64,000 nucleotides of DNA, from assembly GCF_016907675.1 (NCBI RefSeq), contig NZ_JAFBCJ010000001.1:2418001-2482000 (forward strand), read 5' to 3'. Source of the stretch: Geodermatophilus bullaregiensis. Lineage in GTDB: Bacteria; Actinomycetota; Actinomycetes; Mycobacteriales; Geodermatophilaceae. Numbering within the stretch: position 1 is the stretch's first letter; each line of letters begins with the position of its first letter. The position numbers and the translations under genes were made by a program. The notes beneath the pieces are model-generated. The model was not told where the DNA came from and did no database searches. It saw nothing but the letters and a program-made list of their open reading frames with translations. This document shows positions 1 to 64,000 of this stretch, one piece after another.

Positions 1-1
1 C

Positions 2-547
2 CGCTCCCGGGAAGCAGTGCGCCGCTCGGAGCTGGCCGGCTGGGCCGAGTACGGCTACTGCGCCAGCCACACCCGCTACTTCTGGGGACTGCGGCTGCAC
101 CTGATCGCCACCCTGCAGGGACTACCGGTCGCCTTCGCCATCTCCGGCGCCAAGGCCGATGAGCGCCAGGTGCTGCTCGACCTGCTCGGTGCCGACCCCG
201 CCCTCGTCTGGAGTCATCCCGGCCAGATCCTCATCACCGACAAGCACTACTACGGCCGCCGCTTCGAGGCCGAGCTGACCGACGCCGGCCTGATCCTGCT
301 GCGCCGCCCCCGCCACGGAGAACCCGACCGGCCCGGTGCCTCGGTGTTCAAACCGCTGCGCCAGACCATCGAGTCGGTCTTCGACACCCTCAAAGGCCAA
401 CTCGACCTGGAACGGCACGGCGGCCACACCCCGGCTGGTGTGCTGATCCGGGTGCTCCAGCGCCTGCTCGCCTTGACCGCAGCGATCTGGCACAACGACC
501 ACATCGGCCAACCCGTCCGCCGATCGCTACTCGCCTACGACCACTGA
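2..547 (+). CDS. IS982-type transposase, 5' part outside window
   Basis: This is the C-terminal part of a DDE transposase. The frame is open to the left edge, so the GTG at 17 is internal and the gene starts outside the window. Visible family features are the YCASHTRYFWGLRLHL block, the ITDKHYYGRRFE block with a DDE-type Asp, the RQTIESVFDTLKGQLDLERH segment with the expected catalytic Glu, and the typical end AIWHNDHIGQPVRRSLLAYDH. The order and end match IS982-family enzymes from actinobacteria. It sits 17 bp from the stop of the response regulator on the other strand, with a 12-bp palindrome (TCATCTAGATGA, 561-572) at the junction. The right inverted repeat of the element cannot be fixed without the left end. 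Family assignment is from recognition of motifs only. Confidence 0.75.
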   Translation, partial: RSREAVRRSELAGWAEYGYCASHTRYFWGLRLHLIATLQGLPVAFAISGAKADERQVLLDLLGADPALVWSHPGQILITDKHYYGRRFEAELTDAGLILLRRPRHGEPDRPGASVFKPLRQTIESVFDTLKGQLDLERHGGHTPAGVLIRVLQRLLALTAAIWHNDHIGQPVRRSLLAYDH

Positions 548-564
548 CCCTTGGAATCAGTCAT

Positions 565-1215
565 CTAGATGAGGCCGAGCTTCGACCCGGCGTAGACCGC
601 CTCGGCGCGCCGGGAGACGGCGAGCTTGCGCATGAGGTTGGTGACGTGGAACTTCGCCGTCGTCGCCGAGATGTAGAGCTCCCGGCCGATCGCCTCGTTG
701 GACAGCCCCCGGGCCAGCAGCGCCAGCACCTCGCGCTCGCGGCCGGTGAGGTCCGGGGACGACGGCGAGGGCGGCGGCGGGGCGGCCAGCGACCGGACCA
801 CCATCGCGGCGCTGTGGCTGTCGAAGGCGCTCTCCCTGCGGCGCACCGCGCGGATGGCGGCGACCAGCGCGACGGCGTCGACGTCCTTGAGCACGTAGCC
901 GCGGGCGCCGCGCTGGATGGCCTCGAGCACCAGCCGCTCGTCGAGGAACGTCGTCACCACCAGGACGCCGGGCGCCGGCGTGCGGGCGGTGAGCTCGCCG
1001 CACAGGGCGAGCCCGGTGACGTCGGAGCCGGCCGAGAGCTCGAGGTCGAGCAGCACGATGTGCGGCCGGGCCGCGGCGACCAGGTCGAGGGCGCCGGCGG
1101 CGGTGCTGGCCTCGCCGACCACCTCGATGTCCGGCTCGCGCTCCAGGATCGAGCGCAGCCCCTGCCGGACGATGGCGTGGTCGTCGACGATCACCAGCCG
1201 GATCGGGTCAGTCAC
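565..1215 (-). CDS. NarL/FixJ-type response regulator
   Basis: A 216-aa two-component response regulator that binds DNA when phosphorylated. The receiver domain spans residues 1-120: acidic pair D11/D12, phosphoacceptor D57 in IVLLDLEL, T88 or T89 and K110 are all present. A LuxR-type helix-turn-helix fills the C-terminus (LTGREREVLALLARGLSNEAI onward, about residues 155-216). Its start overlaps the 3' end of the histidine kinase by 8 nt, so the pair is translationally coupled and the kinase is the evident partner. The gene ends next to a transposase, yet the C-terminus looks complete (it ends LGLI), so the insertion did not damage it. The signal sensed is unknown. Confidence 0.93.
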   Translation of the reverse strand: MTDPIRLVIVDDHAIVRQGLRSILEREPDIEVVGEASTAAGALDLVAAARPHIVLLDLELSAGSDVTGLALCGELTARTPAPGVLVVTTFLDERLVLEAIQRGARGYVLKDVDAVALVAAIRAVRRRESAFDSHSAAMVVRSLAAPPPPSPSSPDLTGREREVLALLARGLSNEAIGRELYISATTAKFHVTNLMRKLAVSRRAEAVYAGSKLGLI

Positions 1216-1993
1216 CGGTCTCCTCGGGGGTCAGGGGCAGCCGGACCTCCACCCGCACCCCGCCCAGGCGGGCACGGGTGAAGCGCAGCGTGGCGCCGAG
1301 CTCGCGGCAGCGGGAGGCGATGTTGAGCAGCCCGCGGTGGTGGCCGTCGTCCCGGCCGGCCGCGGCCCGCAGCGCGCGGCGCAGCGTCTCGGGGTCGCCG
1401 GCGCCGTCGTCGGCGACCGACAGCCGCAGCCCGTCGGGGCGGTAGCCCAGCCGGACGACGGCGCGGCCGGCCCGCGCGTGCCGAGCGGTGGTGGACAGGC
1501 ACTCCGAGGCGATCCGGAACAGCTGGTGCTCGGCGTCGGGGGGCAGCACCCGCGGCCGACCCTCGACGCGGACGGCGAGCGCCAGCCCCGGCACGGTCGG
1601 CAGGCGGTCCAGCAGCCCCGGCAGCCCCGGTTCCGGGACGTCGGACGCGTGCACCGAGAGCGCGTGGATGGCCCCGCGCAGCCGCTCGACGGCCTCGCGG
1701 GTGAGCGCCTTGGCGTGGCCGAGCCGCTCGTGCACCTCCGCGTGGTGGGCCACCTCCGGCCGGCACCACTCGATGGTCATCCCGGCCGAGAGGACGTGCT
1801 GGGCCACGCTGTCGTGCAGCTCGCGGGCGATGCGGTGCCGCTCGGCGTCCACCGCCTCGCGCTGGGCGGCGACGTCGAGACGGTGCTCGGCCTCGGCAGC
1901 CGGTCCGGCCGCGGGCTCGGCGCGAGGCCGCAGCTCCCGGGTCGGCGGGATGCCGGCCACGGACGGGCCGGCCTGCAGCGGGACGGCGGTCAC
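1208..1993 (-). CDS. HisKA_3 sensor histidine kinase without sensor domain
   Basis: A short cytoplasmic NarL-type histidine kinase, about 261 aa. The dimerisation H-box is ERHRIARELHD with phospho-acceptor H60, preceded by a probable coiled coil (residues 30-55). The HATPase_c domain follows, with VADDGAGDPE as the G1 box. The N-box reads SECLSTTARHA: the usual Asn (as in EALTNVRRHA) is Thr. No transmembrane segment or sensor domain precedes the H-box in this frame; the upstream codons translate into intergenic repeat and are unlikely to be coding. The start is taken as GTG 1993, which overlaps the stop of a 22-codon ORF with a strong ribosome site. A single-base shift there would instead put the start at 2058. 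It is coupled to the response regulator downstream. Confidence 0.85.
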   Translation of the reverse strand: MTAVPLQAGPSVAGIPPTRELRPRAEPAAGPAAEAEHRLDVAAQREAVDAERHRIARELHDSVAQHVLSAGMTIEWCRPEVAHHAEVHERLGHAKALTREAVERLRGAIHALSVHASDVPEPGLPGLLDRLPTVPGLALAVRVEGRPRVLPPDAEHQLFRIASECLSTTARHARAGRAVVRLGYRPDGLRLSVADDGAGDPETLRRALRAAAGRDDGHHRGLLNIASRCRELGATLRFTRARLGGVRVEVRLPLTPEETGD

Positions 1994-2058
1994 CGCGGCG
2001 GGGAGGACGGCGGGACGGGCAGGCGGGTGTCCGCGGGATCGCGGGAGTCTGCGGGCAC
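1990..2058 (-). CDS. possible 22-codon leader peptide upstream of the kinase
   Basis: A GTG at 2058 has a GGAGG five bases upstream (2064-2068 on the complement), the best ribosome site in the region. Its frame runs 22 codons (MPADSRDPADTRLPVPPSSPPR) and stops in a GTGA overlap with the kinase start at 1993. It may be a leader peptide that couples translation to the kinase, or the true N-terminus of the kinase separated by a one-base shift. Nothing in the peptide is recognisable. Confidence 0.35.
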   Translation of the reverse strand: MPADSRDPADTRLPVPPSSPPR

Positions 2059-2190
2059 GACGACCTCCGGGGGCGCGAGCGGCCCGCCCACGATAGCCGG
2101 AGTCGTGATGCCCGTCACACAATCGCGTGCGACGGACACGCACGCCCGCGGGAGTGCACCAGGCACCCCCGGGGGCGTGCCCGCCGGGCG

Positions 2191-2297
2191 ACCCCCTGCA
2201 GGGGCGCGCCGCGAGCGTGCCAGCGGTGGGGGGCGGGGCGGCCCCGTCCCGGGTCCCGCCCTGAGCCTGCGGAGGGTGGGGAGGACGGGGTCCTTCC
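2191..2297 (-). repeat. stop-codon-linked GC hairpin repeat, two tandem units
   Basis: Read on the minus strand, the stop TGA of the 72-aa gene is followed directly by GGAAGGACCCCGTCC, then a GC hairpin (2241-2297) and a second, diverged unit (2191-2240) carrying the CACCGCTGGCACGCTCGCGGC core. The same layout recurs at eight other places in the window. It is likely an intrinsic terminator without a U-tract. Confidence 0.7.
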
Positions 2298-2516
2298 TCA
2301 GCGGCCGAGGACGCCGCCCAGCGCGCCGCCGATGCCGCCACCACCGCCGCCGAGCATCTTGACGAGGTCCATCGGGTTCAGGCCGAGCTTCTGCAGGATC
2401 CCGGCGTGCTCGTCGGTGTCCACCTGGCCGGGCAGCTCCTGGTCGGCCTGCTGCGCCTTGGCGTCGTCACCCTGGGAGCGCAGGAGCTCGAGGATCTGGT
2501 TCTTGTCGATCTGCAT
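2298..2516 (-). CDS. small conserved protein, paralogue of the gene at 39329-39532
   Basis: A 72-aa cytoplasmic protein of unknown function. Residues 1-45 (MQIDKNQILELLRSQGDDAK, then a Gln/Asp-rich stretch ending LPGQVDTDEHA) resemble the 67-aa protein at 39329-39532: both begin with a short helix x-D-K-x-x-x-x-x-L-R, followed by G-D-(D/N) and an LP-x-x-(V/I)-DTD motif. The tail is Gly-rich (GGGGGGIGGALGGVLGR), a flexible end absent from the paralogue. The ATG start follows a GGAG-type site. A hairpin repeat abuts the stop. It stands alone between the two-component pair and an FAD hydroxylase. No domain is recognised. Confidence 0.75.
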   Translation of the reverse strand: MQIDKNQILELLRSQGDDAKAQQADQELPGQVDTDEHAGILQKLGLNPMDLVKMLGGGGGGIGGALGGVLGR

Positions 2517-2551
2517 GTCCGACCCCTACCCGGCTCCCGGCCGCCGATGCG

Positions 2552-3994
2552 TCAGGAGGCCGACCGGACGACCCGGTCCGGCCGCACGGCGACCGTCGTC
2601 GCGCGGCCGGCCCGCAGCCAGGCCGTGAGCACACCGTCGACGTCGTCGACCTCGGTCCGCCGCCCGCCGGCCTCGACGGCCAGGACGCCGCCGCCCGCGG
2701 TGAGCACCGCGGGACCGGCGCCGAGGACGTCGTCGAGGCGGCACTCCCGCCCGCCGGCGCGCACCCGCGCCCGCGGCACGAGGGTGCCGGCCAGCCGGCG
2801 GCCGGGCCGGCCGCGCCGGTCCACCAGCGGCCCGCCCCGCAGCGCCGGCGTCCGGCTGTCGGTGGCGTAGGCGGCCAGCGCCGGCACCCGGCCGACCGCG
2901 GTGAGCACCGCGCGGCGGACCGGCGCGGCGGCCGCTCCCCCACCGGTCATCAGCCGCCCGACCAGCGCCGCCAGCCGGACCAGCGCCCGCGCGTGCGGCT
3001 CGCGCTCGGCCTGGTGGCTGTCGAGCAGCTCCTCGCCGGCCGTCCCCCCGACGACGGCGGCGAGCTTCCAGGCGAGCTGGTGCACGTCGCGCAGACCGAG
3101 TCCCAGGCCCTGGCCGACGAACGGCGGGGTCAGGTGCGCGGCGTCGCCGGCCAGCAGCACCCGCCCGCGGCGCCAGCGGTCGGCGACCTGCGCGCGGTAG
3201 ACGTACTCAGCGGCCCGGACCACCTCGGCGTCCTGTGCACCGAAGGGCGCCAGCAGGGCGTGCAGCGTCGCGGACCGGGTGAGGTCGGCCGCGGTCTCCC
3301 CCGGGCGCAGTCGCGCCTCGACGCGGTACCGGTCGCCGGTGACGGGCATGAACGTGGCCGCGCGGGCGGGGTCGCAGACCTGGTGCACGCCCGGCCACAC
3401 CGGCAGCGGCGCCGGCGAGCGCAGGTCCACCACCAGCCACCGGTCGGGCCGGCCGAGGTCGCGCATCCGCGTCCCGAGCAGGCCGCGGACGGTGCTGTGC
3501 GCGCCGTCGCAGCCGAGCACCGCCGAGGCGACGACGTCCCGGCGCCGGCCGCCGTCCCGCACCTCCACCGTGACGGACCGGTCCGCCGCGGCCAGCCCGA
3601 CCACCTCGGCACCCCGGCGCACCGTGATGGCGGGCGCCCGCTCGACGGCGGCGCCCAGCAGCTCCTCGAGGTCGGGCTGGTGGAACATCGACGCCTGCGG
3701 CCAGCCGTGCCGGCCCGCGTCCGGCTCCCGGCGGAACTCGGCCAGCGTCCGGTGGCCGGCGTCGAGCAGCCGCAGCCCCGCCGCGGGCCGGCTCAGCGCG
3801 AGGAAGCCGTCCGCGACGCCGGCGTCGGCCAGCGCCCGCAGCGCCTCGTCGTCCAGGTGGACCGCACGGGGCAGGTCGGAGGGCCGGGGGCGGCGGTCCA
3901 GCAGCACGACCTCGAGGCCGTGCCGGGCCAGCAGCAGGGCCGCGGTGGTGCCGACCGGGCCGGCGCCGACCACGACCACCGGAGCCCCCGACAT
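2552..3994 (-). CDS. FAD-dependent aromatic hydroxylase (PHBH/MhpA type)
   Basis: A 480-aa group A flavoprotein monooxygenase, expected to hydroxylate an aromatic or polyketide-like substrate with NAD(P)H and O2. The N-terminal Rossmann loop GAGPVG (10-15) binds the FAD ADP; the mid-protein GCDGAHSTVR is the DG motif; RVLLAGDAAHLTPPFVGQGLGLGLRD is the GD motif that contacts the flavin ribityl. A C-terminal thioredoxin-like extension of about 100 aa (from LRGGPLVDRRGRPG) is the pattern of MhpA/phenol-hydroxylase-type enzymes. The ATG at 3994 begins MSGAPVVVVGAG; upstream codons are not conserved. It is divergent from the alcohol dehydrogenase at 4195, and a catabolic link is possible. The substrate cannot be told from sequence. 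Confidence 0.88.
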   Translation of the reverse strand: MSGAPVVVVGAGPVGTTAALLLARHGLEVVLLDRRPRPSDLPRAVHLDDEALRALADAGVADGFLALSRPAAGLRLLDAGHRTLAEFRREPDAGRHGWPQASMFHQPDLEELLGAAVERAPAITVRRGAEVVGLAAADRSVTVEVRDGGRRRDVVASAVLGCDGAHSTVRGLLGTRMRDLGRPDRWLVVDLRSPAPLPVWPGVHQVCDPARAATFMPVTGDRYRVEARLRPGETAADLTRSATLHALLAPFGAQDAEVVRAAEYVYRAQVADRWRRGRVLLAGDAAHLTPPFVGQGLGLGLRDVHQLAWKLAAVVGGTAGEELLDSHQAEREPHARALVRLAALVGRLMTGGGAAAAPVRRAVLTAVGRVPALAAYATDSRTPALRGGPLVDRRGRPGRRLAGTLVPRARVRAGGRECRLDDVLGAGPAVLTAGGGVLAVEAGGRRTEVDDVDGVLTAWLRAGRATTVAVRPDRVVRSAS

Positions 3995-4097
3995 GCCGCC
4001 CAGTGTCGCGGACCGCGGGCCGGGCCGGCCCCACCGGCGCCCACCTGACGCTGACCACCTGCCACCCCGGCCGCTGGGCACCACCGCTGCCGCGGAC

Positions 4098-4152
4098 TTG
4101 ACGGGGGTTGCGGCCCGCCACAGTCTGTGGCCCGGCGCACAGTCCGTGCGCC
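4098..4152 (+). promoter_or_regulatory. promoter region with two palindromes upstream of NDMA-ADH
   Basis: TTGACG (4098-4103) is a good -35. Seventeen bases on is the first of two palindromes, GCCACAGTCTGTGGC (4117-4131, 7+1+7), then GGCGCAC-N5-GTGCGCC (4134-4152). Overlap with the likely -10 region suggests operator sites. The control may act on the dehydrogenase at 4195, the divergent hydroxylase, or both. No regulator gene lies beside them. Confidence 0.45.
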
Positions 4153-4194
4153 GTGACCCCGCCGACGAGGGCGGGGCGGACGGAGGGACGAGGG

Positions 4195-5322
4195 TTGAAG
4201 ACCAAGGGCGCGATCCTGTGGGGTGTCGGCGAGGAGTGGTCGGTCGAGGAGATCGAGCTGGGTGACCCCCGTGAGGGCGAGGTCCAGGTCCAGCTGGCCG
4301 CCTCCGGGCTCTGCCACAGCGACGAGCACCTGGTCAACGGCGCCACGCCGGTCGCGTTCTACCCGGTCATCGGCGGGCACGAGGGCTCCGGCGTGGTCAC
4401 CAAGGTGGGGCCCGGCGTCACCGGGCTGCAGGAGGGCGACCACGTCGTCACCGCCTTCATCCCCGCGTGCGGGCAGTGCCCGCCGTGCTCGAAGGGCATG
4501 CAGAACCTCTGCGACCTCGGCGCCAACCTGCTGGCCGGGACGGCCATCTCCGACGGCACCTACCGGGTGCAGGCGAAGGGCAAGGACGTCATCCCGATGT
4601 GCCTGCTCGGGACGTTCTCGCCCTACATGACCGTGCACCAGGCGTCGGTGGTGAAGATCGAGCCCGACATCCCGCTGGAGGTCGCGGCGCTGGTCGGCTG
4701 CGGTGTCACCACCGGCTGGGGCTCGGCCACCAAGGTCGCCGACGTGCGGCCCGGGGAGAACGTCGTCGTCATGGGCGCCGGCGGGGTCGGCATGAACGCC
4801 GTCCAGGGCGCGGCCGCGGCCGGCGCCAAGCGGGTCATGGTGATCGAGCCGGTGGCGCGCAAGCGCGAGTGGGCCATGGACCTCGGCGCCACGCACGTCT
4901 TCGAGAACGCCGAGGAGGCCACCGAGAAGGTCAACGAGCTGACCTGGGGCCGGATGGCGGACAAGACGATCATCACCGTCGGGGACATCCAGGGCGAGGA
5001 CATCCAGACCGCGCTGAGCCTGACCGGCAAGGGCGGCCGCGCCGTCGTCACCGGCATGGGCAACGCGGCCAACACCGACGTCAAGCTCAGCCTGTTCGAG
5101 CTCACGCTGCTGCAGAAGGACCTGCAGGGCGCCATCTTCGGCGGCCTGGCCCCGCGGGCGGCGATCCCCGAGCTGCTCGCGCTCTACCAGGAGGGTCAGC
5201 TCAAGCTCGACGACCTGGTGACCACCCGGTACTCGCTCGAGGACATCAACCAGGGCTACGAGGACATGCGCGACGGCAAGAACATCCGCGGGATGGTCGT
5301 CTACACCGACGCCGACCGCTGA
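4195..5322 (+). CDS. NDMA-dependent (mycofactocin-type) alcohol dehydrogenase
   Basis: A 375-aa zinc-dependent medium-chain dehydrogenase. Members of this subfamily keep NAD(H) tightly bound and pass electrons to an external acceptor, assayed as N,N-dimethyl-4-nitrosoaniline; the natural acceptor is believed to be mycofactocin. Seen here: catalytic zinc ligands C40 (GLCHSDEH) and the His of GGHEGSG, a structural zinc lobe CGQCPPCSKGMQNLC, and the nucleotide fold GAGGVGMN. The N-terminus MKTKGAILWGVGEEW and the C-terminus GYEDMRDGKNIRGMVVY are subfamily-typical. The start is TTG 4195 with GGAGG eight bases upstream; earlier in-frame codons lie in the promoter palindromes. A second member is encoded at 10119-11258. 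No mycofactocin biosynthesis genes are in the window. Confidence 0.9.
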   Translation: MKTKGAILWGVGEEWSVEEIELGDPREGEVQVQLAASGLCHSDEHLVNGATPVAFYPVIGGHEGSGVVTKVGPGVTGLQEGDHVVTAFIPACGQCPPCSKGMQNLCDLGANLLAGTAISDGTYRVQAKGKDVIPMCLLGTFSPYMTVHQASVVKIEPDIPLEVAALVGCGVTTGWGSATKVADVRPGENVVVMGAGGVGMNAVQGAAAAGAKRVMVIEPVARKREWAMDLGATHVFENAEEATEKVNELTWGRMADKTIITVGDIQGEDIQTALSLTGKGGRAVVTGMGNAANTDVKLSLFELTLLQKDLQGAIFGGLAPRAAIPELLALYQEGQLKLDDLVTTRYSLEDINQGYEDMRDGKNIRGMVVYTDADR

Positions 5323-5334
5323 GCCGCCGCCCCG

Positions 5335-5359
5335 TGCCCGCCGGCGCTCCCGGCGGGCA
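5335..5359. terminator. bidirectional hairpin terminator
   Basis: TGCCCGCCGG (5335-5344) and its exact complement (5350-5359) enclose a 5-base loop. It lies between the convergent alcohol dehydrogenase and acyl-CoA synthetase genes and can serve both. Confidence 0.7.
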
Positions 5360-5369
5360 GGGGGCCGCT

Positions 5370-7067
5370 TCAGCCGCGCAGCTCGGGGAAGTCGGTGTCG
5401 GCGTAGTCGGTGCCGGTGCCCTGCGGCGCCGCGTGCTCCTCGCGCTGCCGCAGCTCGACGCGGCGGATCTTGCCCGAGATGGTCTTCGGCAGCTCCGCGA
5501 ACTCCACCCGGCGCACCCGCAGGTAGGGCGCCAGCCGCTCGCGCGCGTGCCGCAGCACCGCCAGCGCCGTCTCGGGGCCCGGCTCCCAGCCCGGCGCCAG
5601 GGTGACGTAGGCCTTGGGGACGGCCGCGCGCACGGGGTCGGGCACCGGGACGACGGCGGCCTCGACCACCGCCGGGTGCTCGATCAGCACGCTCTCCAGC
5701 TCGAACGGGCTGATCTTGTAGTCGCTGGCCTTGAAGACGTCGTCGGTGCGCCCGACGTAGGTGATGTACCCGTCGGCGTCCCGGGTCGCGACGTCCCCGG
5801 TGTGGTAGTAGCCGCCGGCCATGGCATCCGCCGCCCGCTCGGGGTCGCCCTGGTAGCCGGTCATGAGGCCCACGGGCCGCTGCGAGAGGTCCAGGCAGAT
5901 CTCGCCGTCGTCCCCCGGCTGCCCGGTGATCGGGTCGACGAGCACCACCGGCACGCCCGGCAGCGGGCGGCCCATGGAGCCCGGCCGCACCTGTGCCCCG
6001 GGCGGGTTGCCCACCGAGGCGGTCGTCTCGGTCTGGCCGTAGCCGTCGCGCAGGACCAGTCCCCAGCGCCGGCGCACCTGCTCGATGACCTCGGGGTTGA
6101 GCGGCTCACCGGCGGCGATGACCTCGCGCAGGTCGCCCGGGCCGGCGGACAGGTCGGCCTGGATGAGCATCCGCCAGACGGTCGGCGGGGCGCAGAAGGT
6201 GGTGATCCCCGCGCTGCGGATCCGCTCGAGCATGACCGCGGGGTCGAAACGCCGGTAGTTGGCGAGGTAGACGGTCGCCTCGGCCGCCCACGGGGCGAAG
6301 AAGCAGCTCCACGCGTGCTTGGCCCAGCCGGGCGAGCTGATGTTGAGGTGCACGTCGCCGGGCTGCAGGCCCAGCCAGTACATCGTGGACAGGTGGCCGA
6401 CCGGGTAGCTGACCTGGGTGTGCTCGACCAGCTTGGGCCGGCTGGTGGTCCCACTGGTGAAGTACAGGAGCAGCGGGTCGCCGGGCTCGGTGCCGGGGTG
6501 GCCCAGCGGCCGGTCCGGGGCGCCGGCCGCGTCGGCGTAGGGCGCCCAGCCGGCGGGCTCGCCACCCACGGCGATCCGGCCGTAGTCGCCGGGGACGGCG
6601 TCGAACTTCGCGGCCTCGGCGGCGTCGGCGACGACGTGCCGGGCGCCGGTGCGGCCGATGCGGTCGGCGAGGTCGGCGGGCGGGAGGGCGGTCGTCGTCG
6701 GCATGATGACCGCGCCGAGCTTCATGACGGCGAGCATCGACTCCCACAGCTCGACCCGGTTGCCGAGCATGAGGACGACCCGGTCGCCGCGCCGCACCCC
6801 GCGCTCGCGCAACCACGCGGCCACCTGGTCGGAGCGGCGGGACAGCTCGGCGAAGGACCACCGGCCCGTGCTGCCGTCGTCCTCGGAGATCACCAGCCCG
6901 GGCCGCTCGACGCCGCGGGCGACCTCGTCGAACCAGTCGACCGCCCAGTTGAACGGCCCCTCGATCGTCGGCCAGCCGAACTCCGCGGCCGCCCGCACGG
7001 GGTCGCCGCGCAGGGCGAGCAGCTGGTCGCGGGCGGCGCGGTAGGCGGAGGTGGCAGGCCCGGGCAT
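5370..7067 (-). CDS. acyl-CoA synthetase (AMP-forming, medium-chain type)
   Basis: A 565-aa ANL-superfamily enzyme that activates a carboxylic acid to acyl-CoA through an acyl-AMP. Core motifs in order: YFTSGTTSRPKLVEHTQ (A3, phosphate loop), DGYGQTET (A5), YYHTGDVA (A7), GRTDDVFKASDYKI (A8 hinge) and PKTISGKIRR (A10, with the catalytic Lys). The opening FGWPTIEGPFNWAVDWFDEVA resembles acetyl-/medium-chain (ACSM-like) synthetases rather than FadD types. The start is ATG 7067 with GAGGAGG eight bases upstream. It is convergent with the NDMA-dependent dehydrogenase and divergent from a GAF-LuxR regulator, which is a candidate regulator. The acid substrate is unknown; a product of the neighbouring alcohol oxidation is possible but unproven. 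Confidence 0.9.
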   Translation of the reverse strand: MPGPATSAYRAARDQLLALRGDPVRAAAEFGWPTIEGPFNWAVDWFDEVARGVERPGLVISEDDGSTGRWSFAELSRRSDQVAAWLRERGVRRGDRVVLMLGNRVELWESMLAVMKLGAVIMPTTTALPPADLADRIGRTGARHVVADAAEAAKFDAVPGDYGRIAVGGEPAGWAPYADAAGAPDRPLGHPGTEPGDPLLLYFTSGTTSRPKLVEHTQVSYPVGHLSTMYWLGLQPGDVHLNISSPGWAKHAWSCFFAPWAAEATVYLANYRRFDPAVMLERIRSAGITTFCAPPTVWRMLIQADLSAGPGDLREVIAAGEPLNPEVIEQVRRRWGLVLRDGYGQTETTASVGNPPGAQVRPGSMGRPLPGVPVVLVDPITGQPGDDGEICLDLSQRPVGLMTGYQGDPERAADAMAGGYYHTGDVATRDADGYITYVGRTDDVFKASDYKISPFELESVLIEHPAVVEAAVVPVPDPVRAAVPKAYVTLAPGWEPGPETALAVLRHARERLAPYLRVRRVEFAELPKTISGKIRRVELRQREEHAAPQGTGTDYADTDFPELRG

Positions 7068-7200
7068 CACGGCCTCCTCGTCGTCGTCGGGGGTGCGTGC
7101 TGGGCATGGTCGGCCGGGCCTCCCGTCCGCCGCCACCCCCGATCGCGCCGGGCCCGCCGGCCGTCCTCCCGGGTCTGCCGACCACCCTCGCGACCTGCGC

Positions 7201-7218
7201 TAACGTGACCCGGGTCAC
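7201..7218 (+). promoter_or_regulatory. -10 element and 14-bp palindrome ahead of LuxR gene
   Basis: TAACGT (7201-7206) fits a -10 box; the perfect palindrome GTGACCCGGGTCAC (7205-7218) overlaps its end, and GAGGAGG plus GTG 7241 follow. A dimeric regulator bound here would block the LuxR gene; autoregulation is one option. Confidence 0.45.
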
Positions 7219-7240
7219 CACCCCTCGGCGAGGAGGTCTC

Positions 7241-8098
7241 GTGCCGCTGCCGCCCGCCGCGCGTCCCGACGACCGCGACGCCCTGCGCGCCGCCGTCCGC
7301 GAGGTCCGCGCCACCTCCGGGATGAGCGTCGCCTTCGCCGGGCCGGTCGGGTCGGGCAGCTTCCGGATCGCCGAGCTGCTGGGCGGGCGCACCCGGTACC
7401 TGCGGGGACTGGAGGTGCGCGCCGGCGCGGGTCTGGGCGGCCGGGTGCTCAGTGAGGGCCGGGCGGCCGGCGTGGAGGACTACGGCCGCGCGCTCGACAT
7501 CACCCACGACTACGACGGGCCGGTGCTGGCCGAGGGCCTGCGCACCGTGGCCGCCGTCCCCGTGCTGGTCGACGGCCGGCCGCGGGCGGTGCTGTACGCC
7601 GCCAGCCGCGAGGGCGGCTCGGTCGGCGATCGGGTGCGCGACGCGCTGGCCCGGGCGGCCTCGCGCATGGCCGCGGAGCTCGGCGTCCGCGACGAGGTCG
7701 ACCGCCGGCTGGCGCTGATGGCCGCCGTCCCGTCCGGCCCGCCGGCGGCGGAGGACCCCGCCCGGTGGGAGGAGGTGCGCGCGGTGCACGCCGACCTGCG
7801 GCTGGCCGCCTCCGCCACCGACGACGCCGCCCTGCGCGACCGGCTGCTGTCCGCCTGCACCCGCCTGGCCGCTCTCGGCGCGGCGCAGGACGAGCCGGCG
7901 ACGGTGCACCTGTCGGGCCGCGAGGTCGACGTGCTCACCCAGGTGGCGCTGGGCTGCAGCAACCGGGAGACCGCCGCGCGGCTGTCGCTGCGGCCGGAGA
8001 CCGTGAAGAGCTACCTGGGCTCGGCGATGACCAAGCTCGACGCGCACACCCGCCTGGAGGCCGTCGTCCGCGCCCGGCGGCTGGGCCTGCTGCCGTAG
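7241..8098 (+). CDS. GAF-LuxR transcriptional regulator
   Basis: A 285-aa cytoplasmic regulator. Residues 10-150 form a GAF-like sensory domain (FAGPVGSGSFRIAELLGGRT, AGAGLGGRVLSEGRAAGVEDY, AVPVLVDGRPRAVLYAASR). The C-terminal 60 residues are a LuxR helix-turn-helix (LSGREVDVLTQVALGCSNRETAARLSLRPETVKSYLGSAMTKL). No receiver domain is present, so it probably responds to a ligand or redox signal through GAF. GTG 7241 is chosen for the AGGAGG seven bases upstream; the preceding in-frame Pro-rich codons are promoter. It is divergent from the acyl-CoA synthetase, the kind of placement seen for regulators of catabolic genes, but the target is not shown. Confidence 0.88.
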   Translation: MPLPPAARPDDRDALRAAVREVRATSGMSVAFAGPVGSGSFRIAELLGGRTRYLRGLEVRAGAGLGGRVLSEGRAAGVEDYGRALDITHDYDGPVLAEGLRTVAAVPVLVDGRPRAVLYAASREGGSVGDRVRDALARAASRMAAELGVRDEVDRRLALMAAVPSGPPAAEDPARWEEVRAVHADLRLAASATDDAALRDRLLSACTRLAALGAAQDEPATVHLSGREVDVLTQVALGCSNRETAARLSLRPETVKSYLGSAMTKLDAHTRLEAVVRARRLGLLP

Positions 8099-8105
8099 CG
8101 GCCGT

Positions 8106-8172
8106 CGATCATCGGACTGTTGCCGCCGACACGCGCGGACACGCCGGTCGGGCGTGCACGCACCCGGTGATC
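8106..8172. repeat. 67-bp hairpin element, copy 1 of 2
   Basis: The element lies between the convergent LuxR gene and MoxR-VWA gene and includes two bases of the latter's stop codon. Twenty bases (CGTGCACGCACCCGGTGATC, 8153-8172) are identical to the complement of 63472-63491, and the rest of the unit is also similar. The ends pair imperfectly here (CGATCATCGG with CCGGTGATC). It is probably a terminator. Confidence 0.6.
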
Positions 8173-10042
8173 AACCGAGCAGGCGGGTGAGCGCGGGGCC
8201 GAGGTCGCGCACCGTGCGCACCATCTGCGCCGTCCCGCCGCCGCGTCCGGCCAGCGACCGCGCGGCCTCCTCCGCCTCGGGCGTCGGGAGCGGGCAGAGC
8301 ACGTGCAGCCGGTCGATGCCGCCGAGCGCGGACTCCGGCGGGTCGCCCGTGGTGTGCAGGCAGTCCGACAGCAGGACGACGACCCGCTCGTCGGCGACCT
8401 CGGCGGCCAGCTCGAGGCGGGCGGCGCGCAGGGCGGCGGCGAGGTCGGTCATCCCGTGGCCGCGCAGCCCCAGCAGGTGGGTGACGACGTCCTCGACGGC
8501 CCGCCGGTGGCCGGAGCGCTGCACGACGTCGACGTCCCGGCCGAAGGTGAGCAGGCTGGTCCGCAGCTTCTCGTCGCCGGTGAGGACGACGCCGGCCGCC
8601 GCGATCGCCGCGATCGCCACCCCGAGGCCGGTCATCGACCCCGACGTGTCGACGGCGAGGCAGACGGCGCGCCGGTGCCCGGTCCAGCGGCGGGTCACCA
8701 GGTCGCCGGGCTCGAGCGGGGTGCCCAGGTCCCACCGGTCGAGGGTGCGGTCGAGGTCGAGGTCGCCGTCGCCGCGGTGGTCGGGCACCAGCCGCCGGGT
8801 GCCGCGGGTGCGGGTCCGGCCCACCCGGCCGACCTGGACGAACACCCGCCCGGCCAGCCGCCGGGCCGCCGCGCGCAGCTCGCGGTCGGTGGCCGCGGCG
8901 AGGTCGGTGAGCAGGGCGGCCGCGGCGTCGGCGTCCTCGGCCATCAGCGCGGCGAAGGCCTCCTCGTCGAGCTCGCCGACCTCGGGGCTGACCTCCTCGA
9001 ACGCCTCGTGCCGGGCGGCCATCTCGCGGCGGCTGGTCTGCCGCCGGCCGCCTCCGGAGCGCCGGTCGCGCCGCAGGGAGGACGGGGAGTCGGTGCCCGC
9101 CGGGGACTCCGGCGGGCCCTCACCTTTTCCCTGATCACCACCGCTCGAGGGATCGGCCGGGGGCTGCTCGTCGGGCGGTGGCGGTCCCGTCTCCGGCCAC
9201 ACGTCGTCGAGGATGTCGTCGATGACCGCCTCGGGGGTGCGCTCGACGCCCTCGGCGACGCGGATCCGGCCCGACAGCGCGGCGTACGCGGCGTCGCGGG
9301 CGGTCTCCCGGGCGCCGTCGGCCCCGAGACCGGACTGCCCGCGCACGTCGAGCAGGCCGCCCAGCAGCAGCACCAGGTCGGTGGCGCCGCGCACCGAGGA
9401 GCCCATGCGGACGTCGCGGTGCACCCGGGTGGCGCGCACCAGCCGGACGGCGAGCCCGATCAGCGACGGCGGCGCCCCGGTGACCGCGGCGACGATGGCC
9501 CGCTCCGCGTCGGCCTCCTGGTAGCCGAGCACCACCCGGCACATGCGGTCGGCGATCGCCTGCCCGACCCGGGCGGTGCCGATGGCGTCGAAGGGGTTCA
9601 TCGCCGCGATGAGGCGGAACCCGGCCGCCGCCCGCACGTGGCCCAGCCGCGGGACGGTGATCTCGCCCTCGGTGAGCACCGTGATGAGGACGTTGAGCGT
9701 CTCCTCGGGGATCCGGTTGAGCTCCTCGAGGTAGAGCAGCCCGTGCCCGCGCATCGCCGTCAGCAGCGGCCCGTCGGTGAAGCTGGCGGGCACGTAGCCC
9801 TCGGCCAGGACGGCGGCCGGGTCGTACTGGCCGATCAGCCGGGCCGGCGTGAGCTCGGCGTTGCCCTCGACGAAGACGACCTCCTGGCCGGCGTCGGCGG
9901 CGATCGCGCGCAGCAGCGTCGACTTGCCCGTGCCCGGGGGCCCCTCGAGGACGACGTGCCGGTTGGTCCGCAGCGCGACGCTGAGCACCTCGCGCTCCCG
10001 CTGCAGCCCGATGACCGGGTGCGGCGCGGTCGGGTTCCCCAC
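8171..10042 (-). CDS. MoxR-type AAA ATPase fused to a VWA domain
   Basis: A 623-aa fusion of two partners that are usually separate. Residues 1-290 are a MoxR-class AAA+ ATPase: Walker A GPPGTGKST (34-42), Walker B LLYLEELNRI and sensor AAMNPFDAIGTARVGQAIADR. A charged linker (about 300-350, rich in P, S, G, R) leads to a C-terminal von Willebrand A domain with the MIDAS loop DTSGS and LLSDCLHTTGD. Such chaperone pairs insert metals or remodel large enzyme complexes, and fused proteins are also known in Mg-chelatase-like families. Its target is unknown. A separate MoxR/VWA pair (CoxD/CoxE) lies 3-5 kb away on the same strand. The gene stands alone behind a hairpin terminator. Confidence 0.88.
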   Translation of the reverse strand: MGNPTAPHPVIGLQREREVLSVALRTNRHVVLEGPPGTGKSTLLRAIAADAGQEVVFVEGNAELTPARLIGQYDPAAVLAEGYVPASFTDGPLLTAMRGHGLLYLEELNRIPEETLNVLITVLTEGEITVPRLGHVRAAAGFRLIAAMNPFDAIGTARVGQAIADRMCRVVLGYQEADAERAIVAAVTGAPPSLIGLAVRLVRATRVHRDVRMGSSVRGATDLVLLLGGLLDVRGQSGLGADGARETARDAAYAALSGRIRVAEGVERTPEAVIDDILDDVWPETGPPPPDEQPPADPSSGGDQGKGEGPPESPAGTDSPSSLRRDRRSGGGRRQTSRREMAARHEAFEEVSPEVGELDEEAFAALMAEDADAAAALLTDLAAATDRELRAAARRLAGRVFVQVGRVGRTRTRGTRRLVPDHRGDGDLDLDRTLDRWDLGTPLEPGDLVTRRWTGHRRAVCLAVDTSGSMTGLGVAIAAIAAAGVVLTGDEKLRTSLLTFGRDVDVVQRSGHRRAVEDVVTHLLGLRGHGMTDLAAALRAARLELAAEVADERVVVLLSDCLHTTGDPPESALGGIDRLHVLCPLPTPEAEEAARSLAGRGGGTAQMVRTVRDLGPALTRLLG

Positions 10043-10068
10043 GCGACTCCTCCCTCGACGACGGACGG

Positions 10069-10112
10069 CGAGGTCTGCACACCGGCCCGTGGGGACCAGT
10101 GTGCAGACCTCG
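10069..10112 (-). terminator. hairpin terminator after the second NDMA-ADH
   Basis: Perfect 14-bp arms CGAGGTCTGCACAC (10069-10082) and its complement (10099-10112) enclose a 16-base loop just downstream of the dehydrogenase stop and upstream of the MoxR-VWA gene. The arms are less GC-extreme than other local hairpins, so an operator is a possible alternative. Confidence 0.6.
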
Positions 10113-10118
10113 TGGAGG

Positions 10119-11258
10119 TCAGGCCGGGGCGCCCTCCAGCGGAGGGGTGTCGTAGACGATGACGCCGCGGATGTTCTTGCCGTTGACCAGGTCCTCGTAC
10201 CCCTGGTTGACCTGGTCGAGGGTGTAGGTCTGGGTGATCAGCTCGTCCAGCTTGAGGTCCCCGGACCGGTACAGCTCGATCATCTTCGGGATGTCGTGGA
10301 ACGGGTCGCCGGAACCGAACAGGCTGCCCTTCACCGTCTTCTCGAACAGCGTCAGCAGCGAGCTGCTGAGCTCGATGTTGTTCTTGGTCGGGTCGGCCAG
10401 GCCGGTGATGACCGCCGTGCCGCCCTTGCGGATGGTGTTCACCGCGTCGGTGACCACCTTCGCGTCGACGACGCCGACGGTGATGATCGCCTTGTCCGCG
10501 CCGACCCCGCGGGTCAGCTCCTGGACCAGCTCCTGGGCCTCCTCGGCGGTCTCGCAGCTGTGCGTGGCACCCAACTGCTCGGCGGCCTCCCGCTTGTTGG
10601 GCAGCGGGTCGACGGCCACGACGTTGCGCGCTCCGGCCAGCGCCGCGCCCTGCACGCTGTTGATGCCGATCCCGCCGATGCCGTAGATGACGATCGTGTC
10701 GCCGGGCTCGGTGGCCGCCGCGTGCACGGCCGAGCCCCAGCCCGTCGGGACGCCGCAGCCGATGAGCACGACCTTGTCCAGCGGCAGGTCGGGGTCGACC
10801 TTCACCGCGGAGTTCTCGCTGATGACGGCGCGCTCGGAGAAGGTGCCGAGCATGCACATGCCGCCGTAGTCGTTGCCGTCGGCGTCGTGGAAGCGGAAGG
10901 TCCCGTCCGGGAGGTTCCCGACGAGGATCGACGCGCCCATGTCGCAGAGGTTCGACTTGCCGGTGGAGCACCAGCGACAGTGGCCGCACACCGGCAGGAA
11001 CGAGCAGACGACGTGGTCGCCGGGCTGCAGCCGGGTGACGCCCGGGCCCACCTTCTCGATGACCCCGGCGCCCTCGTGCCCGCCGACGATGGGGAACTGC
11101 GGGACGATGTCGCCGTGCCGCAGGTGCTCGTCGGAGTGGCACAGCCCCGCCGCGACGTAGCGGATGAGCACCTCGCCGGCCTTGGGCTCGTCGAGCTCGA
11201 GCTCGGTGATCTCGAACGGCTGCCCGGTGTCGCGCAGTACGGCTGCCCTGGTCTTCAT
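10119..11258 (-). CDS. second NDMA-dependent (mycofactocin-type) alcohol dehydrogenase
   Basis: A 379-aa zinc MDR protein of the same subfamily as the gene at 4195, clearly paralogous but not a recent duplicate. Catalytic zinc ligands lie in GLCHSDEH and GGHEGAG; the structural zinc lobe is CGHCRWCSTGKSNLC; the cofactor fold is GIGGIGIN; and the C-terminus GYEDLVNGKNIRGVIVY matches the family. The ATG at 11258 has GGAGGAG three to four bases upstream. It is expected to oxidise primary alcohols with bound NAD and an external acceptor. It is followed by its own hairpin, so it is likely monocistronic. The region 11259-11399 upstream holds its promoter and the MOSC terminator. Substrate range cannot be read from the sequence. 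Confidence 0.9.
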   Translation of the reverse strand: MKTRAAVLRDTGQPFEITELELDEPKAGEVLIRYVAAGLCHSDEHLRHGDIVPQFPIVGGHEGAGVIEKVGPGVTRLQPGDHVVCSFLPVCGHCRWCSTGKSNLCDMGASILVGNLPDGTFRFHDADGNDYGGMCMLGTFSERAVISENSAVKVDPDLPLDKVVLIGCGVPTGWGSAVHAAATEPGDTIVIYGIGGIGINSVQGAALAGARNVVAVDPLPNKREAAEQLGATHSCETAEEAQELVQELTRGVGADKAIITVGVVDAKVVTDAVNTIRKGGTAVITGLADPTKNNIELSSSLLTLFEKTVKGSLFGSGDPFHDIPKMIELYRSGDLKLDELITQTYTLDQVNQGYEDLVNGKNIRGVIVYDTPPLEGAPA

Positions 11259-11381
11259 CGACTCCTCCAGTCCCCGGCACCAGCCGTACCGGATCTGCTA
11301 CGCGGATGCAGGCCGGTCGCGCGGCTCGTGGAGCACCTCGGCGGCCGGACCGCCATCGTCGGACGGCACTGTGACGCCGGC

Positions 11382-11399
11382 CACCCCCGGACGGGGGTG
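11382..11399 (-). terminator. short hairpin after MOSC gene
   Basis: CACCCCCG (11382-11389) and CGGGGGTG (11392-11399) are complementary with a 2-base turn, immediately after the MOSC stop codon. This fits the end of the coxDEF-MOSC unit. Confidence 0.55.
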
Positions 11400-11972
11400 T
11401 CAGCGGCGGCGCGGGGCCGGCCGGACGGCCTCCCCCGCCCGGGCCGGGTCGAGCGGGGCGGCGCTGGTGAGCACGGCCGGTCCCAGCCGCAGCACGCCGT
11501 CGGACAGCGGCGCGCACCGGACGCCGCCGCGCCCGCGCATCCCCCGGTGCGCGCCAGGGGCCAGCACGGTGTCCAGCCAGGCGCACGGGTTGGCCGGGCG
11601 GCCGCCCCGCAGCACGACGGGGCCCTCGCCGCAGTCCAGGGCGAACACCTCGCCGCGCAGGGCCTCTACCTCGGCGCCGCGCAGGACGACGTTGCGCCGG
11701 GTGAGCAGCGGGTCGAGCGCGCCGCTGCCGAGCTCGGCGGCCAGCGCCTCGACCGACTCGGCGGCCAGCACGGTGACCGCGGCGTCGCGGTGGGCGGGCC
11801 GGCCGGCGTAGCGGTCACCCACGATGCCGTGGCCCGCGCGGACCCCGGCCCGCGTCACCCGGTCGCCGTCCTGGGGCGGGACTCCTCCACCCGGCCGCCC
11901 GTCGTAGCGGTGCACCGGCGAGACGAGCAGCCCCACGACCTCGACCCGGTACGAGTGGGGTCGCTCGCTCAC
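11400..11972 (-). CDS. MOSC domain protein
   Basis: A 190-aa protein of the MOSC fold (C-terminal domain of molybdenum cofactor sulfurase), which handles Moco or sulfur carriers. Seen: the GVRAGHGIVGDRYAGRP block, RRNVVLRGAEVEALRGEVFAL, and PANPCAWLD with the conserved Cys expected to carry persulfide or touch the metal. Length is normal for stand-alone MOSC proteins. The GTG start overlaps the XdhC stop (GTGA), so the two are translated together. With XdhC, CoxE and CoxD upstream, this points to sulfuration or maturation of a molybdenum hydroxylase. No hydroxylase subunit is in the window. A short hairpin follows the stop. Confidence 0.88.
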   Translation of the reverse strand: MSERPHSYRVEVVGLLVSPVHRYDGRPGGGVPPQDGDRVTRAGVRAGHGIVGDRYAGRPAHRDAAVTVLAAESVEALAAELGSGALDPLLTRRNVVLRGAEVEALRGEVFALDCGEGPVVLRGGRPANPCAWLDTVLAPGAHRGMRGRGGVRCAPLSDGVLRLGPAVLTSAAPLDPARAGEAVRPAPRRR

Positions 11973-13090
11973 CGCTCGGCGGTGCGGTGGATCGGGCCCC
12001 CGATCGCGGTCAGCCGCTCACCGCTGCCGCCCCAGCGCCCGGCGATGATCTCCGCGGCGATCGAGACGGCGGTCTCCTCGGGGGTGCGGGCACCGAGGTC
12101 CAGCCCGATCGGCGAGGACAGGCGGGCGAGCTCGTCGGGGGACAGCCCCGCCTCGCGCAGCCGGTCCAGCCGCTCCTCGTGCGTGCGCCGCGAGCCCATC
12201 GCCCCGACGTAGGCCACCGGCAGCCGCAGCGCGACCTCCAGCAGCGGGACGTCGAACTTCGGGTCGTGGGTGAGCACGCACAGCACGGTGCGCTCGTCGA
12301 TGCGCCCGGCGTCGACCTCGGCCTGCAGGTAGCGGTGCGGCCACTCGACGACGACCTCGTGCGCGTCGGGGAAGCGGCGCGCGGTGGCGAACACCGGCCG
12401 GGCGTCGCACACGGTCACCCGGTAGCCGAGGAACGCCCCGACCCGGGCGACGGCGGCCGCGAAGTCGATGGCGCCGAAGACGACCATCCGCGCGGGCGGG
12501 GCGAAGGAGGAGACGAACAGGGTGAGCTCGTCGCCGCGCCGCTCGCCGTCGTGGCCGTAGGTCAGCGTCGCCGTCCGGCCGGCGGCGAGCATGCCGCGGG
12601 CGTCGTCGGCGACGGCGTCGTCCAGGCGCTGCAGGCCGAGGGTGCCGGAGCGCCGGTCGGGCCAGAGCACCAGCCGCCTGCCGATCCGGTCCTCCGGCCC
12701 GCGCACGCAGGTGACGACGGCGACCGGCTCGTGCCGGCCCACCGACTCGGCGATCTCGCCCAGCTCGGGGAACGACTCCCGCGACACCGGCTCGACGAAC
12801 ACGTCGAGGATCCCGCCGCAGGTCAGGCCGACGGCGAAGGCGTCGTCGTCGCTGACGCCGTACCGCTCGAGGGTGGGGACGCCGGTCTCGACGACGTCCT
12901 TGGCCTCCTCGTACACCGCCCCCTCGACGCAGCCGCCGGAGACGCTGCCCACCGCCGTCCCGTCGGGGCCGACCAGCATCGACGCCCCCGCCGGCCGCGG
13001 CGCCGAGCGCCAGGTGGCCACCACCGTCCCCATCCCGACCGTCTCGCCGGCCTGCCACCAGCCGACCAGGTCGTCCAAGACATCACGCAC
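11969..13090 (-). CDS. XdhC/CoxF-family molybdenum hydroxylase maturation factor
   Basis: A 373-aa XdhC-type protein. In xanthine dehydrogenase systems XdhC binds Moco, helps its sulfuration and delivers it to the apoenzyme; CoxF is the relative in CO dehydrogenase clusters. The N-terminal XdhC_CoxI domain has GSVSGGCVEGAVYEEA and GLTCGGILDVFVEP, including the Cys thought to take part in sulfur handling. The C-terminal Rossmann domain has VVFGAIDFAAAVARVGAFLGYRVTVCDAR and YVGAMGSRRTHEERL. GTG 13090 has GGAGGAG about ten bases upstream; codons before it run into the repeat and the preceding gene. It overlaps the MOSC gene by four bases and follows coxE after an 83-bp gap that holds a hairpin repeat. 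Confidence 0.9.
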   Translation of the reverse strand: MRDVLDDLVGWWQAGETVGMGTVVATWRSAPRPAGASMLVGPDGTAVGSVSGGCVEGAVYEEAKDVVETGVPTLERYGVSDDDAFAVGLTCGGILDVFVEPVSRESFPELGEIAESVGRHEPVAVVTCVRGPEDRIGRRLVLWPDRRSGTLGLQRLDDAVADDARGMLAAGRTATLTYGHDGERRGDELTLFVSSFAPPARMVVFGAIDFAAAVARVGAFLGYRVTVCDARPVFATARRFPDAHEVVVEWPHRYLQAEVDAGRIDERTVLCVLTHDPKFDVPLLEVALRLPVAYVGAMGSRRTHEERLDRLREAGLSPDELARLSSPIGLDLGARTPEETAVSIAAEIIAGRWGGSGERLTAIGGPIHRTAER

Positions 13091-13118
13091 GTGGCTGCTC
13101 CTCCACCTCGACGTTCGG

Positions 13119-13173
13119 CCCTCCTGCAGGGGCCCGCCGCGAGCTCGCGAGCGGTGGGGGGCAGGAGGGTCCT
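13119..13173 (-). repeat. stop-codon-linked GC hairpin repeat
   Basis: On the minus strand this unit directly follows the coxE stop: AAGGACCCTCCTGCC, then CACCGCTCGCGAGCTCGCGG, then the complement of the first block. It lies inside the apparent coxE-xdhC operon, so either it terminates only part of the transcripts or it acts in RNA processing. Confidence 0.75.
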
Positions 13174-14256
13174 TCATGCACCGGAGATCACCGCCGACAG
13201 CTCCTCGAAGGCCGCCAGGCTGTGCCCGGCGACGAACGCGTCCACCGAGGGCAGCGCGGCCTGCATCCCGCCGGTCAGCGGCTCGTAACCGGCCCGGCCC
13301 TTGTGCGGGTTGACCCAGACGACGGCGTGCGCGAGCCGGCGCAGCCGCGCCATCTGCTCGCGCAGCAGGTCGGGGCTGCCCCGCTCCCAGCCGTCGCTGC
13401 ACACGACGACGACGGCGCCGCGGGCGGTGCCGCGCTGGCCCCAGCGGTCGAGGAAGGCCTTGAGCACCTCACCGAGGCGGGTGCCGCCGGACCAGTCGGG
13501 GATGGCCTGGCCGCTGGCGGCCAGCGCCCGGTCGGGGTCGCGCAGCCGCATCTCGCGGGTGACACGGGTGAGCCGGGTGCCCACGGTGAACACCTCGGTC
13601 GACGCCGGCCGGGCCCGCACCGCCGCGTGGGCGAAGCGCAGCAGCGCGTCGGCGTAGGGGGCCATCGACCCGGAGACGTCGACCAGCAGCACCACCCGCC
13701 GCGGCCGGGGCCGGGCCCGCCGGTGCAGCAGGCGGGTGACCTCGCCGCCGTCGCGCAGCGAGCGCCGCACGGTGCGGCCGGCGTGCACGGCGCCGTGCGG
13801 GCTGGGGCGCCGGCGCCGGGACAGGCGCATCGGCGACGCCGGGACCACCAGCGCGAACAGCCGGCGCAGGTGCTCGCGCTCGGCGGGGGTGAGGTCGGCG
13901 ACGTCGCGGTGGCGCAGCACCTCATCGCCGCTGGCCTGCGCGGCCAGGTCGGGGGCGTCCTCGCCGTCCTCGCCGGTGCCGGCGCCGGCGTCCAGCGGCG
14001 CGGAGGTCGCCAGGGTCGGCGGCTTCTGCGCCACCGGGGTGGTCCGGCGGGGCGCCTCGCCGCCGAAGTACGCGGCGAAGGCGGCGTCGTAGCGGTCGAG
14101 GTCGTCGGGACCGGCGCACAGCGTCAGGCGCCCGGCCCAGTAGACGGCGCTCGCGTCGAGGACGTCGAGGGCCCCGGCCGCCGAGAGCATCGCCTCCACC
14201 CGGTCCGGCGAGGCGGCGACCCCGGCGGCGCGCAGCGTGCGGGCGAACCCCAGCAC
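13174..14256 (-). CDS. CoxE-type VWA domain protein
   Basis: A protein of about 360 aa. In Oligotropha-type CO dehydrogenase clusters CoxE, a VWA protein, works with the ATPase CoxD to build the copper-sulfido-Mo centre; related pairs serve other hydroxylases. The N-terminus (LGFARTLRAAGVAASPDRVEAM) and the middle acidic/Pro region match CoxE proteins. The VWA domain begins RRVVLLVDVSGSMAPYADALLRFA with an intact MIDAS DVSGS, and CSDGWERGSPDLL supplies the later Asp. The start is uncertain: GTG 14256 gives the family-like N-terminus but lacks a clear ribosome site. It lies between coxD (88 bp upstream) and xdhC, and both gaps are filled by the hairpin repeat. Confidence 0.85.
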   Translation of the reverse strand: MLGFARTLRAAGVAASPDRVEAMLSAAGALDVLDASAVYWAGRLTLCAGPDDLDRYDAAFAAYFGGEAPRRTTPVAQKPPTLATSAPLDAGAGTGEDGEDAPDLAAQASGDEVLRHRDVADLTPAEREHLRRLFALVVPASPMRLSRRRRPSPHGAVHAGRTVRRSLRDGGEVTRLLHRRARPRPRRVVLLVDVSGSMAPYADALLRFAHAAVRARPASTEVFTVGTRLTRVTREMRLRDPDRALAASGQAIPDWSGGTRLGEVLKAFLDRWGQRGTARGAVVVVCSDGWERGSPDLLREQMARLRRLAHAVVWVNPHKGRAGYEPLTGGMQAALPSVDAFVAGHSLAAFEELSAVISGA

Positions 14257-14286
14257 CGTGGCGACGACATCGCGACGTGCGGGAAC

Positions 14287-14344
14287 GGCCCCGTCCGGAG
14301 GCTCACCCTGAGCTCGCGAGGGGTGAGAGGGACGGGGTCCTTCC
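14287..14344 (-). repeat. stop-codon-linked GC hairpin repeat
   Basis: On the minus strand the coxD stop TGA is followed by GGAAGGACCCCGTCCCTCT, the same start as the copy at 2297, then a hairpin ending GGACGGGGCC. It separates coxD and coxE. Confidence 0.75.
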
Positions 14345-15271
14345 TCAGCCGCCACCGAACAGCGCTCCCCGTGCCAGGGCGTGCACCCGGTCGGTGTCCT
14401 CGCGGTACTTGAGCACGGCGCCGAGCGTGCGGGCGGCGAGGTCGGGGTCGAGGTCGCGCGCGCCGAGGGTGTGCAGCGCGGTGGCCCAGTCCATCGCCTC
14501 GGCCACACCCGGGGGCTTGAGCAGGTCGAGGGTGCGCAGCTTCGCCGCCGCCCGGGCGACCTCGCGCGCCAGCCGCTCGGTCACCTCGGGCAGCCGGGTG
14601 CGCAGGATGGCGACCTCGCGGTCGAAGTCGGGGTGCTGCAGCCAGTGGTAGAGGCAGCGGCGCTTGAGCGCGTCGTGCACCTCGCGCGTGCGGTTGGAGG
14701 TCAGCACCACCAGCGGCGGGACCTCCGCGCGGACGGTGCCGAGCTCGGGGATGGAGATGGTGAAGTCGGAGAGCACCTCGAGCAGGAACGCCTCGAACTC
14801 GTCGTCGGCGCGGTCGACCTCGTCGACCAGCAGCACGCTCGGGGAGTCCTCCAGCGCCTGCAGCAGCGGCCGGGCGAGCAGGAAGCGGCGGTCGTAGAGC
14901 GAGGCCTCGAGGCTCGCGGTGTCCGCGGTGGCGTGCGCGGCCTCGGCGGCGCGCAGGTGCAGCAGCTGGCGGCCGAAGTCCCAGTCGTACAGCGCCTGGC
15001 TGGCCTCCAGGCCCTCGTAGCACTGCAGCCGGTAGATCGGGCGGCCGGTGACCCGGGCCAGCGCCTGGGCCAGCGCCGTCTTGCCGACACCGGCCTCGCC
15101 CTCGAGGAAAAGCGGGCGGCGCATCACCAGCGCCAGGTAGGCCGCGGTGGCCAGGCCCTCGTCGGGGAGGTAGCCGGTCGCCCGCAGCGCGGCGGCCAGG
15201 TCCTCGGGCCCTCCGGGGAACGCGTCGGTCGCGGAGGGCGACGCGGTGGTCTCGGTCACGCCGCCGAGCAT
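14345..15271 (-). CDS. CoxD-type MoxR AAA ATPase
   Basis: A 308-aa AAA+ ATPase of the CoxD branch of MoxR proteins. Walker A is GEAGVGKTALAQALA, the CoxD-typical LYDWDFGRQLLHLRAAE follows, and Walker B is LLVDEVDRADDEFEAFLLEVLSDFTISIPELGTV. Sensor-1 (LTSNRTREVHDALKRRCLYHWL) is in place. In CO dehydrogenase systems CoxD drives insertion of sulfur and copper at the Mo site with CoxE. It is first in the order coxD-coxE-xdhC-MOSC, matching coxDEF of known clusters, but coxM/S/L are missing here. The start is taken as ATG 15271; GTG 15259 (304 aa) is an alternative. It probably assembles a molybdenum hydroxylase encoded elsewhere. Confidence 0.88.
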   Translation of the reverse strand: MLGGVTETTASPSATDAFPGGPEDLAAALRATGYLPDEGLATAAYLALVMRRPLFLEGEAGVGKTALAQALARVTGRPIYRLQCYEGLEASQALYDWDFGRQLLHLRAAEAAHATADTASLEASLYDRRFLLARPLLQALEDSPSVLLVDEVDRADDEFEAFLLEVLSDFTISIPELGTVRAEVPPLVVLTSNRTREVHDALKRRCLYHWLQHPDFDREVAILRTRLPEVTERLAREVARAAAKLRTLDLLKPPGVAEAMDWATALHTLGARDLDPDLAARTLGAVLKYREDTDRVHALARGALFGGG

Positions 15272-15348
15272 CCCACCCGCGCGAGCAGCGGACACCGTCC
15301 GGCCGGGCAGGCGGCCGGAGGGCGACCGGGACCGCCCGGGTGGGCGAA

Positions 15349-15388
15349 CGGCGGCCGGCCCGGGAGAGGTCTCCCCGGCCGGCCGCCG
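15349..15388 (-). terminator. hairpin terminator after the PRC/DUF2382 gene
   Basis: Twelve-bp arms CGGCGGCCGGCC (15349-15360) and the complement (15377-15388) enclose a loop that itself pairs GGGAG with CTCCC. It lies 50 bp downstream of the PRC gene stop and upstream of coxD. Confidence 0.65.
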
Positions 15389-15439
15389 CCGGTGCGTGCT
15401 GCCCGGGTGGTGCTGCCGGGCGTCAGCCGTGGTGCTGTG

Positions 15440-16474
15440 TCAGCGGCCGATCTTGCCGTCGTTGTCGCGGTCCAGGGCGTCCTTGGCCTTCTGGACCAGA
15501 CCGCGGTCGTCCTGACCCGTGGTCCCGGTGGTGGTCCCGGTGGTGGTGCCGGTGCCGGCGACGCCGGTCTGGCCGCCGTCGACCTCGATCTGCTCCTTGC
15601 GGACCTCACCGCTGACCGTCTCCTGCTCGGTGACGGTCTGGGTGTCGAGGCGGACGCGCTCGACCGGGGTGGCCTCCTTGGAGACGACGGGACGCTCGGC
15701 GTGCAGCGTGACCTCGTGCTCCTCCTCGGAGATGGCCGGGCCGTCCATGGCGTTGGGCATGTTGGCGTCGGTGATCGGCTCGCGCTCGACCCGGACCTCC
15801 TCGCGCGAGACCGGCACGGTCTGCGTCACGTTCTCCGAGACGACGTACTTGCGCAGCCGGGCCTTCCCGGCCTCGACGCGCTGGGTGCCGACCTGGAGGT
15901 GCTCCTCGGAGCGGGTCATCGCGTTGTCGGTCGTCGGGCCCGAGGTGTCGCGGCCGACGGTGCCACCCTGGACGTCGTCGTAGACGCCGTCGCCGTCGCG
16001 GTCCCGGCCGGTCGTGCCGGCCGTGCCCGCGGTGCCCGTGCCGGCCGTGCCCGCGGTGCCCGTGCCGGCCGTCGTCAGGTCCTGGTCGGTCCGGGTCTGG
16101 TCCGTGGCGTAGGTGCCGGCCTGGCCGGTGTCGGTGGTGGTCTGCGTGGTCGACTGCGTGCCGGTGCCCAGGCCGTAGTACCGGTACAGCTCCTGCTCCT
16201 CCTGCGGGGAGAGGTGGCCGTCGGTGTCGATCTTCGGGGCGTCCTTGACCTGGGCCTTGCTCACGCCCACGCGCAAGCCCTCGTTGGTCAGGTCGGCGTC
16301 ACGCAGCGGTACGAAGGACTCCTTGGTGCCGAACAGGCCGGTGCGCACCGTGGCCCACTCCGGCTGACCGGTCTCGTCGTCGAGGTAGACCTCGGAGGCC
16401 GAGCCGATCTTCTCGCCCGACGCGTCGTAGACGTCCTGGCCGATCACACGGCTGATGGTGTCGGTGCCGATCAT
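15440..16474 (-). CDS. PRC-barrel and DUF2382 stress protein
   Basis: A 344-aa soluble protein. Residues 1-95 form a PRC-barrel (MIGTDTISRVIGQDVYDASG, then VYLDDETGQPEWATVRTGLFG), a fold used for RNA or protein contacts. A Thr/Gly/Ala-rich linker (about 110-185) contains a repeated TAGTG unit. DUF2382 follows (EEHLQVGTQRVEAGKARLRKYV, REEVRVEREPI, HAERPVVSKEATPVERVRL). Three D-x-D-x-DG-like loops are seen: KIDTDGHLSPQEEQEL, DRDGDGVYDD and DRDNDGKIG, the last at the extreme C-terminus, all resembling calcium-binding EF loops. Such proteins are usually stress-induced; function is not established. The ATG at 16474 lacks a close ribosome site (GGGAG is 12 bases away). Confidence 0.88.
   Translation of the reverse strand: MIGTDTISRVIGQDVYDASGEKIGSASEVYLDDETGQPEWATVRTGLFGTKESFVPLRDADLTNEGLRVGVSKAQVKDAPKIDTDGHLSPQEEQELYRYYGLGTGTQSTTQTTTDTGQAGTYATDQTRTDQDLTTAGTGTAGTAGTGTAGTAGTTGRDRDGDGVYDDVQGGTVGRDTSGPTTDNAMTRSEEHLQVGTQRVEAGKARLRKYVVSENVTQTVPVSREEVRVEREPITDANMPNAMDGPAISEEEHEVTLHAERPVVSKEATPVERVRLDTQTVTEQETVSGEVRKEQIEVDGGQTGVAGTGTTTGTTTGTTGQDDRGLVQKAKDALDRDNDGKIGR
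16014..16073. repeat. 24-bp tandem repeat, 2.5 copies, inside the PRC/DUF2382 gene
   Basis: A 24-base unit starting GTGCCGGCCGTGCCC occurs at 16014-16037 and 16038-16061 without mismatch and in half at 16062-16073. It encodes the TAGTGTAG repeats of the linker and keeps the frame, so its copy number may vary between strains. Confidence 0.85.
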
Positions 16475-16583
16475 CGTCGTTTCTCGCTCCCATCTGAGCT
16501 CTGGTGGAACGGTCGGGTAGATGGGTGACCAGGCACGACGGACCGAAACGGCCGGAGTCGATCTTCCTTCGGACGGGGACGCC

Positions 16584-16601
16584 GCGTGACGGCCGTCACG
16601 C
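16584..16601. promoter_or_regulatory. 18-bp perfect palindrome between divergent genes
   Basis: GCGTGACGGCCGTCACGC lies in the 339-bp region between the PRC/DUF2382 gene and the DUF3097 gene, about 110 bp upstream of the former. Perfect symmetry without a loop suggests a dimeric regulator site. Apart from this and a short inverted repeat (CGGTGT-N7-ACACCG, 16667-16685 region), nothing else was recognised in the gap. Confidence 0.45.
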
Positions 16602-16813
16602 ACGCCGGACGGCGACCGGCCGCGGCGGTCCGCCGGGGTGTCCCCGCAGGTCAGCAGCCCGTCCGCGGTGTCCGGGAGCACACCGGACCGCCCGCGACGA
16701 ACGGTGACCCAGCGCGAGCACCACCTCGCCCGGGCGTGTCGCGTGCCACTCCCGGTCCCGTTCCCTCGGCGCGTCTCCCCGCCGGGCGCGCCGTCATCGG
16801 CTCTCCTGGGACC

Positions 16814-17623
16814 GTGCCGCCGCGTTCCCCCCATGACGACCTGGTGCACCCCCGCACGGTCAGGAAGCCGCCGACGCAGGTGGCCGCCGAGCGCGACCTC
16901 GTGGTCGAGGACCCGAGCTCCGGGTTCGTCGGTGCCGTGGTCCGCTGCGAGAAGGACGTCGTCCACCTCGAGGACCGGTTCGGGAAGGTGCGCGCCTACC
17001 CGCTCGGCCCCGGGTTCTGGGTCGACGGCCGGCCGGTGGTGCTCGTGCGCCCGACCCCGAGGGGCCCGGCGACGCCCACCCGCAGCGCGTCCGGCTCGAC
17101 CTACGTGACCGGTGCCCGGGCGCGGGTGGCCCGCGAGGGGCGCATCTACGTCGAGGGCAAGCACGACGCCGAGCTGGTCGAGAAGGTCTGGGGCCACGAC
17201 CTGCGCATCGAGGGCGTCGTCGTCGAGCCCCTGCACGGCGTCGACGACCTGCCGGGCATCGTCCGGGAGTTCCGCCCGTCCTCCGGGCGGCGGTTGGGCG
17301 TGCTGGTCGACCACCTGGTCACCGGCTCCAAGGAGTCCCGCATCGCCGGGCAGGTGACCGGCGACCACGCGCTCGTCGTCGGCCACCCGTTCATCGACAT
17401 CTGGCAGGCCGTCAAGCCGTCGGTGGTCGGGATCCGCGAGTGGCCCACGGTGCCCAGGGGCGAGTCGTGGAAGGACGGTGTGTGCCGCCGGCTCGGCTGG
17501 GAGGACGACACCGGCTACGTCTGGGCCCAGCGCATCCTCGCCCGCGTGCGCACCTGGACCGACCTCGAGCCCGCCCTCATCGGCCGGGTGGAGGAGCTCA
17601 TCGACTTCGTCACGACGGACTGA
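16814..17623 (+). CDS. DUF3097 family protein
   Basis: A protein of about 269 aa of the actinobacterial DUF3097 family, function unknown. Recognisable blocks are LVVEDPSSGFVGAVVRCEKD, VHLEDRFGKVRAYPLGPGFW, IYVEGKHDAELVEKVWGHDL with an acidic E-G-K-H-D pattern like a Toprim fold, GVLVDHLVTGSKESRIA, and PFIDIWQAVKPSVVGI. The EGKHD and VDH motifs suggest a metal-dependent Toprim-like nuclease or ligand site; this is inference. Length is normal for the family. The start is set at GTG 16814, which gives MPPRSPHDDLV; GTG 16844 is an alternative. Neither has a strong ribosome site. It ends at a long bidirectional terminator. Confidence 0.85.
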   Translation: MPPRSPHDDLVHPRTVRKPPTQVAAERDLVVEDPSSGFVGAVVRCEKDVVHLEDRFGKVRAYPLGPGFWVDGRPVVLVRPTPRGPATPTRSASGSTYVTGARARVAREGRIYVEGKHDAELVEKVWGHDLRIEGVVVEPLHGVDDLPGIVREFRPSSGRRLGVLVDHLVTGSKESRIAGQVTGDHALVVGHPFIDIWQAVKPSVVGIREWPTVPRGESWKDGVCRRLGWEDDTGYVWAQRILARVRTWTDLEPALIGRVEELIDFVTTD

Positions 17624-17629
17624 GCGCCA

Positions 17630-17693
17630 CGACGATCACGGAGCCGTGACCACGGGGACGGCGGTCCCGGTGGTCACGGCTCCGTGATCGTCG
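17630..17693. terminator. strong bidirectional terminator, 24-bp perfect arms
   Basis: The arm at 17630-17653 and its exact complement at 17670-17693 are 24 bp each, and the loop pairs further (GGGAC with GTCCC). It sits between the convergent DUF3097 gene and aldo/keto reductase gene. Confidence 0.9.
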
Positions 17694-17705
17694 CGAGGGG
17701 GTCCC

Positions 17706-18545
17706 TCAGCGCGGGACGTAGTCGAAGGTGTCCGGGTCCGGGCCGGTGCGCTCGCCGCGGTCCAGGCCGGTGATCGCGGCCATGTCGCCGGTGTCCAGCT
17801 CGAAGTCGAAGAGCGCGAAGTTCTCCTCGACCCGGCTGCGGGTCACCGACTTCGGGAAGACGACGTCGCCGCGCTGCACGTGCCAGCGGAGCACGACCTG
17901 CGCCGGCGTCCGGCCCAGCTTCTCGGCGATCGCGGTGATCGCCGGGTCGTCGAGCACCTTGCCCTGCGCGATCGGCGACCAGGCCTCGGTGACGATCTCG
18001 TGGTCGGCGTCGAAGGCGCGCAGCTCGTCGTTGGCGAGGTAGGGGTGCACCTCGATCTGGTTGACCGCCGGCCGCACCTCGGTCTCGCCGAACAGCCGCC
18101 GCAGGTGGTGGACCTGGAAGTTGGAGACGCCGATCGCCCGGCACCGGCCGGACCGGTAGATCTCCTCCATGGCCCTCCACGTCTCGACGTAGTCGACGTC
18201 GATGGTGGGCAGCGGCCAGTGGACGAGGAACAGGTCGAGCTGGTCGAGGCCGAGGTCGGCCAGCGTCTGGTCGAAGGCGCGCAGCGCGTCGTCTCGGCGG
18301 TGGAAGCCGTTGTTCAGCTTGCTCGTGACGAAGACCTCCGAGCGGTCGACGCCCGACTCGCGGACCGCCTGGCCGACCTCCTTCTCGTTGCCGTACATCT
18401 CGGCGGTGTCGATGTGCCGGTAGCCGACCTCGAGCGCGGTCCGGACGGCCGAGACGGTCTCCTCCGGCGGGATCTGGTAGACGCCGAAACCCAGCTGCGG
18501 GATCTCGACGCCGTTGTTCAGGGCGATGGTGGGCACGGATGCCAC
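17706..18545 (-). CDS. aldo/keto reductase
   Basis: A 279-aa NADPH-dependent aldo/keto reductase of the 2,5-diketo-D-gluconate reductase type (AKR5-like). The catalytic tetrad is complete: D46, Y51, K76 and H109 (GYRHIDTAEMYGNE, VFVTSKL, LFLVHWP). The (beta/alpha)8 barrel signatures AIGVSNFQVHHL and NQIEVHPYL follow, and VVFPKSVTRSRVEEN binds the NADPH phosphate. It reduces small aldehydes or keto sugars in the cytoplasm; the true substrate cannot be assigned. ATG 18545 begins MASVPTIALNNGVEIPQLGFG. It is preceded by the MFS exporter gene on the same strand, 75 bp upstream, and the two may be co-transcribed. Confidence 0.93.
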   Translation of the reverse strand: MASVPTIALNNGVEIPQLGFGVYQIPPEETVSAVRTALEVGYRHIDTAEMYGNEKEVGQAVRESGVDRSEVFVTSKLNNGFHRRDDALRAFDQTLADLGLDQLDLFLVHWPLPTIDVDYVETWRAMEEIYRSGRCRAIGVSNFQVHHLRRLFGETEVRPAVNQIEVHPYLANDELRAFDADHEIVTEAWSPIAQGKVLDDPAITAIAEKLGRTPAQVVLRWHVQRGDVVFPKSVTRSRVEENFALFDFELDTGDMAAITGLDRGERTGPDPDTFDYVPR

Positions 18546-18620
18546 GGGGCCTCCTCCTGGGGTGGGCGGACGGCGGGCGGCGCGCCATCCGGTGGCGCGC
18601 GATCTCCCCGCTCCCGCCGC

Positions 18621-19883
18621 CTACCCGCCGACCGCGTCCTCAACCCGTGACGGGGCTCCCCCGGCGGGCACGGGACGGCGCAGCAGCGGCGCGCCGGCCA
18701 GCGCGAGCAGCGCGGCCCCGCCGGCGGCCAGCGCGGGGACGGCGAAGGCCGCCTGCGCGCCCCAGGCGTCGACCGCCGCGCCGGCCAGCGCCGACCCGGC
18801 CGTGACGCCCAGGGTGAGCCCGGTGTTGGTCCACGCCAGCGCCTCGGTCAGCGCCGCCCGCGGCACCCGCGACTCGACCAGCGAGGCCCCGGAGACCAGC
18901 ACCGGCGCGACGGCGAGCCCGGCCAGGAACCCCGCGCCGATCAGCAGCGGCAGGGAGGCCACGGCCCACAGCGCCTGCGCGGCCAGCCCGAAGGCGACCG
19001 CGGTGACGAGGAAGCGGGCCGACAGCGTGCCGCGCAGCCGGGCGACGCCGTAGGCCAGGCCGGCGACCAGGCTCCCGCCGGCGTAGAGGGCCAGGGCCAG
19101 CCCGGCGAGGGCGGGCACCCCCTGCTCCTCGGCGAACCCGACGACGACGACGTCCATGGCGCCGAACACCGTGCCCACGCCCAGGTAGGCGGCGCAGACG
19201 ACGATCACCGCCGGTCCGAGCGCGGCCGCCCGGCCGCGCCGCTGGCCCCTCGCGACCGGCACGACCGCCGGCTGGGTGTCCCGCTGGCGGGCCAGCCACA
19301 GCCCGCCGACGGTCCCGAGCACGATGCCGGTGGTGAAGCCGGCGGCCGGGGCGACCAGCGTGCCCAGCACGGTGACCAGCGGCGGGCCGACGACGAAGAC
19401 GACCTCGTCGACGACGGCCTCGAAGGCGAAGGCGGTCTGCCGCCGCTCGGCGTCCTCCAGCGCGGCGGCCCACCGGGCCCGCACCATCGCGCCGATGTTG
19501 GGCAGGCTCGCGCCGGTCAGCGCGGCGAGGAGGAACCAGCTCCAGCGTGGCGCGTCGCCGACCACGACGCCGACGAAGGTCAGCCCGGTGACCAGGTAGG
19601 CCGCCATCGCCGCCCGCAGCACGGCGCCCTGGCCCCGCCGGTCCATCGCCCGTGACCACTGCGGTCCGGCCACCGCGGCCGAGAGCGCCAGCGTCCCGGA
19701 GACGGCGCCGGCCAGCGCGTAGCTGCCGGACTCGCCCTCCACGAGCAGGACCGCGCCGAGGCCCAGCATCGGCAGCGGGAGGCGGGCGACCCAGCCGGCC
19801 AGGGAGAACCAGGCGGCCCCCGGGACGGCGAACAGGCGGGCGTAGGGCCCCAGGACGGACCGGAGGACGGTGCGGGGTGACAC
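18621..19883 (-). CDS. MFS transporter
   Basis: A 420-aa integral membrane protein of the major facilitator superfamily. About ten to twelve hydrophobic segments can be counted, in two halves joined by a basic cytoplasmic loop (LARQRDTQPAVVPVARGQRRGR). Motif-like QWSRAMDRRGQGAVLRAAM lies after the second segment. The pattern fits a drug or metabolite exporter, not a sugar importer. GTG 19883 (MSPRTVLRSVLGPYARLF) is chosen because the codons before it are charged and not membrane-like. It is divergent from the secreted protein gene at 20074 and upstream of the aldo/keto reductase. The substrate is unknown. Confidence 0.85.
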   Translation of the reverse strand: MSPRTVLRSVLGPYARLFAVPGAAWFSLAGWVARLPLPMLGLGAVLLVEGESGSYALAGAVSGTLALSAAVAGPQWSRAMDRRGQGAVLRAAMAAYLVTGLTFVGVVVGDAPRWSWFLLAALTGASLPNIGAMVRARWAAALEDAERRQTAFAFEAVVDEVVFVVGPPLVTVLGTLVAPAAGFTTGIVLGTVGGLWLARQRDTQPAVVPVARGQRRGRAAALGPAVIVVCAAYLGVGTVFGAMDVVVVGFAEEQGVPALAGLALALYAGGSLVAGLAYGVARLRGTLSARFLVTAVAFGLAAQALWAVASLPLLIGAGFLAGLAVAPVLVSGASLVESRVPRAALTEALAWTNTGLTLGVTAGSALAGAAVDAWGAQAAFAVPALAAGGAALLALAGAPLLRRPVPAGGAPSRVEDAVGG

Positions 19884-20073
19884 GGGCTCTCTCGCGCTTC
19901 CTGGCCACAGGCGAGCGCGGATCCGTCCGCGGGCTCCTCGGGTGGCGTCCCCGACGGTAACCACCCGCTCCGGTGTCGTCGTCCCGGTTCGTCGACACGG
20001 CGGGTCGAGGACCAGGTGCATGAAACTTCACGTACTTTCTGTGACGACCCGCTCACCGAACATGAGGAGCCCT

Positions 20074-20961
20074 GTGGCCTCCACCACCCGGCAGCCCGCG
20101 TCCCGCCCGCTGCCCCTCCGTGCCGTGCTCGTCCTGCTGCTCGCCGTTCTCTCGGCCCTCGCCCCCCTGCTCGCACCCGGCACCGCGTGGGCCGGCAGTG
20201 ACGACGGCGGCGCTGAGGGCGGCAGCGCCGGCGGCGACTTCTCGGTCACCGTCAACGGCCGGACGTACAACCCCGCCGCCGGTCGCGAGACCCGTCTGCA
20301 GGGCGTGACGCCGACGAGCTCGATCACCGTTCGTGGCCAGCACGTCACGTACAGGATCGACCCCGCGACGCTCGGTGTCTACGACTACACGCTGACCGGG
20401 GCGCCCAGTGCCCAGCGCATGGTCACCCGGCCGACCGTCGTGTTCGCCTCGAAGGTGCCCGTGCTCACCGCGGCGCAGCTGCGCAGCGTCCGGATCAGCG
20501 ACCTGCGCCTGCGTGACGACGTCCTCGTCACCGAGTTCAGCACCGCGGGCGGCAAGTTCAAGGTCCAGTCGAAGGACGCCCCCCAGGGCGGCATCTTCCA
20601 GATGGAGCAGGAGTTCGGCACCGCGGTCGAGTACGTCCACACCCTCGGCGCCGGCCTCTTCTACTTCGTCAACGAGTACACGGGAAAGATCAACTTCGGT
20701 GACGGCATCGCCGCCGACGCCACCCACCAGATGCTGCTCGGCAAGGACAGCCCGCAGGTGGCCACCAAGCTCGAGCAGACCGCCACCACCACCCGCTGGT
20801 CGGTCGCCTCGGGCGGCCGCATGGGCGGCGTCCTCGGCGAGGACGCGATCGAGCTGTCGGCCGGTGCCACCGACTGCACCACCGACTGCCAGGCGCGCAA
20901 CCGCATCCAGGGCTCGGTGCCGGTCCCGCCGGACCCGACCGACCCCACCCCGATCGGCTGA
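20074..20961 (+). CDS. secreted protein of unknown function
   Basis: A 295-aa exported protein. A Sec signal peptide is clear: Arg-containing n-region (TTRQPASRPLPLRA), hydrophobic core VLVLLLAVLSALAPLLA and an A-W-A cleavage site before GSDDGG. The mature part begins with a Gly/Ser/Asp linker and holds about 230 residues with beta-rich appearance (FSVTVNGRTYNP, ITVRGQHVTYRIDP, LGVYDYTLTG). It has one Cys pair (TDCTTDCQ) and a Pro-rich end (VPVPPDPTDPTP). No family is recognised. GTG 20074 has GAGGAG four bases upstream; ATG 20062 and ATG 20020 are in frame but lack ribosome sites. The region 20018-20060 is markedly less GC-rich, as for a promoter. A terminator follows. Confidence 0.75.
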   Translation: MASTTRQPASRPLPLRAVLVLLLAVLSALAPLLAPGTAWAGSDDGGAEGGSAGGDFSVTVNGRTYNPAAGRETRLQGVTPTSSITVRGQHVTYRIDPATLGVYDYTLTGAPSAQRMVTRPTVVFASKVPVLTAAQLRSVRISDLRLRDDVLVTEFSTAGGKFKVQSKDAPQGGIFQMEQEFGTAVEYVHTLGAGLFYFVNEYTGKINFGDGIAADATHQMLLGKDSPQVATKLEQTATTTRWSVASGGRMGGVLGEDAIELSAGATDCTTDCQARNRIQGSVPVPPDPTDPTPIG

Positions 20962-20984
20962 CCTCGCCTGACCCGCACTCCCCC

Positions 20985-21018
20985 GACGGGGGCGGCCCGC
21001 ACCCGGGTCGCCCCCGTC
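20985..21018 (+). terminator. hairpin terminator after the secreted protein gene
   Basis: GACGGGGGCG (20985-20994) pairs with CGCCCCCGTC (21009-21018), and the interior pairs CCG with CGG. It lies 24 bp after the stop and before moaA. Confidence 0.65.
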
Positions 21019-21069
21019 GTCGTGTCCGGGGGCGGCGCGGACGGGCCGCGCGCCACTACATTCGCTGTC

Positions 21070-22131
21070 GTGACCACGCCCAGCCCGCTGCCCGACCCGG
21101 TGGTGCGCCGCACACCCGCGCCCGCCGTGTCCCCCGGCAGCGGCGGGCTGGTCGACCGGCACGGCCGCGTCGCCACCGACCTGCGGGTCTCGCTGACCGA
21201 CCGCTGCAACCTGCGCTGCACCTACTGCATGCCGCCCGAGGGCCTGCAGTGGCTGCCCAAGGTCGAGCAGCTCACCGACGACGAGGTCGTCCGGCTGGTG
21301 CGCATCGGCGTCGAGCGGCTCGGCATCGAGGAGGTCCGGTTCACCGGCGGCGAGCCGCTGCTGCGCCCCGGGCTGGTGGGCATCGTCGAGGCCGCCACCG
21401 CCCTGACCCCCCGCCCCGAGGTCAGCCTCACCACCAACGCCATCGGCCTGGCCCGGGTCGCCCCGGCGCTGGCCGCGGCCGGCCTGGACCGGATCAACGT
21501 CAGCCTCGACACCCTCGACCGCGAGCGGTTCACGGCCCTGACCCACCGCGACCGGCTCGACGACGTCCTCGCCGGCCTGGCGGTCGCGCACGACGCCGGG
21601 CTCACCCCGGTCAAGGTCAACGCCGTCCTGCTGCGCGGGATGAACGAGGCCGACGCCGTCCCGCTGCTCGACTTCTGCCTCGAGCGCGGCTACCAGCTGC
21701 GCTTCATCGAGCAGATGCCGCTCGACGCCCACCACGCCTGGACCCGCGGCGAGATGGTCACCGCCGAGGACATCCTGGAGCGGCTGTCGGCCGCACACGA
21801 GCTCACGCCCGACACCGAGGAGCGCGGGTCGGCCCCGGCCGAGCGCTGGCTGGTCGACGGTGGCCCGGCCACGGTCGGCGTCATCGCCTCGGTGACCCGC
21901 TCCTTCTGCGGCACCTGCGACCGCACCCGGCTCACCGCCGACGGCCAGATCCGCAACTGCCTGTTCGCCCGCGAGGAGTCCGACCTGCGGACGGCGATGC
22001 GCGAGGGTGCCACCGACGACGAGCTGGCCGACCGCTGGCGGATCGCCACGCTGGCCAAGCTGCCCGGTCACGGGATCGACGACCCGAGCTTCCTGCAGCC
22101 GAGCCGGCCGATGTCGGCGATCGGCGGCTGA
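21070..22131 (+). CDS. moaA: GTP 3',8-cyclase MoaA
   Basis: A 353-aa radical SAM enzyme that starts molybdenum cofactor synthesis by converting GTP to 3',8-cyclo-GTP. The SAM cluster motif is CNLRCTYC (C46, C50, C53); the second 4Fe-4S site is the C-terminal FCGTCDRTRLTADGQIRNC. The GGEP motif (RFTGGEPLLRPG) contacts SAM. The C-terminal double-Gly tail (SAIGG) needed by MoaA is present. GTG 21070 sits 7 bases after TACATT (21057-21062), a good -10, so the mRNA is probably leaderless. The moaD gene follows after one base. moaC is not in the window. Confidence 0.96.
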   Translation: MTTPSPLPDPVVRRTPAPAVSPGSGGLVDRHGRVATDLRVSLTDRCNLRCTYCMPPEGLQWLPKVEQLTDDEVVRLVRIGVERLGIEEVRFTGGEPLLRPGLVGIVEAATALTPRPEVSLTTNAIGLARVAPALAAAGLDRINVSLDTLDRERFTALTHRDRLDDVLAGLAVAHDAGLTPVKVNAVLLRGMNEADAVPLLDFCLERGYQLRFIEQMPLDAHHAWTRGEMVTAEDILERLSAAHELTPDTEERGSAPAERWLVDGGPATVGVIASVTRSFCGTCDRTRLTADGQIRNCLFAREESDLRTAMREGATDDELADRWRIATLAKLPGHGIDDPSFLQPSRPMSAIGG

Positions 22132-22132
22132 G

Positions 22133-22396
22133 GTGTCCCCCCAGCCCGCTCCCCCGGCGGTCACCGTGCGGTACTTCGCCGGGGCCCGAGCCGCGGCCGG
22201 CGTCGACACCGAGACCTGCGCGGCCGGCACGCTCGAGGAGCTGGTCGGCCGGATCGTCGAGACCCACGGCGAGCGGCTCGAGCGGGTGCTCACCGCCTGC
22301 TCGTTCCTCGTCGACGGAACGCAGACGCGCGACCGCGCGTTGCAGTTGGCACCCGGGGCGGTCGTCGACGTGCTGCCCCCCTTCGCCGGAGGATGA
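22133..22396 (+). CDS. moaD: molybdopterin synthase small subunit MoaD
   Basis: An 87-aa ubiquitin-fold sulfur carrier. It starts VRYFAGARAAAGVDTE and ends PPFAGG; the terminal Gly-Gly is the site that becomes adenylated and thiocarboxylated by a MoeB-type enzyme, after which MoaD-MoaE inserts the dithiolene sulfurs. GTG 22133 lies one base after the moaA stop, so translation is coupled. Its partner MoaE is encoded at 26909-27334 on the other strand. The short length and C-terminus are as expected. Confidence 0.93.
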   Translation: MSPQPAPPAVTVRYFAGARAAAGVDTETCAAGTLEELVGRIVETHGERLERVLTACSFLVDGTQTRDRALQLAPGAVVDVLPPFAGG

Positions 22397-22465
22397 CCGC
22401 CCCCTCGTGAGCCTGCCTCACCATACGAGCCGTCCCCCGTCCCACCCCCGCCTCCGAGGCGCTGC

Positions 22466-23857
22466 ATGACCGAGTGGTTGCTCCTCCTGGTCGGCCTCGT
22501 CCTCGTGCTCGCCTGCGCCGCCTTCGTGGCGTTCGAGTTCGCCCTGGTGACCGTCGACCGGCCCACCGTCGAGCGCGAGGCGGCGGCGGGCACGCGGGGC
22601 GCGTCCGGCGTGCTCGACGCGCTGCGCACCCTGTCCACCCAGCTGTCGGGCGCACAGCTCGGCATCACCATCACCAACCTGGCCATCGGCTTCGTCGCCG
22701 AGCCGTCGATCGCCGCCCTGCTCCGGGAGCCGCTGCAGTCCGTCGGCCTGTCCGGCACCGCCGCCCGGTCGGTGTCGATCACCCTGGCGCTGGTCCTGGC
22801 CACCGCGCTGACGATGGTGTTCGGCGAGCTGGTGCCCAAGAACCTGGCGATCAGCGACCCGCTGCGCACCGCGCGGGCCGTCGCCGGCTTCCAGCGCGGC
22901 TTCACCCGCGCCACGTCCCTGCTCATCCGGTTCCTCAACGGGTGGGCCAACGCGCTGCTGCGCCGGGTGTTCGGCGTCGAGCCACAGGAGGAGCTGGCCT
23001 CGGCCCGCTCGCCGGAGGAGCTGACCTCGCTGGTCCGCCGCTCCGGCCGGCAGGGCACGCTGCCGGCCGAGACCGCCGTCCTGCTCGAGCGCGGCCTGGC
23101 CTTCGGCGAGCTGCGCGCCAGCGACGCCGCCACGCCGCGCACCCGCACCACCACCGTCGACGCCGACGCACCCGTCGACGAGGTGCTCACCACCGCCCGC
23201 GACTCCGGCCACTCCCGTTTCCCGGTCGTCGCCGCCGGCGGGGTCGACGACGTCGTCGGGATGGTGCACGTGAAACACGCCCTCGGCGTCCCCCGCGACC
23301 GCAGGGCGGACACGCCGGTGTCGGCGGTGATGCTGCCGGCGCTGTTCGTCCCGACGTCGCGGCGGCTGGACGACCTGCTCGGCGACCTGCGCCGCGGCGG
23401 GCTGCAGATGGCCGTCGTCGTCGACGAGTACGGCGGCACCGACGGCGTGGTGACCGTGGAGGACCTGGTCGAGGAGCTGGTCGGCGACCTCACCGACGAG
23501 TACGACACCGAGACCGGCGACGACGTCGTCGACCGCGGCGACGGCACCTGGTCGGTGTCGGGCCTGCTGCGGCCCGACGAGGTGGCCGCGGCCACCGGCC
23601 TGGCGGTCCCCGCCGACCGGCACTGGGAGACCCTGGGCGGCCTGGTGCTGCACGTGCTGGGCCGCATCCCCGACGTCGGCGACCGGATCGAGGCGCGGCC
23701 GGCCCTGCCGCCGGAGCTCGCCGCCGAGGCCGAGGGCCTGCCGGCCGGCGTCTGGGTGCGGGTCGAGCGGGTCGACGGCACGCGGGTGGAGCGCGCCGTC
23801 GTCGGGGGCCTGCCCGCCACGACCGGCGACGAGCAGGAGGAGGACGACCGTGGGTGA
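22466..23857 (+). CDS. CNNM/CorC-type membrane protein with CBS domains (first of pair)
   Basis: A 463-aa member of the DUF21-CBS-CorC_HlyC family (often called hemolysin-like), thought to move Mg2+ or Co2+ or to regulate such transport. Residues 1-190 hold the DUF21 domain with several transmembrane segments, FEFALVTVDRPTVE and VFGELVPKNLAI. Two CBS domains follow (about 215-345; FPVVAAGGVDDVVGMVHV and MAVVVDEYGGTDGVVTVEDL). A CorC_HlyC domain ends the protein (WSVSGLLRPDEV to VRVERVDG). The ATG at 22466 has a GAGG seven bases upstream. Its last 8 bases overlap the next gene, a second copy of the family. It lies 69 bp after moaD, but a functional tie to Moco is not evident. Confidence 0.9.
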   Translation: MTEWLLLLVGLVLVLACAAFVAFEFALVTVDRPTVEREAAAGTRGASGVLDALRTLSTQLSGAQLGITITNLAIGFVAEPSIAALLREPLQSVGLSGTAARSVSITLALVLATALTMVFGELVPKNLAISDPLRTARAVAGFQRGFTRATSLLIRFLNGWANALLRRVFGVEPQEELASARSPEELTSLVRRSGRQGTLPAETAVLLERGLAFGELRASDAATPRTRTTTVDADAPVDEVLTTARDSGHSRFPVVAAGGVDDVVGMVHVKHALGVPRDRRADTPVSAVMLPALFVPTSRRLDDLLGDLRRGGLQMAVVVDEYGGTDGVVTVEDLVEELVGDLTDEYDTETGDDVVDRGDGTWSVSGLLRPDEVAAATGLAVPADRHWETLGGLVLHVLGRIPDVGDRIEARPALPPELAAEAEGLPAGVWVRVERVDGTRVERAVVGGLPATTGDEQEEDDRG

Positions 23858-24911
23858 CTGGGTCGGCGTGCTCGTCGCCGTCGTGCTGCTGCTGGCCAAC
23901 GCCTTCTTCGTCGGCGCGGAGTTCGCGCTGGTCTCCGCCCGCCGCTCGTCGATCGAGCCGCTGGCCGAGGCCGGCTCGCGCCGCGCCCGGACGACGCTCG
24001 CGGCGATGGAGCGCGTCTCGCTGATGATGGCCGGCGCCCAGCTCGGGATCACGGTGTGCTCGCTGGGCCTGGGCGCCATCGGCGAGCCGGCGGTGGCGCA
24101 CCTGCTCGAGCCGGTGTTCGAGCTGCTCGCGGTGCCCGAGGCGCTGGTGCACCCGATCGCCTTCGTCATCGCGCTCACCGTCGTCGTCGCGCTGCACGTG
24201 GTGATCGGCGAGATGGTGCCCAAGAACCTGGCCCTGGCCGGGCCCGACCGCGCGGCGCTGGCGCTCGCGCCGCCGCTGGCCGCCGTCGTCACCGTCCTCA
24301 AGCCGGTCATCGTGTCGCTCAACGCGCTGGCCAACGGCGTGCTGCGGCTGATGGGCGTGCAGCCCAGGAACGAGGTCACCAGCGCGTTCACCCGTGACCA
24401 GGTGGCCGGCCTGTTCGACGAGTCGCGCGCCGGCGGGCTGCTCGACGAGCGGGGCCACGAGCTGCTCACCGGCGCCCTCGGCCTGGAGGACCGGGACACC
24501 CGCTCGGTGCTCATCCCGCGTGCGGCGCTGACCGTCGTCTCCCCCGGCGACGACACCGCCGCCGTCGAGCGGGCGGCCGCCGCCACCGGGTTCTCCCGCT
24601 TCCCGGTCGCCGACGGCGAGCGGCTGCTCGGCTACGTGCACGTCAAGGACGTGCTGGTGGCCGACGGCGCACCCGAGCCGCGGGTCCGCGACATCACCCG
24701 CCCCCTGCCGCGGGTGGCCGCCGCCGACGACCTGCGCCGCACCCTCGGGGTCATGCAGGCCGGGCGGGCGCAGTTCGCCGCGGTCACCGACGGGGGCCGG
24801 GTGGTCGGCGTGGTGGCGCTGGAGGACATCCTGGAGGAGCTGGTCGGCGAGATCCAGGACGCGGCACACCGGGCACCGGCCCGGGGACCAGGGAGGGCGG
24901 GAGCGCGATGA
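23850..24911 (+). CDS. CNNM/CorC-type membrane protein with CBS domains (second of pair)
   Basis: A 353-aa DUF21-CBS protein. The N-terminal membrane part carries ANAFFVGAEFALVSARRSSIE and VIGEMVPKNLALAGPDRAA, the family hallmarks. The CBS pair follows (FPVADGERLLGYVHVKDVL; FAAVTDGGRVVGVVALEDI). Unlike the first gene it has no CorC_HlyC domain and ends soon after CBS2, so the two may form a heteromer. Its GTG start overlaps the upstream gene by 8 bases, and its stop overlaps a 71-aa gene (ATGA). Tandem pairs of this family are common in actinobacteria. The transported or sensed ion is not determined. Confidence 0.9.
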   Translation: MGDWVGVLVAVVLLLANAFFVGAEFALVSARRSSIEPLAEAGSRRARTTLAAMERVSLMMAGAQLGITVCSLGLGAIGEPAVAHLLEPVFELLAVPEALVHPIAFVIALTVVVALHVVIGEMVPKNLALAGPDRAALALAPPLAAVVTVLKPVIVSLNALANGVLRLMGVQPRNEVTSAFTRDQVAGLFDESRAGGLLDERGHELLTGALGLEDRDTRSVLIPRAALTVVSPGDDTAAVERAAAATGFSRFPVADGERLLGYVHVKDVLVADGAPEPRVRDITRPLPRVAAADDLRRTLGVMQAGRAQFAAVTDGGRVVGVVALEDILEELVGEIQDAAHRAPARGPGRAGAR

Positions 24912-25123
24912 GCTTCATCGACAGGGCCAGGGCGAAGGCGGAGGAGCTGCTGGGGCGGGCCGAGGAGGTCTACGGCCAGTCGCACGGCGACGCCGCCGCC
25001 ACGGTGGCCGGCGAGGCCCACCGGCTGGAGGCCGAGGTCGAGCTCGAGGAGGGGCGGGCCGAGGAGGCCGACGGGCGCGGCACCCCGCGCCGCACCGACG
25101 ACGACGGCAGCACCGTCGGCTGA
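24908..25123 (+). CDS. small charged helical protein, CsbD-like
   Basis: A 71-aa protein, almost entirely helical and rich in Ala, Glu and Arg (FIDRARAKAEELLGRAEEVYG, then LEAEVELEEGRAEEADGRG). The pattern of short amphipathic repeats recalls CsbD-type stress proteins, but the match is loose. ATG 24908 lies in an ATGA overlap with the CBS protein stop, and GGGAGGGCGGGAGCG upstream can serve as ribosome site. It ends six bases before the stop of the convergent phosphatase gene, with no room for a terminator. Function unknown. Confidence 0.65.
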   Translation: MSFIDRARAKAEELLGRAEEVYGQSHGDAAATVAGEAHRLEAEVELEEGRAEEADGRGTPRRTDDDGSTVG

Positions 25124-25129
25124 GGACCC

Positions 25130-26734
25130 TCAGCCGAGGGTGTCCCGGCCGTCCAGGCGCAGGGCCACCAGGGCGACGTCGTCCTCCGGCCGGCCCTGCA
25201 CCAGCCGCTCGATGAGCTCGTCGCAGAGCACGCCGAGCGGGCGGCCGGCGAGCTCGCGGGCCGTGGCGGCCAGCCGGGCCAGCCCGCTGTCGAGGTCGGT
25301 CGTGCGCCGCTCGACCAGGCCGTCGGTGAACAGCAGCACCGTCGTGCCGCGGTCCAGGGACACCGTCCACTCGGTCCGCGGGCTGTCCGGGTCGACGCCC
25401 AGCAGCAGGTCCCCCGGGCCCTCGGGCAGCACCACCGGACCGCCGCCGGGCGCCAGGACCAGCGGCGGCAGGTGCCCGGCGTTGGACAGGGTCATCCGGG
25501 TCCGGCCGGTCCCGGCGTCCTCCTCCGACCTCTGGAAGCGGGCGACGGCGGCGGTGGCGTACGTGTCGACCGCGAGCGTGGCCATCGCGGTGTCCAGGCC
25601 GCGCAGCACCTCGGCCGGGCCGGCGTCGCTGTAGGCGGCGATGCCCCGCAGGAGCGAGCGCAGTTGGCCCATGGCCGCCGCGGCCGCGGTGTCGTGCCCG
25701 ACGACGTCGCCGATGACGAGGGTGGTGCCGCCGCCGGGCTGGGTGAAGGCGTCGTACCAGTCACCGCCGACCCGGGCCGCCTCGGCCGCGGGGGTGTACC
25801 GCACCGCGATGCGGCCGAGCGGGGAGCGCCGCGGGCGGGTCAGCAGGCTGCGCTGCAGCGTCTCGGCCACCTGCTGCTGGCGGGCGAACAGCCGCACGTT
25901 GTCCAGGGCGAGGCCCACCCGGCCGGCCACCTCGCGAGCCGTGAGCGGGTCCACGCGGACGGCGCTGCTGCCGGTCCCGGCGAGGAAGGTCAGCGCGCCG
26001 ATCACCCGGTCGCGGCCGGGCAGCGGCACGGCCAGCACCGAGGGCGCGCCCAGCTCGCGGTAGAGCGCGTGCGCCTCGGCGTCGGGCAGGGCGGCGAGCA
26101 CGTCGGCGCCGTCGGCGGCCACCGTCTCGCCGCCCAGCGCGCGGACCACCGGCGCGGTCGGCGGCATCCCGGGCAGCCGGACCGAGGCGTAGCGGGTGAG
26201 CGCGTCGCGGCGGGCGGGGTCGCTGTGCCACGAGCCCAGGTCGCGCGGGCGGCCCTCGTCGTCGAGGACGGTCAGCAGGCAGGCCTCGCCCAGCTCGGGC
26301 ACCACGAGACGGGGGATGCGGCGGACCGCCTCGGCGAGGTCCAGGGTGCCGGTCAGCTCGGTGCCGACCCGCGCCAGCAGCGCCAGCCGGTCCTGCGCCA
26401 GGCGCTGGGCGGTGACCTCGGAGAAGTACAGCGTCAGGCCGTCCGGCACCGGGACGGCGTGCACCTCGAACCACCGGTTGAGCGGCTCGGGGTAGAAGGC
26501 CTCGATCGTCTGCGGCCGGCCGGTGGCGACCACCTCGCGGTAGGCGCGGCCGAACTCGTTGTCGACGTTGGCCGGGAACGCCGTCCAGTAGTCGGACCCG
26601 ACGAGCTCGTCCCACGACTGGCCGACGACGGCCTCACCGGCCGCGTTGACGTAGGTGACCCGCCAGTCGCCGTCGACGGCCATGTAGCCCAGCGGCATCG
26701 ACTCCAGGACGGGGTCACGCCGCGCGGCGAGCAC
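25130..26734 (-). CDS. PAS-GAF-SpoIIE (PP2C) phosphatase
   Basis: A 534-aa sensory serine phosphatase. Order: PAS domain (about 8-110; MPLGYMAVDGDWRVTYVNAAG, WTAFPANVDNEFG), GAF domain (about 125-290; LLARVGTELTGTLDLAEAV to LALDNVRLF), SpoIIE/PP2C catalytic domain (about 300-530) with GGDWYDAF and GDVVGHD metal-binding Asp residues and the final PEDDVALVALRL. Such proteins act on anti-sigma factor antagonists. No such partner is adjacent. GTG 26734 with GGAGG upstream is used; the first 27 codons of the longer frame are not conserved. It is a close paralogue of the larger protein at 49582-52197. It is convergent with the 71-aa gene. Confidence 0.9.
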   Translation of the reverse strand: MLAARRDPVLESMPLGYMAVDGDWRVTYVNAAGEAVVGQSWDELVGSDYWTAFPANVDNEFGRAYREVVATGRPQTIEAFYPEPLNRWFEVHAVPVPDGLTLYFSEVTAQRLAQDRLALLARVGTELTGTLDLAEAVRRIPRLVVPELGEACLLTVLDDEGRPRDLGSWHSDPARRDALTRYASVRLPGMPPTAPVVRALGGETVAADGADVLAALPDAEAHALYRELGAPSVLAVPLPGRDRVIGALTFLAGTGSSAVRVDPLTAREVAGRVGLALDNVRLFARQQQVAETLQRSLLTRPRRSPLGRIAVRYTPAAEAARVGGDWYDAFTQPGGGTTLVIGDVVGHDTAAAAAMGQLRSLLRGIAAYSDAGPAEVLRGLDTAMATLAVDTYATAAVARFQRSEEDAGTGRTRMTLSNAGHLPPLVLAPGGGPVVLPEGPGDLLLGVDPDSPRTEWTVSLDRGTTVLLFTDGLVERRTTDLDSGLARLAATARELAGRPLGVLCDELIERLVQGRPEDDVALVALRLDGRDTLG

Positions 26735-26908
26735 CAGGACGCACCTCCGTCGGCCGTGGCGACGTGCCGGGAGACCCGCGACCCCGCCCTCGGAGCTCCG
26801 GCACTGTTCTGCCACGGGCCCCGTACCAGGTCAAGGTGCCGGACCGCACGCACGGACACGATTCGATGACGGAACGCGGCCGTCCGGAGGACCGCGGCCG
26901 GCGCTCCG

Positions 26909-27334
26909 TCAGGGGCAGGACACCCACTCCTCCTCGCCGTCGGTGAAGACCTGCCGCTTCCAGATCGGCAGCCGCGCCTTCACCTCGTCGACGAGGTCGG
27001 CGCAGGCGCGGAAGGCCTCGCCGCGGTGGGCGGCGCTGACCGCGCAGGCCAGGGCGACGTCGCCGATGCGCAGCAGGCCGACCCGGTGGGAGACGGCGAC
27101 GGCGCGCACCTCGGGGCGGGCGGCGAACTCCTCGGCCAGCTCGGCGATCACCGCCTCGGCCGTCGGGTGCCCGACGTACTCCAGCTCGGTCACCGACCGG
27201 CCGCCGTCGGAGTCGCGGACGACCCCGGAGAAGGAGACGACGGCGCCGGCGCCGGGGTCGGTCACGGCCCGCTCGTGCTCGGCGACCGACAGCGGCTCGT
27301 CGACGACTCTGGCGATCAGGTGGCCGGCGATCAC
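26909..27334 (-). CDS. moaE: molybdopterin synthase large subunit MoaE
   Basis: A 141-aa catalytic subunit of molybdopterin synthase, which uses MoaD thiocarboxylate to make the dithiolene of molybdopterin. Typical blocks: GAVVSFSGVVRDSDGG, LEYVGHPTAEAVI, AVSHRVGLLRIGDVALACAVSA, HRGEAFRACADLVDEVKARLPIWKRQ with the active-site Lys. The GTG at 27334 overlaps the stop of the MocA-type gene (GTGA). It is the last gene of the modABC-mocA-moaE unit; its MoaD partner is 4.5 kb away in a separate operon. Confidence 0.95.
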   Translation of the reverse strand: MIAGHLIARVVDEPLSVAEHERAVTDPGAGAVVSFSGVVRDSDGGRSVTELEYVGHPTAEAVIAELAEEFAARPEVRAVAVSHRVGLLRIGDVALACAVSAAHRGEAFRACADLVDEVKARLPIWKRQVFTDGEEEWVSCP

Positions 27335-27912
27335 GGCGCCGAAGCTACCCCGCCGGGCGGCACGTCGAGGTCCACCGGGTCGGCCAGGCCGGTGCAGTCC
27401 ACCTCGGTGACGTCGTGCGCGGCGAGGTAGCGGCGGGCGCCCTCGTCGCCGGTCGCCGTCTGCACCACCCCGGCCCAGTGCTCGCGGCCGAGGAGCACCG
27501 GGTGCCCGCGGACGCCGTCGTAGGTGGCGACGGCCAGCGCGTCGGGTGCCGCGTGCGCGGCGAGGACGCGCAGCGCCTCCGGCGTCATCCCGGGCATGTC
27601 GACCAGCGTGACCAGGGCGGCGTCGACCAGCCCGGGCCAGCCGCGCAGGCCGTCGAGGCCGGTGCGCAGGCTGGAGGCCATGCCGGTCTCCCAGTCCCGG
27701 TTGGCCAGCACGGTGGCACCGTCGAGGTCGGCGGTCCGCCAGACGTCGACCGCCCGGGCGCCGAGCACGACGAGCACCGGGTCGCAGACCGCGCGCGCCG
27801 TCCGCACCGCCCGCTCGACCAGCAGGCTGCCCCCGTACTCGACCAGCGCCTTGGGCATCCCGTAGCGGCGGCCGCCCCCGGCGGCGAGGACCAGCCCGGC
27901 GACTGCGCTCAT
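27331..27912 (-). CDS. MocA/MobA-type molybdenum cofactor nucleotidyltransferase
   Basis: A 193-aa nucleotidyltransferase with the GT-A-like fold. The N-terminal NTP-binding loop GLVLAAGGGRRYGMPKALVEY is diagnostic; LVDMPGMTPEAL contains the metal-binding Asp; and GVRGHPVLLGREHW is the product-side motif. The sequence fits MocA (CTP:Moco cytidylyltransferase), which makes the cytosine dinucleotide cofactor used by xanthine dehydrogenase-family enzymes, better than MobA. This agrees with the XdhC/CoxDE set in the same window. ATG 27912 is chosen; GTG 27921 is also in frame. It starts 13 bp after modC and overlaps moaE. Confidence 0.85.
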   Translation of the reverse strand: MSAVAGLVLAAGGGRRYGMPKALVEYGGSLLVERAVRTARAVCDPVLVVLGARAVDVWRTADLDGATVLANRDWETGMASSLRTGLDGLRGWPGLVDAALVTLVDMPGMTPEALRVLAAHAAPDALAVATYDGVRGHPVLLGREHWAGVVQTATGDEGARRYLAAHDVTEVDCTGLADPVDLDVPPGGVASAP

Positions 27913-27925
27913 GCCCGCCACCCTG

Positions 27926-28978
27926 TCACCGCGTGTAGACGGCGACCTCGGAGGCCTTGACCACCGCCCACACCGGCGAGCCGGGGGCCAGCCCCAGCTC
28001 GGCGAACGCGGTCGCGGTGACGTCGGCGACCAGCGGCACCTCGCCGTCGAGCTCGCAGCGCACCGTCGAGCCGTGCGGCGTCGCGCCGGCCACCCGCGCC
28101 GGCCAGGCGTTGCGCGGGCTGCCCTCGGGCCGCGACGGGTACAGCGCCACCGACTCCGGGCGGACGGCCACCAGCACCGGCCCCCGCGCCGGCTCGGCCA
28201 CGGCGACCACCCCGCCGCCGTCCAGCCGCACGGTCAGGCCGTCGGCGGTGCCGGGCAGCAGCGAGAGCCCGACCAGCCGGGCCACGTAGTCGGTGCGCGG
28301 GTGCCGGGCGACGTCGGCCGGCGGGCCGGCCTGCACCACGGCGCCGTCCTCGACGACGAGCACCCGGTCGGCCAGCGCCATGGCGTCGACGGGGTCGTGG
28401 GTGACCAGGACCGTGCTCCCGGCGTAGTCGGCCAGGTGCCGGCGCAGCTCGGCGCGGACGGCGAGCCGGGTGCGGGCGTCCAGCGCCGAGAGCGGCTCGT
28501 CGAGCAGCAGCAGCGCGGGGTCGCCGACCAGCGCGCGGGCCAGCGCCGCCCGCTGCGCCTGCCCGCCGGAGAGCTGCCCGGGCCGCCGGTCGCCGAGGCC
28601 GGCCAGGCCCACCCGCTCGATCCAGGCGGCGGCCGCGGCCCTGGCCGCCGTCCGGGACGCGCCCCGCGTCCGGAGGCCGAAGGCGACGTTGTCCAGCACC
28701 GACAGGTGCGGGAACAGCAGGTGGTCCTGGAACACCATCCCGAGCGGGCGGCGGTGCGCGGGCAGGTGGACGCCGGCGGCGACGTCGTCCCAGGTCCGCC
28801 CGTCGACGGCGACCCGGCCGCCCTGCGGGGGCAGCAGGCCGGCCAGCACCCGCAGCAGCGTGGACTTGCCGGCGCCGTTGGGACCGAGGACGGCGAGCAC
28901 CTCGCCGTCGGCCACCTCGAACGCGACGTCGACGGCGACCGGGCCCCGCTGCACCGTCACGTGCGCCGCCAGGCTCAC
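27926..28978 (-). CDS. modC: molybdate ABC transporter ATP-binding protein ModC
   Basis: A 350-aa ABC ATPase energising molybdate import. Walker A is GPNGAGKST (32-40), signature LSGGQAQR, Walker B LLLLDEPLSALDARTR, and the H-loop is in VLVTHDPVDAMAL. The C-terminal 100 residues include a TOBE-type domain (ARVAGATPHGSTVRCELDGEVPLVADVT) that binds oxyanion, as in ModC. The GTG at 28978 overlaps the modB stop by four bases (GTGA). The next gene, mocA-like, follows after 13 bp. Confidence 0.93.
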   Translation of the reverse strand: MSLAAHVTVQRGPVAVDVAFEVADGEVLAVLGPNGAGKSTLLRVLAGLLPPQGGRVAVDGRTWDDVAAGVHLPAHRRPLGMVFQDHLLFPHLSVLDNVAFGLRTRGASRTAARAAAAAWIERVGLAGLGDRRPGQLSGGQAQRAALARALVGDPALLLLDEPLSALDARTRLAVRAELRRHLADYAGSTVLVTHDPVDAMALADRVLVVEDGAVVQAGPPADVARHPRTDYVARLVGLSLLPGTADGLTVRLDGGGVVAVAEPARGPVLVAVRPESVALYPSRPEGSPRNAWPARVAGATPHGSTVRCELDGEVPLVADVTATAFAELGLAPGSPVWAVVKASEVAVYTR

Positions 28979-29769
28979 GCGGCCGCTCCGCGCCCGAGCC
29001 AGCGGTCGCGCAGGAGCAGCAGCGTGGCCACCGAGACGAGGAGCAGCACCAGCGAGAGCACGATGGCCGCCTGCGGGTCGCGCTGCAGGGCCAGGTAGAC
29101 GGCCAGCGGCATCGTCTGCGTCGTCCCCGGGAAGTTGCCCGCGAAGGTGATCGTCGCGCCGAACTCCCCCAGCGCGCGGGCCCAGCACAGCACCGCGCCG
29201 GCGGCCACGCCGGGTGCGACCAGCGGCAGGGTGACCCGTCGGAAGGTGGTCCAGCGGTCGGCGCCGAGGGTGGCGGCGGCGTCCTCGAAGCGGGCATCGG
29301 CGGCCCGCAGCGCGCCCTCGACGCTGATGACGAGGAACGGCATCGCCACGAAGGTCTCGGCGATGACGACCGCGGCGGTGGTGAACGGGATGGTGATCCC
29401 GGTGGTGTCGGCCAGCCAGCTCCCGACGATGCCCTGCCGGCCGAGGACGAGGAACAGCGCGACGCCGCCGACGACCGGGGGCAGGACCAGCGGCACGGTG
29501 ACCAGCGCGCGCAGCACCGCCCGGCCGCGCGCCTGCGAGCGGGCGAGCACCCAGGCCAGCGGGACGCCCAGCACGACGGAGACGGCGGTGGCGAGGGTCG
29601 CCGAGACGAGGGAGAGGCGCAGCGCCTGCCCGACGCCCGGGGCGGTGAGCAGCGTGCCGAGCTGCGACCACGGCGTCCGGACCAGCAGGCCGGCCAGGGG
29701 CAGGACCAGGAAGGCGACCGCGAGGGCGGCGGGGACCAGCAGGGGCGCCGGCGTCCGGGAGCGCCTCAC
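28975..29769 (-). CDS. modB: molybdate ABC transporter permease ModB
   Basis: A 264-aa inner membrane permease with about five transmembrane segments. The cytoplasmic coupling loop EDAAATLGADRWTTFRRVTLPLVAPGVAAGA is the EAA motif of binding-protein-dependent permeases, and WARALGEFGATITFAGNFPGTTQTMPLAVYLAL is characteristic of ModB. GTG 29769 overlaps the modA stop (GTGA), and its stop overlaps modC. It forms the channel for the ModA-delivered oxyanion. Confidence 0.94.
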   Translation of the reverse strand: MRRSRTPAPLLVPAALAVAFLVLPLAGLLVRTPWSQLGTLLTAPGVGQALRLSLVSATLATAVSVVLGVPLAWVLARSQARGRAVLRALVTVPLVLPPVVGGVALFLVLGRQGIVGSWLADTTGITIPFTTAAVVIAETFVAMPFLVISVEGALRAADARFEDAAATLGADRWTTFRRVTLPLVAPGVAAGAVLCWARALGEFGATITFAGNFPGTTQTMPLAVYLALQRDPQAAIVLSLVLLLVSVATLLLLRDRWLGRGAAA

Positions 29770-30548
29770 GGGGCGCGGAAACCGGCCGCCTCGAGCGCCT
29801 GCTGCCCCTCCTCGGAGAGGACCAGGTCGACGAAGGCCCGCGCGGCCTCCGGGTTCGGGGCGGCGGCCAGGGTGCACAGCGGGTAGTCGTTGACGACGTC
29901 CTCGGCCTCGGGGACGGGGACGCCCTCGACGGCGTCCCCGGCGGCGACCACGTCGGTGGCGTAGACGAGCGCGGCGTCGACCTCGGCGAGCTCGACCTTG
30001 GTCAGCGCGGCGCGCACGTCCTCCTCCTGGGTGTCGGGGCGCGGCGTCACGCCGGCGGCGGCGAAGACGTCCTCGGCGGCCGCACCGCACGGCACCTCGG
30101 GCGCGCAGACGGCGAGGGTGAGCTCCTCGCGGCCGAAGTCGGCGAGCCCGGTGACGCCGGCCGGGTTGCCCGCGGGGACCGCGATCTGCAGCACGTTGGC
30201 GGTGAAGACGGTCGGGTCGCCGTCGGCCAGGCCGGCGCCGGTGACGACGTCCATCTGCGCGCCGTTGGCCGAGGCGAACACGTCGGCCGGGGCGCCCTGG
30301 GTGAGCTGGGTGGCCAGGGCCGAGCTGCCGGCGAGGTTGAACTGCACGGTCAGGTCCGGGTTGCCGCCCTCCAGCCGCTGCCCGAGGTCGGTGAAGACGT
30401 CGGTGAGCGAGGCGGCCGCGAAGACGGTGAGCGTGCCGGTGAGCCCGCCGCCGCCGTCGGACGCCGACGACGCCGCCGCGCCCTCCCCGCCCCCGCAGGC
30501 CGTGGCGCCCAGCACCACCGCGGCCAGCACCGCCGCCACCTTGCGCAC
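29766..30548 (-). CDS. modA: molybdate-binding lipoprotein ModA
   Basis: A 260-aa extracytoplasmic solute-binding lipoprotein. The signal is MRKVAAVLAAVVLGATAC with lipobox Cys18. Mature motifs match ModA: TVFAAASLTDVFTDLGQ, FNLAGSSALATQLTQGAPADVFASA, DAALVYATDV and the C-terminal VDLVLSEEGQQALEAAGF. The Ser residues in AAASL and GSSAL are those that hydrogen-bond the oxyanion in this family. It starts an overlapping modA-modB-modC unit. A 16-bp palindrome lies 77-92 bp upstream of its start, after the Mop/TOBE regulator gene. Confidence 0.94.
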   Translation of the reverse strand: MRKVAAVLAAVVLGATACGGGEGAAASSASDGGGGLTGTLTVFAAASLTDVFTDLGQRLEGGNPDLTVQFNLAGSSALATQLTQGAPADVFASANGAQMDVVTGAGLADGDPTVFTANVLQIAVPAGNPAGVTGLADFGREELTLAVCAPEVPCGAAAEDVFAAAGVTPRPDTQEEDVRAALTKVELAEVDAALVYATDVVAAGDAVEGVPVPEAEDVVNDYPLCTLAAAPNPEAARAFVDLVLSEEGQQALEAAGFRAP

Positions 30549-30624
30549 CGGGTCTCCTCCCCGCCGGCGGACCGGCGATCCGCGCCTGCGGAAGACGATA
30601 GCGCTGCCGAACCCGAGGGTGCGG

Positions 30625-30640
30625 CTACCCGATCGGGTAG
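30625..30640. promoter_or_regulatory. 16-bp palindromic operator candidate for mod operon
   Basis: CTACCCGATCGGGTAG is a perfect palindrome between the stop of the HTH-Mop gene (30662) and modA (starts 30548). Position, symmetry and the adjacent molybdate-binding regulator suggest the site for molybdate-dependent control. It does not resemble the E. coli ModE site. Confidence 0.6.
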
Positions 30641-30661
30641 GACGTCCTCAGCTGAGACCGC

Positions 30662-31057
30662 TCAGGGGACGTCGACGCCCACCTGCGTGGCCTTCACCGT
30701 GGCCACCGCCCGGACGCCGACCTCCAGGCCCAGCTCGTCGGCGGCCTCGCGGGACATCAGCGAGACCAGCCGGAACGGACCGGCCTGGATCTCCACCTGG
30801 GCCATGACGGTGTCGCGGACGACCCGCGTGACGATCCCCGCCAGCCGGTTGCGCGCCGAGGACCCGCGGGTGGCACCGGGCTCGGGCGCCTCGTGCAGCG
30901 CGGTGGCGACGCGGGCGAGGTCGGCGCCGTCCACCACGGCCGGGCCACCGCCCTCGCGCCGCGCCGGCAGCCGGCCGCTGTCGACCCAGCGGCGGACGGT
31001 GTCGTCGCTGACCCCGAGCAGCGCCGCGGCCTCGGCGATCCGGTAGCTGGTGGTCAC
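30662..31057 (-). CDS. HTH-Mop (TOBE) molybdate-responsive regulator
   Basis: A 131-aa fusion of a MerR/BldC-type helix-turn-helix (residues 1-50; YRIAEAAALLGVSDDTVRRWVDSGRLPA) with a single Mop/TOBE domain (65-131; SARNRLAGIVTRVVRDTVMAQVEIQAG to VRAVATVKATQVGVDV). Mop domains bind molybdate or tungstate at oligomer interfaces. Proteins of this layout next to modABC act as molybdate-sensing regulators in actinobacteria, analogous to ModE but unrelated in the DNA-binding part. It is upstream of modA on the same strand with the palindrome between them. The start is a GTG at 31057. Confidence 0.9.
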   Translation of the reverse strand: MTTSYRIAEAAALLGVSDDTVRRWVDSGRLPARREGGGPAVVDGADLARVATALHEAPEPGATRGSSARNRLAGIVTRVVRDTVMAQVEIQAGPFRLVSLMSREAADELGLEVGVRAVATVKATQVGVDVP

Positions 31058-31070
31058 CGCGGCAGGCTAG

Positions 31071-31127
31071 GGGAAGGACCCCCCTGCCCCCACCGCTCGC
31101 AGGCTCGCGGCAGGCCCCGCAGGGAGG
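31071..31127 (+). repeat. GC hairpin repeat between divergent genes
   Basis: GGGAAGGACCCCCCTGCCC, then CACCGCTCGCAGGCTCGCGG, then CAGGCCCCGCAGGGAGG. Here it follows no stop codon: it lies between the divergent Mop regulator and GGDEF-EAL genes, 14 bp from the regulator start. The element is therefore not always tied to a gene end. Confidence 0.7.
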
Positions 31128-31226
31128 CCACCGTGCGGCCCCGGCGTGTAGGCCCCTGGGCCTGGGGCAGGGGAGGGACGCAGCCGGTGCCCGTCCGGCC
31201 GTCGGGGACAGGAGGGCGCGACGAGC

Positions 31227-33551
31227 ATGCGCCGGTGGCGCGGTCCACTGATCGTCTCGGTGGTGTACCTGGGGCTCTGGCTCGGGCTGGACGCCATCGC
31301 CAGCGTCTTCCAGGCCCGGCAGGAGGTGTCGCTGTGGTACCCCCCGACGGGGCTGAGCTTCGCCCTGCTGCTGGTGTTCGGGCTGCGCTACGCCCCGCTC
31401 CTCCTGCTGACCGACCCCCTGCACGGGCTGGTGGTCAGCAGTCCGGACGTGAGCTGGACCAGCGTCTGGCTCAGCGGCGTGCTGAGCACCGCCGTCTACA
31501 CGGCCGTGGCCTGGTTGCTGCTCCGGCGGCTGCGGATCGACCCGCGGCTGCCCGGCCAGCGCGACGTCGCCTGGTTCCTGGGGCTGGCCGCCGTCGCCGG
31601 GCCGCTCGTCGTCGCGGTCGCGCAGGTCCTGCAGTACACCGTCACGGGACTGCTGACCTGGGGCGAGTGGTTCCGGGGCGTCCTGGGCTTCTGGTCCGGC
31701 CGGGCGACCGGCGTCGGGGTGCTGGCGCCGGCACTGCTCGTCGCGAGCCGGCGGGTGCCCGCGCTGTGGCGCGACCGGCCGCCCCTCACCGGCCCGCCCC
31801 GGCCCGGACCGGGGTACCCGCGCCCGTCCTGGCCGGACCGTGCCCGGCCACGGTGGCTCGGCCGGCTCGCCGGGCGCGTGCTGGACCGGCGGCTGGAGGT
31901 CGCGGGGCAGGCCACCCTGCTGCTGGCGACCGTGTACCTCGCCTACGGCGAGCCCTCCGTCGGCGGGCTGGACCTCGCCTACCTGGTCTACGTGCCGCTC
32001 ATCTGGATCGCCGTCCGCGGCGGACTGCCCCGGGTGGCCGCCGCCGTGCTCGTCGCCAACGCCGTCGCCGTGGCACTGGTCGGCCGGGACGTCGTGGAGA
32101 GCCCGCTGCGCCTGCAGCTGGGCCTGGTCACCCTCACCCTGGCCGGGCTGACCCTCGGCGCGCTGGTCACCGGCCGGCAGGCCAGCATCGCGGCCGCCGA
32201 GCACGCGGCGGTCCACGACCCCCTCACCGGGCTGGCCAACCGGGTGCTGCTCATGGACCGGGTCGACGCCGCCGCGCACCGCGCCGAGCGCGGCCCCGAC
32301 GCCCGGTTCGCGGTCCTCTACTGCGACCTGGACGGCTTCAAGGGGGTCAACGACCAGCTCGGCCACGACGCCGGCGACGAGCTGCTCGTGGCGGTCGCGC
32401 GCCGGCTGGAGAAGGCGGTGCGGCCCGCCGACCTGGTCGGTCGCCTCGGCGGGGACGAGATGGCCGTCCTCCTCGACGGCGTCAGCGGCGTCGAGGAGGC
32501 GGCCGGGGTGGCCGAGCGGCTGCTCGCCGCGCTGGCCCAGCCGTACGCCGTCGACGGCCGGGAGGTCGTCGTGACCGTCAGTGTCGGGGTCGCGGTCGCC
32601 GACGCCGAGGGCCTGGCCGGACCGCGGCTCCGCGAGGAGCAGGGCGCAGCCGGGTCGGACGGGAGCGGCCACGCCGAGGAGGTGCTCCGCGCAGCCGACA
32701 TGGCGCTGCAGCGGGCCAAGGCCAGCGGGGGGCACCGCTACGAGCTGTTCAACGAGCCGCTGCGCCAGCAGACCCGCGACCGGCTGGGGTTGCGCGCTGC
32801 CCTGCGCCGCGCGGTGGGCGCCGGCGCGGTGGCCGTCGCCTACCAGCCGATCGTGCGGGTGGGCGACGGCCGGCTCGAGACCGTCGAGGCGCTGGCCCGG
32901 TGGCACGACGACGAGCGCGGCGAGGTGCCGGCGGCGGAGTTCATCGCCGCGGCCGAGGAGACCGGGCTGATCCACGAGCTCGGCGTGCAGGTGCTCGAGC
33001 AGGCCTGCACCCAGGCCGCGCGGTGGCGGCGGGTCTTCGGCCCCGCCGCCACCCCGCGGGTGGCGGTCAACGTCTCCACCCGTCAGCTGCTGCCCGCCGA
33101 CTTCGCCCCCCGCGTGCTGGCACTGCTCGACCGTGTCGGGCTGCCCGCCGACGCCCTCGAGCTGGAGATCACCGAGTCCTGCGCCCTGGAGCCGGGGGCA
33201 CGCGCGGCCCTGGAGCAGTTCACCGCCGCCGGCGTCCGGCTGGCCGTGGACGACTTCGGCACCGGCTACTCCAGCTTCGCGGCGCTGCGCGAGCGGACGC
33301 CGCAGGCGTTCAAGCTCGACCGCTCCTTCGTCGCGCAGCTGCCCGACGACCGCCCGACCGACGCGATCGTCTCCGCCGTGCTCGCGCTCGCCCAGCACCT
33401 CGGCGCCACCGTCACCGCCGAGGGCGTCGAGACGCAGGAGCAGCTGCAGCGCCTCCGGGAGCTCGGCTGCCCGCAGGTCCAGGGCTTTCTCCTCGGCGGC
33501 CCGGCGACCGCCGACCGGATCGAGCGGGACTGGCTCAGCCGCCCGCGGTGA
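31227..33551 (+). CDS. MASE1-like GGDEF-EAL cyclic-di-GMP protein
   Basis: A 774-aa membrane-bound c-di-GMP enzyme. Residues 1-320 hold about eight transmembrane segments of MASE1 type (SLWYPPTGLSFALLLVFGLRYAP). The GGDEF domain (about 330-500) reads RLGGDEMAVLL; the Phe of GGDEF is Met, but the catalytic Asp-Glu are intact, as is the DPLTGLANR opening. The EAL domain (about 520-774) has VEALARW, NVSTRQL, EITES, DDFGTGYSS, KLDRSF and AEGVETQEQ, so phosphodiesterase residues look complete. The protein could make or break c-di-GMP. The ATG at 31227 follows GGAGGGC-type bases. It is divergent from the mod regulator, with no clear link. Confidence 0.92.
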   Translation: MRRWRGPLIVSVVYLGLWLGLDAIASVFQARQEVSLWYPPTGLSFALLLVFGLRYAPLLLLTDPLHGLVVSSPDVSWTSVWLSGVLSTAVYTAVAWLLLRRLRIDPRLPGQRDVAWFLGLAAVAGPLVVAVAQVLQYTVTGLLTWGEWFRGVLGFWSGRATGVGVLAPALLVASRRVPALWRDRPPLTGPPRPGPGYPRPSWPDRARPRWLGRLAGRVLDRRLEVAGQATLLLATVYLAYGEPSVGGLDLAYLVYVPLIWIAVRGGLPRVAAAVLVANAVAVALVGRDVVESPLRLQLGLVTLTLAGLTLGALVTGRQASIAAAEHAAVHDPLTGLANRVLLMDRVDAAAHRAERGPDARFAVLYCDLDGFKGVNDQLGHDAGDELLVAVARRLEKAVRPADLVGRLGGDEMAVLLDGVSGVEEAAGVAERLLAALAQPYAVDGREVVVTVSVGVAVADAEGLAGPRLREEQGAAGSDGSGHAEEVLRAADMALQRAKASGGHRYELFNEPLRQQTRDRLGLRAALRRAVGAGAVAVAYQPIVRVGDGRLETVEALARWHDDERGEVPAAEFIAAAEETGLIHELGVQVLEQACTQAARWRRVFGPAATPRVAVNVSTRQLLPADFAPRVLALLDRVGLPADALELEITESCALEPGARAALEQFTAAGVRLAVDDFGTGYSSFAALRERTPQAFKLDRSFVAQLPDDRPTDAIVSAVLALAQHLGATVTAEGVETQEQLQRLRELGCPQVQGFLLGGPATADRIERDWLSRPR

Positions 33552-33693
33552 CGCGGACCTGTGGACGGCGGCCCGTCGTCACAGCGCCTGGCGGGCGACC
33601 CGCTCCCCGGGGGAGCCCCCTGGTGACGGCGGCCACGCCCGGTGTCCACCGGTGGTCCGTTTGCCGATCTCGGCGCCCGGGCAGCCGCAGCCG

Positions 33694-35412
33694 GTGCCAC
33701 CCGAACCCGGTGACAACCCCGTCGGCAACTCGGCCTCCGTCCGCACCCGCCGGCTGCGCGAGGTCGCCCGCGACGTCCTCGGCTTCGACGACTTCCGTCC
33801 CGGTCAGGAGCGGGCCATGCAGGCCGTGCTGGCCGGGCGCGACACCCTGGCGGTGCTGCCGTCGGGCGGGGGGAAGTCGGCGGTCTACCAGGTCGCCGGG
33901 CAGCTGCTCGACGGTCCGGTGCTCGTGGTCTCGCCGCTGATCGCCCTGCAGCGCGACCAGGTCGAGCGCCTCGACGAGCTCGGGGACGCCGTCGGCCGGG
34001 CCGCCCAGCTCAACTCCAGCCTGTCCGCCGGCGACCAGCGTGCCGCCCTGCAGGGCCTGGCGGAGGGAACGGTCCGCTACCTGTTCCTGGCGCCCGAGCA
34101 GCTGGCCAAGCCGGAGGTGGTCGACGCCGTCCGCGACGCCGGCCCGGCGCTGTTCGTCGTCGACGAGGCGCACTGCGTCTCCGCCTGGGGCCACGACTTC
34201 CGCCCCGACTACCTCCGGCTGGGCCAGGTGGTCGAGCAGCTCGGCCACCCGACGGTGCTGGCGCTCACCGCCACCGCAGCACCACCCGTGCGTGCGGAGG
34301 TCCTCGAGCGGCTGTGCATGCGCGACCCGGAGGTCGTCGTCGCCGGGTTCGACCGGCCCGAGATCCGGCTGGAGGTCGACCACCACGCCGACGCGCACGC
34401 CAAGCGGAACGCGGTGGTCGACCGCACGGTGGCCGAGGTCGAGGCCGGCCGCGGCCCGGGCATCGTCTACAGCGCCACCCGCAGGGGCACGCTCGACGTC
34501 GCCGAGGCACTCACCGGACGCGGCCTGCGGGCGCGGCCGTACCACGCGGGTCTCAGGAAGAGCGAGCGCGAGGACACCCAGCGCGCCTGGATGGACGACG
34601 AGCTCGACGTCGTCGTCGCCACCACCGCCTTCGGCATGGGCATCGACAAGCCCGACACCCGCTTCGTCGTCCACAGCGAGCCGGCCGACTCGGTCGACAG
34701 CTACTACCAGGAGATCGGCCGCGCCGGCCGCGACGGCGACCCGGCGCTCGCCGTCCTGGTGTACCGGCAGGAGGACCTCGGCCTGCGCCGCTTCTTCGCC
34801 GCCGGCACCCCGGCCGAGGAGGAGCTGCAGCAGGTGGCCGGGCTGGTCGCCGCGGCGCCGGCGGCCGGGATCGAGGAGGGCGTCGACGTCAGGCAGCTGC
34901 GCGAGGAGACCGGCCGCGCCGCCACCCCCCTGGCCCGCGACCTCAACCTGCTCGAGCAGGTCGAGGCCGTCGTCCTCGACGAGGAGGGTGCCGCGCACCC
35001 GGCGGAGGGCGCGCCGCCCCCGGGCGAGGCCGCGGCCGCCGCCCGCGAGCTGGCCCAGCACCACGAGCGGGTCGACCAGAGCCGCGTGGAGATGATGCGC
35101 GGCTACGCCGAGACCACCGACTGCCGCCGCCAGTTCCTGCTCGGCTACTTCGGCGAGCAGCTCGACGAGCCGTGCGGCAACTGCGACACCTGCTCGGCCG
35201 GCACCGCGCAGGAGCGCGCGACCACCGCCGGCGCCGAGGCGCCCTTCCCGCCCGAGACGCCGGTGGAGCACACCGAGTGGGGACCGGGGGTGGTCATGCG
35301 GGTGGAGGACGACCGCGTCGTCGTCCTGTTCGAGGAGGTCGGCTACAAGACCCTGGCGCTGAGGGCCGTCGAGGCCAACGACCTGCTGAGGGTCCGCGGG
35401 GCCACCGGGTGA
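33694..35412 (+). CDS. RecQ-family ATP-dependent DNA helicase
   Basis: A protein of about 572 aa. Helicase motifs in order: FRPGQERAMQAVLAGRDTLA (motif 0/Q), LPSGGGKSAVYQ (I; Gly replaces the usual Thr-Gly-x pattern but keeps GKS), VVDEAHCVSAWGHDFRPDYL (II and the RecQ aromatic loop), LALTATA (III), TAFGMGIDKPDTRFVVH (V) and YYQEIGRAGRDG (VI). The zinc site is CRRQFLLGYFGE-CGNCDTC. The C-terminal 55 residues (VEHTEWGPGVVMRVEDDRVVVLFEEVGYKTLAL) form an SH3-like domain seen in actinobacterial RecQ proteins; an HRDC domain is absent. The start is uncertain: GTG 33694 is conservative, TTG 33661 or GTG 33652 possible. The gap 33552-33693 holds no clear signal. Confidence 0.88.
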   Translation: MPPEPGDNPVGNSASVRTRRLREVARDVLGFDDFRPGQERAMQAVLAGRDTLAVLPSGGGKSAVYQVAGQLLDGPVLVVSPLIALQRDQVERLDELGDAVGRAAQLNSSLSAGDQRAALQGLAEGTVRYLFLAPEQLAKPEVVDAVRDAGPALFVVDEAHCVSAWGHDFRPDYLRLGQVVEQLGHPTVLALTATAAPPVRAEVLERLCMRDPEVVVAGFDRPEIRLEVDHHADAHAKRNAVVDRTVAEVEAGRGPGIVYSATRRGTLDVAEALTGRGLRARPYHAGLRKSEREDTQRAWMDDELDVVVATTAFGMGIDKPDTRFVVHSEPADSVDSYYQEIGRAGRDGDPALAVLVYRQEDLGLRRFFAAGTPAEEELQQVAGLVAAAPAAGIEEGVDVRQLREETGRAATPLARDLNLLEQVEAVVLDEEGAAHPAEGAPPPGEAAAAARELAQHHERVDQSRVEMMRGYAETTDCRRQFLLGYFGEQLDEPCGNCDTCSAGTAQERATTAGAEAPFPPETPVEHTEWGPGVVMRVEDDRVVVLFEEVGYKTLALRAVEANDLLRVRGATG

Positions 35413-35521
35413 CCGGCGGGCGCCCACCTCATCGGGTGCTCGCCCTGCGGGCCCGCTGCCCCGCCGGGAAGATCAGCGCGACGACGACCGGGCGCGGCGC
35501 CCGGCTGGGAGGAGTGCACGG

Positions 35522-37168
35522 GTGAAGGTCCTGGGGATCAACGCCATCTACCACGACCCGGCGGCGGCCCTGGTGGTCGACGGCAGGGTCGTGGCCGCGG
35601 CGGAGGAGGAGCGGTTCAGCCGGCGCAAGCACGGCAAGCGCCCGCTGCCCTGGAGCGCCTGGGAGCTGCCCGAGCTGTCGGCGGCGTGGTGCCTGAGGGA
35701 GGCGGGCATCCGCCCCGAGGAGCTCGACGCCGTCGCCTACTCCTTCGACCCCGCGCTGATGGTCACCCCCGAGGAGACCGGCCTGTTCGACGACGGCGAC
35801 GTCATGCGCAAGAAGTACGCGGAGATGGCGCCGGACTTCCTGGCCCACGCCCTCCCCGGCCTCGACCCCGCGAAGGTCCGCTTCGTCAAGCACCACGTCG
35901 CGCACGCCGCGTCCGCCGGCAAGGCCGTGCCCCAGCGCGACAACGCGGTGCTCGTGCTCGACGGCCGCGGCGAGGCGCACAGCCACCTGGCCGGCCGCTA
36001 CGTCGACGGGCAGCTGGAGGTCCTCGCCGGGCAGGCGCTCCCCCACTCGCTGGGCCTGATGTACGAGGAGCTCACCGACCACCTCGGCTTCCTGCGCAGC
36101 TCCGACGAGTTCAAGGTCATGGCCATGGCCTCCTACGGCAAGCCGCGCTTCCTCGGCGAGCTGTCGGAGCTGATCCGCGCCACCGACGACGGCGGCTTCC
36201 GCACCGAGCGCATCGACTTCGCCGAGTTCGCGCCCCGGCTGGGCAAGGACGAGCCGTGGACCGAGGACCACGCCGACCTCGCCGCCAGCGTCCAGACGCG
36301 GCTGGAGGAGGTGCTGGTCGACCTGGCCCGCTGGGTGCACGCCCAGACCGGCGAGAAGACCCTCACCCTCGCCGGGGGCACCGCGCTGAACTGCGTGGCC
36401 AACACCCGCATCCTCGCCGAGAGCCCGTTCGAGCAGGTCTGGGTGCAGCCGGCCGCCGGCGACGCCGGCACCGCACTGGGCAGCGCGCTGCACGTCGCGC
36501 ACGAGCTCGGCGAGCGCACCGAGCCGATGCCCGGCGCCGCGCTCGGCCGCGGCTGGAGCGACGACGAGATCGAGCGCTGGCTGCAGACCGCCGCCATCGA
36601 CCACGAGCGACCCGACGACGTCGCCGAGGCCGTGGCCGAGGTGCTCGCCGACAACGGCATCGTCGCCTGGTTCCAGGGCCGCAGCGAGTACGGCCCGCGG
36701 GCGCTGGGCCACCGCTCGCTGCTCGCCCACCCCGGCTTCGAGGCCAACCTCGAGCGGATGAACGACGTCAAGGGCCGCGAGCAGTTCCGCCCGGTCGCCC
36801 CCATGGTGCTGCTGGAGCGGGCTCCGGAGATCTTCAGCCGCGGGCCCATCCCCTCGCCGTACATGCTCTTCGTGCACGACGTCGCGCCGGAGTGGAAGGA
36901 CCGCATCCCCACGGTCACCCACGTCGACGGGACGGCACGCATCCAGACCATCGACCAGGACACCGAGCCGCTGGTGCACCGGATGATCTCGGCGTTCGAG
37001 CGCCGCACCGGGATCCCGGTGGTGGTCAACACCAGCCTCAACACCGCGGGCCGGCCGATGGTCGACGACCCCCGCGACGCCCTGGAGTGCTTCGGGTCCG
37101 CGCCGGTCGACCTGCTGGCCATCGGCCCCTTTGTCGTCCGCCGCCCCCGCCCGACGCCGAGGCCCTGA
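35522..37168 (+). CDS. NodU/CmcH-family carbamoyltransferase
   Basis: A 548-aa O-carbamoyltransferase. Enzymes of this family make carbamoyl-AMP from carbamoyl phosphate and ATP in a Kae1-like domain and transfer it to a hydroxyl of a sugar, antibiotic or lipid. Seen: MKVLGINAIYHDPAAALVVDG, the iron-binding KHHVAHAASA, LPHSLGLMYEELTDHLGF, DEFKVMAMASYG, LAGGTALNCVANTRI, and in the C-terminal domain FQGRSEYGPRALGHRSLLAHP and EQFRPVAPMVL. All key blocks are intact. The GTG at 35522 has GGGAGGAG upstream. It stands without other biosynthetic genes, so the acceptor is unknown; cell-surface glycan or a small metabolite are options. A strong terminator follows. Confidence 0.92.
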   Translation: MKVLGINAIYHDPAAALVVDGRVVAAAEEERFSRRKHGKRPLPWSAWELPELSAAWCLREAGIRPEELDAVAYSFDPALMVTPEETGLFDDGDVMRKKYAEMAPDFLAHALPGLDPAKVRFVKHHVAHAASAGKAVPQRDNAVLVLDGRGEAHSHLAGRYVDGQLEVLAGQALPHSLGLMYEELTDHLGFLRSSDEFKVMAMASYGKPRFLGELSELIRATDDGGFRTERIDFAEFAPRLGKDEPWTEDHADLAASVQTRLEEVLVDLARWVHAQTGEKTLTLAGGTALNCVANTRILAESPFEQVWVQPAAGDAGTALGSALHVAHELGERTEPMPGAALGRGWSDDEIERWLQTAAIDHERPDDVAEAVAEVLADNGIVAWFQGRSEYGPRALGHRSLLAHPGFEANLERMNDVKGREQFRPVAPMVLLERAPEIFSRGPIPSPYMLFVHDVAPEWKDRIPTVTHVDGTARIQTIDQDTEPLVHRMISAFERRTGIPVVVNTSLNTAGRPMVDDPRDALECFGSAPVDLLAIGPFVVRRPRPTPRP

Positions 37169-37259
37169 CGCCGGGTCCCCCCTCCGGGGGAGCGAGGCGA
37201 ACCGGAGGAGCCGGTCCCCGCGAGGTCCGGGTGCACCAGCCCCGGCGACTGATGACGTT

Positions 37260-37302
37260 CCGGTAACGGGGACCCCCCGGAAGGGGGAGTCCCCGTTACC
37301 GG
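37260..37302 (+). terminator. strong hairpin terminator
   Basis: CCGGTAACGGGGAC (37260-37273) and its complement (37289-37302) have an inner CCCCC/GGGGG pair and a GGAA loop. It ends the carbamoyltransferase transcript. Confidence 0.88.
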
Positions 37303-37375
37303 TGATCACGCCGGGGTACCGCTCGGTGGACACCCCGCCAGGACGGCGGGCACCCCACGATCCGGAGGAACACCC

Positions 37376-37819
37376 ATGTCCGCAGCCGCAGGAAACACCG
37401 GCGCCCGCCCGGCCAAGGCCTGGCCCCAGACCCTCGCTCTCGCGTTCGGGGTCGTCTACCTCCTGGTCGGCATCGTCGGCTTCTTCGTCACCGGCTTCGA
37501 CTCCTTCGCCGACAACGCGCAGGACGAGATGCTCCTGATCTTCATGATCAACCCGCTGCACAACATCGTGCACATCGTCATCGGCCTGGCCGGCATCGCG
37601 CTGTCCCGCACGCTGGCCGGCGCCCGCACCTACGGCTGGCTGCTCGCGGTCGGCTACGCGGCGGCCTTCGTCTACGGCCTCATCGCGATCAACCAGCCGT
37701 GGGACTTCCTCAACATCAACGCCGCCGACAACGTGCTGCACGTCGCCACCGCGGTCGTCGGCCTCGTGATCGCGCTCGGTCCGGTCACCAGCACGATCGC
37801 GCGCTCCTCGCGCGTCTGA
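37376..37819 (+). CDS. DUF4383 membrane protein
   Basis: A 147-aa membrane protein with four transmembrane segments, typical of DUF4383. Blocks: [59 protein letters not shown] and [19 protein letters not shown]. The conserved H-N-x-x-H in LHNIVH and the DNVLH motif are family marks of unknown role. ATG 37376 has GGAGG seven bases upstream. It is monocistronic, bounded by terminators on both sides. No function is known. Confidence 0.9.
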
Positions 37820-37826
37820 GAGGAGC

Positions 37827-37880
37827 GGGTCCTCCTGCCCCCACCGTTCGCGGGCTGGCGGCGGGCCCGTGCAGGAGGAC
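37827..37880 (+). repeat. GC hairpin repeat after the DUF4383 gene
   Basis: GGGTCCTCCTGCCCCCACCG, then TTCGCGGGCTGGCGGCGGGC, closed by GTGCAGGAGGAC. It begins 8 bp after the stop codon. Confidence 0.7.
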
Positions 37881-37883
37881 TCT

Positions 37884-37928
37884 CCGGGAGCCGGGCACCC
37901 GCCGCGTCAGCGGGTGCCCGGCTCCCGG
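37884..37928 (+). terminator. second hairpin, 19-bp perfect arms
   Basis: Arms at 37884-37902 and 37910-37928 are exact complements with loop CGCGTCA. Placed right after the repeat copy, it ends 55 bp before the acyl-CoA dehydrogenase start. Confidence 0.85.
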
Positions 37929-37983
37929 ATCGGCGCGCGACCCCGGTGCGACGCCGGTCACGTGGAGGGATACCTTCCGACAC

Positions 37984-39195
37984 ATGGACTTCGCCCTCTC
38001 CGCCCGAGCCGAGGACGTCTGCGGCCGGATGTGGGACTACATGCGTGAGCAGGTCTTCCCCGCCGAGCCGGTGTACGACGAGTGGCGCACCGCCCGCGGC
38101 CACGACGACCACGGCCACCCGCCGGTCCTCGAGGACCTCAAGAAGGAGGCCCGCGCCCGGGGCCTGTGGAACCTCTTCCACCACGAGCTCGGTGGCCTGA
38201 CCAACCTCGAGTACGCCTCGGTCGCCGAGATCATGGGCTGGTCGCCGACCATCGCCCCGGAGGCGACCAACTGCGGCGCGCCCGACACGGGCAACATGGA
38301 GACGCTGATGCTGTTCGGGACGCCCGAGCAGAAGCAGCGCTGGCTCGACCCGCTGCTGGAGGGCGAGATCCGCTCAGGCTTCGCGATGACCGAGCCCGAC
38401 GTCGCCTCCTCCGACGCGCGCAACATCCAGACCTCGATCGTGCGCGACGGCGACGAGTACGTGATCAACGGCCGCAAGTGGTGGACCAGCGGTGCCGCCG
38501 ACGAGCGCTGCCAGATCTTCATCGTCATGGGCAAGACCGACCCGGAGGGCGCTCCGCACCGGCAGCAGTCGATGGTGCTCGTCCCGCGGGACACCCCGGG
38601 CCTGGAGATCATCCGCCACCTGCCGGTGTTCGGGTACCAGGACCAGCACGGCCACTCGGAGCTGCGCTTCACCGACGTCCGGGTGCCGGTGTCCAACATC
38701 CTCTCCGGCGAGGGCGACGGCTTCATGATCGCCCAGGCCCGGCTCGGGCCCGGCCGGATCCACCACTGCATGCGCGCCATCGGCATGGCCGAGCGTGCGC
38801 TGGCGCTCATGGTGGAGCGCTCCAAGCAGCGGGTCGCCTTCGGCCGGCCGCTGGCCGAGCAGGGGACCGTCCGGGAGAGCATCGCCCTCTCCCGCATCGA
38901 GATCGACCAGGCCCGCCTCTACGTGCTCAAGACCGCGGACCTGATCGACAAGTACGGCGCGAAGGGCGCCAGGACCGAGATCTCCGCGATCAAGGTCGCC
39001 GCCCCGCGGGTCGCCCTCGACGTCATCGACCGCGCCATCCAGCTGCACGGCGGAGCCGGCGTCAGCAACGACACCGTGCTGGCCCGCTTCTACGCCAGTG
39101 CCCGGACGCTGCGGATCGTCGACGGCCCGGACGCCGTGCACATCCGCGGGGTCGCCAAGGAGGAGCTCGCCCGCGAGCGCCCCTGGGCCGGCTGA
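37984..39195 (+). CDS. acyl-CoA dehydrogenase
   Basis: A 403-aa FAD-dependent acyl-CoA dehydrogenase (ACAD10/11-like branch). N-terminal helical domain to about 130; the beta domain has [20 protein letters not shown] and KWWTSGA (FAD/substrate binding); the C-terminal helical domain has [19 protein letters not shown] and [28 protein letters not shown]. The family's catalytic Glu region lies near [19 protein letters not shown]. It introduces an alpha,beta double bond into an acyl-CoA, passing electrons to ETF. It stands alone between terminators, so the chain-length preference cannot be inferred from neighbours. ATG 37984 gives [12 protein letters not shown], a usual start for the branch. Confidence 0.93.
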
Positions 39196-39198
39196 GGC

Positions 39199-39227
39199 CG
39201 GCAGGGGCCCGCGACGGGCCCCTGCCG
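39199..39227 (+). terminator. hairpin terminator after acyl-CoA dehydrogenase
   Basis: CGGCAGGGGCCC (39199-39210) and GGGCCCCTGCCG (39216-39227) with loop GCGAC, three bases after the stop codon. Confidence 0.88.
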
Positions 39228-39250
39228 AGGCGTCACGGCACGACGACGGG

Positions 39251-39274
39251 GCCGGCACCCGGCCGGGTGCCGGC
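39251..39274 (-). terminator. 24-bp perfect palindrome, likely minus-strand terminator
   Basis: GCCGGCACCCGG and its complement meet without a loop. It lies downstream of the small minus-strand gene at 39329 and just past the repeat copy; a cruciform or operator role cannot be excluded. Confidence 0.55.
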
Positions 39275-39286
39275 TCCGTCCGCCCG

Positions 39287-39328
39287 CCTCCCGGGGCCCA
39301 CCACGAGCCCGCGAGTGGTGGGCAGTCC
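39287..39328 (-). repeat. GC hairpin repeat after small gene
   Basis: On the minus strand the stop TGA is followed by GGACTGCCCACCACTCGCGG, then GCTCGTGGTGGGCC and CCGGGAGG. This is a shorter, diverged copy of the family. Confidence 0.65.
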
Positions 39329-39532
39329 TCAGATCTGCAGGTTGCCGCCGATCGCGCCGCCGGCGAGCTTGGCCTGCAGTGTCGAGCCGTCGAGGCCCGC
39401 CGCGGTGAGGGCGTCGGCGTCCCGGTCGGTGTCGATCTCGTCGGGGAGCTGACCGCCCTCCACCCGGTCGGCCCGGTCGTTGTCGCCCTCGGCGCGCAAC
39501 ATCTTCACCAGTTCCTGCTTGTCCAGCTTCAC
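39329..39532 (-). CDS. small conserved protein, paralogue of the gene at 2298-2516
   Basis: A 67-aa protein, MKLDKQELVKMLRAEGDNDR at the start, then ADRVEGGQLPDEIDTDRDA, LTAAGLDGSTLQAKLAGGAIGG and NLQI. It shares with the 72-aa protein the opening helix, the G-D-x pattern and the LP-x-x-(V/I)-DTD motif, and both have a Gly-containing tail. GTG 39532 has GGGAGGAAGCGC directly upstream, a very good ribosome site; the longer frame upstream is promoter. The acidic DTDRDAD stretch could bind metal but this is speculative. Function unknown; a hairpin repeat follows. Confidence 0.75.
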   Translation of the reverse strand: MKLDKQELVKMLRAEGDNDRADRVEGGQLPDEIDTDRDADALTAAGLDGSTLQAKLAGGAIGGNLQI

Positions 39533-39768
39533 GCGCTTCCTCCCGTCCTGGGGTCCGCTGTCCCCCGGAGTGTGGTGCGGGTCACCGACCTGCGCAAAGC
39601 GGCGCCCACCGTGCAGGCGGACCGGTGGCGTCGCCCCGCGAGCGGTCCTCCCGCAGGGCCTCCACACATCGCGTGGGAGAGCCCACGCGCCGGCGTGGAT
39701 CGACGCCGCCTGGTCCGCCGACGCGCCGTTCCGGGCCCGGGCGGCCGGTCCGGCAGGTGCCGGGCGCC

Positions 39769-39963
39769 TCAGCCGGCGCGGGACCGGCGCAGCAGCAGCG
39801 CGCCCGACCCGAGCAGGGCGACGGCCAGCACGAGCTGTCCGGTGCCCACCTCCGTGCGGCCGCTGCCGAACCAGGTCGGCGAGGACAGCAGCAGCACCGC
39901 GCCGATGCCCAGCACGAGCAGTGCGACCAGCCGCTCGCGTCGGCCGTCCCGTGGGGTGCTCAT
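39769..39963 (-). CDS. small two-helix membrane protein
   Basis: A 64-aa protein with two predicted transmembrane helices: LVALLVLGIGAVLLLSSPTWF and LVLAVALLGSGALLL, joined by a short GSGRTEVGTG loop, with Arg-rich ends (MSTPRDGRRER and RRSRAG). This suggests both termini are in the cytoplasm. ATG 39963 has GGAGGCGGC in front. It is the next gene after the LCP ligase on the same strand, 154 bp away with a hairpin repeat between. No family recognised. Confidence 0.7.
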   Translation of the reverse strand: MSTPRDGRRERLVALLVLGIGAVLLLSSPTWFGSGRTEVGTGQLVLAVALLGSGALLLRRSRAG

Positions 39964-40065
39964 GCCGCCTCCGCTCCCGCCGGGCTCGACCCCGACTGCC
40001 TCCGAGCCAACCAGACCGGCACCCGGCCGGTGGCGCGGCACGGGCGGGCCCACCGCGTCCGGCCG

Positions 40066-40117
40066 CCTGCGGGGTCCCGCCGCGAGCTGCGGACGGTCCG
40101 GCGGGCGGGGTCCTCGG
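40066..40117 (-). repeat. GC hairpin repeat after LCP gene
   Basis: On the minus strand, three bases after the LCP stop codon comes GAGGACCCCGCCCGCCGG, then a CCGTCCGCAGCTCGCGGCGG hairpin core and GACCCCGCAGG. Confidence 0.65.
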
Positions 40118-41740
40118 TCAGCCGTTCCTCGTGGGCGGCTGGCCCGCGGCCAGGGCCTCCTGGGCCCGCACCGGGTCGTAGGCACAGGCGTCGCCGACGT
40201 CGGCCGCCGGAGCGGCGGGCGGGGGTGTCGGCGTCTGCCCGGCCGTGTCGCCCTCGGCACCGGCGGCCTGGTCGCCGGGGGCGGCCGGCGGGGTGGAAGA
40301 CGCCGAGGACGCCGGGGCCGCCGGGGCCGCCGGGGCCAGCGAGTCGGACACGATCCGGCGCACCAGGTCGTAGTCCGGGTAGGCCGGGTCGATCAGGCTC
40401 GTGTCGAACACGACGCTGCGGACCTCGGCGTCCTTGACCAGGAAGGCCAGGTCGACGAAGTCGTCGAGGGCCGTGCGCGGGATGTCGGTGCTGACGATGT
40501 CCTGCGTCGTGGCCGCGAGCTCCTGGTACTGCTCGAGCAGGGTGATCGGGTCGGCCGCGTCGATGATCGCGGTGATCGTGCAGCGCTGGCGGTCCATCCG
40601 GTCGTAGTCGGTGAGACCGAAGCGCCCGCGGGCGAAGTCGAGCGCCGTCGTGCCGTCCATCCGCTGGTCCGGCCCCGGGGCGATGTAGGCGTCGGGCAGC
40701 TCGCCGGTCCCGGGGTTGCCGTTGACCGGCACGTAGTAGTTCACGTTCACCGTGATGCCGCCGAGGGCGTCGACCAGGCGGCTGAAGCCGTCGAGGTTGA
40801 CCAGCACGAAGTAGTCGATCTCCAGGCCGAGGGCCTCGCCGACGCCGAGCTTGAGGAAGTCGGCGCCGGGGTCGTCGGTGGCCCCGAGGACGCCGGGGTG
40901 CTGCGCCGGGCCGTTGCGGTACACGGCGTTGAGCAGGCTCTCGCTCTCGCTGCCGGCGTCGAAGCCGTCGGGGTAGATCGCGGCCAGCGGGCTGTCGGCC
41001 GGGAACGGCAGGTCCTCGAGGTTGCGCGGCAGGCTGAACAGCGTGGTCACGCCGGTCTCGGTGGCGATGCTGGCGACGATCACCGTGTCGGTGCGCACGC
41101 CCTCGCGGCCCTCGCCGCCGTCGCCGCCGAGGAGCAGGACGTTGACCCGCTCCTTGGTGCCGAACGGGTCGACCGAGTCGTCGACCGTGGCCGACTCGCG
41201 GTCGTCGGCGAAGACGCCGTCGAGCAGGCCGCGCTGGGCCACCGCCACCGTGCCGACCCGGTAGGCCGGGTAGGCGATGGCGGCGACGAGGGCGACGACG
41301 AGCAGGGCCCCGAGGGCCAGCCGGGGACGGGAGCTGCGCCGGGGCAGCAGCGAGCGGTAGCCGGTGACGACGACGGCGATCCACGCGAGGGCCAGCACCA
41401 CGATCCCGGCGAGGACCCAGGTGAGGCTGCCGGAGTCGACGAGCAGCCGCGCCGCGGTGCGCTGCCCGGCCGTGGCCACCCAGACGCCGCCGGCGACCAG
41501 CAGCAGGAAGAGCACGAGCACGGCCGCGCCCAGCCGGCGACGGCCGGAGGCGAGGAAGGCGGTGCCCCAGACGACGGCGTTGACCACGGTGAGCACCAGG
41601 ACGGCGACCAGCGAGCGCGACTCGGGACGCTGCCGGGAGCCGTGGCCCTCGGCCTCCCGCTCCGCCCCCCGGGTACCGGGGACCGGCGGGAGGGCCGGCG
41701 CGTCGCCGATCGGGCGGGTCAGGTCGGCGTCGTCGCTCAC
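40118..41740 (-). CDS. LytR-CpsA-Psr (LCP) family cell wall ligase
   Basis: A 540-aa membrane protein that joins polyprenyl-linked glycopolymers to peptidoglycan (in actinobacteria, arabinogalactan-like or other wall glycans). Four N-terminal transmembrane segments (about 43-165) precede the extracytoplasmic LCP domain: VNVLLLGGDGGEGREGVRTDTVIVA, FSLPRNLEDLPF (the Arg binds pyrophosphate), LGLEIDYFVLVNLDGFSRLVDALGGI and TALDFARGRFGLTDYDRMDRQ. All catalytic Arg/Asp positions expected are present. The C-terminus is an Ala/Pro-rich tail (PAAPAAPASSASSTPPAAP) coded partly by a 9-bp GCCGGGGCC repeat (around 40313-40340), ending in a short Cys-containing segment. The start is a GTG at 41740. Confidence 0.92.
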   Translation of the reverse strand: MSDDADLTRPIGDAPALPPVPGTRGAEREAEGHGSRQRPESRSLVAVLVLTVVNAVVWGTAFLASGRRRLGAAVLVLFLLLVAGGVWVATAGQRTAARLLVDSGSLTWVLAGIVVLALAWIAVVVTGYRSLLPRRSSRPRLALGALLVVALVAAIAYPAYRVGTVAVAQRGLLDGVFADDRESATVDDSVDPFGTKERVNVLLLGGDGGEGREGVRTDTVIVASIATETGVTTLFSLPRNLEDLPFPADSPLAAIYPDGFDAGSESESLLNAVYRNGPAQHPGVLGATDDPGADFLKLGVGEALGLEIDYFVLVNLDGFSRLVDALGGITVNVNYYVPVNGNPGTGELPDAYIAPGPDQRMDGTTALDFARGRFGLTDYDRMDRQRCTITAIIDAADPITLLEQYQELAATTQDIVSTDIPRTALDDFVDLAFLVKDAEVRSVVFDTSLIDPAYPDYDLVRRIVSDSLAPAAPAAPASSASSTPPAAPGDQAAGAEGDTAGQTPTPPPAAPAADVGDACAYDPVRAQEALAAGQPPTRNG

Positions 41741-41934
41741 GACCGCACCCGGTGGGCGGCCCCGGTCATCGCGTCGTCCCGCGGGTCCGGCGCGTCGTCC
41801 GGGTCATGGTCACCGGCCCATGGTCCCACTGGTCGCTGGCAGTCACGGGGCGCCCGTACCCCGTGAACGTGCAGGTCACCCGAAGGGACGTGACCGTGGT
41901 CTCCTGCTCGCCGACCGTGGTCCCGACGGCCGGC

Positions 41935-41988
41935 CCTCCTGCAGGGCCGGCCGCGAGCCTGCGAGCGGTGGGGGACGGGGAGGTCCTC
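41935..41988 (-). repeat. GC hairpin repeat upstream of xth
   Basis: On the minus strand: GAGGACCTCCCCGTCCCCCA, then CCGCTCGCAGGCTCGCGG and CCGGCCCTGCAGGAGGG. It lies in the 266-bp gap between the divergent LCP and xth genes, ending five bases before the xth -10. The gap also holds hairpins CACGGGG-N8-CCCCGTG (41844-41865) and GGTCAC-N10-GTGACC (41874-41895). Confidence 0.7.
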
Positions 41989-42006
41989 TCACTAGTCTCG
42001 GGGGTC

Positions 42007-42810
42007 GTGCGCCTCGCGACCTGGAACGTGAACTCCATCCGCACCCGCGCCGACCGGGTGGCCGCCTGGCTGCAGCGGCGCGACGTCGACGTCCTGGCGC
42101 TGCAGGAGACCAAGTGCCGGGACGACCAGTTCCCCGAGGAGCGCTTCACGGCCCTGGGCTACCAGGTCGCCCACGTCGGCCACTCGCAGTGGAACGGCGT
42201 CGCGGTGCTCTCCCGGGTCGGGCTGGCCGACGTCGAGACGGGCTTCCCCGGGATGCCGACGTGGAGCGCGAAGGAGGGTGCGGAACCCGCCGCCGAGGCC
42301 CGCGCCCTGGGCGCCACCTGCGGGGGCGTGCGGGTGTGGAGCCTGTACGTGCCGAACGGCCGGGCGCTGGGTGACCCGCACTACGACTACAAGCTCGAGT
42401 GGCTGGGCGCGCTGCGCAGCGCGGCCGGCGGCTGGCTGGCCGCCGACCCCGCCGCGCAGGTGGCGCTGGTCGGCGACTGGAACATCGCCCCGCAGGACGA
42501 CGACGTGTGGGACATGAGCGTCTTCGCGCACTCGACGCACGTCACCGAGCGCGAGCGGGTGGCGTTCCGCGCGGTGGTCGAGGCCGGGTACGCCGACGTC
42601 GTCCGGCCGCACGCCCCCGGACCCGGCGTCTACACGTACTGGGACTACACGCAGCTGCGGTTCCCGCGCCGCGAGGGCATGCGGATCGACTTCGTCCTCG
42701 GCTCCCCTGCGTTCGCCTCGCGGGTGACGAATGCCCTGGTAGATCGCGAGGAGCGCAAGGGCAAGGGCGCCAGCGACCACGCCCCCGTGGTGGTCGAGCT
42801 GGCCGACTGA
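42007..42810 (+). CDS. xth: exodeoxyribonuclease III
   Basis: A 267-aa AP endonuclease/3'-5' exonuclease of the ExoIII branch, acting in base excision repair. Motifs: LATWNVNSIRTR (Asn), LQETKC (metal-binding Glu), SLYVPNG (Tyr), VGDWNIAP (Asp/Asn) and the terminal SDHAPVVVEL with the Asp-His pair. GTG 42007 is used: TAGTCT (41993-41998) lies 8 bases before it, so the message is probably leaderless. The stop codon TGA (42808-42810) is also the candidate target duplication of the MITE-like element that begins at the next base, so the insertion lies exactly at the end of the gene. Confidence 0.93.
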   Translation: MRLATWNVNSIRTRADRVAAWLQRRDVDVLALQETKCRDDQFPEERFTALGYQVAHVGHSQWNGVAVLSRVGLADVETGFPGMPTWSAKEGAEPAAEARALGATCGGVRVWSLYVPNGRALGDPHYDYKLEWLGALRSAAGGWLAADPAAQVALVGDWNIAPQDDDVWDMSVFAHSTHVTERERVAFRAVVEAGYADVVRPHAPGPGVYTYWDYTQLRFPRREGMRIDFVLGSPAFASRVTNALVDREERKGKGASDHAPVVVELAD

Positions 42811-43010
42811 CAGCGGTGTGCCGATTGGTTGGCGGCCGTGGCCTCCGACGCCGGCGGTGATGTGCGCTCACGGCTCACTCTGGAGACCAACTGCACCATA
42901 GGCGCACAGTGCTGCAGGTCACGCCTCCCACTGTGGTCAGCCGACCGGCACCAGCGCCCGCCAGCGTGCGAGCCCGGTCCAGCACCTGGCAACCAACGCG
43001 CACACCGCTG
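42811..43010. mobile_element. 200-bp MITE-like element with terminal inverted repeats
   Basis: The left end CAGCGGTGTGCCGATTGGTT (42811 on) and the complement of the right end (43010 back) match at 18 of 21 positions. The element is exactly 200 bp and is flanked on both sides by TGA (42808-42810 and 43011-43013), as for a 3-bp target duplication; the left TGA is the xth stop. The interior is less GC-rich than the surroundings and codes for nothing recognisable. It resembles a non-autonomous miniature transposon. The parent family is not identified, and nothing in the window encodes a matching transposase. Confidence 0.65.
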
Positions 43011-43029
43011 TGAGCCCGCCGCCGGGCGC

Positions 43030-43572
43030 TCAGCGCTGCGCGAGCGCCGCGGACACGACCTCGCCGGCCGGGGGCCGGTCGTCGGGGCTGCGCGGCCGCC
43101 AGACCTCGACGACCGTGCCGTCCACGACGACGGCGTCCCCGCCGAGCTGCCGGGTGTCCTCCCCGGAGGGCCGTGCCAGCCGGGTGCCCGAGCGCAGCGC
43201 CCGCGCGTACAGCGCGAGCGTCCCGGGGTTGTAGACCCGCCACCACGGCGCCCGCCCGATCCCCAGCCGGCGGTACAGCACGCGGCCGGGGTCGCTGAGC
43301 ACCGTGCCGGTGAACCCGGCCCGGCGGACGACCGCGGCCAGCCGGTCGGCCGGGCCGAAGCCGACCAGGACCGGCCCCAGCTCCGGGGCGCCGGCCGCGC
43401 GCACCTCCTCCTGCACCTGGACCAGGTGCTGCCGGCAGGGCAGCTAGTGGCGGTGCCGCATCAGCACGACGACCCGCACGCCCGGCCCGTCGGCCAGCGG
43501 CCGCCCCTGCCCGCGGGGATCGGTCAGGCGGAGGTCGTGGACGTCCACGGCGACTCGTGCCCGGCGCGTCAT
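43030..43572 (-). pseudogene. peroxiredoxin-like (AhpC/TSA) gene with amber codon at the active site
   Basis: One reading frame from ATG 43572 to the stop at 43030 codes for a peroxiredoxin-like protein of about 180 aa but is broken by a TAG at 43444-43446. Upstream it reads MTRRARVAVDVHDLRLTDP to VVVLMRHRH; downstream LPCRQHLVQVQEEVRAAG to LSDPGRVLYRRLGIGRAPW and a normal end. In relatives the line is R-H-F-G-C-x-x-C-R, so the TAG sits where the first, catalytic Cys belongs. TAG is not a selenocysteine codon. The gene is best read as inactivated; a shorter product could start at an internal GTG. It is head-to-head with a second broken gene and next to the MITE-like element. Confidence 0.75.
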
Positions 43573-43959
43573 GCGCCCAGGATGGACGAGCACCGGCGCA
43601 CCTCCGCACGCAGGCGTCGCGGCGGTGCCCCGCTCGACCTGGGACGTGCTCGGGGTCCTGGCGTCGGACACGAGGACCGGATGCGGGAGCTGGAGAAGCC
43701 GCCGGTGCTCGCCGCGCGCGGCGGGTGCTGGTTCCGCGGTGGCGCGCTGGAGGTGCACCTGGGCGTCGAGGAGCCGGTCTCCCCGGCCCGCAAGGCCCGT
43801 CCCGGCCTGCTCGTCGACGGCCTGGCCGCTCCCGCCCGGCGACTGGAGGACGCCGGGCACCCGGTCACCTGGGACGACGACTTCCCCGGCCACGATCCCT
43901 TCCACGCCGCCGACCCGTTCGGCGACCGCCTGGAGTTCCTGCAGCCGCACGCCGGCTGA
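43571..43959 (+). pseudogene. glyoxalase/VOC-family gene, broken near its 5' end
   Basis: From ATG 43681 the frame codes for 92 aa of a small VOC protein: MRELEKPPVLAARGGCWFRG, LEVHLGVEEPVSPARKARPGLLVD and WDDDFPG to [12 protein letters not shown], with the usual metal-binding Glu near the end. Intact relatives continue upstream with a ...FY-x-DVLGM-x-ELEK segment. Here DVLG is found at 43643-43654 in another frame, separated from ATG 43681 by 26 extra bases (43655-43680) that carry a 6-bp inverted repeat (GGTCCT/AGGACC). The N-terminal metal-binding His region is also degraded. The 5' end overlaps the ATG of the peroxiredoxin-like gene. A truncated protein from 43681 could still be made. Confidence 0.65.
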
Positions 43960-43965
43960 GGGGCG

Positions 43966-44950
43966 TCAGCGGGCGAGCGCGGCCAGCAGCCCGGCCTCCC
44001 GCGCGGCGCTGAGCCCGGCCCGCCGCGGCCGGTCCAGCCCCTGCGCGCGCTCCCACGCCAGGACGTCGGCCAGCAGCTCCTCCCGGGGACGGTGGCGCAG
44101 CCCGGCGGCCGCGGCCCGCGCGCCCGAGCGGCTCGACCAGCCGCGGTCCTCCGGCGCGGGCAGCCAGAGGGCCAGGGACTCCTCGCCCGTGTAGGGCTCG
44201 ACCCCCTGCTCCAGCAGCCAGGCGCCGGGCGCGGGCACCACCGGCCCGGTGTGCCCGCCCACCGCCCGGGAGGCAGCCACCCACTGGCCGAACGGGACCA
44301 CCGGCCCGACCGCGTCGTAGGTGCCGGTCACGCCGCGCTCCGCGCAGGAGACCAGCCACGCCGCGAGGTCCCCGGACGTCGACCACCTGCGTGGGCAGGT
44401 CCGGGGTGTCGGGGACCAGCATCGGACCCTCCGGGTCGCGCGCGGCGCGGGCGACCCAGGCACCCGAGCGGTCGGTGTGGTCGCCCGGACCGCCGATCAG
44501 GCCGGCGCGGGCCACCACCAGGCGGTCCCCCACCGCGGCCCGGGACACCTCCTCGCAGGTCACCTTCGCCGGCCCGTAGAGGTCCCGGCCCACGCGGGGC
44601 CGCTCGGTGGACGCCCCCAGCTCGGCCGTCTCGTCCTCGCCCGGCGTCGTGCGGGAGGTGTACACGCTCACCGAGGAGACGTGGGTCCAGTGCCGGGCGT
44701 CCAGCGCCTCCAGCGCGGCGCGGACGAAGGCCGGCTGCCACGACACCTCCACGACGGCGTCCCACGAGCGGCCGGCCACCGCGGCGTAGGCGTCGGGGCG
44801 CCCGCGGTCGGCGACCACCAGCCGGGCGCCGTCGGCGACCTCGCCGGCCTCCCCCCGGGCCAGGCAGGTGACCGCGTGCCCGCGCCCCAGCGCCTGCCGC
44901 GACACCTCGCGGCCCAGCCACGCCGTCCCGCCGAGCACGAGCACGTCCAC
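43966..44950 (-). pseudogene. NAD-dependent epimerase/reductase with one frameshift
   Basis: A gene for an extended SDR protein of about 327 aa. The first part, from GTG 44950, reads [20 protein letters not shown] (Rossmann loop), [30 protein letters not shown] and [11 protein letters not shown] (YxxxK motif), then [11 protein letters not shown]. The frame then changes: [29 protein letters not shown] and the C-terminal part to 43966 lie in another frame. The switch is at the CCCC run 44370-44373; three Cs would restore one frame. It may be a real mutation or an assembly error. Relatives are often annotated as NAD-dependent epimerases or reductases of unknown substrate. clpP lies 24 bp upstream. 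Confidence 0.8.
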
Positions 44951-44973
44951 CCGAGGTCCCCCTCCCTGCCGCC

Positions 44974-45612
44974 TCAGCCCACCACCGGGCCGCCACCGCC
45001 GGGCAGCGCGGCGGCGGAGGCGACGACGGAGTCGATCAGGCCGTACTCGCGCGCCTGGGCCGGGGTGAACCAGCGGTCGCGGTCGGAGTCCCGCTCGATC
45101 TCCTCCACGGTCCGGCCGGTGTACTGCGCCTGCAACTCGTTGAGGTCGCGCTTGAGCCGGCGCAGCATGTCGGCCTGGATGGTGATGTCCGACTGCGTCC
45201 CACCGATGCCCGCCGAGGGCTGGTGGACCATGATCCGCGTGTGGGGCAGCGAGAACCGCTTGCCCGGGGTGCCGGCCGTGAGCAGGAACTGCCCCATCGA
45301 GGCGGCCATCCCGAAGGCGTAGGTGGCGACGTCGCAGTCGAGGAACTGCATGGTGTCGTGGATGGCCATCCCGGCGCTGACCGAGCCGCCGGGTGAGTTG
45401 ACGTAGAGGTGGACGTCGCGCTTCGGGTCCTCGGCCGACAGCAGCAGCATCTGGGCGCAGAGCTGGTTGGCGACCTCGTCGTCCACCTCGCTGCCGAGGA
45501 CGACGATCCGCTCGCGCAGGAGCCGGTCGAGGACGGCGTCGGAGAGGCCCGGGGACCTCCCGTCCCCGTTGCTCAGGCGCGGGTACCCGCTGCTCGACGT
45601 GTGGGTGCGCAT
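44974..45612 (-). CDS. clpP: ATP-dependent Clp protease proteolytic subunit
   Basis: A 212-aa serine protease subunit that forms the Clp chamber with ClpX or ClpC. The catalytic Ser105 is in [14 protein letters not shown] and His130 in [32 protein letters not shown] is the oxyanion loop. The GGTQSDI and the C-terminal [20 protein letters not shown] are normal. ATG 45612 has GGAGGAGG upstream. It is a single gene, not the clpP1-clpP2 pair common in actinobacteria, so it is probably an additional paralogue. A ClgR-like site (45719-45733) and TATAGC -10-like bases (complement of 45701-45706) lie upstream. Confidence 0.94.
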
Positions 45613-45718
45613 GGGTGGGGCCTCCTCCGGTCGTGTCCGTGCCGACGTCCAGGAGCCTGGCGGGAATGGCTGGGGAATGCGCGCCCATCGCCATTCTTCT
45701 GCTATACGCGGAATGGCG

Positions 45719-45733
45719 TTCGCCTCTCGCGAA
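45719..45733 (-). promoter_or_regulatory. ClgR-like operator upstream of clpP
   Basis: TTCGC-CTCTC-GCGAA is a perfect 5+5+5 inverted repeat (nearly GTTCGC...GCGAAC when extended) 107 bp upstream of the clpP ATG and 12 bases before a TATAGC -10-like box on the minus strand. ClgR, the activator of clp genes in actinobacteria, is known to bind related GTTCGC-type repeats. Confidence 0.6.
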
Positions 45734-45805
45734 ACGGATTGACGCCGGCCGGCTGCCCGTGCCCGGCGACGTCCCCGCGCCGGCCGCCGGGAGGTCGGGA
45801 CCTGC

Positions 45806-46519
45806 GCGCGGCTGGTACGGGACCGCGGTGTCGCCGCAGCGCACCGTGCCGCCCCGGACGACCTCCGCCTGCAACCCGAAGTCCACGTCGTGGACCTGCC
45901 CGAGCACCCGGAGCAGCCCCTCCTCGGGACCGAGACCCGCGTGGGACTGGGGCGCACAGACCATGACGCACCGCGGCATGCCCGCCCCGAGCTGCAGCAC
46001 GACGTCCGGCCCGATCGCCAGACGGCGTCCCCGCCAGACGTCCTCGACGAAGCCGTCGCCCTCGACGTCCAGGACGACGTTGGCCCGGGAGCGAGCCGCG
46101 GCCACGGGGCGCCCGAGGACCTGGCCGAGGTGGCGGAGACCCGCGGTCGTGATCACGTGCACCGGCGACTCGTCGTGGTGCGCCACCGCGGTCTCCCGGC
46201 GGAGCTCCAGCTCCCGGCCGAGCAGGGTGCTGAGCGCCGCGCTCGCCGCCGGGTCGTCCGCGGGCACGTCTCGCCCGTCGGGGAAGGTGACCAGCGGCAC
46301 GCCCGCCGCACCCCGGCGCGCGCGCAGCTCCGCGAGGCCGTCCACGCGCCGGAACCGCCGGGTCGTCCTGCCGCTGCCGATGCAGCCGTCCGCGGTGTAG
46401 ACCGCCCAGCTCCGGTCGGCCTCGACGCCCCGGGAGGTCATCGTGACGGTGTCGAGGTGCTCTCCGGCCATCGACTTCACCGGGGACCTCGACAGGCCGG
46501 CGACGGCACCGATGCGCAC
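45806..46519 (-). CDS. MOSC-family protein, 3' end unresolved
   Basis: An about 238-aa MOSC_N/MOSC protein, probably handling molybdenum cofactor or reducing N-hydroxylated compounds (YcbX/mARC-like). It begins [20 protein letters not shown]; the SPVKSM motif and [32 protein letters not shown] are the MOSC_N marks. [17 protein letters not shown] and [11 protein letters not shown] are the MOSC domain with its conserved Cys. Family similarity stops near [16 protein letters not shown], but no in-frame stop follows; the frame stays open through the clpP promoter and across clpP. Either the natural stop has been lost or a shift occurred near 45.8 kb. GTG 46519 is the start. The end given here is the end of recognisable homology. 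Confidence 0.7.
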
Positions 46520-46557
46520 GGGGCACGGTAGCGGGCAGGTCACACGGGGCCGGGCCG

Positions 46558-47304
46558 TCAACCGCCGAGCAGGCCGTCGACCACGGTCGCGACGCTCCCG
46601 ACCAGGGCCAGCGCGAGGGCGGCGGTGCGGGCGGCCGCCGGCGCCACCCGCGCGGAGAGGGCGGTGCCGGCCACGAGGCCGACGGCCAGGGCCGCGATCG
46701 CGACCACCCAGTCCGCGGCGGGCAGCGAGGGCAGGCCCTTGGCCGCCACCGACGCCGAGCCGATGACGACGAAGCACAGCTGCGCCGTCGCGGCGAACGC
46801 GGGCTGCGGCCACCGGGTCGCCACCGCGTAGATCGTCAGGGCCGGCCCGCCGACGCCGGCGGTCGCGTTCATGAAGCCCGACGCCGCCCCGGCGAGCACC
46901 GCGGGCGCCGTCCCTGCCGCGACGCCCGCTCCGGTGCCGCTGCGCCGGTCGGCCGCGAGGACGACGAGCAGCGCCACCACCACGCAGCCGCCCACCAGGA
47001 CCTGCAGGAGAGCGGGTGCGGTGGTGCGGGCGACCCAGGCGCCCGGGAGGACCGCCACCAGCGCGGGTGCCGAGAGCAGCAGGCCCCGGCGCACGTCCAC
47101 GTCCCGCCGCACCTGCGCGAGGACCAGCACCGAGGCGGCGACCCCCAGCACGTTGATCAGGAGGATCCCGGCGAACGGCCCGAGCAGCAGCACGAGGAAG
47201 GGCGCCGCGACCAGGGCGAAGCCGAGCCCGGTGATGCGCTGCGTGCCGGCACCGAGCGCGACCGCGACCGCGAGTCCGAGCGGGGCCGGCCAGCCGGCGT
47301 CCAC
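46558..47304 (-). CDS. TauE/SafE-family sulfite/organosulfonate exporter-like permease
   Basis: A 248-aa membrane protein with about eight transmembrane segments, of the TSUP (TauE/SafE) family. The two internal repeats each carry the family signature: [29 protein letters not shown] in the first half and [24 protein letters not shown] in the second. The start is GTG 47304. Members move sulfite, sulfonates or other small anions; substrate is not clear. It is 38 bp upstream of the MOSC gene on the same strand, so the two may be co-transcribed, which would fit a sulfur/molybdenum link. It is divergent from the spore photoproduct lyase-like gene; the 170-bp gap has no clear promoter motif. Confidence 0.85.
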
Positions 47305-47474
47305 GTCAGCGGGCCCGTCCCGGACGCGGCGCCGCCGGAGCCGGCGGGGAGCCGGGGTGGGTGCGGACGGACACCTCCCGACCCTGACCGACGGCTCCGC
47401 CGACGGCGACAGGAGGGCCAGGAAAGGCTGCTGACCAGGGCATCAGCGGGCCGCTCCCGGTGTTGCACCGAGCG

Positions 47475-48605
47475 ATGACCGCGCTGCTCGCACCGCCCGC
47501 CGTCCCGTCCGACGCCGCCCTGTCCCCCGCCGCTCCCGCACCCTCCCGCCTGTGGACCCCCAAGCGGGTCCTCGTCACCCGCTCGGCCGCCGAGCGGCCG
47601 CACGGGCAGCGCGTCCTCGCGCGCCTCGAGGCCGCCGGTGTCGACGCCGTGGAGGTGCTCCGGGGCGACCGGCTGCCCAACCTGCGCGGCGACGGCGACC
47701 GCGCGGCGTTCATGGCCGCCAAGGACACCCTCGCGCTCGTGGTCCCGGCGCCGTCCAAGCGGGAGCTGCAGCCGATCCCGCCGTCGGCGGACTGGCGGGT
47801 CGACCTGGCCGAGGGCTGCCCGGCGCACTGCCAGTACTGCTACCTCGCCGGCTCGCTCGGTGGGCCGCCGATCACCCGCGTGTTCGCCGACCTCGACGAG
47901 GTGCTCGACGGCCTCGACGCCTACGTCGGCCGCGGCGCCGTCACCTCCGGCACGCTCGAGCGCGGCGGCGAGGGGACGACGTTCGAGGCCTCCTGCTACA
48001 CCGACCCGCTGGCCATCGAGCACCTGACCGGCGGGCTGTCGCGGATGGTCGAGCACTTCGGCACCCACGACTGGGCCGGTCCCGTGCAGCTGCGGGCGAC
48101 CACCAAGTTCGACGACGTCGCCGGCCTGCTGACCCTGCCCCACGGCGGCCGCACCCGGCTGCGCTTCTCGGTCAACGCGTCGTCGGTCGACCGCCGCTTC
48201 GAGGGTGCGACGGCCAAGGTGCCGGGGCGACTGCGGGCGCTGTCGGCGGTGGCCGCGGCCGGCTACCCGGTGGGCGTGACCATCGCGCCGATCATGCCGG
48301 TGGAGGGCTGGCGCGAGGAGTACGGCGAGCTGCTCGACGGGATCGCCGCCGCCGTCCCGGTCGGACACGACCTCACCGTCGAGTGCATCACCCACCGGTT
48401 CACGCCGGGCAGCAAGGAGACGCTGCTCGACTGGTACCCGCGGACCAAGCTGGAGATGGACGAGACGCGCCGGACCACCAAGCGCGGCAAGTTCGGCTCG
48501 GTGAAGCACGTGTACCCGAAGGACACGATGGCCGAGCTGCGCGGCTGGTTCGAGCGCGAGCTCCCCGAGCGGCTCCCCGGCGCCCGTCTGCTGTACTGGA
48601 CCTGA
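47475..48605 (+). CDS. spore photoproduct lyase-family radical SAM protein
   Basis: A 376-aa radical SAM protein of the SplB family. The cluster motif is CPAHCQYCYL (C115, C119, C122). Family blocks are VDLAEGCPAHCQYCYLAGSLGG, FEASCYTDPLAIEHLTG, LRFSVNASSVDRRFEGATAKV, IAPIMPVEGWREEYGELL and HRFTPGSKETLLDWYP. True SplB repairs 5-thyminyl-5,6-dihydrothymine in dry DNA. A role in UV or desiccation resistance would suit a Geodermatophilaceae host, but this actinobacterial branch is not proven to have SP lyase activity; the late Cys that assists SP lyase is hard to place here. ATG 47475 lacks a clear ribosome site; TTG 47460 is an alternative. A hairpin repeat abuts the stop. Confidence 0.85.
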   Translation: MTALLAPPAVPSDAALSPAAPAPSRLWTPKRVLVTRSAAERPHGQRVLARLEAAGVDAVEVLRGDRLPNLRGDGDRAAFMAAKDTLALVVPAPSKRELQPIPPSADWRVDLAEGCPAHCQYCYLAGSLGGPPITRVFADLDEVLDGLDAYVGRGAVTSGTLERGGEGTTFEASCYTDPLAIEHLTGGLSRMVEHFGTHDWAGPVQLRATTKFDDVAGLLTLPHGGRTRLRFSVNASSVDRRFEGATAKVPGRLRALSAVAAAGYPVGVTIAPIMPVEGWREEYGELLDGIAAAVPVGHDLTVECITHRFTPGSKETLLDWYPRTKLEMDETRRTTKRGKFGSVKHVYPKDTMAELRGWFERELPERLPGARLLYWT

Positions 48606-48663
48606 GGAAGGACCCCTCTGCCCCCACCGCTCGCGGGCTCGCGGCGGGGCCCTGCCGAGGGGC
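48606..48663 (+). repeat. stop-codon-linked GC hairpin repeat
   Basis: The stop TGA (48603-48605) is followed at once by GGAAGGACCCCTCTGCCCCC, then ACCGCTCGCGGGCTCGCGGC and GGGGCCCTGCCGAGGGG. CCCCTC pairs with GAGGGG as outer stem. This is the clearest copy of the family. Confidence 0.8.
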
Positions 48664-48681
48664 CGGATAGCGTCGTTCCTC

Positions 48682-49428
48682 GTGCTCGTGCTGCTGCCGC
48701 CGTCGGAGACCAAGTGCCCGGACGGCGACGGCGCCCCGCTCGACCTCGCCGCGCTGGCCACCCCGGAGCTCACCGCGGTGCGCGCCACGCTGGTCGACGC
48801 GCTGGTCCGGCTCGCCGCCGACCCGCCGGTCGCCCGCACCGCGCTCGGCCTCTCCCCCGGCCAGGACACCGAGCTGGGCCGCAACGCCGCGCTGTGCACC
48901 AGCCCGACGACGCCCGCGCTGGAGCGCTACACCGGCGTCCTCTACGACGCCCTCGGCGTCCGGTCCATGACGCGGGCCCAGCGGGCGCGGGCGGACCGCC
49001 GGCTCGCCGTGGTCTCGGCGCTGTTCGGCCTGGCCCGCGCGACCGACCCGATCCCGGCCTACCGGCTCTCGGCCGGCTCGGCGCTACCGGGGCTGCCCAC
49101 CCTGCGCACGCTGTGGCGGCCCGTCCTCGGTCCGGCGCTCGCGGCGGCCGGGGAGCTCGTCGTCGACCTGCGCAGCGGGGGGTACCAGGCCCTGGCGCCG
49201 GTCCCGGGCGCGGTGACCGTCGACGTGCGGAGCCAGCGCCCCGACGGCACGCGAACCGTGATCAGCCACGCGAACAAGTCGCACAAGGGGCGGGTCGCCC
49301 GGCTGCTGGCCACCACGACCGCCGAGCCCGACTCCGTCGTCCGGCTGCGCGCACTCCTGCGCCGAGCGGGGTTGCACGTGGAACACGACGGCGGGACGGC
49401 ACTCACGCTGGTCCTCCCCGCGGCCTGA
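48682..49428 (+). CDS. YaaA-family peroxide stress protein
   Basis: A 248-aa DUF328/UPF0246 (YaaA) protein. In E. coli YaaA lowers free iron during peroxide stress and has DNA-binding ability. The opening LVLLPPSETKCPDGDG is the family signature (PPSExK); RYTGVLYDALG, VVSALFGLARATDPIPAYRLS and RTVISHANKSHKGRVARLL with the K-x-x-K-G motif are present. GTG 48682 lies 8 bases after a weak -10 (TAGCGT), so it may be leaderless; no ribosome site is visible. It follows the SplB-family gene after the hairpin repeat, both fitting stress defence. Confidence 0.88.
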   Translation: MLVLLPPSETKCPDGDGAPLDLAALATPELTAVRATLVDALVRLAADPPVARTALGLSPGQDTELGRNAALCTSPTTPALERYTGVLYDALGVRSMTRAQRARADRRLAVVSALFGLARATDPIPAYRLSAGSALPGLPTLRTLWRPVLGPALAAAGELVVDLRSGGYQALAPVPGAVTVDVRSQRPDGTRTVISHANKSHKGRVARLLATTTAEPDSVVRLRALLRRAGLHVEHDGGTALTLVLPAA

Positions 49429-49479
49429 ACCGCAGGCCATGACCGAGCGTCAGCGGATGTGAGCTTGCCGTCAGCTCTG

Positions 49480-49506
49480 TTGGTCACAACCGGCGTCGCC
49501 TACGAT
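49480..49506 (+). promoter_or_regulatory. possible promoter of the large SpoIIE phosphatase gene
   Basis: TTGGTC (49480-49485) and TACGAT (49501-49506) fit -35 and -10 boxes with a short 15-base spacer, in a locally less GC-rich stretch. The leader to GTG 49582 would be about 70 nt. Confidence 0.4.
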
Positions 49507-49581
49507 CTGTCCGGCGCCTGGGCCCAACAGCGGTCGGGCGGCTGGGTGTCGAGTCGGCCACGAGCCGGGCAGAGGGGTTCG

Positions 49582-52197
49582 GTGGACGACACGTTCCGAT
49601 CCCGCACGGGGAGCGCCGTTCCGGATCCACAGGCAGCCGCAGCGGTGCTGCAGGCCGACCGGCCGCGCGCCCGGGCGGCGCGCCGGCTGCGGCTCCGTGA
49701 CGCCAGCGCCGCCCTCGACCGGATCGCCGAGCTGGCCTCGCGGCTCCTCGACGTCCCGATCGCGCAGGTCTCCCTCATCGACGACGTCCAGGTCGTGGTG
49801 GCCGGCGCGGGCCTGCAGCCCGGCGCCTTCGGCAGCGAGACGCCGCTGCAGGCCACCGCCTGCGCGATCGCCGCTGCCGAGCGGGCGCCCGTCGTCGTCC
49901 CCGACGCGCACACCGACCCGCGGGTCAGCCGGCTCGCGCCGGTGGCGGCCGGTGCCGTCGGCGCCTACCTCGGCGCACCGCTCGTGGACTCCGACGGGCA
50001 CACCGTGGGGGTCCTCTGCGCCGTGGCACCGACGCCGCGCCCGTGGTCGGACGCCGACGTCGCGACGCTCCGGCAGCTGGCCGCCGCCGCGGTCACCGAG
50101 CTGGAGCTGGCCGCCCTCGCGACCGCCTACGAGAGCGACCGGCTGCGCTGGGGCCTGGCCATCGACGCCGCCGGCATCGGCACCTTCGACTGGGACCTGC
50201 GCACCGGCGAGCTGACCTGGGACGCGCGGCTGATCGAGATGTTCGGCTACACCCCGGAGACCTTCGGCGGCAGCATCGAGGCCTTCAACGAGCGCGTGCA
50301 CCCCGACGACCTGCCCCGGGTGGCCGACGCGCTGCAGGCCAGCATCGACTCCCGCGGCGACTACGAGGCCGAGTACCGCGTCGTCTGGCCCGACGGGGAC
50401 ACCCGCTGGGTCCAGGCCCGGGGCCGCACGCTCGTCGACGCGGAGGGGACGGCGACCCGCGTGCTCGGCGCCGCCTACGACACCACCGCCGAGCGCGCCG
50501 CCGGGATGCGGGTCACCCGCGTGCTGGAGGCCATGCCCGCCGGCTTCTACTCCCTCGACCGCGAGTGGCGCTTCACCCACGTCAACGCCGAGGCCGAGCG
50601 GCTGCTCGGGCGCAGCCGTGACGACCTGCTCGGCCACGAGCTGTGGACCGCCTTCCCGGCCACGGTCGGCAGCGTCTTCGAGGAGAACTACCGCACCGCC
50701 GTCCGCATCGGGCGGCCGGTGCACTTCGACGCCCACTACCCCGCGCCGCTCGACGGCTGGTACGAGGTGCGGGCCTGGCCGAGCCCGGAGGGGGTGTCGG
50801 TCTACTTCCTCGAGGTCACCGAGCGGCGCCGGGTGCAGGACCGCGCCGAGCGCGGCGCGCAGCGGCTGGCGCTGCTCGCGCAGGTGAGCGCCGAGCTGGC
50901 CGGGGCCCTCGACGTGCAGTCGGCGACCGCCCACCTGCCGCGGCTGGTCGTGCCCGCGCTGGCCGACTGGTGCATCGTCACCGTCGTCGACCCCGACGGC
51001 CGCCCGCGCGACGTCGGGCACTGGCACGCCGACCCCTCGACGCGCGCGCTGGTCGAGCGCTACGCCGCCGTCCGGATGGACGCCATGCCGGTCACCGCGC
51101 CGCTCATGCGCGCCCTGCTCACCGGCGAGCCGGTCATGGAGCTGGCCGAGTCCGTGCTCGGCCTCCTGGCCGAGGGCGAGGCACGCGGGCTGCTGGCCGC
51201 GCTGGGCCCCGGGTCGGCGATCTGCATCCCGCTGCGCGGCCGCGACCGGACGCTCGGCGTGATGACCCTGTACTTCCGCCGCGGCTGGACGCCGCGCGAG
51301 GAGGACCTGGCCACCGCCCAGGACGTCGCCGACCGCGCCGGCCTGGCGCTGGACAACGCGCGCCTCTACGGCCAGCAGCAGGCCCTGGCCGAGGGTCTGC
51401 AGCGCAGCCTGCTCACCGAGCCACCCGAGCCCGACCACGCCGAGATCGCCGTCCGGTACCACCCGGCCGCCGAGGCGGCCCGGGTCGGCGGCGACTGGTA
51501 CGACGCCTTCCTGCAGCCGGGCGGCGCGACGATGCTGGTCATCGGCGACGTCGTCGGTCACGACACCGAGGCCGCGGCGGCCATGGGCCAGCTGCGCGGG
51601 CTGCTGCGCGGCATCGCCACCTACAGCGACGCCGGTCCCGGCGAGGTGCTGCGCGGGCTCGACGCCTCCATGGCGCTGCTGCAGACCCGGGTGCTGGCCA
51701 CCGCGGCGGTGGCCCGCCTCGAGCAGACCGACGACGAGCGCCGGCGCGGCGTGACCCGGATGCGCTGGGCCAACGCCGGCCACCTCCCGCCGCTGGTGAT
51801 CGATCCCGACGGCAGCGTGGCCGAGCTGGTCTCCTGGCGCGGGGACCTGCTGCTCGGCATCGACCCGGAGACCCGCCGCGAGGAGTCGATGGTGACCCTC
51901 GACCGCGGCGCGACGGTGCTGCTGTTCACCGACGGCCTGGTCGAGCGGCGCGACGCCGACCTCGACGCCGGCCTGGCGCGGCTGCGCGAGGCGCTGCGGG
52001 AGCTGGCCCACCGGCCGCTGCAGGAGATGCTCGACGAGGTGCTCGAGCGGCTGGTCGACGGCCACCCGGAGGACGACGTCGCCCTGGTCGCCGTGCGGCT
52101 GCACCGGCAGGACGCCCCGCGGCCGGCGGTGGCCGGGCCCAACCGGGTGCCCGACGTCGTCCCGGAGGACCCGGCCAGCCCGGCCCGCCGCTCCTGA
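49582..52197 (+). CDS. GAF-PAS-PAS-GAF-SpoIIE phosphatase
   Basis: An 871-aa sensory serine phosphatase. Order: GAF (about 30-185; ELASRLLDVPIAQVSLIDD, ACAIAAAERAPVVVPDAHTDPRVS), PAS with PAC (190-310; GIGTFDWDLRTGELTWDARLIEMFGY), second PAS (315-420; MPAGFYSLDREWRFTHVNAEAERLLG), GAF (430-600), SpoIIE/PP2C domain (610-860; GGDWYDAF, GDVVGHD, WANAGHLPPL, PEDDVALVAVRL) with metal ligands intact. The last four-fifths is a close paralogue of the protein at 25130-26734, which lacks the first GAF-PAS. No transmembrane segments. GTG 49582 follows AGAGGGG; the frame is open further upstream over the promoter. The target is expected to be an anti-anti-sigma factor. Confidence 0.9.
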   Translation: MDDTFRSRTGSAVPDPQAAAAVLQADRPRARAARRLRLRDASAALDRIAELASRLLDVPIAQVSLIDDVQVVVAGAGLQPGAFGSETPLQATACAIAAAERAPVVVPDAHTDPRVSRLAPVAAGAVGAYLGAPLVDSDGHTVGVLCAVAPTPRPWSDADVATLRQLAAAAVTELELAALATAYESDRLRWGLAIDAAGIGTFDWDLRTGELTWDARLIEMFGYTPETFGGSIEAFNERVHPDDLPRVADALQASIDSRGDYEAEYRVVWPDGDTRWVQARGRTLVDAEGTATRVLGAAYDTTAERAAGMRVTRVLEAMPAGFYSLDREWRFTHVNAEAERLLGRSRDDLLGHELWTAFPATVGSVFEENYRTAVRIGRPVHFDAHYPAPLDGWYEVRAWPSPEGVSVYFLEVTERRRVQDRAERGAQRLALLAQVSAELAGALDVQSATAHLPRLVVPALADWCIVTVVDPDGRPRDVGHWHADPSTRALVERYAAVRMDAMPVTAPLMRALLTGEPVMELAESVLGLLAEGEARGLLAALGPGSAICIPLRGRDRTLGVMTLYFRRGWTPREEDLATAQDVADRAGLALDNARLYGQQQALAEGLQRSLLTEPPEPDHAEIAVRYHPAAEAARVGGDWYDAFLQPGGATMLVIGDVVGHDTEAAAAMGQLRGLLRGIATYSDAGPGEVLRGLDASMALLQTRVLATAAVARLEQTDDERRRGVTRMRWANAGHLPPLVIDPDGSVAELVSWRGDLLLGIDPETRREESMVTLDRGATVLLFTDGLVERRDADLDAGLARLREALRELAHRPLQEMLDEVLERLVDGHPEDDVALVAVRLHRQDAPRPAVAGPNRVPDVVPEDPASPARRS

Positions 52198-52202
52198 CCA
52201 CC

Positions 52203-52238
52203 GACGGGCGCCCCGCCGGACCCGGCGGGGCGCCCGTC
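52203..52238. terminator. bidirectional hairpin terminator
   Basis: Fifteen-bp arms GACGGGCGCCCCGCC (52203-52217) and the complement (52224-52238) with loop GGACCC, between the convergent phosphatase and formaldehyde dehydrogenase genes. Confidence 0.9.
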
Positions 52239-52247
52239 AGCTCCGGC

Positions 52248-53465
52248 TCAGGCCGGGATGAGCCCGTTCGGGTTGAGCACGTACTTCTTCGCCGCCCCCT
52301 GGTCGAACTCGGCGTAGCCCCGCGGTGCGTCCTCCAGCGGGATCACCTCGGCGTTCACCGCCTTCGCGATCTGCACCCGGTCGTGCAGGATCGCCATCAT
52401 CAGCTGGCGGTTGTAGCGCATGACCGGGCACTGGCCGGTGGTGAACGCGTGCGACTTCGCCCAGCCCAGGCCCAGCCGGATGGACAGCGAGCCGGTCTTG
52501 GCCGCCTCGTCGGCCGCACCGGGGTCACCGGTCACGTAGAGGCCGGGGATGCCGAGCGCACCGCCGGCCCGCGTGATGTCCATCAGCGAGTTCAGCACGG
52601 TCGCCGGCTGCTCCCGCTCGGCGTCCTTCCCGTGGCCGCGTGCCTCGAAGCCGACCGCGTCCACACCGCAGTCGACCTCGGGCTCGCCCAGGATCTCCGC
52701 GATCTGGTCCTTGGGGTCACCCTTCGAGACGTCCACGGTCTCGCAGCCGAAGCTGCGGGCCTGGGCCAGCCGGTCGGCGTTGAGGTCGGCGACGATGACG
52801 ACGGCGGCCCCGAGCAGGTGCGCGGAGGCGGCCGCGGCCAGCCCCACCGGACCGGCGCCGGCGATGTAGACCGTCGAGCCGGTGGTGACGCCGGCGGTGA
52901 CGCAGCCGTGGTAGCCGGTCGGGAAGATGTCCGAGAGCATCGTCAGGTCCCGGATCTTGGCCAGCGCCTGGTCCCGGTCGGGGAACTTCAGGGCGTTCCA
53001 GTCCGCGTAGGGCACCATGACGTACTCCGCCTGGCCGCCGGTCCAGCCGCCCATGTCGACGTAGCCGTAGGCCGAGCCGGGGCGGTCGGGGTTGACGTTC
53101 AGGCAGATGCCGGTCTTGCCCTCCTTGCAGTTGCGGCAGCGTCCGCAGGCGATGTTGAACGGCACGCTGACGATGTCGCCGACCTCGAGGAACTCGACGT
53201 CCGAGCCCTTCTCGACGATCTCCCCGGTGATCTCGTGGCCGAGCACCAGCCGCTCCGGCGCGGTCGTCCGCCCGCGGACCATGTGCTGGTCACTGCCGCA
53301 GATGTTGGTGGCCACCGTCCGCAGGATGACCCCGTGCGGGGTCTTGCGGCCCACGTTGGCCGGGTTGACCCCCGGCCCCTCCTTCAGTTCCAACCCGGGG
53401 TAGTCGAGGTCGGCGACCTCCACCTTGCCCGGCCCCATGTACATGACCGCCTTGTTGCCTGCCAC
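52248..53465 (-). CDS. fdhA: glutathione-independent formaldehyde dehydrogenase
   Basis: A 405-aa zinc MDR enzyme very like the Pseudomonas putida FdhA: NAD-dependent formaldehyde oxidation (dismutation) to formate without a thiol cofactor, with NAD held tightly. Near-identical blocks are TNICGSDQHMVRGRTTA (catalytic zinc Cys56), LVLGHEITGEIVEKG, VPFNIACGRCRNCKEGKTGIC (structural zinc), YGYVDMGGWTGGQAEYV, FPTGYHGCVTAGVTTGSTVYIAGAGPVGLAAAASA and EVDCGVDAVGFEARGHG. GTG 53465 has GGGAGGAG five bases upstream. With two NDMA-dependent alcohol dehydrogenases in the window this suggests C1 or general aldehyde detoxification. A hairpin GCCGGCAC/GTGCCGGC (53487-53508) lies in its leader. Confidence 0.95.
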   Translation of the reverse strand: MAGNKAVMYMGPGKVEVADLDYPGLELKEGPGVNPANVGRKTPHGVILRTVATNICGSDQHMVRGRTTAPERLVLGHEITGEIVEKGSDVEFLEVGDIVSVPFNIACGRCRNCKEGKTGICLNVNPDRPGSAYGYVDMGGWTGGQAEYVMVPYADWNALKFPDRDQALAKIRDLTMLSDIFPTGYHGCVTAGVTTGSTVYIAGAGPVGLAAAASAHLLGAAVVIVADLNADRLAQARSFGCETVDVSKGDPKDQIAEILGEPEVDCGVDAVGFEARGHGKDAEREQPATVLNSLMDITRAGGALGIPGLYVTGDPGAADEAAKTGSLSIRLGLGWAKSHAFTTGQCPVMRYNRQLMMAILHDRVQIAKAVNAEVIPLEDAPRGYAEFDQGAAKKYVLNPNGLIPA

Positions 53466-53686
53466 GGACGCTCCTCCCAGTAGGTGGCCGGCACGCCTGT
53501 GTGCCGGCCTCGTGCGTCGTGCGCCGCGCCGGTCGGCGCGGCCGTCCCCCGACGGTCGGTGTGACCCGGCGTCGTCGCCGGCCGCTCCGTCGCGGGGTGC
53601 CCAGGGGCACCAGGAGCCCGAGTGTGGTGCGGGCCACTCGGTGGGACGCCAGGGAACCCCCGACACGCCGGGACCCCCGGCCTGTT

Positions 53687-53701
53687 GACACGCAGCGTGT
53701 C
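53687..53701. promoter_or_regulatory. 7+1+7 inverted repeat upstream of fdhA
   Basis: GACACGCAGCGTGTC lies in the 306-bp gap between fdhA and the acyl-CoA ligase stop, about 220 bp upstream of the fdhA start. The gap also holds GC hairpins at 53487-53508 and 53523-53542 and the ligase terminator. It may be an operator for fdhA; the distance makes this weak. Confidence 0.35.
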
Positions 53702-53732
53702 CGGTCGCGCTCGCGCTGCCGCCGCACCGGTG

Positions 53733-53766
53733 ACCGGGCGCCCCGCTCCCCGGCGGGGCACCCGGT
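53733..53766 (-). terminator. hairpin terminator after acyl-CoA ligase
   Basis: Fourteen-bp arms (53733-53746 and 53753-53766) with one mismatch lie 5 bp downstream of the ligase stop on the minus strand. Confidence 0.7.
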
Positions 53767-53771
53767 GCCGA

Positions 53772-55433
53772 TCAGCTCCCCGCCGCCTGGTCGCGCAGCT
53801 CGCGGCGGAGGATCTTGCCGGTGACCGTCTTGGGCAGCTCGTCGACGATCTCGAGCTGCCTCGGGTACTTGTAGGCGGCCATGCGCTCCCGGCAGTGCGC
53901 GATGAGCTCCTCCGGCGTCACCTCGACGCCGGACCGCACGCTGACGAACGCCTTGACCGTCTCACCGCGCTTCTCGTCGGGTACGCCGACGACCGCGGAC
54001 TCGCGCACCGCCGGGTGCTCGGCCAGGACGTCCTCGACCTCCCGCGGCCAGACCTTGTACCCGGAGGCGTTGATCATGTCCTTCTTGCGGTCGACGATGA
54101 AGACCCAGCCCTCGGGGTTCATGAAGCCGACGTCGCCGCTCCGGAGCGCCCCACCGGGCAGGTTGGCGGCCGTCTCCTCCGGTTTGCCCCAGTAGCCGGC
54201 GACGACCTGCGGCCCGTCGGCGACGATCTCGCCGACCTCGCCGAGCGGCAGGTCCTGCCCGTCGTCGCCCTGGATGCGGACGATCGTGTTCGGCGCCGGC
54301 ACCCCGACCGACAGCGCCCCCGACGTCGGGTCGACCGGCGACGGCGAGCCGAACGGCGTGACCGTCATCGGCGAGGTGGTCTCGGTCAGGCCGTAGGCGT
54401 TGTGCACCTGGGTGCCCGTGGCCTCGAGGAACGCCTTCTCGGCCGTCGGGGAGATCGCCGCGCCCCCGGAGTACACCGAGGTGAACGAGGCGAAGTGGTC
54501 CCTGGTGAAGCCCGGCGCGTTGAGCAGGGCGTTGAGCGCCGTGATGGCGCCGATGGTGAACGTCGGCCGGTGCTCGAGGAGGGCGTCGAGGACCACCTGC
54601 GGCTCGAACCGGTAGGCGAGGACCAGGGGAGCCGGGACGAGCATGCTCACCGCGATGTGCCCGATGAGGCCGGTGATGTGGAACAGCGGCGCGATGCCGA
54701 AGATCGCGCCGTCCCGCCCCGCACGCACCCAGTCCCGGTAGACCTGGGCGGTGAACACCACGTTCCGGTGGGTGTTCATCGCGCCCTTGGGCACGCCCGT
54801 CGTCCCCGAGGTGTAGGTCAGGAACGCGACGTCCTCCGGCCGGAGCGCGACCGGCGGCGGCACCTGCCCGCGGTACCGCTCGACGAACTCCAGGAGGTCC
54901 GTCGTGCCCTCGTGCCGCCGACGGCTCACCCCGGCGAAGAGCCGCTCGTCGTCGCGGCTCTGGAAGTCCAGCTCGCTGGTGGTGAGGACCAGGCGGACGT
55001 CGGTGTCGGGCACGACCTCGCGCGCGACCTCGTCGTAGAGCGCCTCCAGTGCGAGCAGCACCGTCGCACCCGAGTCCTGCAGCAGGTAGGACAGCTCCCG
55101 CTTCCGGCTCATCGGGTTGATCGAGACCATGGTGCCGCCGGCCTTCCAGGTCGCCACCATCGCGATGACGAACTGGGGCACGTTCTGCAGGTAGACGGCG
55201 AGGCGGTCACCGGCGGAGAAGCCGCCGGCCAGCAGGCCGGCGGCCAGCGCGTCGCTGAGCTCGTCGAGCTGCCGGCGGGGGACGACCCCGTCGAAGTACC
55301 TCAGGGCATCGCCGTCGGGGTCCCGCGCCACCCCGGCGCGGAACATCTCCAGCGCGTTGTCGAACTCGATCTCGTAGTCGGCCGGCTGGTCCCCGTAGAG
55401 GGCGAGCCACGGCCGCTCGTCGTAGACGCTCAT
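53772..55433 (-). CDS. long-chain type acyl-CoA ligase (AMP-forming)
   Basis: A 553-aa ANL-superfamily ligase. Motifs: FLTYTSGTTGVPKGAMNTHRN (A3), NAYGLTETTSPM (A5), LRSGDVGFMNPEGWVFIVDRKKDMINASGYKVWPREVE (A7-A8) and PKTVTGKILRREL (A10 Lys). The MIN-x-SGYKV signature is typical of FadD-like long-chain or aryl/alkyl acid-CoA ligases. The ATG at 55433 (MSVYDERPWLALYG) lies 6 bp after the cyclase stop, so the two form an operon. With a cyclase family hydrolase before it, a degradation step that releases and activates a carboxylic acid is plausible. The substrate is unknown. It is only distantly related to the synthetase at 5370-7067. Confidence 0.92.
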   Translation of the reverse strand: MSVYDERPWLALYGDQPADYEIEFDNALEMFRAGVARDPDGDALRYFDGVVPRRQLDELSDALAAGLLAGGFSAGDRLAVYLQNVPQFVIAMVATWKAGGTMVSINPMSRKRELSYLLQDSGATVLLALEALYDEVAREVVPDTDVRLVLTTSELDFQSRDDERLFAGVSRRRHEGTTDLLEFVERYRGQVPPPVALRPEDVAFLTYTSGTTGVPKGAMNTHRNVVFTAQVYRDWVRAGRDGAIFGIAPLFHITGLIGHIAVSMLVPAPLVLAYRFEPQVVLDALLEHRPTFTIGAITALNALLNAPGFTRDHFASFTSVYSGGAAISPTAEKAFLEATGTQVHNAYGLTETTSPMTVTPFGSPSPVDPTSGALSVGVPAPNTIVRIQGDDGQDLPLGEVGEIVADGPQVVAGYWGKPEETAANLPGGALRSGDVGFMNPEGWVFIVDRKKDMINASGYKVWPREVEDVLAEHPAVRESAVVGVPDEKRGETVKAFVSVRSGVEVTPEELIAHCRERMAAYKYPRQLEIVDELPKTVTGKILRRELRDQAAGS

Positions 55434-55439
55434 GACCGC

Positions 55440-56393
55440 CTACTTGATCGCCAGCGGGTTGACCGGGGAGCCGGTGGCCCGGTGGACCTTCAGCGGCGCC
55501 GCGGCGTAGAGGAACGTGTACTGGCCGTCGGACGCGCAGCTCTCGGCCAGCTCCTCGAGGTCGCAGATCTCGGTGAGGGTGACGCCGAGGTTGCGCATCA
55601 GGGCGCAGTGCAGGGGCAGCGCCGTGCCGTTGTTCGGGTCGTAGGTGACCTCGTTGGCGATGGTGTCGGTGACCAGGTTGGGGATCTCCATGTCCTGGAA
55701 CCAGCGCACCAGCTCGGGGCTGTAGCACAGGCCGGGCTCGTTGAAGCCCTCGTAGAAGGCCTCGCCCTGGTCGAAGAACAGCTGCAGGAAGTTGGTCCGG
55801 ACGACCAGGATGTCGTGCTGCTCGATCGAGGTGCCCTGGGCCTCGGCGCAGGCCACCAGGTCCTCGTGGGTGAACGTCTCGCCCTTGTCGAGGGTGTCCT
55901 TCCCGCGGAAGCGGGCCATGTCGAGCAGGATCCCGCGGCCGACGACGCCGCGCTGGGCGATCGGCTCGACGCTGGCCTTGGCCATGCCGCCGACCGTGCT
56001 GCGGGCGTCGTAGCCGTTCCAGATCTGGCCGTCGTACCAGACGTGGCCGAGGGCGTCGTACTGCGTGGAGCCCTGGAGGAACGCGTCGATCTTGTCGTCG
56101 GCGTAGTGCAGGCCGCCGGGGAACTGCGGGGCCTCGGCGGAGTCCCACGTGGACTCGTCGAGCAGCATCGTGCGGACGGCCGGCGAGCGGCCCGGCCAGA
56201 CGGGGTCGCCCTTGGGGTCACCGATCAGCCGCTGCAGGGTGAACACCTGTCCCTGCCGGATGTGCTGGACGCCGCGCATCACCTCGTCCGCGGTCAGGTA
56301 GTTCAGCGCACCGACCTCGTCGTCCTCCCCCCACTTGCCCCAGTTCTTCGGGGCGTCGGCGAGGACCTCGGTCATGTCGGGGGCGTCGGCCAC
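55440..56393 (-). CDS. cyclase-family (kynurenine formamidase-like) hydrolase
   Basis: A 317-aa member of the metal-dependent 'cyclase' family (PF04199). Recognisable marks are GALNYLTADEVMRGVQHIRQG, TQYDALGHVWYDGQIWNGY (the metal-binding D-x-x-x-H of the family), RGVVGRGILLDMARFRG, ILVVRTNFLQ and LPLHCALMRNLGVTLTEICDLEEL (the E-x-x-x-L end motif). Members hydrolyse cyclic or aryl amides, esters or isatin. The GTG at 56393 starts MADAPDMTEVLADAPKNWGKWG, usual for this branch. It is the first gene of a two-gene operon with the acyl-CoA ligase. A TetR-type palindrome lies 30-45 bp upstream. Confidence 0.88.
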   Translation of the reverse strand: MADAPDMTEVLADAPKNWGKWGEDDEVGALNYLTADEVMRGVQHIRQGQVFTLQRLIGDPKGDPVWPGRSPAVRTMLLDESTWDSAEAPQFPGGLHYADDKIDAFLQGSTQYDALGHVWYDGQIWNGYDARSTVGGMAKASVEPIAQRGVVGRGILLDMARFRGKDTLDKGETFTHEDLVACAEAQGTSIEQHDILVVRTNFLQLFFDQGEAFYEGFNEPGLCYSPELVRWFQDMEIPNLVTDTIANEVTYDPNNGTALPLHCALMRNLGVTLTEICDLEELAESCASDGQYTFLYAAAPLKVHRATGSPVNPLAIK

Positions 56394-56422
56394 AGTCGTC
56401 TCCCAGCGGTCGGAGAGGCCTC

Positions 56423-56438
56423 CCGAGCGAGCGCTCGG
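56423..56438 (-). promoter_or_regulatory. TetR-type operator candidate upstream of the cyclase operon
   Basis: CCGAGCG-AG-CGCTCGG is a 7+2+7 perfect inverted repeat 30 bp before the cyclase start. CGAGCG/CGCTCG half-sites are common in TetR-family operators controlling acyl-CoA genes in actinobacteria. No tetR gene is nearby. Confidence 0.5.
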
Positions 56439-56655
56439 CTGCTCGGGGGCGGGAAGGTGGCCAGCGTCACAAGGGGGGACTCCGGTGTCAACGGCGTCGG
56501 CTGCTCGGCCCGGACGACGTCCGACGGTGCACTGGTGCGCATCGACGTGCTGCTGACACGACCCGCTCCTCCGTCACCGTCCCGGCCGTCGTCGCGTGCA
56601 CGTCCGCGACGCGACGCCGCCGCGGCGGTCCGGGGAGCGGCGACCGCGCCGCGCC

Positions 56656-57063
56656 GTGAGCGCCCCGCCCGACGTCCGGGTGTGCTTCCTCGGCGACTCG
56701 CTGACCGCGGGGGTCGGGGACCCGACCGGTGCGGGGTGGGCCGGCCCGGTGTCCGCCGCGGCGCGGGAGGCCGGGTGGCGGCTCACCGCCTACGGCCTGG
56801 GCGTGCGCCGGGACACCTCGGTCGACGTCGCCGGTCGCTGGCTCGACGAGGCCCGCCGCCGGCTGCGGGACGGCGACCGGTACGGCGCCGTGTTCGCGTT
56901 CGGCACCAACGACGTCGACGTGCTCGACGGAGGACGGCGGGTGGACCGACAGCACTCCCTGACGACCCTGGTCGGGCTGCTCGCCGACGCGGAGGCCGCG
57001 GGGTGGCCGGCGCTCGTGATCGGTCCGCCCCCGGTCGCCGACAGCCTCGTCACGCCCGGCCGG
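56656..57063 (+). pseudogene. SGNH/GDSL hydrolase fragment, 3' part missing
   Basis: From GTG 56656 the frame encodes about 130 residues of a GDSL-type esterase: VRVCFLGDSLTAGVGDPTGA (block I with the Ser), the Gly region and AVFAFGTNDVDVLDGG (block III G-x-N-D). It reaches LVIGPPPVADS, about two-thirds of a normal protein, and then runs into the 3' end of the convergent helicase gene with no stop; the frame stays open for some 3 kb antisense to the helicase. The D-x-x-H block V with the catalytic Asp/His is absent. A deletion joining the hydrolase to the helicase end is the simplest reading, so it should be inactive. Confidence 0.75.
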
Positions 57064-58791
57064 TCACGGACGCGGCCGCTCCCGGCGGACGGTCACCTTC
57101 CGGCCCTTGACGGTGGTGGCCTTGAGCGCGGCGATGACGTCCTCGGCGGCGGCCTCGGGCACCTCGACCAGCGAGAACCGCTCGGCGATCTCGATGGCGC
57201 CGACGTCGCGGCCGCGCAGCTCGGTCTCCCCCGCGATCGCGCCGACCAGGTCGCCCGGGCGCACACCCGCGCTGCGGCCGGCGCCGATGAACAGCCGGGC
57301 GGTGTCCCCGCCGCCGGACCGGCGCTCGCGGGGACCCCGGCCCTGCCCGCGGTCGCCCCGGTCGCCGTCCCGCCGCGGCCGCTCGGGTCGCAGGGTGACC
57401 TCGGGGATCTCCTCGTCGTCGTCCGGGCCGGTGGTGGCCTCGTGCGCGAGCTTGACCGCGGCCAGCGCCACCTCGACGACGTCGAACTCGTCGGTGAGCG
57501 TGTCGACGACGGCACGGAAGCGCTCCAGCTCGTCGCCGAGCAGGCTCTCCCGCAGCGCGGCGCGGGTCAGCTCGAGCCGGCGGGCCCGCAGGTCGGCGAC
57601 GGTGGGCACCCGCTCGACGGAGATCGGCGCGCCGGTGACCCGCTCGATCGTCTTGAGCATCCGGTGCGCCCGCGGCTCCACCAGCGTGATCGCCACGCCC
57701 TCGCGGCCGGCACGGCCCACCCGGCCGATGCGGTGCACGTAGGTCTCGGCCGCGGCGGGGACGTCGTAGTTGACGACGTGGGTGAGCTGCTCGACGTCCA
57801 GGCCGCGGGCGGCGACGTCGGTGGCCACCAGCAGCTCGGCGGTGCCGCTGCGCAGCCGGTTCATCACCCGGTCGCGCTGCTCCTGGCTCATCCCGCCGTG
57901 CAGCGCCTCGGCGCGGTAGCCGCGGCCGTTGAGCGTCTCGGTCAGGTCGTCGACCTCGTCGCGGGTGCGGCAGAAGACGAGGGCCGCCGTCGGGCTCTCC
58001 ACGTCGAGGACCCGGCCCAGCGCCGCGGCCTTGGCCGCGCGGGCGACGACGAAGGCCGTCTGGCGCACCCGCGGGGCCTCGCCCTCCACCGGCACCTCGC
58101 GGGCCACCTCGATGCGCAGCGGGTCGCGCAGGTGCCGCCGGGCCATCGAGTCCAGCCGGCGCGGCATGGTGGCGGAGAAGAGCACCGTCTGCCGCTCCTC
58201 GGGCACCTCGTCGAGCAGCGCCTCGAGGTCCTCGGCGAAGCCCATGTCGAGCATCTCGTCGGCCTCGTCGAGGACGACGGTGGCCACCCCGCCCAGGCGC
58301 AGGCTGCGCCGCTGCACGAGGTCCAGCGCGCGGCCGGGAGTGGCGACGACGACGTCGACGCCGGCCTGCAGCGCCCGCAGCTGCCGCGGGATCGGCTGCC
58401 CGCCGTAGACCGGCACCACCCGGGCGCCGAGGTCGCGGCCGTAGCGGTGCAGCGCCTCCGACACCTGGATGCACAGCTCGCGGGTGGGGACGAGCACCAG
58501 CGCGAGCGGGTCGCCGCCTGGACGGTCGTCGGGCAGCCGCTGCAGCACCGGCAGCGCGTAGGCCGCCGTCTTCCCGGTGCCCGTGGCGGCCTGGCCCAGC
58601 AGGTCGCGGCCCGCGGCCATCGGCGGCACGGCCTCGCGCTGGATCGGCGTCGGCTCCTCGTAGCCCAGCCGGGTCAGCGCGGCGAGCAGCTCGGGGCGCA
58701 GTCCGAGGTCGGCGAAGGTCGTGCCGCCGTCGCTCTCGGGGGGCGCCGTCCCCCGGGCCGGGCCGGTCGCCGTCTCTGCCTCGCTGGTCAT
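57064..58791 (-). CDS. DEAD-box RNA helicase (DeaD/CsdA type)
   Basis: A 575-aa ATP-dependent RNA helicase for ribosome assembly and mRNA turnover. Motifs: TFADLGLRPELLAALTRLGYEEPTPIQ (Q), AATGTGKT (I), VPTRELCIQ (Ia), VVATPGRALDL (Ib), VVLDEADEMLDMGF (II), LFSATMP (III), ALVFCRTR (IV), LVATDVAARGLDVEQLTHV (V) and YVHRIGRVGRAG (VI). An Arg/Gly-rich linker (PRRDGDRGDRGQGRGPRERR) precedes a C-terminal DbpA-type RNA-binding fold (ARLFIGAGRSAGVRPGDLVGAI to TVKGRKVTVRRERP). ATG 58791 gives MTSEAETATG. It is convergent with the truncated GDSL gene. Confidence 0.95.
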   Translation of the reverse strand: MTSEAETATGPARGTAPPESDGGTTFADLGLRPELLAALTRLGYEEPTPIQREAVPPMAAGRDLLGQAATGTGKTAAYALPVLQRLPDDRPGGDPLALVLVPTRELCIQVSEALHRYGRDLGARVVPVYGGQPIPRQLRALQAGVDVVVATPGRALDLVQRRSLRLGGVATVVLDEADEMLDMGFAEDLEALLDEVPEERQTVLFSATMPRRLDSMARRHLRDPLRIEVAREVPVEGEAPRVRQTAFVVARAAKAAALGRVLDVESPTAALVFCRTRDEVDDLTETLNGRGYRAEALHGGMSQEQRDRVMNRLRSGTAELLVATDVAARGLDVEQLTHVVNYDVPAAAETYVHRIGRVGRAGREGVAITLVEPRAHRMLKTIERVTGAPISVERVPTVADLRARRLELTRAALRESLLGDELERFRAVVDTLTDEFDVVEVALAAVKLAHEATTGPDDDEEIPEVTLRPERPRRDGDRGDRGQGRGPRERRSGGGDTARLFIGAGRSAGVRPGDLVGAIAGETELRGRDVGAIEIAERFSLVEVPEAAAEDVIAALKATTVKGRKVTVRRERPRP

Positions 58792-58906
58792 GCCCCGATG
58801 GTCCCCGGCAGGTGGGACGGCGCGGAGCCCGGGTGGCCGCCCGGCCGCGACCCGGGCGGGCCGGCGTCGCTGGGGACGCGTTTGCGCCGCCGGGTAGGAC
58901 GGACGG

Positions 58907-59917
58907 GTGCAGATCGTGCGGACCGGCCCGGACGACGAGCGGTTCACCGCCTGGTGCCAGGTGTGGGCGGCCACCCAGCGCGCCGAGCGCCCCGACGAGG
59001 AGCCGCGGCCGGCGAGCGACCACGTCGCCCTCGGCCGGCGGCTCACCACCCCGGGCGGCTCGACGGGAGGCACGCACCGGGCCGCGGTCGCCGACGGCAC
59101 CGTCGTCGGCGCGCTGCGCGTGCTGCTGCCGGTGCGGGACAACACCTCCGTCGCGCACGTCGACGTGGCCGTGCACCCCGCCACCCGCCGCCGCGGCGTC
59201 GGGACCGCCCTGCTGCAGGAGGCCGCGCGGCTGGCAGCGGCGGCCGGACGCCCGTCGCTGGTCGCCGAGGTGGACGAGCCCGGGGTCGACGAGCCCGGAC
59301 CGGACGCACCCGGCCGCGCCTTCGCCGCGCACCACGGGTGGACCTGCGACCTGCGGGAGACCCGCCGCGACCTGCTGCTCCCCGTGGCCGAGGAGCGGCT
59401 GTCGGCCCTGGAGGCCCAGGCGGTCGCCGCGAGCGCGGGCTACGAGGTGCTCACCTGGCGCGACCGGACGCCGGACCCCCTGCTCGAGGACCGGGCACTG
59501 CTCTACCGCCGGGCGTCGACCGACACCCCGAGCGGGGACGTGCCGGTCGGCGAGGAGGACTGGGACGCCGCGCGGGTGCGCGAGCAGGAGGCCGTCGCCC
59601 TGGCCCGCGGACGCACGGTGCTGTCGGCCGGCGCGGTGCGGGACGGCCGCCTGGTCGCCTTCACCGACCTGCACGTGTCGCCCGCACAGCCGGAACGCGC
59701 GAACCAGAGCGGCACGCTGGTGCTGCGGGAGCACCGCGGGCACCGCCTCGGCGCCCGCGTGAAGACCGCGGTCCTGCGCGAGCTCGCCGCGACCCTGCCG
59801 GCGGTCCGGCGGATCAGCACCCACAACCTCGACACCAACCGGCCGATGGTCGCGGTCAACGAGGCGCTCGGCTTCCGCCGCGCGGGCGGGCTGTCCACCT
59901 GGTCGACCCGGCTCTGA
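58907..59917 (+). CDS. double-domain GNAT acetyltransferase
   Basis: A 336-aa protein with two GNAT folds in tandem, resembling the mycothiol synthase layout but without enough motif support to call MshD. Domain 1 (1-165) has the acetyl-CoA loop HPATRRRGVGTALLQEAARLA; domain 2 (175-336) has the degenerate HRGHRLGARVKTAVLRELA and ends ISTHNLDTNRPMVAVNEALGFRRAGGLSTW, where the N-x-N-x-x-M-x-x-x-N-x-x-LGF pattern is typical of actinobacterial double-GNAT proteins. GTG 58907 has TAGGAC six bases upstream (58895-58900), a likely -10, so it is probably leaderless. The acyl acceptor is unknown. Confidence 0.88.
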   Translation: MQIVRTGPDDERFTAWCQVWAATQRAERPDEEPRPASDHVALGRRLTTPGGSTGGTHRAAVADGTVVGALRVLLPVRDNTSVAHVDVAVHPATRRRGVGTALLQEAARLAAAAGRPSLVAEVDEPGVDEPGPDAPGRAFAAHHGWTCDLRETRRDLLLPVAEERLSALEAQAVAASAGYEVLTWRDRTPDPLLEDRALLYRRASTDTPSGDVPVGEEDWDAARVREQEAVALARGRTVLSAGAVRDGRLVAFTDLHVSPAQPERANQSGTLVLREHRGHRLGARVKTAVLRELAATLPAVRRISTHNLDTNRPMVAVNEALGFRRAGGLSTWSTRL

Positions 59918-60073
59918 CCGGGCGCCTCGAGGTCGCTGAGCGGGCGGCCCCGGCGCAGAGCCGTGCCGCGGTCCTCCCGGGCCCCGTCCAGGGATCGACC
60001 GGCGGGACGGGCCGTCGCACGTCGGCCGGGCCTGCGGTCCCCGGCAGGGGTGGCGGCGTGGCACCCTCCCCCG

Positions 60074-61513
60074 GTGACCCCCGTTCCGAGCGCACCGACC
60101 CGTGACGACGACCTGTGCCTGCGCCCGGCGACCGAGCTGGCCGCCCTCCTCCGCGCCCGCGAGCTGTCGGCCCGGGAGCTGCTCGAGGCGCACCTGGCGC
60201 GCATCGAGCGGGTCGACCCGCGGGTCAACGCGATCGTCACCCTCGACGCCGAGGGCGCCTGCGCGGCCGCGGACGCCGCCGACGCCGCGCTGGCCGCCGG
60301 GGAGGCGGTCGGTCCGCTGCACGGGCTGCCGGCGGCGCACAAGGACACCCACCAGACCGGCGGCATGCGCACCACCTGGGGCTCGCCGCTGCACGCCGAC
60401 ACGGTGCCGGCCCGCGACGAGCTGGTCGTCGAGCGGCTTCGGCAGGCCGGCGCGGTCCGCGTGGGCAAGACCAACGTGCCCGAGTTCGCCGCAGGCTCGC
60501 AGACGGTCAACCCGCTGTTCGGGGCCACGCACAACCCCTGGCGGCACGGGTTGTCGGCCGGCGGGTCCAGCGGCGGCGCGGCCGCGGCGCTGGTCGCGGG
60601 CCTGGTGCCGGTGGCGGAGGGCAGCGACATGGGCGGCTCGCTGCGCAACCCGGCGGCCTTCTGCAACGTCGTCGGCCTGCGGCCCACCCCGGGCCGGGTG
60701 CCGACCTGGCCGGCGGCGATGGGCTGGTCGACGCTGTCGGTGCAGGGCCCGATGGGCCGCACCGTCGCCGACGTCGCCCTGGTGCTCTCGGCTGTCGCCG
60801 GACCCGACCCGCGGGTGCCGATCTCGCTGGCCGACGACCCCGCCGGGTTCGCCGCACCCCTGGACGGCGACCTGCGGGGACTGCGGGTCGCCTGGGCGCG
60901 CGACCTCGGCGGCCTGGTGCCGGTCGACCCGGCGATCACCGCCGTGCTCGAGGACGTGCTCCCCGTCGTGGAGTCGCTCGGCGCGACCGTCGAGGAGGCC
61001 TGCCCCGACCTGCGCGAGGCCGACGAGGTGTTCGGCACGCTGCGCGCCTGGCTGTTCGAGGCGACCTTCGGCGACGTCGTCCGCCGCTCGCCGGACCAGG
61101 TGAAGGAGACGATCCGCGCCAACGCCGCGGTGGGGGCGGCGCTCACCGGGGCCGACGTCGCCCGCGCCGAGCTCGCGCACACCCGCCTGCACGAGCGGGT
61201 GGTCGGCTTCTTCGACCGCTACGACGTCCTGCTGGCCCCGACCACGCAGGTGCTGCCCTTCCCGGTCGAGCTGGAGTACCCCACCGAGGTCGCCGGGGTG
61301 CCGCAGGCGGACTACCTCGGCTGGATGCGCTCGTGCACGCTGGTCTCGGCCACCGGCTGCCCGGCGCTGTCGCTGCCCGGCGGCTTCACCGACGACGGCC
61401 TGCCGGTCGGGCTGCAGGTCGTGACCGCGCCGCGCACCGACCGGCGGCTGCTCGAGGTGGCGCACGCGATCGAGCAGGCCACCGGGCACGGCCGCCGCCG
61501 TCCGCCTCTCTGA
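60074..61513 (+). CDS. amidase (amidase signature family)
   Basis: A 479-aa amidase-signature hydrolase, cutting a linear amide to acid and ammonia or amine. The Lys of the Ser-cisSer-Lys triad is K90 in LPAAHKDTHQTGG; the Gly/Ser loop is SAGGSSGGAAAAL (161-173); the nucleophile is Ser189 in EGSDMGGSLRNPAAFCNVVGLRPTPGR. The C-terminal part with DYLGWMRSCTLVSATGCPALSLPGGFTDDGLPVGLQV is normal, so the enzyme should be active. GTG 60074 (MTPVPSAPTRDDDLCLRPATEL) is used; no ribosome site is clear. A strong bidirectional terminator follows. Neighbours do not hint at the substrate. Confidence 0.92.
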   Translation: MTPVPSAPTRDDDLCLRPATELAALLRARELSARELLEAHLARIERVDPRVNAIVTLDAEGACAAADAADAALAAGEAVGPLHGLPAAHKDTHQTGGMRTTWGSPLHADTVPARDELVVERLRQAGAVRVGKTNVPEFAAGSQTVNPLFGATHNPWRHGLSAGGSSGGAAAALVAGLVPVAEGSDMGGSLRNPAAFCNVVGLRPTPGRVPTWPAAMGWSTLSVQGPMGRTVADVALVLSAVAGPDPRVPISLADDPAGFAAPLDGDLRGLRVAWARDLGGLVPVDPAITAVLEDVLPVVESLGATVEEACPDLREADEVFGTLRAWLFEATFGDVVRRSPDQVKETIRANAAVGAALTGADVARAELAHTRLHERVVGFFDRYDVLLAPTTQVLPFPVELEYPTEVAGVPQADYLGWMRSCTLVSATGCPALSLPGGFTDDGLPVGLQVVTAPRTDRRLLEVAHAIEQATGHGRRRPPL

Positions 61514-61517
61514 CGCC

Positions 61518-61557
61518 GTCTGCGGCTCTCTAGCCCGATTCCTAGAGAGCCGCAGAC
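61518..61557. terminator. bidirectional hairpin terminator
   Basis: GTCTGCGGCTCTCTAG (61518-61533) and CTAGAGAGCCGCAGAC (61542-61557) are exact complements with an 8-base loop, between the convergent amidase and ppk2 genes. Confidence 0.92.
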
Positions 61558-61561
61558 GAGG

Positions 61562-62590
61562 TCATCGACGGCCCGACCGGGGCGGCGGCGGGGCCACCGG
61601 CGCGTCGGAGGACTCCTCCAGCACGTCGGCGGCCGAGCCGACGATGAGCGGGTCGGGGTCACCGACGACGTCGCAGTCCTTGCCCTCGTAGTCCAGCCGG
61701 CACAGCACGTGCCGCATCGCCTCGAGGCGGGCGCGCTTCTTGTCGTTGCTCTTGATCACCGTCCACGGCGCGTGCTGCGTGTCGGTGTGCAGGAACATCG
61801 CCTCCTTGGCCTCGGTGTAGGCGTCCCACTTGTCGAGGCTGGCGAGGTCGGTGGGCGAGAGCTTCCACTGCCGCACCGGGTCGATCTGCCGGACGATGAA
61901 CCGGGTCCGCTGCTCGCCGCGGGAGACGGAGAACCACAGCTTGAACAGCCGGATGCCGCTGGCGACGAACATCCGCTCCAGCTCCGGCGCCTGCACCAGG
62001 AACTGCTCGTACTGCTCGTCGGTGCAGTACCCCATGACCCGCTCGACGCCGGCGCGGTTGTACCAGGAGCGGTCGAACATGACCATCTCCCCGGCGGCGG
62101 GCAGGTGCTGCACGTAGCGCTGGAAGTACCACTGCGCCTGCTCGCGCTCGCTCGGCTTGTCCAGCGCGACCACGCTCGCGCCGCGCGGGTTGAGGTGCTC
62201 GGTGAAGCGCTTGATCGTGCCGCCCTTGCCGGCGGCGTCACGCCCCTCGAAGACGATGACCAGCCGCTGACCGGTGTCCTTCACCCAGCCCTGCAGCTTG
62301 AGCAGCTCGATCTGCAGCCGGCGCTTCTCGATCTCGTACTCGCGGCGCTCCATCCGCTCGGTGTACGGGTAGCCCTCGCGCCAGGTCTCGACCAGCAGCC
62401 CCTCGGGGTCGAACAGCTGCCGGTCGTCGTCCCAGTCCTCGTCGCTGTTCTCGTCGGGCAGGGCGTTGAGCCGCCAGCGGGACAGGTCCAGGACGTCGGC
62501 CGTGCGGGGCGGGTCCAGCCGGCGCGTCCCGTCCTCCGTCACCTCGTGCGCTGCCGCGTCGTCGCGGTCGATCAGGGTGTCGGGCTGCAC
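61562..62590 (-). CDS. ppk2: polyphosphate kinase 2
   Basis: A 342-aa PPK2 that uses polyphosphate to phosphorylate nucleoside diphosphates (class I) or reverses the reaction. Walker A is GRDAAGKGG (116-124); the lid/Walker B region is MVMFDRSWYNRAGVERVMGY (DRSWYNRAG 173-181); FSVSRGEQRTRFIVRQIDP, LDKWDAYTEAKEAMFLHTD and PWTVIKSNDKKRARLEAM follow. About 60 extra N-terminal residues, rich in Asp/Glu (ENSDEDWDDD), precede the core. GTG 62590 has GGGAGGGG five bases before it. Its start overlaps the end of the PlsC-like gene by 19 bases, so they are translationally coupled. Confidence 0.94.
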   Translation of the reverse strand: MQPDTLIDRDDAAAHEVTEDGTRRLDPPRTADVLDLSRWRLNALPDENSDEDWDDDRQLFDPEGLLVETWREGYPYTERMERREYEIEKRRLQIELLKLQGWVKDTGQRLVIVFEGRDAAGKGGTIKRFTEHLNPRGASVVALDKPSEREQAQWYFQRYVQHLPAAGEMVMFDRSWYNRAGVERVMGYCTDEQYEQFLVQAPELERMFVASGIRLFKLWFSVSRGEQRTRFIVRQIDPVRQWKLSPTDLASLDKWDAYTEAKEAMFLHTDTQHAPWTVIKSNDKKRARLEAMRHVLCRLDYEGKDCDVVGDPDPLIVGSAADVLEESSDAPVAPPPPRSGRR

Positions 62591-63330
62591 GGCGTCCCCT
62601 CCCGGGTCGGTTCCGGTCGGGTGCGGCCGTACCCCACCCGAGCGCGGACAGTCCTGCGCCGCACCGGCGGCGGGGGGATCGGCACCGCCGGTCCCGTCGC
62701 CTCGAGCACGTGCGCGAGGGCGTGCTCGGCGAGTGCGGCCAGCACCCCGGGCACGCGACCGGGCCCGAGCGCGGGCAGCAGCCGCACCTCGACGAGGTCG
62801 CCGTCGGTGCGCCGGACGGCGACCGGGCAGACGGCGGCCTGCGCCTCGACGGCCGGGGTGAACGCGTCGGCGCGGAACCGGCCGGGGGTGCCGTCGCCGG
62901 CCGCCGTCCCGCCGGGGTGGGCGGTGACGGCGACCCCGCGGCGGAGCAGCGCGGTCACCTCGGCGCGGACACCGCTGCCGCCGTCGTCGACCAGGAGGCC
63001 GCCGCGGCGGGCCAGCGCGCGCAGCAGCGGCGGGCCGGCCAGGGCGGCGTCGACCACCGGGACGCCGGGGACGACGGTGGCCAGCGCCAGGACGTCGGTC
63101 CAGCCGGCGGCGTCGGCCACGACGAACCGCGGCCCGCGCGGCCACGCGACCGGCGGGCAGACGACGCGCACCCGCAGGCCCCGCGCGGTGAGCACCTCCG
63201 CGGACGTGCGCACCCGCAGGCGCTGCCGGCGGCGGTCACTCCCCCAGGAGGCGGTGGCGGCGCGGACGGCGGTGCGGGCGAGCACCGGCGTCAGCGCACC
63301 GCGGCGGGTGGTCGGGGCGCACGGGTCCAT
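62572..63330 (-). CDS. degenerate PlsC-like acyltransferase
   Basis: A 252-aa protein with the layout of a small 1-acylglycerol-3-phosphate acyltransferase: an N-terminal segment, RGLRVRVVCPPV, PRFVVADAAGWTDVLALATVVPGVPVVDAAL, LARRGGLLVDDGGSGVRAEVTALLRRGVAVTAHPGGT, GRFRADAFTPAVEAQAAVCPVAVR. Active relatives have N-H-x-S-W-L-D in the first block and F-P-E-G-T in the third. Here the His of HX4D is Ala and the Glu of PEGT is Gly, so normal acyltransfer chemistry is doubtful. ATG 63330 has GGGAGG five bases upstream. It overlaps ppk2 by 19 bases, so it is expressed with it. A non-catalytic lipid-binding role or early decay are both possible. Confidence 0.75.
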   Translation of the reverse strand: MDPCAPTTRRGALTPVLARTAVRAATASWGSDRRRQRLRVRTSAEVLTARGLRVRVVCPPVAWPRGPRFVVADAAGWTDVLALATVVPGVPVVDAALAGPPLLRALARRGGLLVDDGGSGVRAEVTALLRRGVAVTAHPGGTAAGDGTPGRFRADAFTPAVEAQAAVCPVAVRRTDGDLVEVRLLPALGPGRVPGVLAALAEHALAHVLEATGPAVPIPPPPVRRRTVRARVGYGRTRPEPTREGTPCSPTP

Positions 63331-63470
63331 CGGGTCCTCCCGGCGGCGGGCTCGCGGTCCCGCCCAGCCTCGGCCGCGGAGGTGTCCGGCGGATGACGCC
63401 CGGGCGGCGTTCCCGCCGACTGCCCGGGGACTCTCGGCGAGGGGTGTCCGCTCCGGCTGCCGCGCCGGGT

Positions 63471-63538
63471 CGATCACCGGGTGCGTGCACGCGACACGCT
63501 CCGGCACGCCGGTGCGAGCGGCACGCACCCGGTGATCG
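63471..63538. repeat. 68-bp hairpin element, copy 2 of 2
   Basis: Perfect 18-bp arms CGATCACCGGGTGCGTGC (63471-63488) and the complement (63521-63538) enclose a 32-base loop with its own short GC stem. Its position, 17 bp downstream of the phosphatase gene on the minus strand, fits a terminator. It shares 20 identical bases and general layout with 8106-8172. Confidence 0.75.
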
Positions 63539-63555
63539 ACAGGCCGGCCGCGGGG

Positions 63556-64000
63556 TCAGTCGAACAGCACCGAGGTCATGACCTCGTGCAGGTGCGTGTT
63601 CGGGTAGTAGCCGGTCAGCTCCTCGCTGCCCGGCCCCTCCGCGGTGACGACGGTCGGCACGCCGGTGTGCGAGGTCGTCGTCCAGTCCAGCGCGAAGTCG
63701 TAGGCGCCGTCGGTGCCGGCGACGAGGAACGGGCCGTCCTCACCGGACTCCGTCTCGCCCTCGACCGCGGTCTCCTGCGGCAGCGTGCCTCCGGGGCCGC
63801 TCTCGTCCTCCGCGTCGACGTCTTCGATGGTCAGCCCGCCGCACTCGTGGTCGCCGGTGACGATCAGGAGCGTGTCGGGGTGCTCGGCCACGTACGCCCG
63901 GGCGACCTCGACGGCCGCCTCGAACGAGCGCATCGACTCCAGCATCCGGGTGGCGTTGTTGTTGTGGCTCATCTCGTCGACCGCCTCCTCCTCGACCAGC
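63556..64000 (-). CDS. alkaline phosphatase (PhoA type), 5' part outside window
   Basis: The C-terminal 148 residues of an alkaline phosphatase; the frame is open at the right edge. VDEMSHNNNATRMLESMRSFEAAVEVARAYVAEHPDTL is the helix that follows the active-site region; IVTGDHECGGLTIEDV supplies the Asp-His zinc ligands and TTTSHTGVPTVVTAEGPGSEELTG the last zinc His. The end NTHLHEVMTSVLFD is normal. An acidic insert (DAEDESGPGG, ETESGEDG) lies between the zinc sites. It is expected to be exported and to release phosphate from organic esters, near ppk2, which fits phosphate metabolism. N-terminal signal and the nucleophile Ser are not visible here. Confidence 0.85.
   Translation of the reverse strand, partial: LVEEEAVDEMSHNNNATRMLESMRSFEAAVEVARAYVAEHPDTLLIVTGDHECGGLTIEDVDAEDESGPGGTLPQETAVEGETESGEDGPFLVAGTDGAYDFALDWTTTSHTGVPTVVTAEGPGSEELTGYYPNTHLHEVMTSVLFD

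Follow-up and report, generated by a model that had tools for sequence, protein, structure and literature searches.

A 200-bp repeat lying exactly at the stop codon of a gene raises the questions of whether it is a mobile element, what could have moved it, and why it settled there. Such a repeat follows xth in the 64-kb stretch of the Geodermatophilus bullaregiensis genome analysed here as a whole (the window), and an initial annotation had described it as a non-autonomous miniature transposon of the MITE type. Its structural details bore scrutiny (Table 1): the coordinates given for the element were exact, its left end is identical to the reverse complement of its right end at 18 of 21 positions, and TGA stands on both flanks, the left one being the in-frame stop of xth. 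The lower GC content of the element was also confirmed (0.70, versus 0.755 for the window), as was its non-coding interior, in which our purpose-written gene caller placed no gene; the open frames crossing the element in the ORF listing of the window do so mechanically. Inverted ends matching at 18 or more of 21 positions are unique to this 200-bp span within the window. By reading, the interior holds a GTGCGC...GCGCAC inverted block. Short (200 bp), non-coding and closed by inverted repeats (18/21), the element has the build of a MITE.

Table 1. Features of the xth locus in the window and of the partner insertion sequences
Feature	Location	Strand	Remarks
MITE element	42811-43010		200 bp; Geodermatophilus bullaregiensis window, genome label G000
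Left TGA	42808..42810	+	Left 3-bp target duplication; xth stop codon, in frame
Left terminal inverted repeat	42811..42831	+	
Element interior	42832..42989	.	Without called gene
Right terminal inverted repeat	42990..43010	-	18/21 match to left end
Right TGA	43011..43013	.	Right 3-bp target duplication
xth, exonuclease III-type gene	41968..42810	+	Pfam Exo_endo_phos PF03372; stop is the target site
AhpC/TSA-like convergent neighbour	43030..43416	-	PF13911; stop 19 bp past the element
Broken partner IS	G000 C1:376556-377625 (L047 2557-3626)		1070 bp; TCA both sides
Intact-looking partner IS	G004, Geodermatophilus chilensis B12 (L055 4844-5889)		1046 bp

The element proved to be repeated. When the single contig of G000 (5,200,084 bases) was searched with the 200-bp sequence, at least 29 matches were obtained at E <= 1e-3, 22 of them spanning 174-204 bp. 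These amount to about 26 copies or fragments scattered over the genome plus one weak scrap, with matches L023 and L024 counted as a single copy interrupted by an IS30-like element, L026 and L028 counted as a single damaged copy, and the 47-bp match L029 (E 9e-4) left out; 40 of 176 first-look candidates having been scored, G000 may hold more scraps. The 19 copies that were aligned, all full-length, have a whole-element mean column identity of 92%, with the interior conserved, and their mean pairwise identity (0.904) and mean distance to the consensus (0.06) suggest that the spread was probably not recent. In relatives, compared as one genome per species, the picture is different. The exact 14-mer TSACAGCGGTGTGC occurs at 30 sites in G000 versus 0 to 4 per genome in 25 congeners; six other species (G009, G011, G012, G013, G015 and G021) have one or two sites each. 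At E <= 1e-3, 12 of the 25 congeners gave matches, all of them short (24 to 58 bp), and none gave a full-length copy; among 111 other genomes of the family, at E <= 1e-5, two had a single match, 31 bp long in one and 45 bp in the other. The multiple copies anticipated by the initial annotation are thus present, and the outcome it had named as fatal, a lone copy whose sequence is conserved in distant relatives, did not materialise. Within the searches made here, the MITE is new by sequence, and its kind is already known.

The flanks of the 26 copies read TGA/TGA in eight cases, TCA/TCA in seven and TGA/TCA in one, and the other ten have TSA on one side only; that is, 15 of 26 show a perfect duplication of fixed length, 3 bp, 16 have TSA on both sides, and all 26 have it on at least one side, in agreement with the variable TGA-like target sites that had been predicted. 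For these counts the edges of six copies (L011, L021, L022, L025, L053 and L153, the same copy as L005) were shifted by 1-6 bases to the expected end, and the TCA of L160 was counted though two altered bases separate it from the search match. Next to TSA, the outer base is in most cases C on the left side and G on the right, giving CTSAG as the empty target. Mixed TGA/TCA flanks, as seen in MITE copy L013 and in the insertion sequence (IS) copies L082 (G. chilensis) and L163 (Geodermatophilus obscurus), are not the product of a clean duplication and count against the explanation that we favour below, as do the ten copies with TSA on one side only.

Empty sites in relatives had also been predicted, and these were found at two other loci, but not at xth. 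All 25 congeners have the gene of the ybbN-like locus (L012), followed by a convergent neighbour whose tail is similar; the two are -4 to 218 bp apart, versus 228 bp in G000, and the first 70 bases read there are free of the element in 25 of 25. At the disA locus (L006), matched in 24 of the 25 congeners, with the neighbour called in 23 of them, a single CTCAG in one relative (L226) occupies the place of the TCA, element and TCA of G000. The gaps after the ybbN-like and disA genes are thus without the element in 25 and 24 relatives, respectively, and the element combines dispersed copies with empty sites. In the bases read after the xth stop, the element is likewise absent in 25 relatives; the right flank could not be recognised by eye there, leaving no readable empty site. 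An ordinary host-derived intergenic palindrome of the REP kind, with TGA at its flanks by chance, would also be mostly intergenic and have palindromic ends, and another palindromic repeat does occupy similar places across the genus; this reading is nevertheless scarcely credible, being contradicted by the empty sites and target duplications and at odds with the exact boundaries, with an IS sharing the same outer ends and with the restriction to one species among the genomes compared.

The second palindromic repeat (AAGGACCCC...CTCGC...GGGGGCC-like, about 55 bp by eye) recurs after the ends of genes in many Geodermatophilus genomes. It was seen in the convergent gaps after disA (L225-L249) and ybbN (L199-L224) and, in the window, at 2286, 13165, 14333, 17697, 31074, 40106 and 48608. 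AAGGACCCCS, with at most one mismatch, occurs 20 times in the window versus 10.2 expected, a number reached in 0 of 100 shuffles. Downstream of xth, a GGGGCACATCTGGGGCACA-like stretch is common to eight relatives (L174, L178, L182, L184, L188, L190, L193 and L196) and is perhaps an integration hotspot.

The statement that the element is not tied to a transposase holds within the window but not beyond it. Elsewhere in G000 we found a broken IS of 1070 bp whose outer ends are those of the MITE (CAGCGGTGTG...), and a transposase gene flanked by such ends, the last of the predicted signs, is present in broken form there and in intact-looking form in G. chilensis. Aligned over bases 1-25, the left ends of the MITE and of the G. 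chilensis IS are identical at 24 of 25 positions (96%); by reading, what the two share amounts to about 25 bp on the left and, at the IS right end, about 7-9 bp, and the right end of the MITE is closer to the left than to the right end of the IS. An autonomous type of element with the same ends therefore exists. The DDE parts of the G. chilensis and G000 copies score 121.6 and 101.6 bits, respectively, on the IS630 equivalog model NF033545 (cut-off 100) and also match PF13358, identifying an IS630-type DDE transposase (DDE_3); the N-terminal part scores 34.6 bits on NF033545, under the cut-off. In the G000 copy the N-terminal frame is broken, and present activity in G000 is therefore unlikely, which counts against the explanation favoured below, as does the shortness of the stretch that MITE and IS have in common. 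The G. chilensis copy, inserted at the stop codon of a gene for a DEAD-box helicase and with TCA on the opposite side, contains two overlapping frames whose junction is a run of A, where they would be joined as in a -1 frameshift. Transposase matches (E <= 1e-3) were present in 8 of 26 genomes of the genus; class-wide, at E <= 1e-25, the IS was found in 1 of 394 genomes, G000 itself, and plasmids and phages gave no match.

Two other candidates for the autonomous element were rejected. A 3.1-kb end pair (G000:C1:1467611-1470723) lacks TSA flanks and has long frames between its ends, among which no transposase was recognised by eye; it was taken as a chance pair. The 1.3-kb interior of L023/L024 turned out to be not a parent transposase but the IS30-like element inserted in that MITE copy (G000:C1 about 3972325-3973645, L159), which matches HTH_38, with rve just below the cut-off, and is named IS30-like by reading. 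A second partial relative of the transposase lies at G000:C1:3762632-3762988 (L066, L162), with no matching ends found nearby.

IS630-family elements, including ISY100, duplicate TA in the available part of PMC2170065, and a title cited there gives CTAG as the IS630 target preference. The partner IS resembles this IS630 / Tc1-mariner group in having a DDE_3 transposase whose DDE part exceeds the equivalog cut-off, and its target resembles CTAG with one extra base (CTSAG); it differs in duplicating TSA (3 bp) rather than TA (2 bp), and we therefore call it IS630-like. TSA duplication is shared by the MITE copies and by related Geodermatophilus IS. The IS1031 group of IS5 has a 3-bp duplication of TNA, similar to that seen here. 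However, the transposase matches IS630 models, and no IS5 model in Pfam or NCBIfam was matched at E 1e-3.

A search of 84,980 species genomes, which reaches close relatives only, yielded 50 loci with related IS. Their ends were anchored on CAGC, replacing an automatic end search that had given mostly chance pairs. With both sides readable, TA was found at L093, L094, L096, L098 and L116, and TSA at L082, L083, L085, L088, L089, L095, L100 and L101 (the right flank before the contig end comprises three bases in L083 and two in L116). Two copies of a Rubrobacter-group IS within the TSA clade (L090 and L092) combine TA on the left with TSA on the right, L104 has TAA on both sides, and L111 (TAA, TAC) and L118 (CTA, TAAG) are best taken as TA. 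When the tree was built from the 19 rows free of stops (the label of four resting on one side only), the seven TA rows were separated, with a support of 100/99, from a group formed by the ten TSA rows and the two mixed ones. An earlier 26-row tree was less clean, requiring six changes by TSA and five by TA, with L102 (TCA, left only) among the TA rows, and L108 (TA, left only) and L104 among the TSA rows. The seven rows dropped between the two trees have stops in translation (L102, L104, L105, L107, L108, L111 and L118), and some of them did not fit one clean TA/TSA switch. L103, L106, L109, L110, L112-L115, L117, L119-L131 and others of the 50, having one end or a partial transposase, stood outside both trees. 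In the 19-row alignment, an arginine shortly after the first catalytic aspartate is present in 12 of 12 TSA and mixed rows versus 0 of 7 TA rows.

As for the position of the copies, 22 of the 26 adjoin an in-frame TGA stop, 21 of these 22 lying between convergent genes (L007 is the exception). Specifically, the gene caller placed 21 within two bases of such a stop, and L008 was added by reading its translation; L002, L005, L010 and L017 lie away from called stops. As background we used 458 kb of G000 (20 stretches plus the window), in which 91 of 204 non-coding CTSAG sites are at stops and 36 are at stops in convergent gaps, leaving out 157 sites inside genes and two stops overlapping another gene; for TSA alone, 272 of 1733 sites are stops. 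Compared with this background, the copies are in excess at stops (22/26 versus 91/204, P 3e-5), at convergent stops (21/26 versus 36/204, P about 4e-12) and, inside convergent gaps, on stops (21/22 versus 36/52 CTSAG, P about 0.003), in binomial tests that assume independent sites and a CTSAG motif learned from the same copies.

The second of these excesses would be expected if the repeats, whatever their origin, had been retained for a function at the 3' ends of convergent genes, as bidirectional terminators or insulators, and the RNA fold is somewhat better than that of shuffled sequences (z -2.09; 7 of 200 shuffles fold equally well). However, none of the 67 predicted pairs shows a compensatory change, Rfam gave no match for the element, a consensus scan of this part of the window, which covers T-tailed hairpins only, found no terminator-like site, and the two orientations at stops are equally frequent (11 versus 11). 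Several copies are, moreover, decayed or truncated, and relatives do without the element after the ybbN-like and disA genes. A compensatory or terminator signature of the terminator/REP kind is thus missing, and fold, pairs, Rfam, terminator scan and orientation gave no sign of a host function, so that we consider such a function quite improbable. The third excess could instead reflect active targeting of stop codons, or of the ends of convergent transcripts, by the transposase or its complex, past the preference for CTSAG. Its P value, however, depends on a purpose-written gene caller as well as on that motif, and purifying selection yields the same pattern. Among related IS in other genomes, a long open frame ends at the duplication in L082, L095, L101, L106, L165, L166 and L168, but not in L088, L089, L100 and more, open-frame length being no proof of a gene on its own. 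We regard active targeting as improbable; most of the stop-codon excess is accounted for by target preference and the loss of deleterious insertions, any further effect being small at most.

Taken together, the copy number, the common ends, the TSA duplication, the two empty-site loci and the lack of full copies in other genomes of the family indicate, with a probability of roughly 0.9, that the repeat is a non-autonomous 200-bp MITE moved in trans by an IS630-like transposase with the same outer ends. The transposase would bind the inverted repeats, excise the element and join it to a CTSAG target by a 3-base stagger, so that TSA would be duplicated. In GC-rich G000 the usual stop would be TGA, and most CTSAG sites inside genes would not tolerate an insertion, which may explain why surviving copies are mostly on stop codons; insertion at a stop would preserve both the reading frame and the stop, and insertion between convergent genes would cut no promoter off from its gene. 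A more far-reaching scenario, in which an IS630-like branch switched from TA to TSA in CTSAG, making TGA stops natural landing sites in GC-rich genomes, and the MITE spread onto the stops of convergent genes by recognising 3' gene ends beyond sequence preference, seems rather unlikely.

Like prokaryotic MITEs as described in the available part of PMC10969869, the element is short, non-coding and multi-copy, with inverted-repeat ends and target duplications, and is mostly intergenic; it differs in that 22 of 26 copies exactly adjoin an in-frame stop that is itself the duplicated target. Searches of largely open-access literature for MITEs at stop codons, for MITEs of Geodermatophilus and for IS630 elements with a 3-bp or TNA duplication gave nothing relevant among the matches listed. 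MITEs are common, and the unusual part is an IS branch duplicating TSA where IS630-family reports, as far as covered by the available part of PMC2170065, give TA. Since the TSA change falls on one supported transposase branch among the intact rows, a change in target and stagger is testable through sister transposases. The stop-codon habit, for its part, shows how, in a genome that is compact and rich in GC, a short target motif can open a niche where insertion does little harm.
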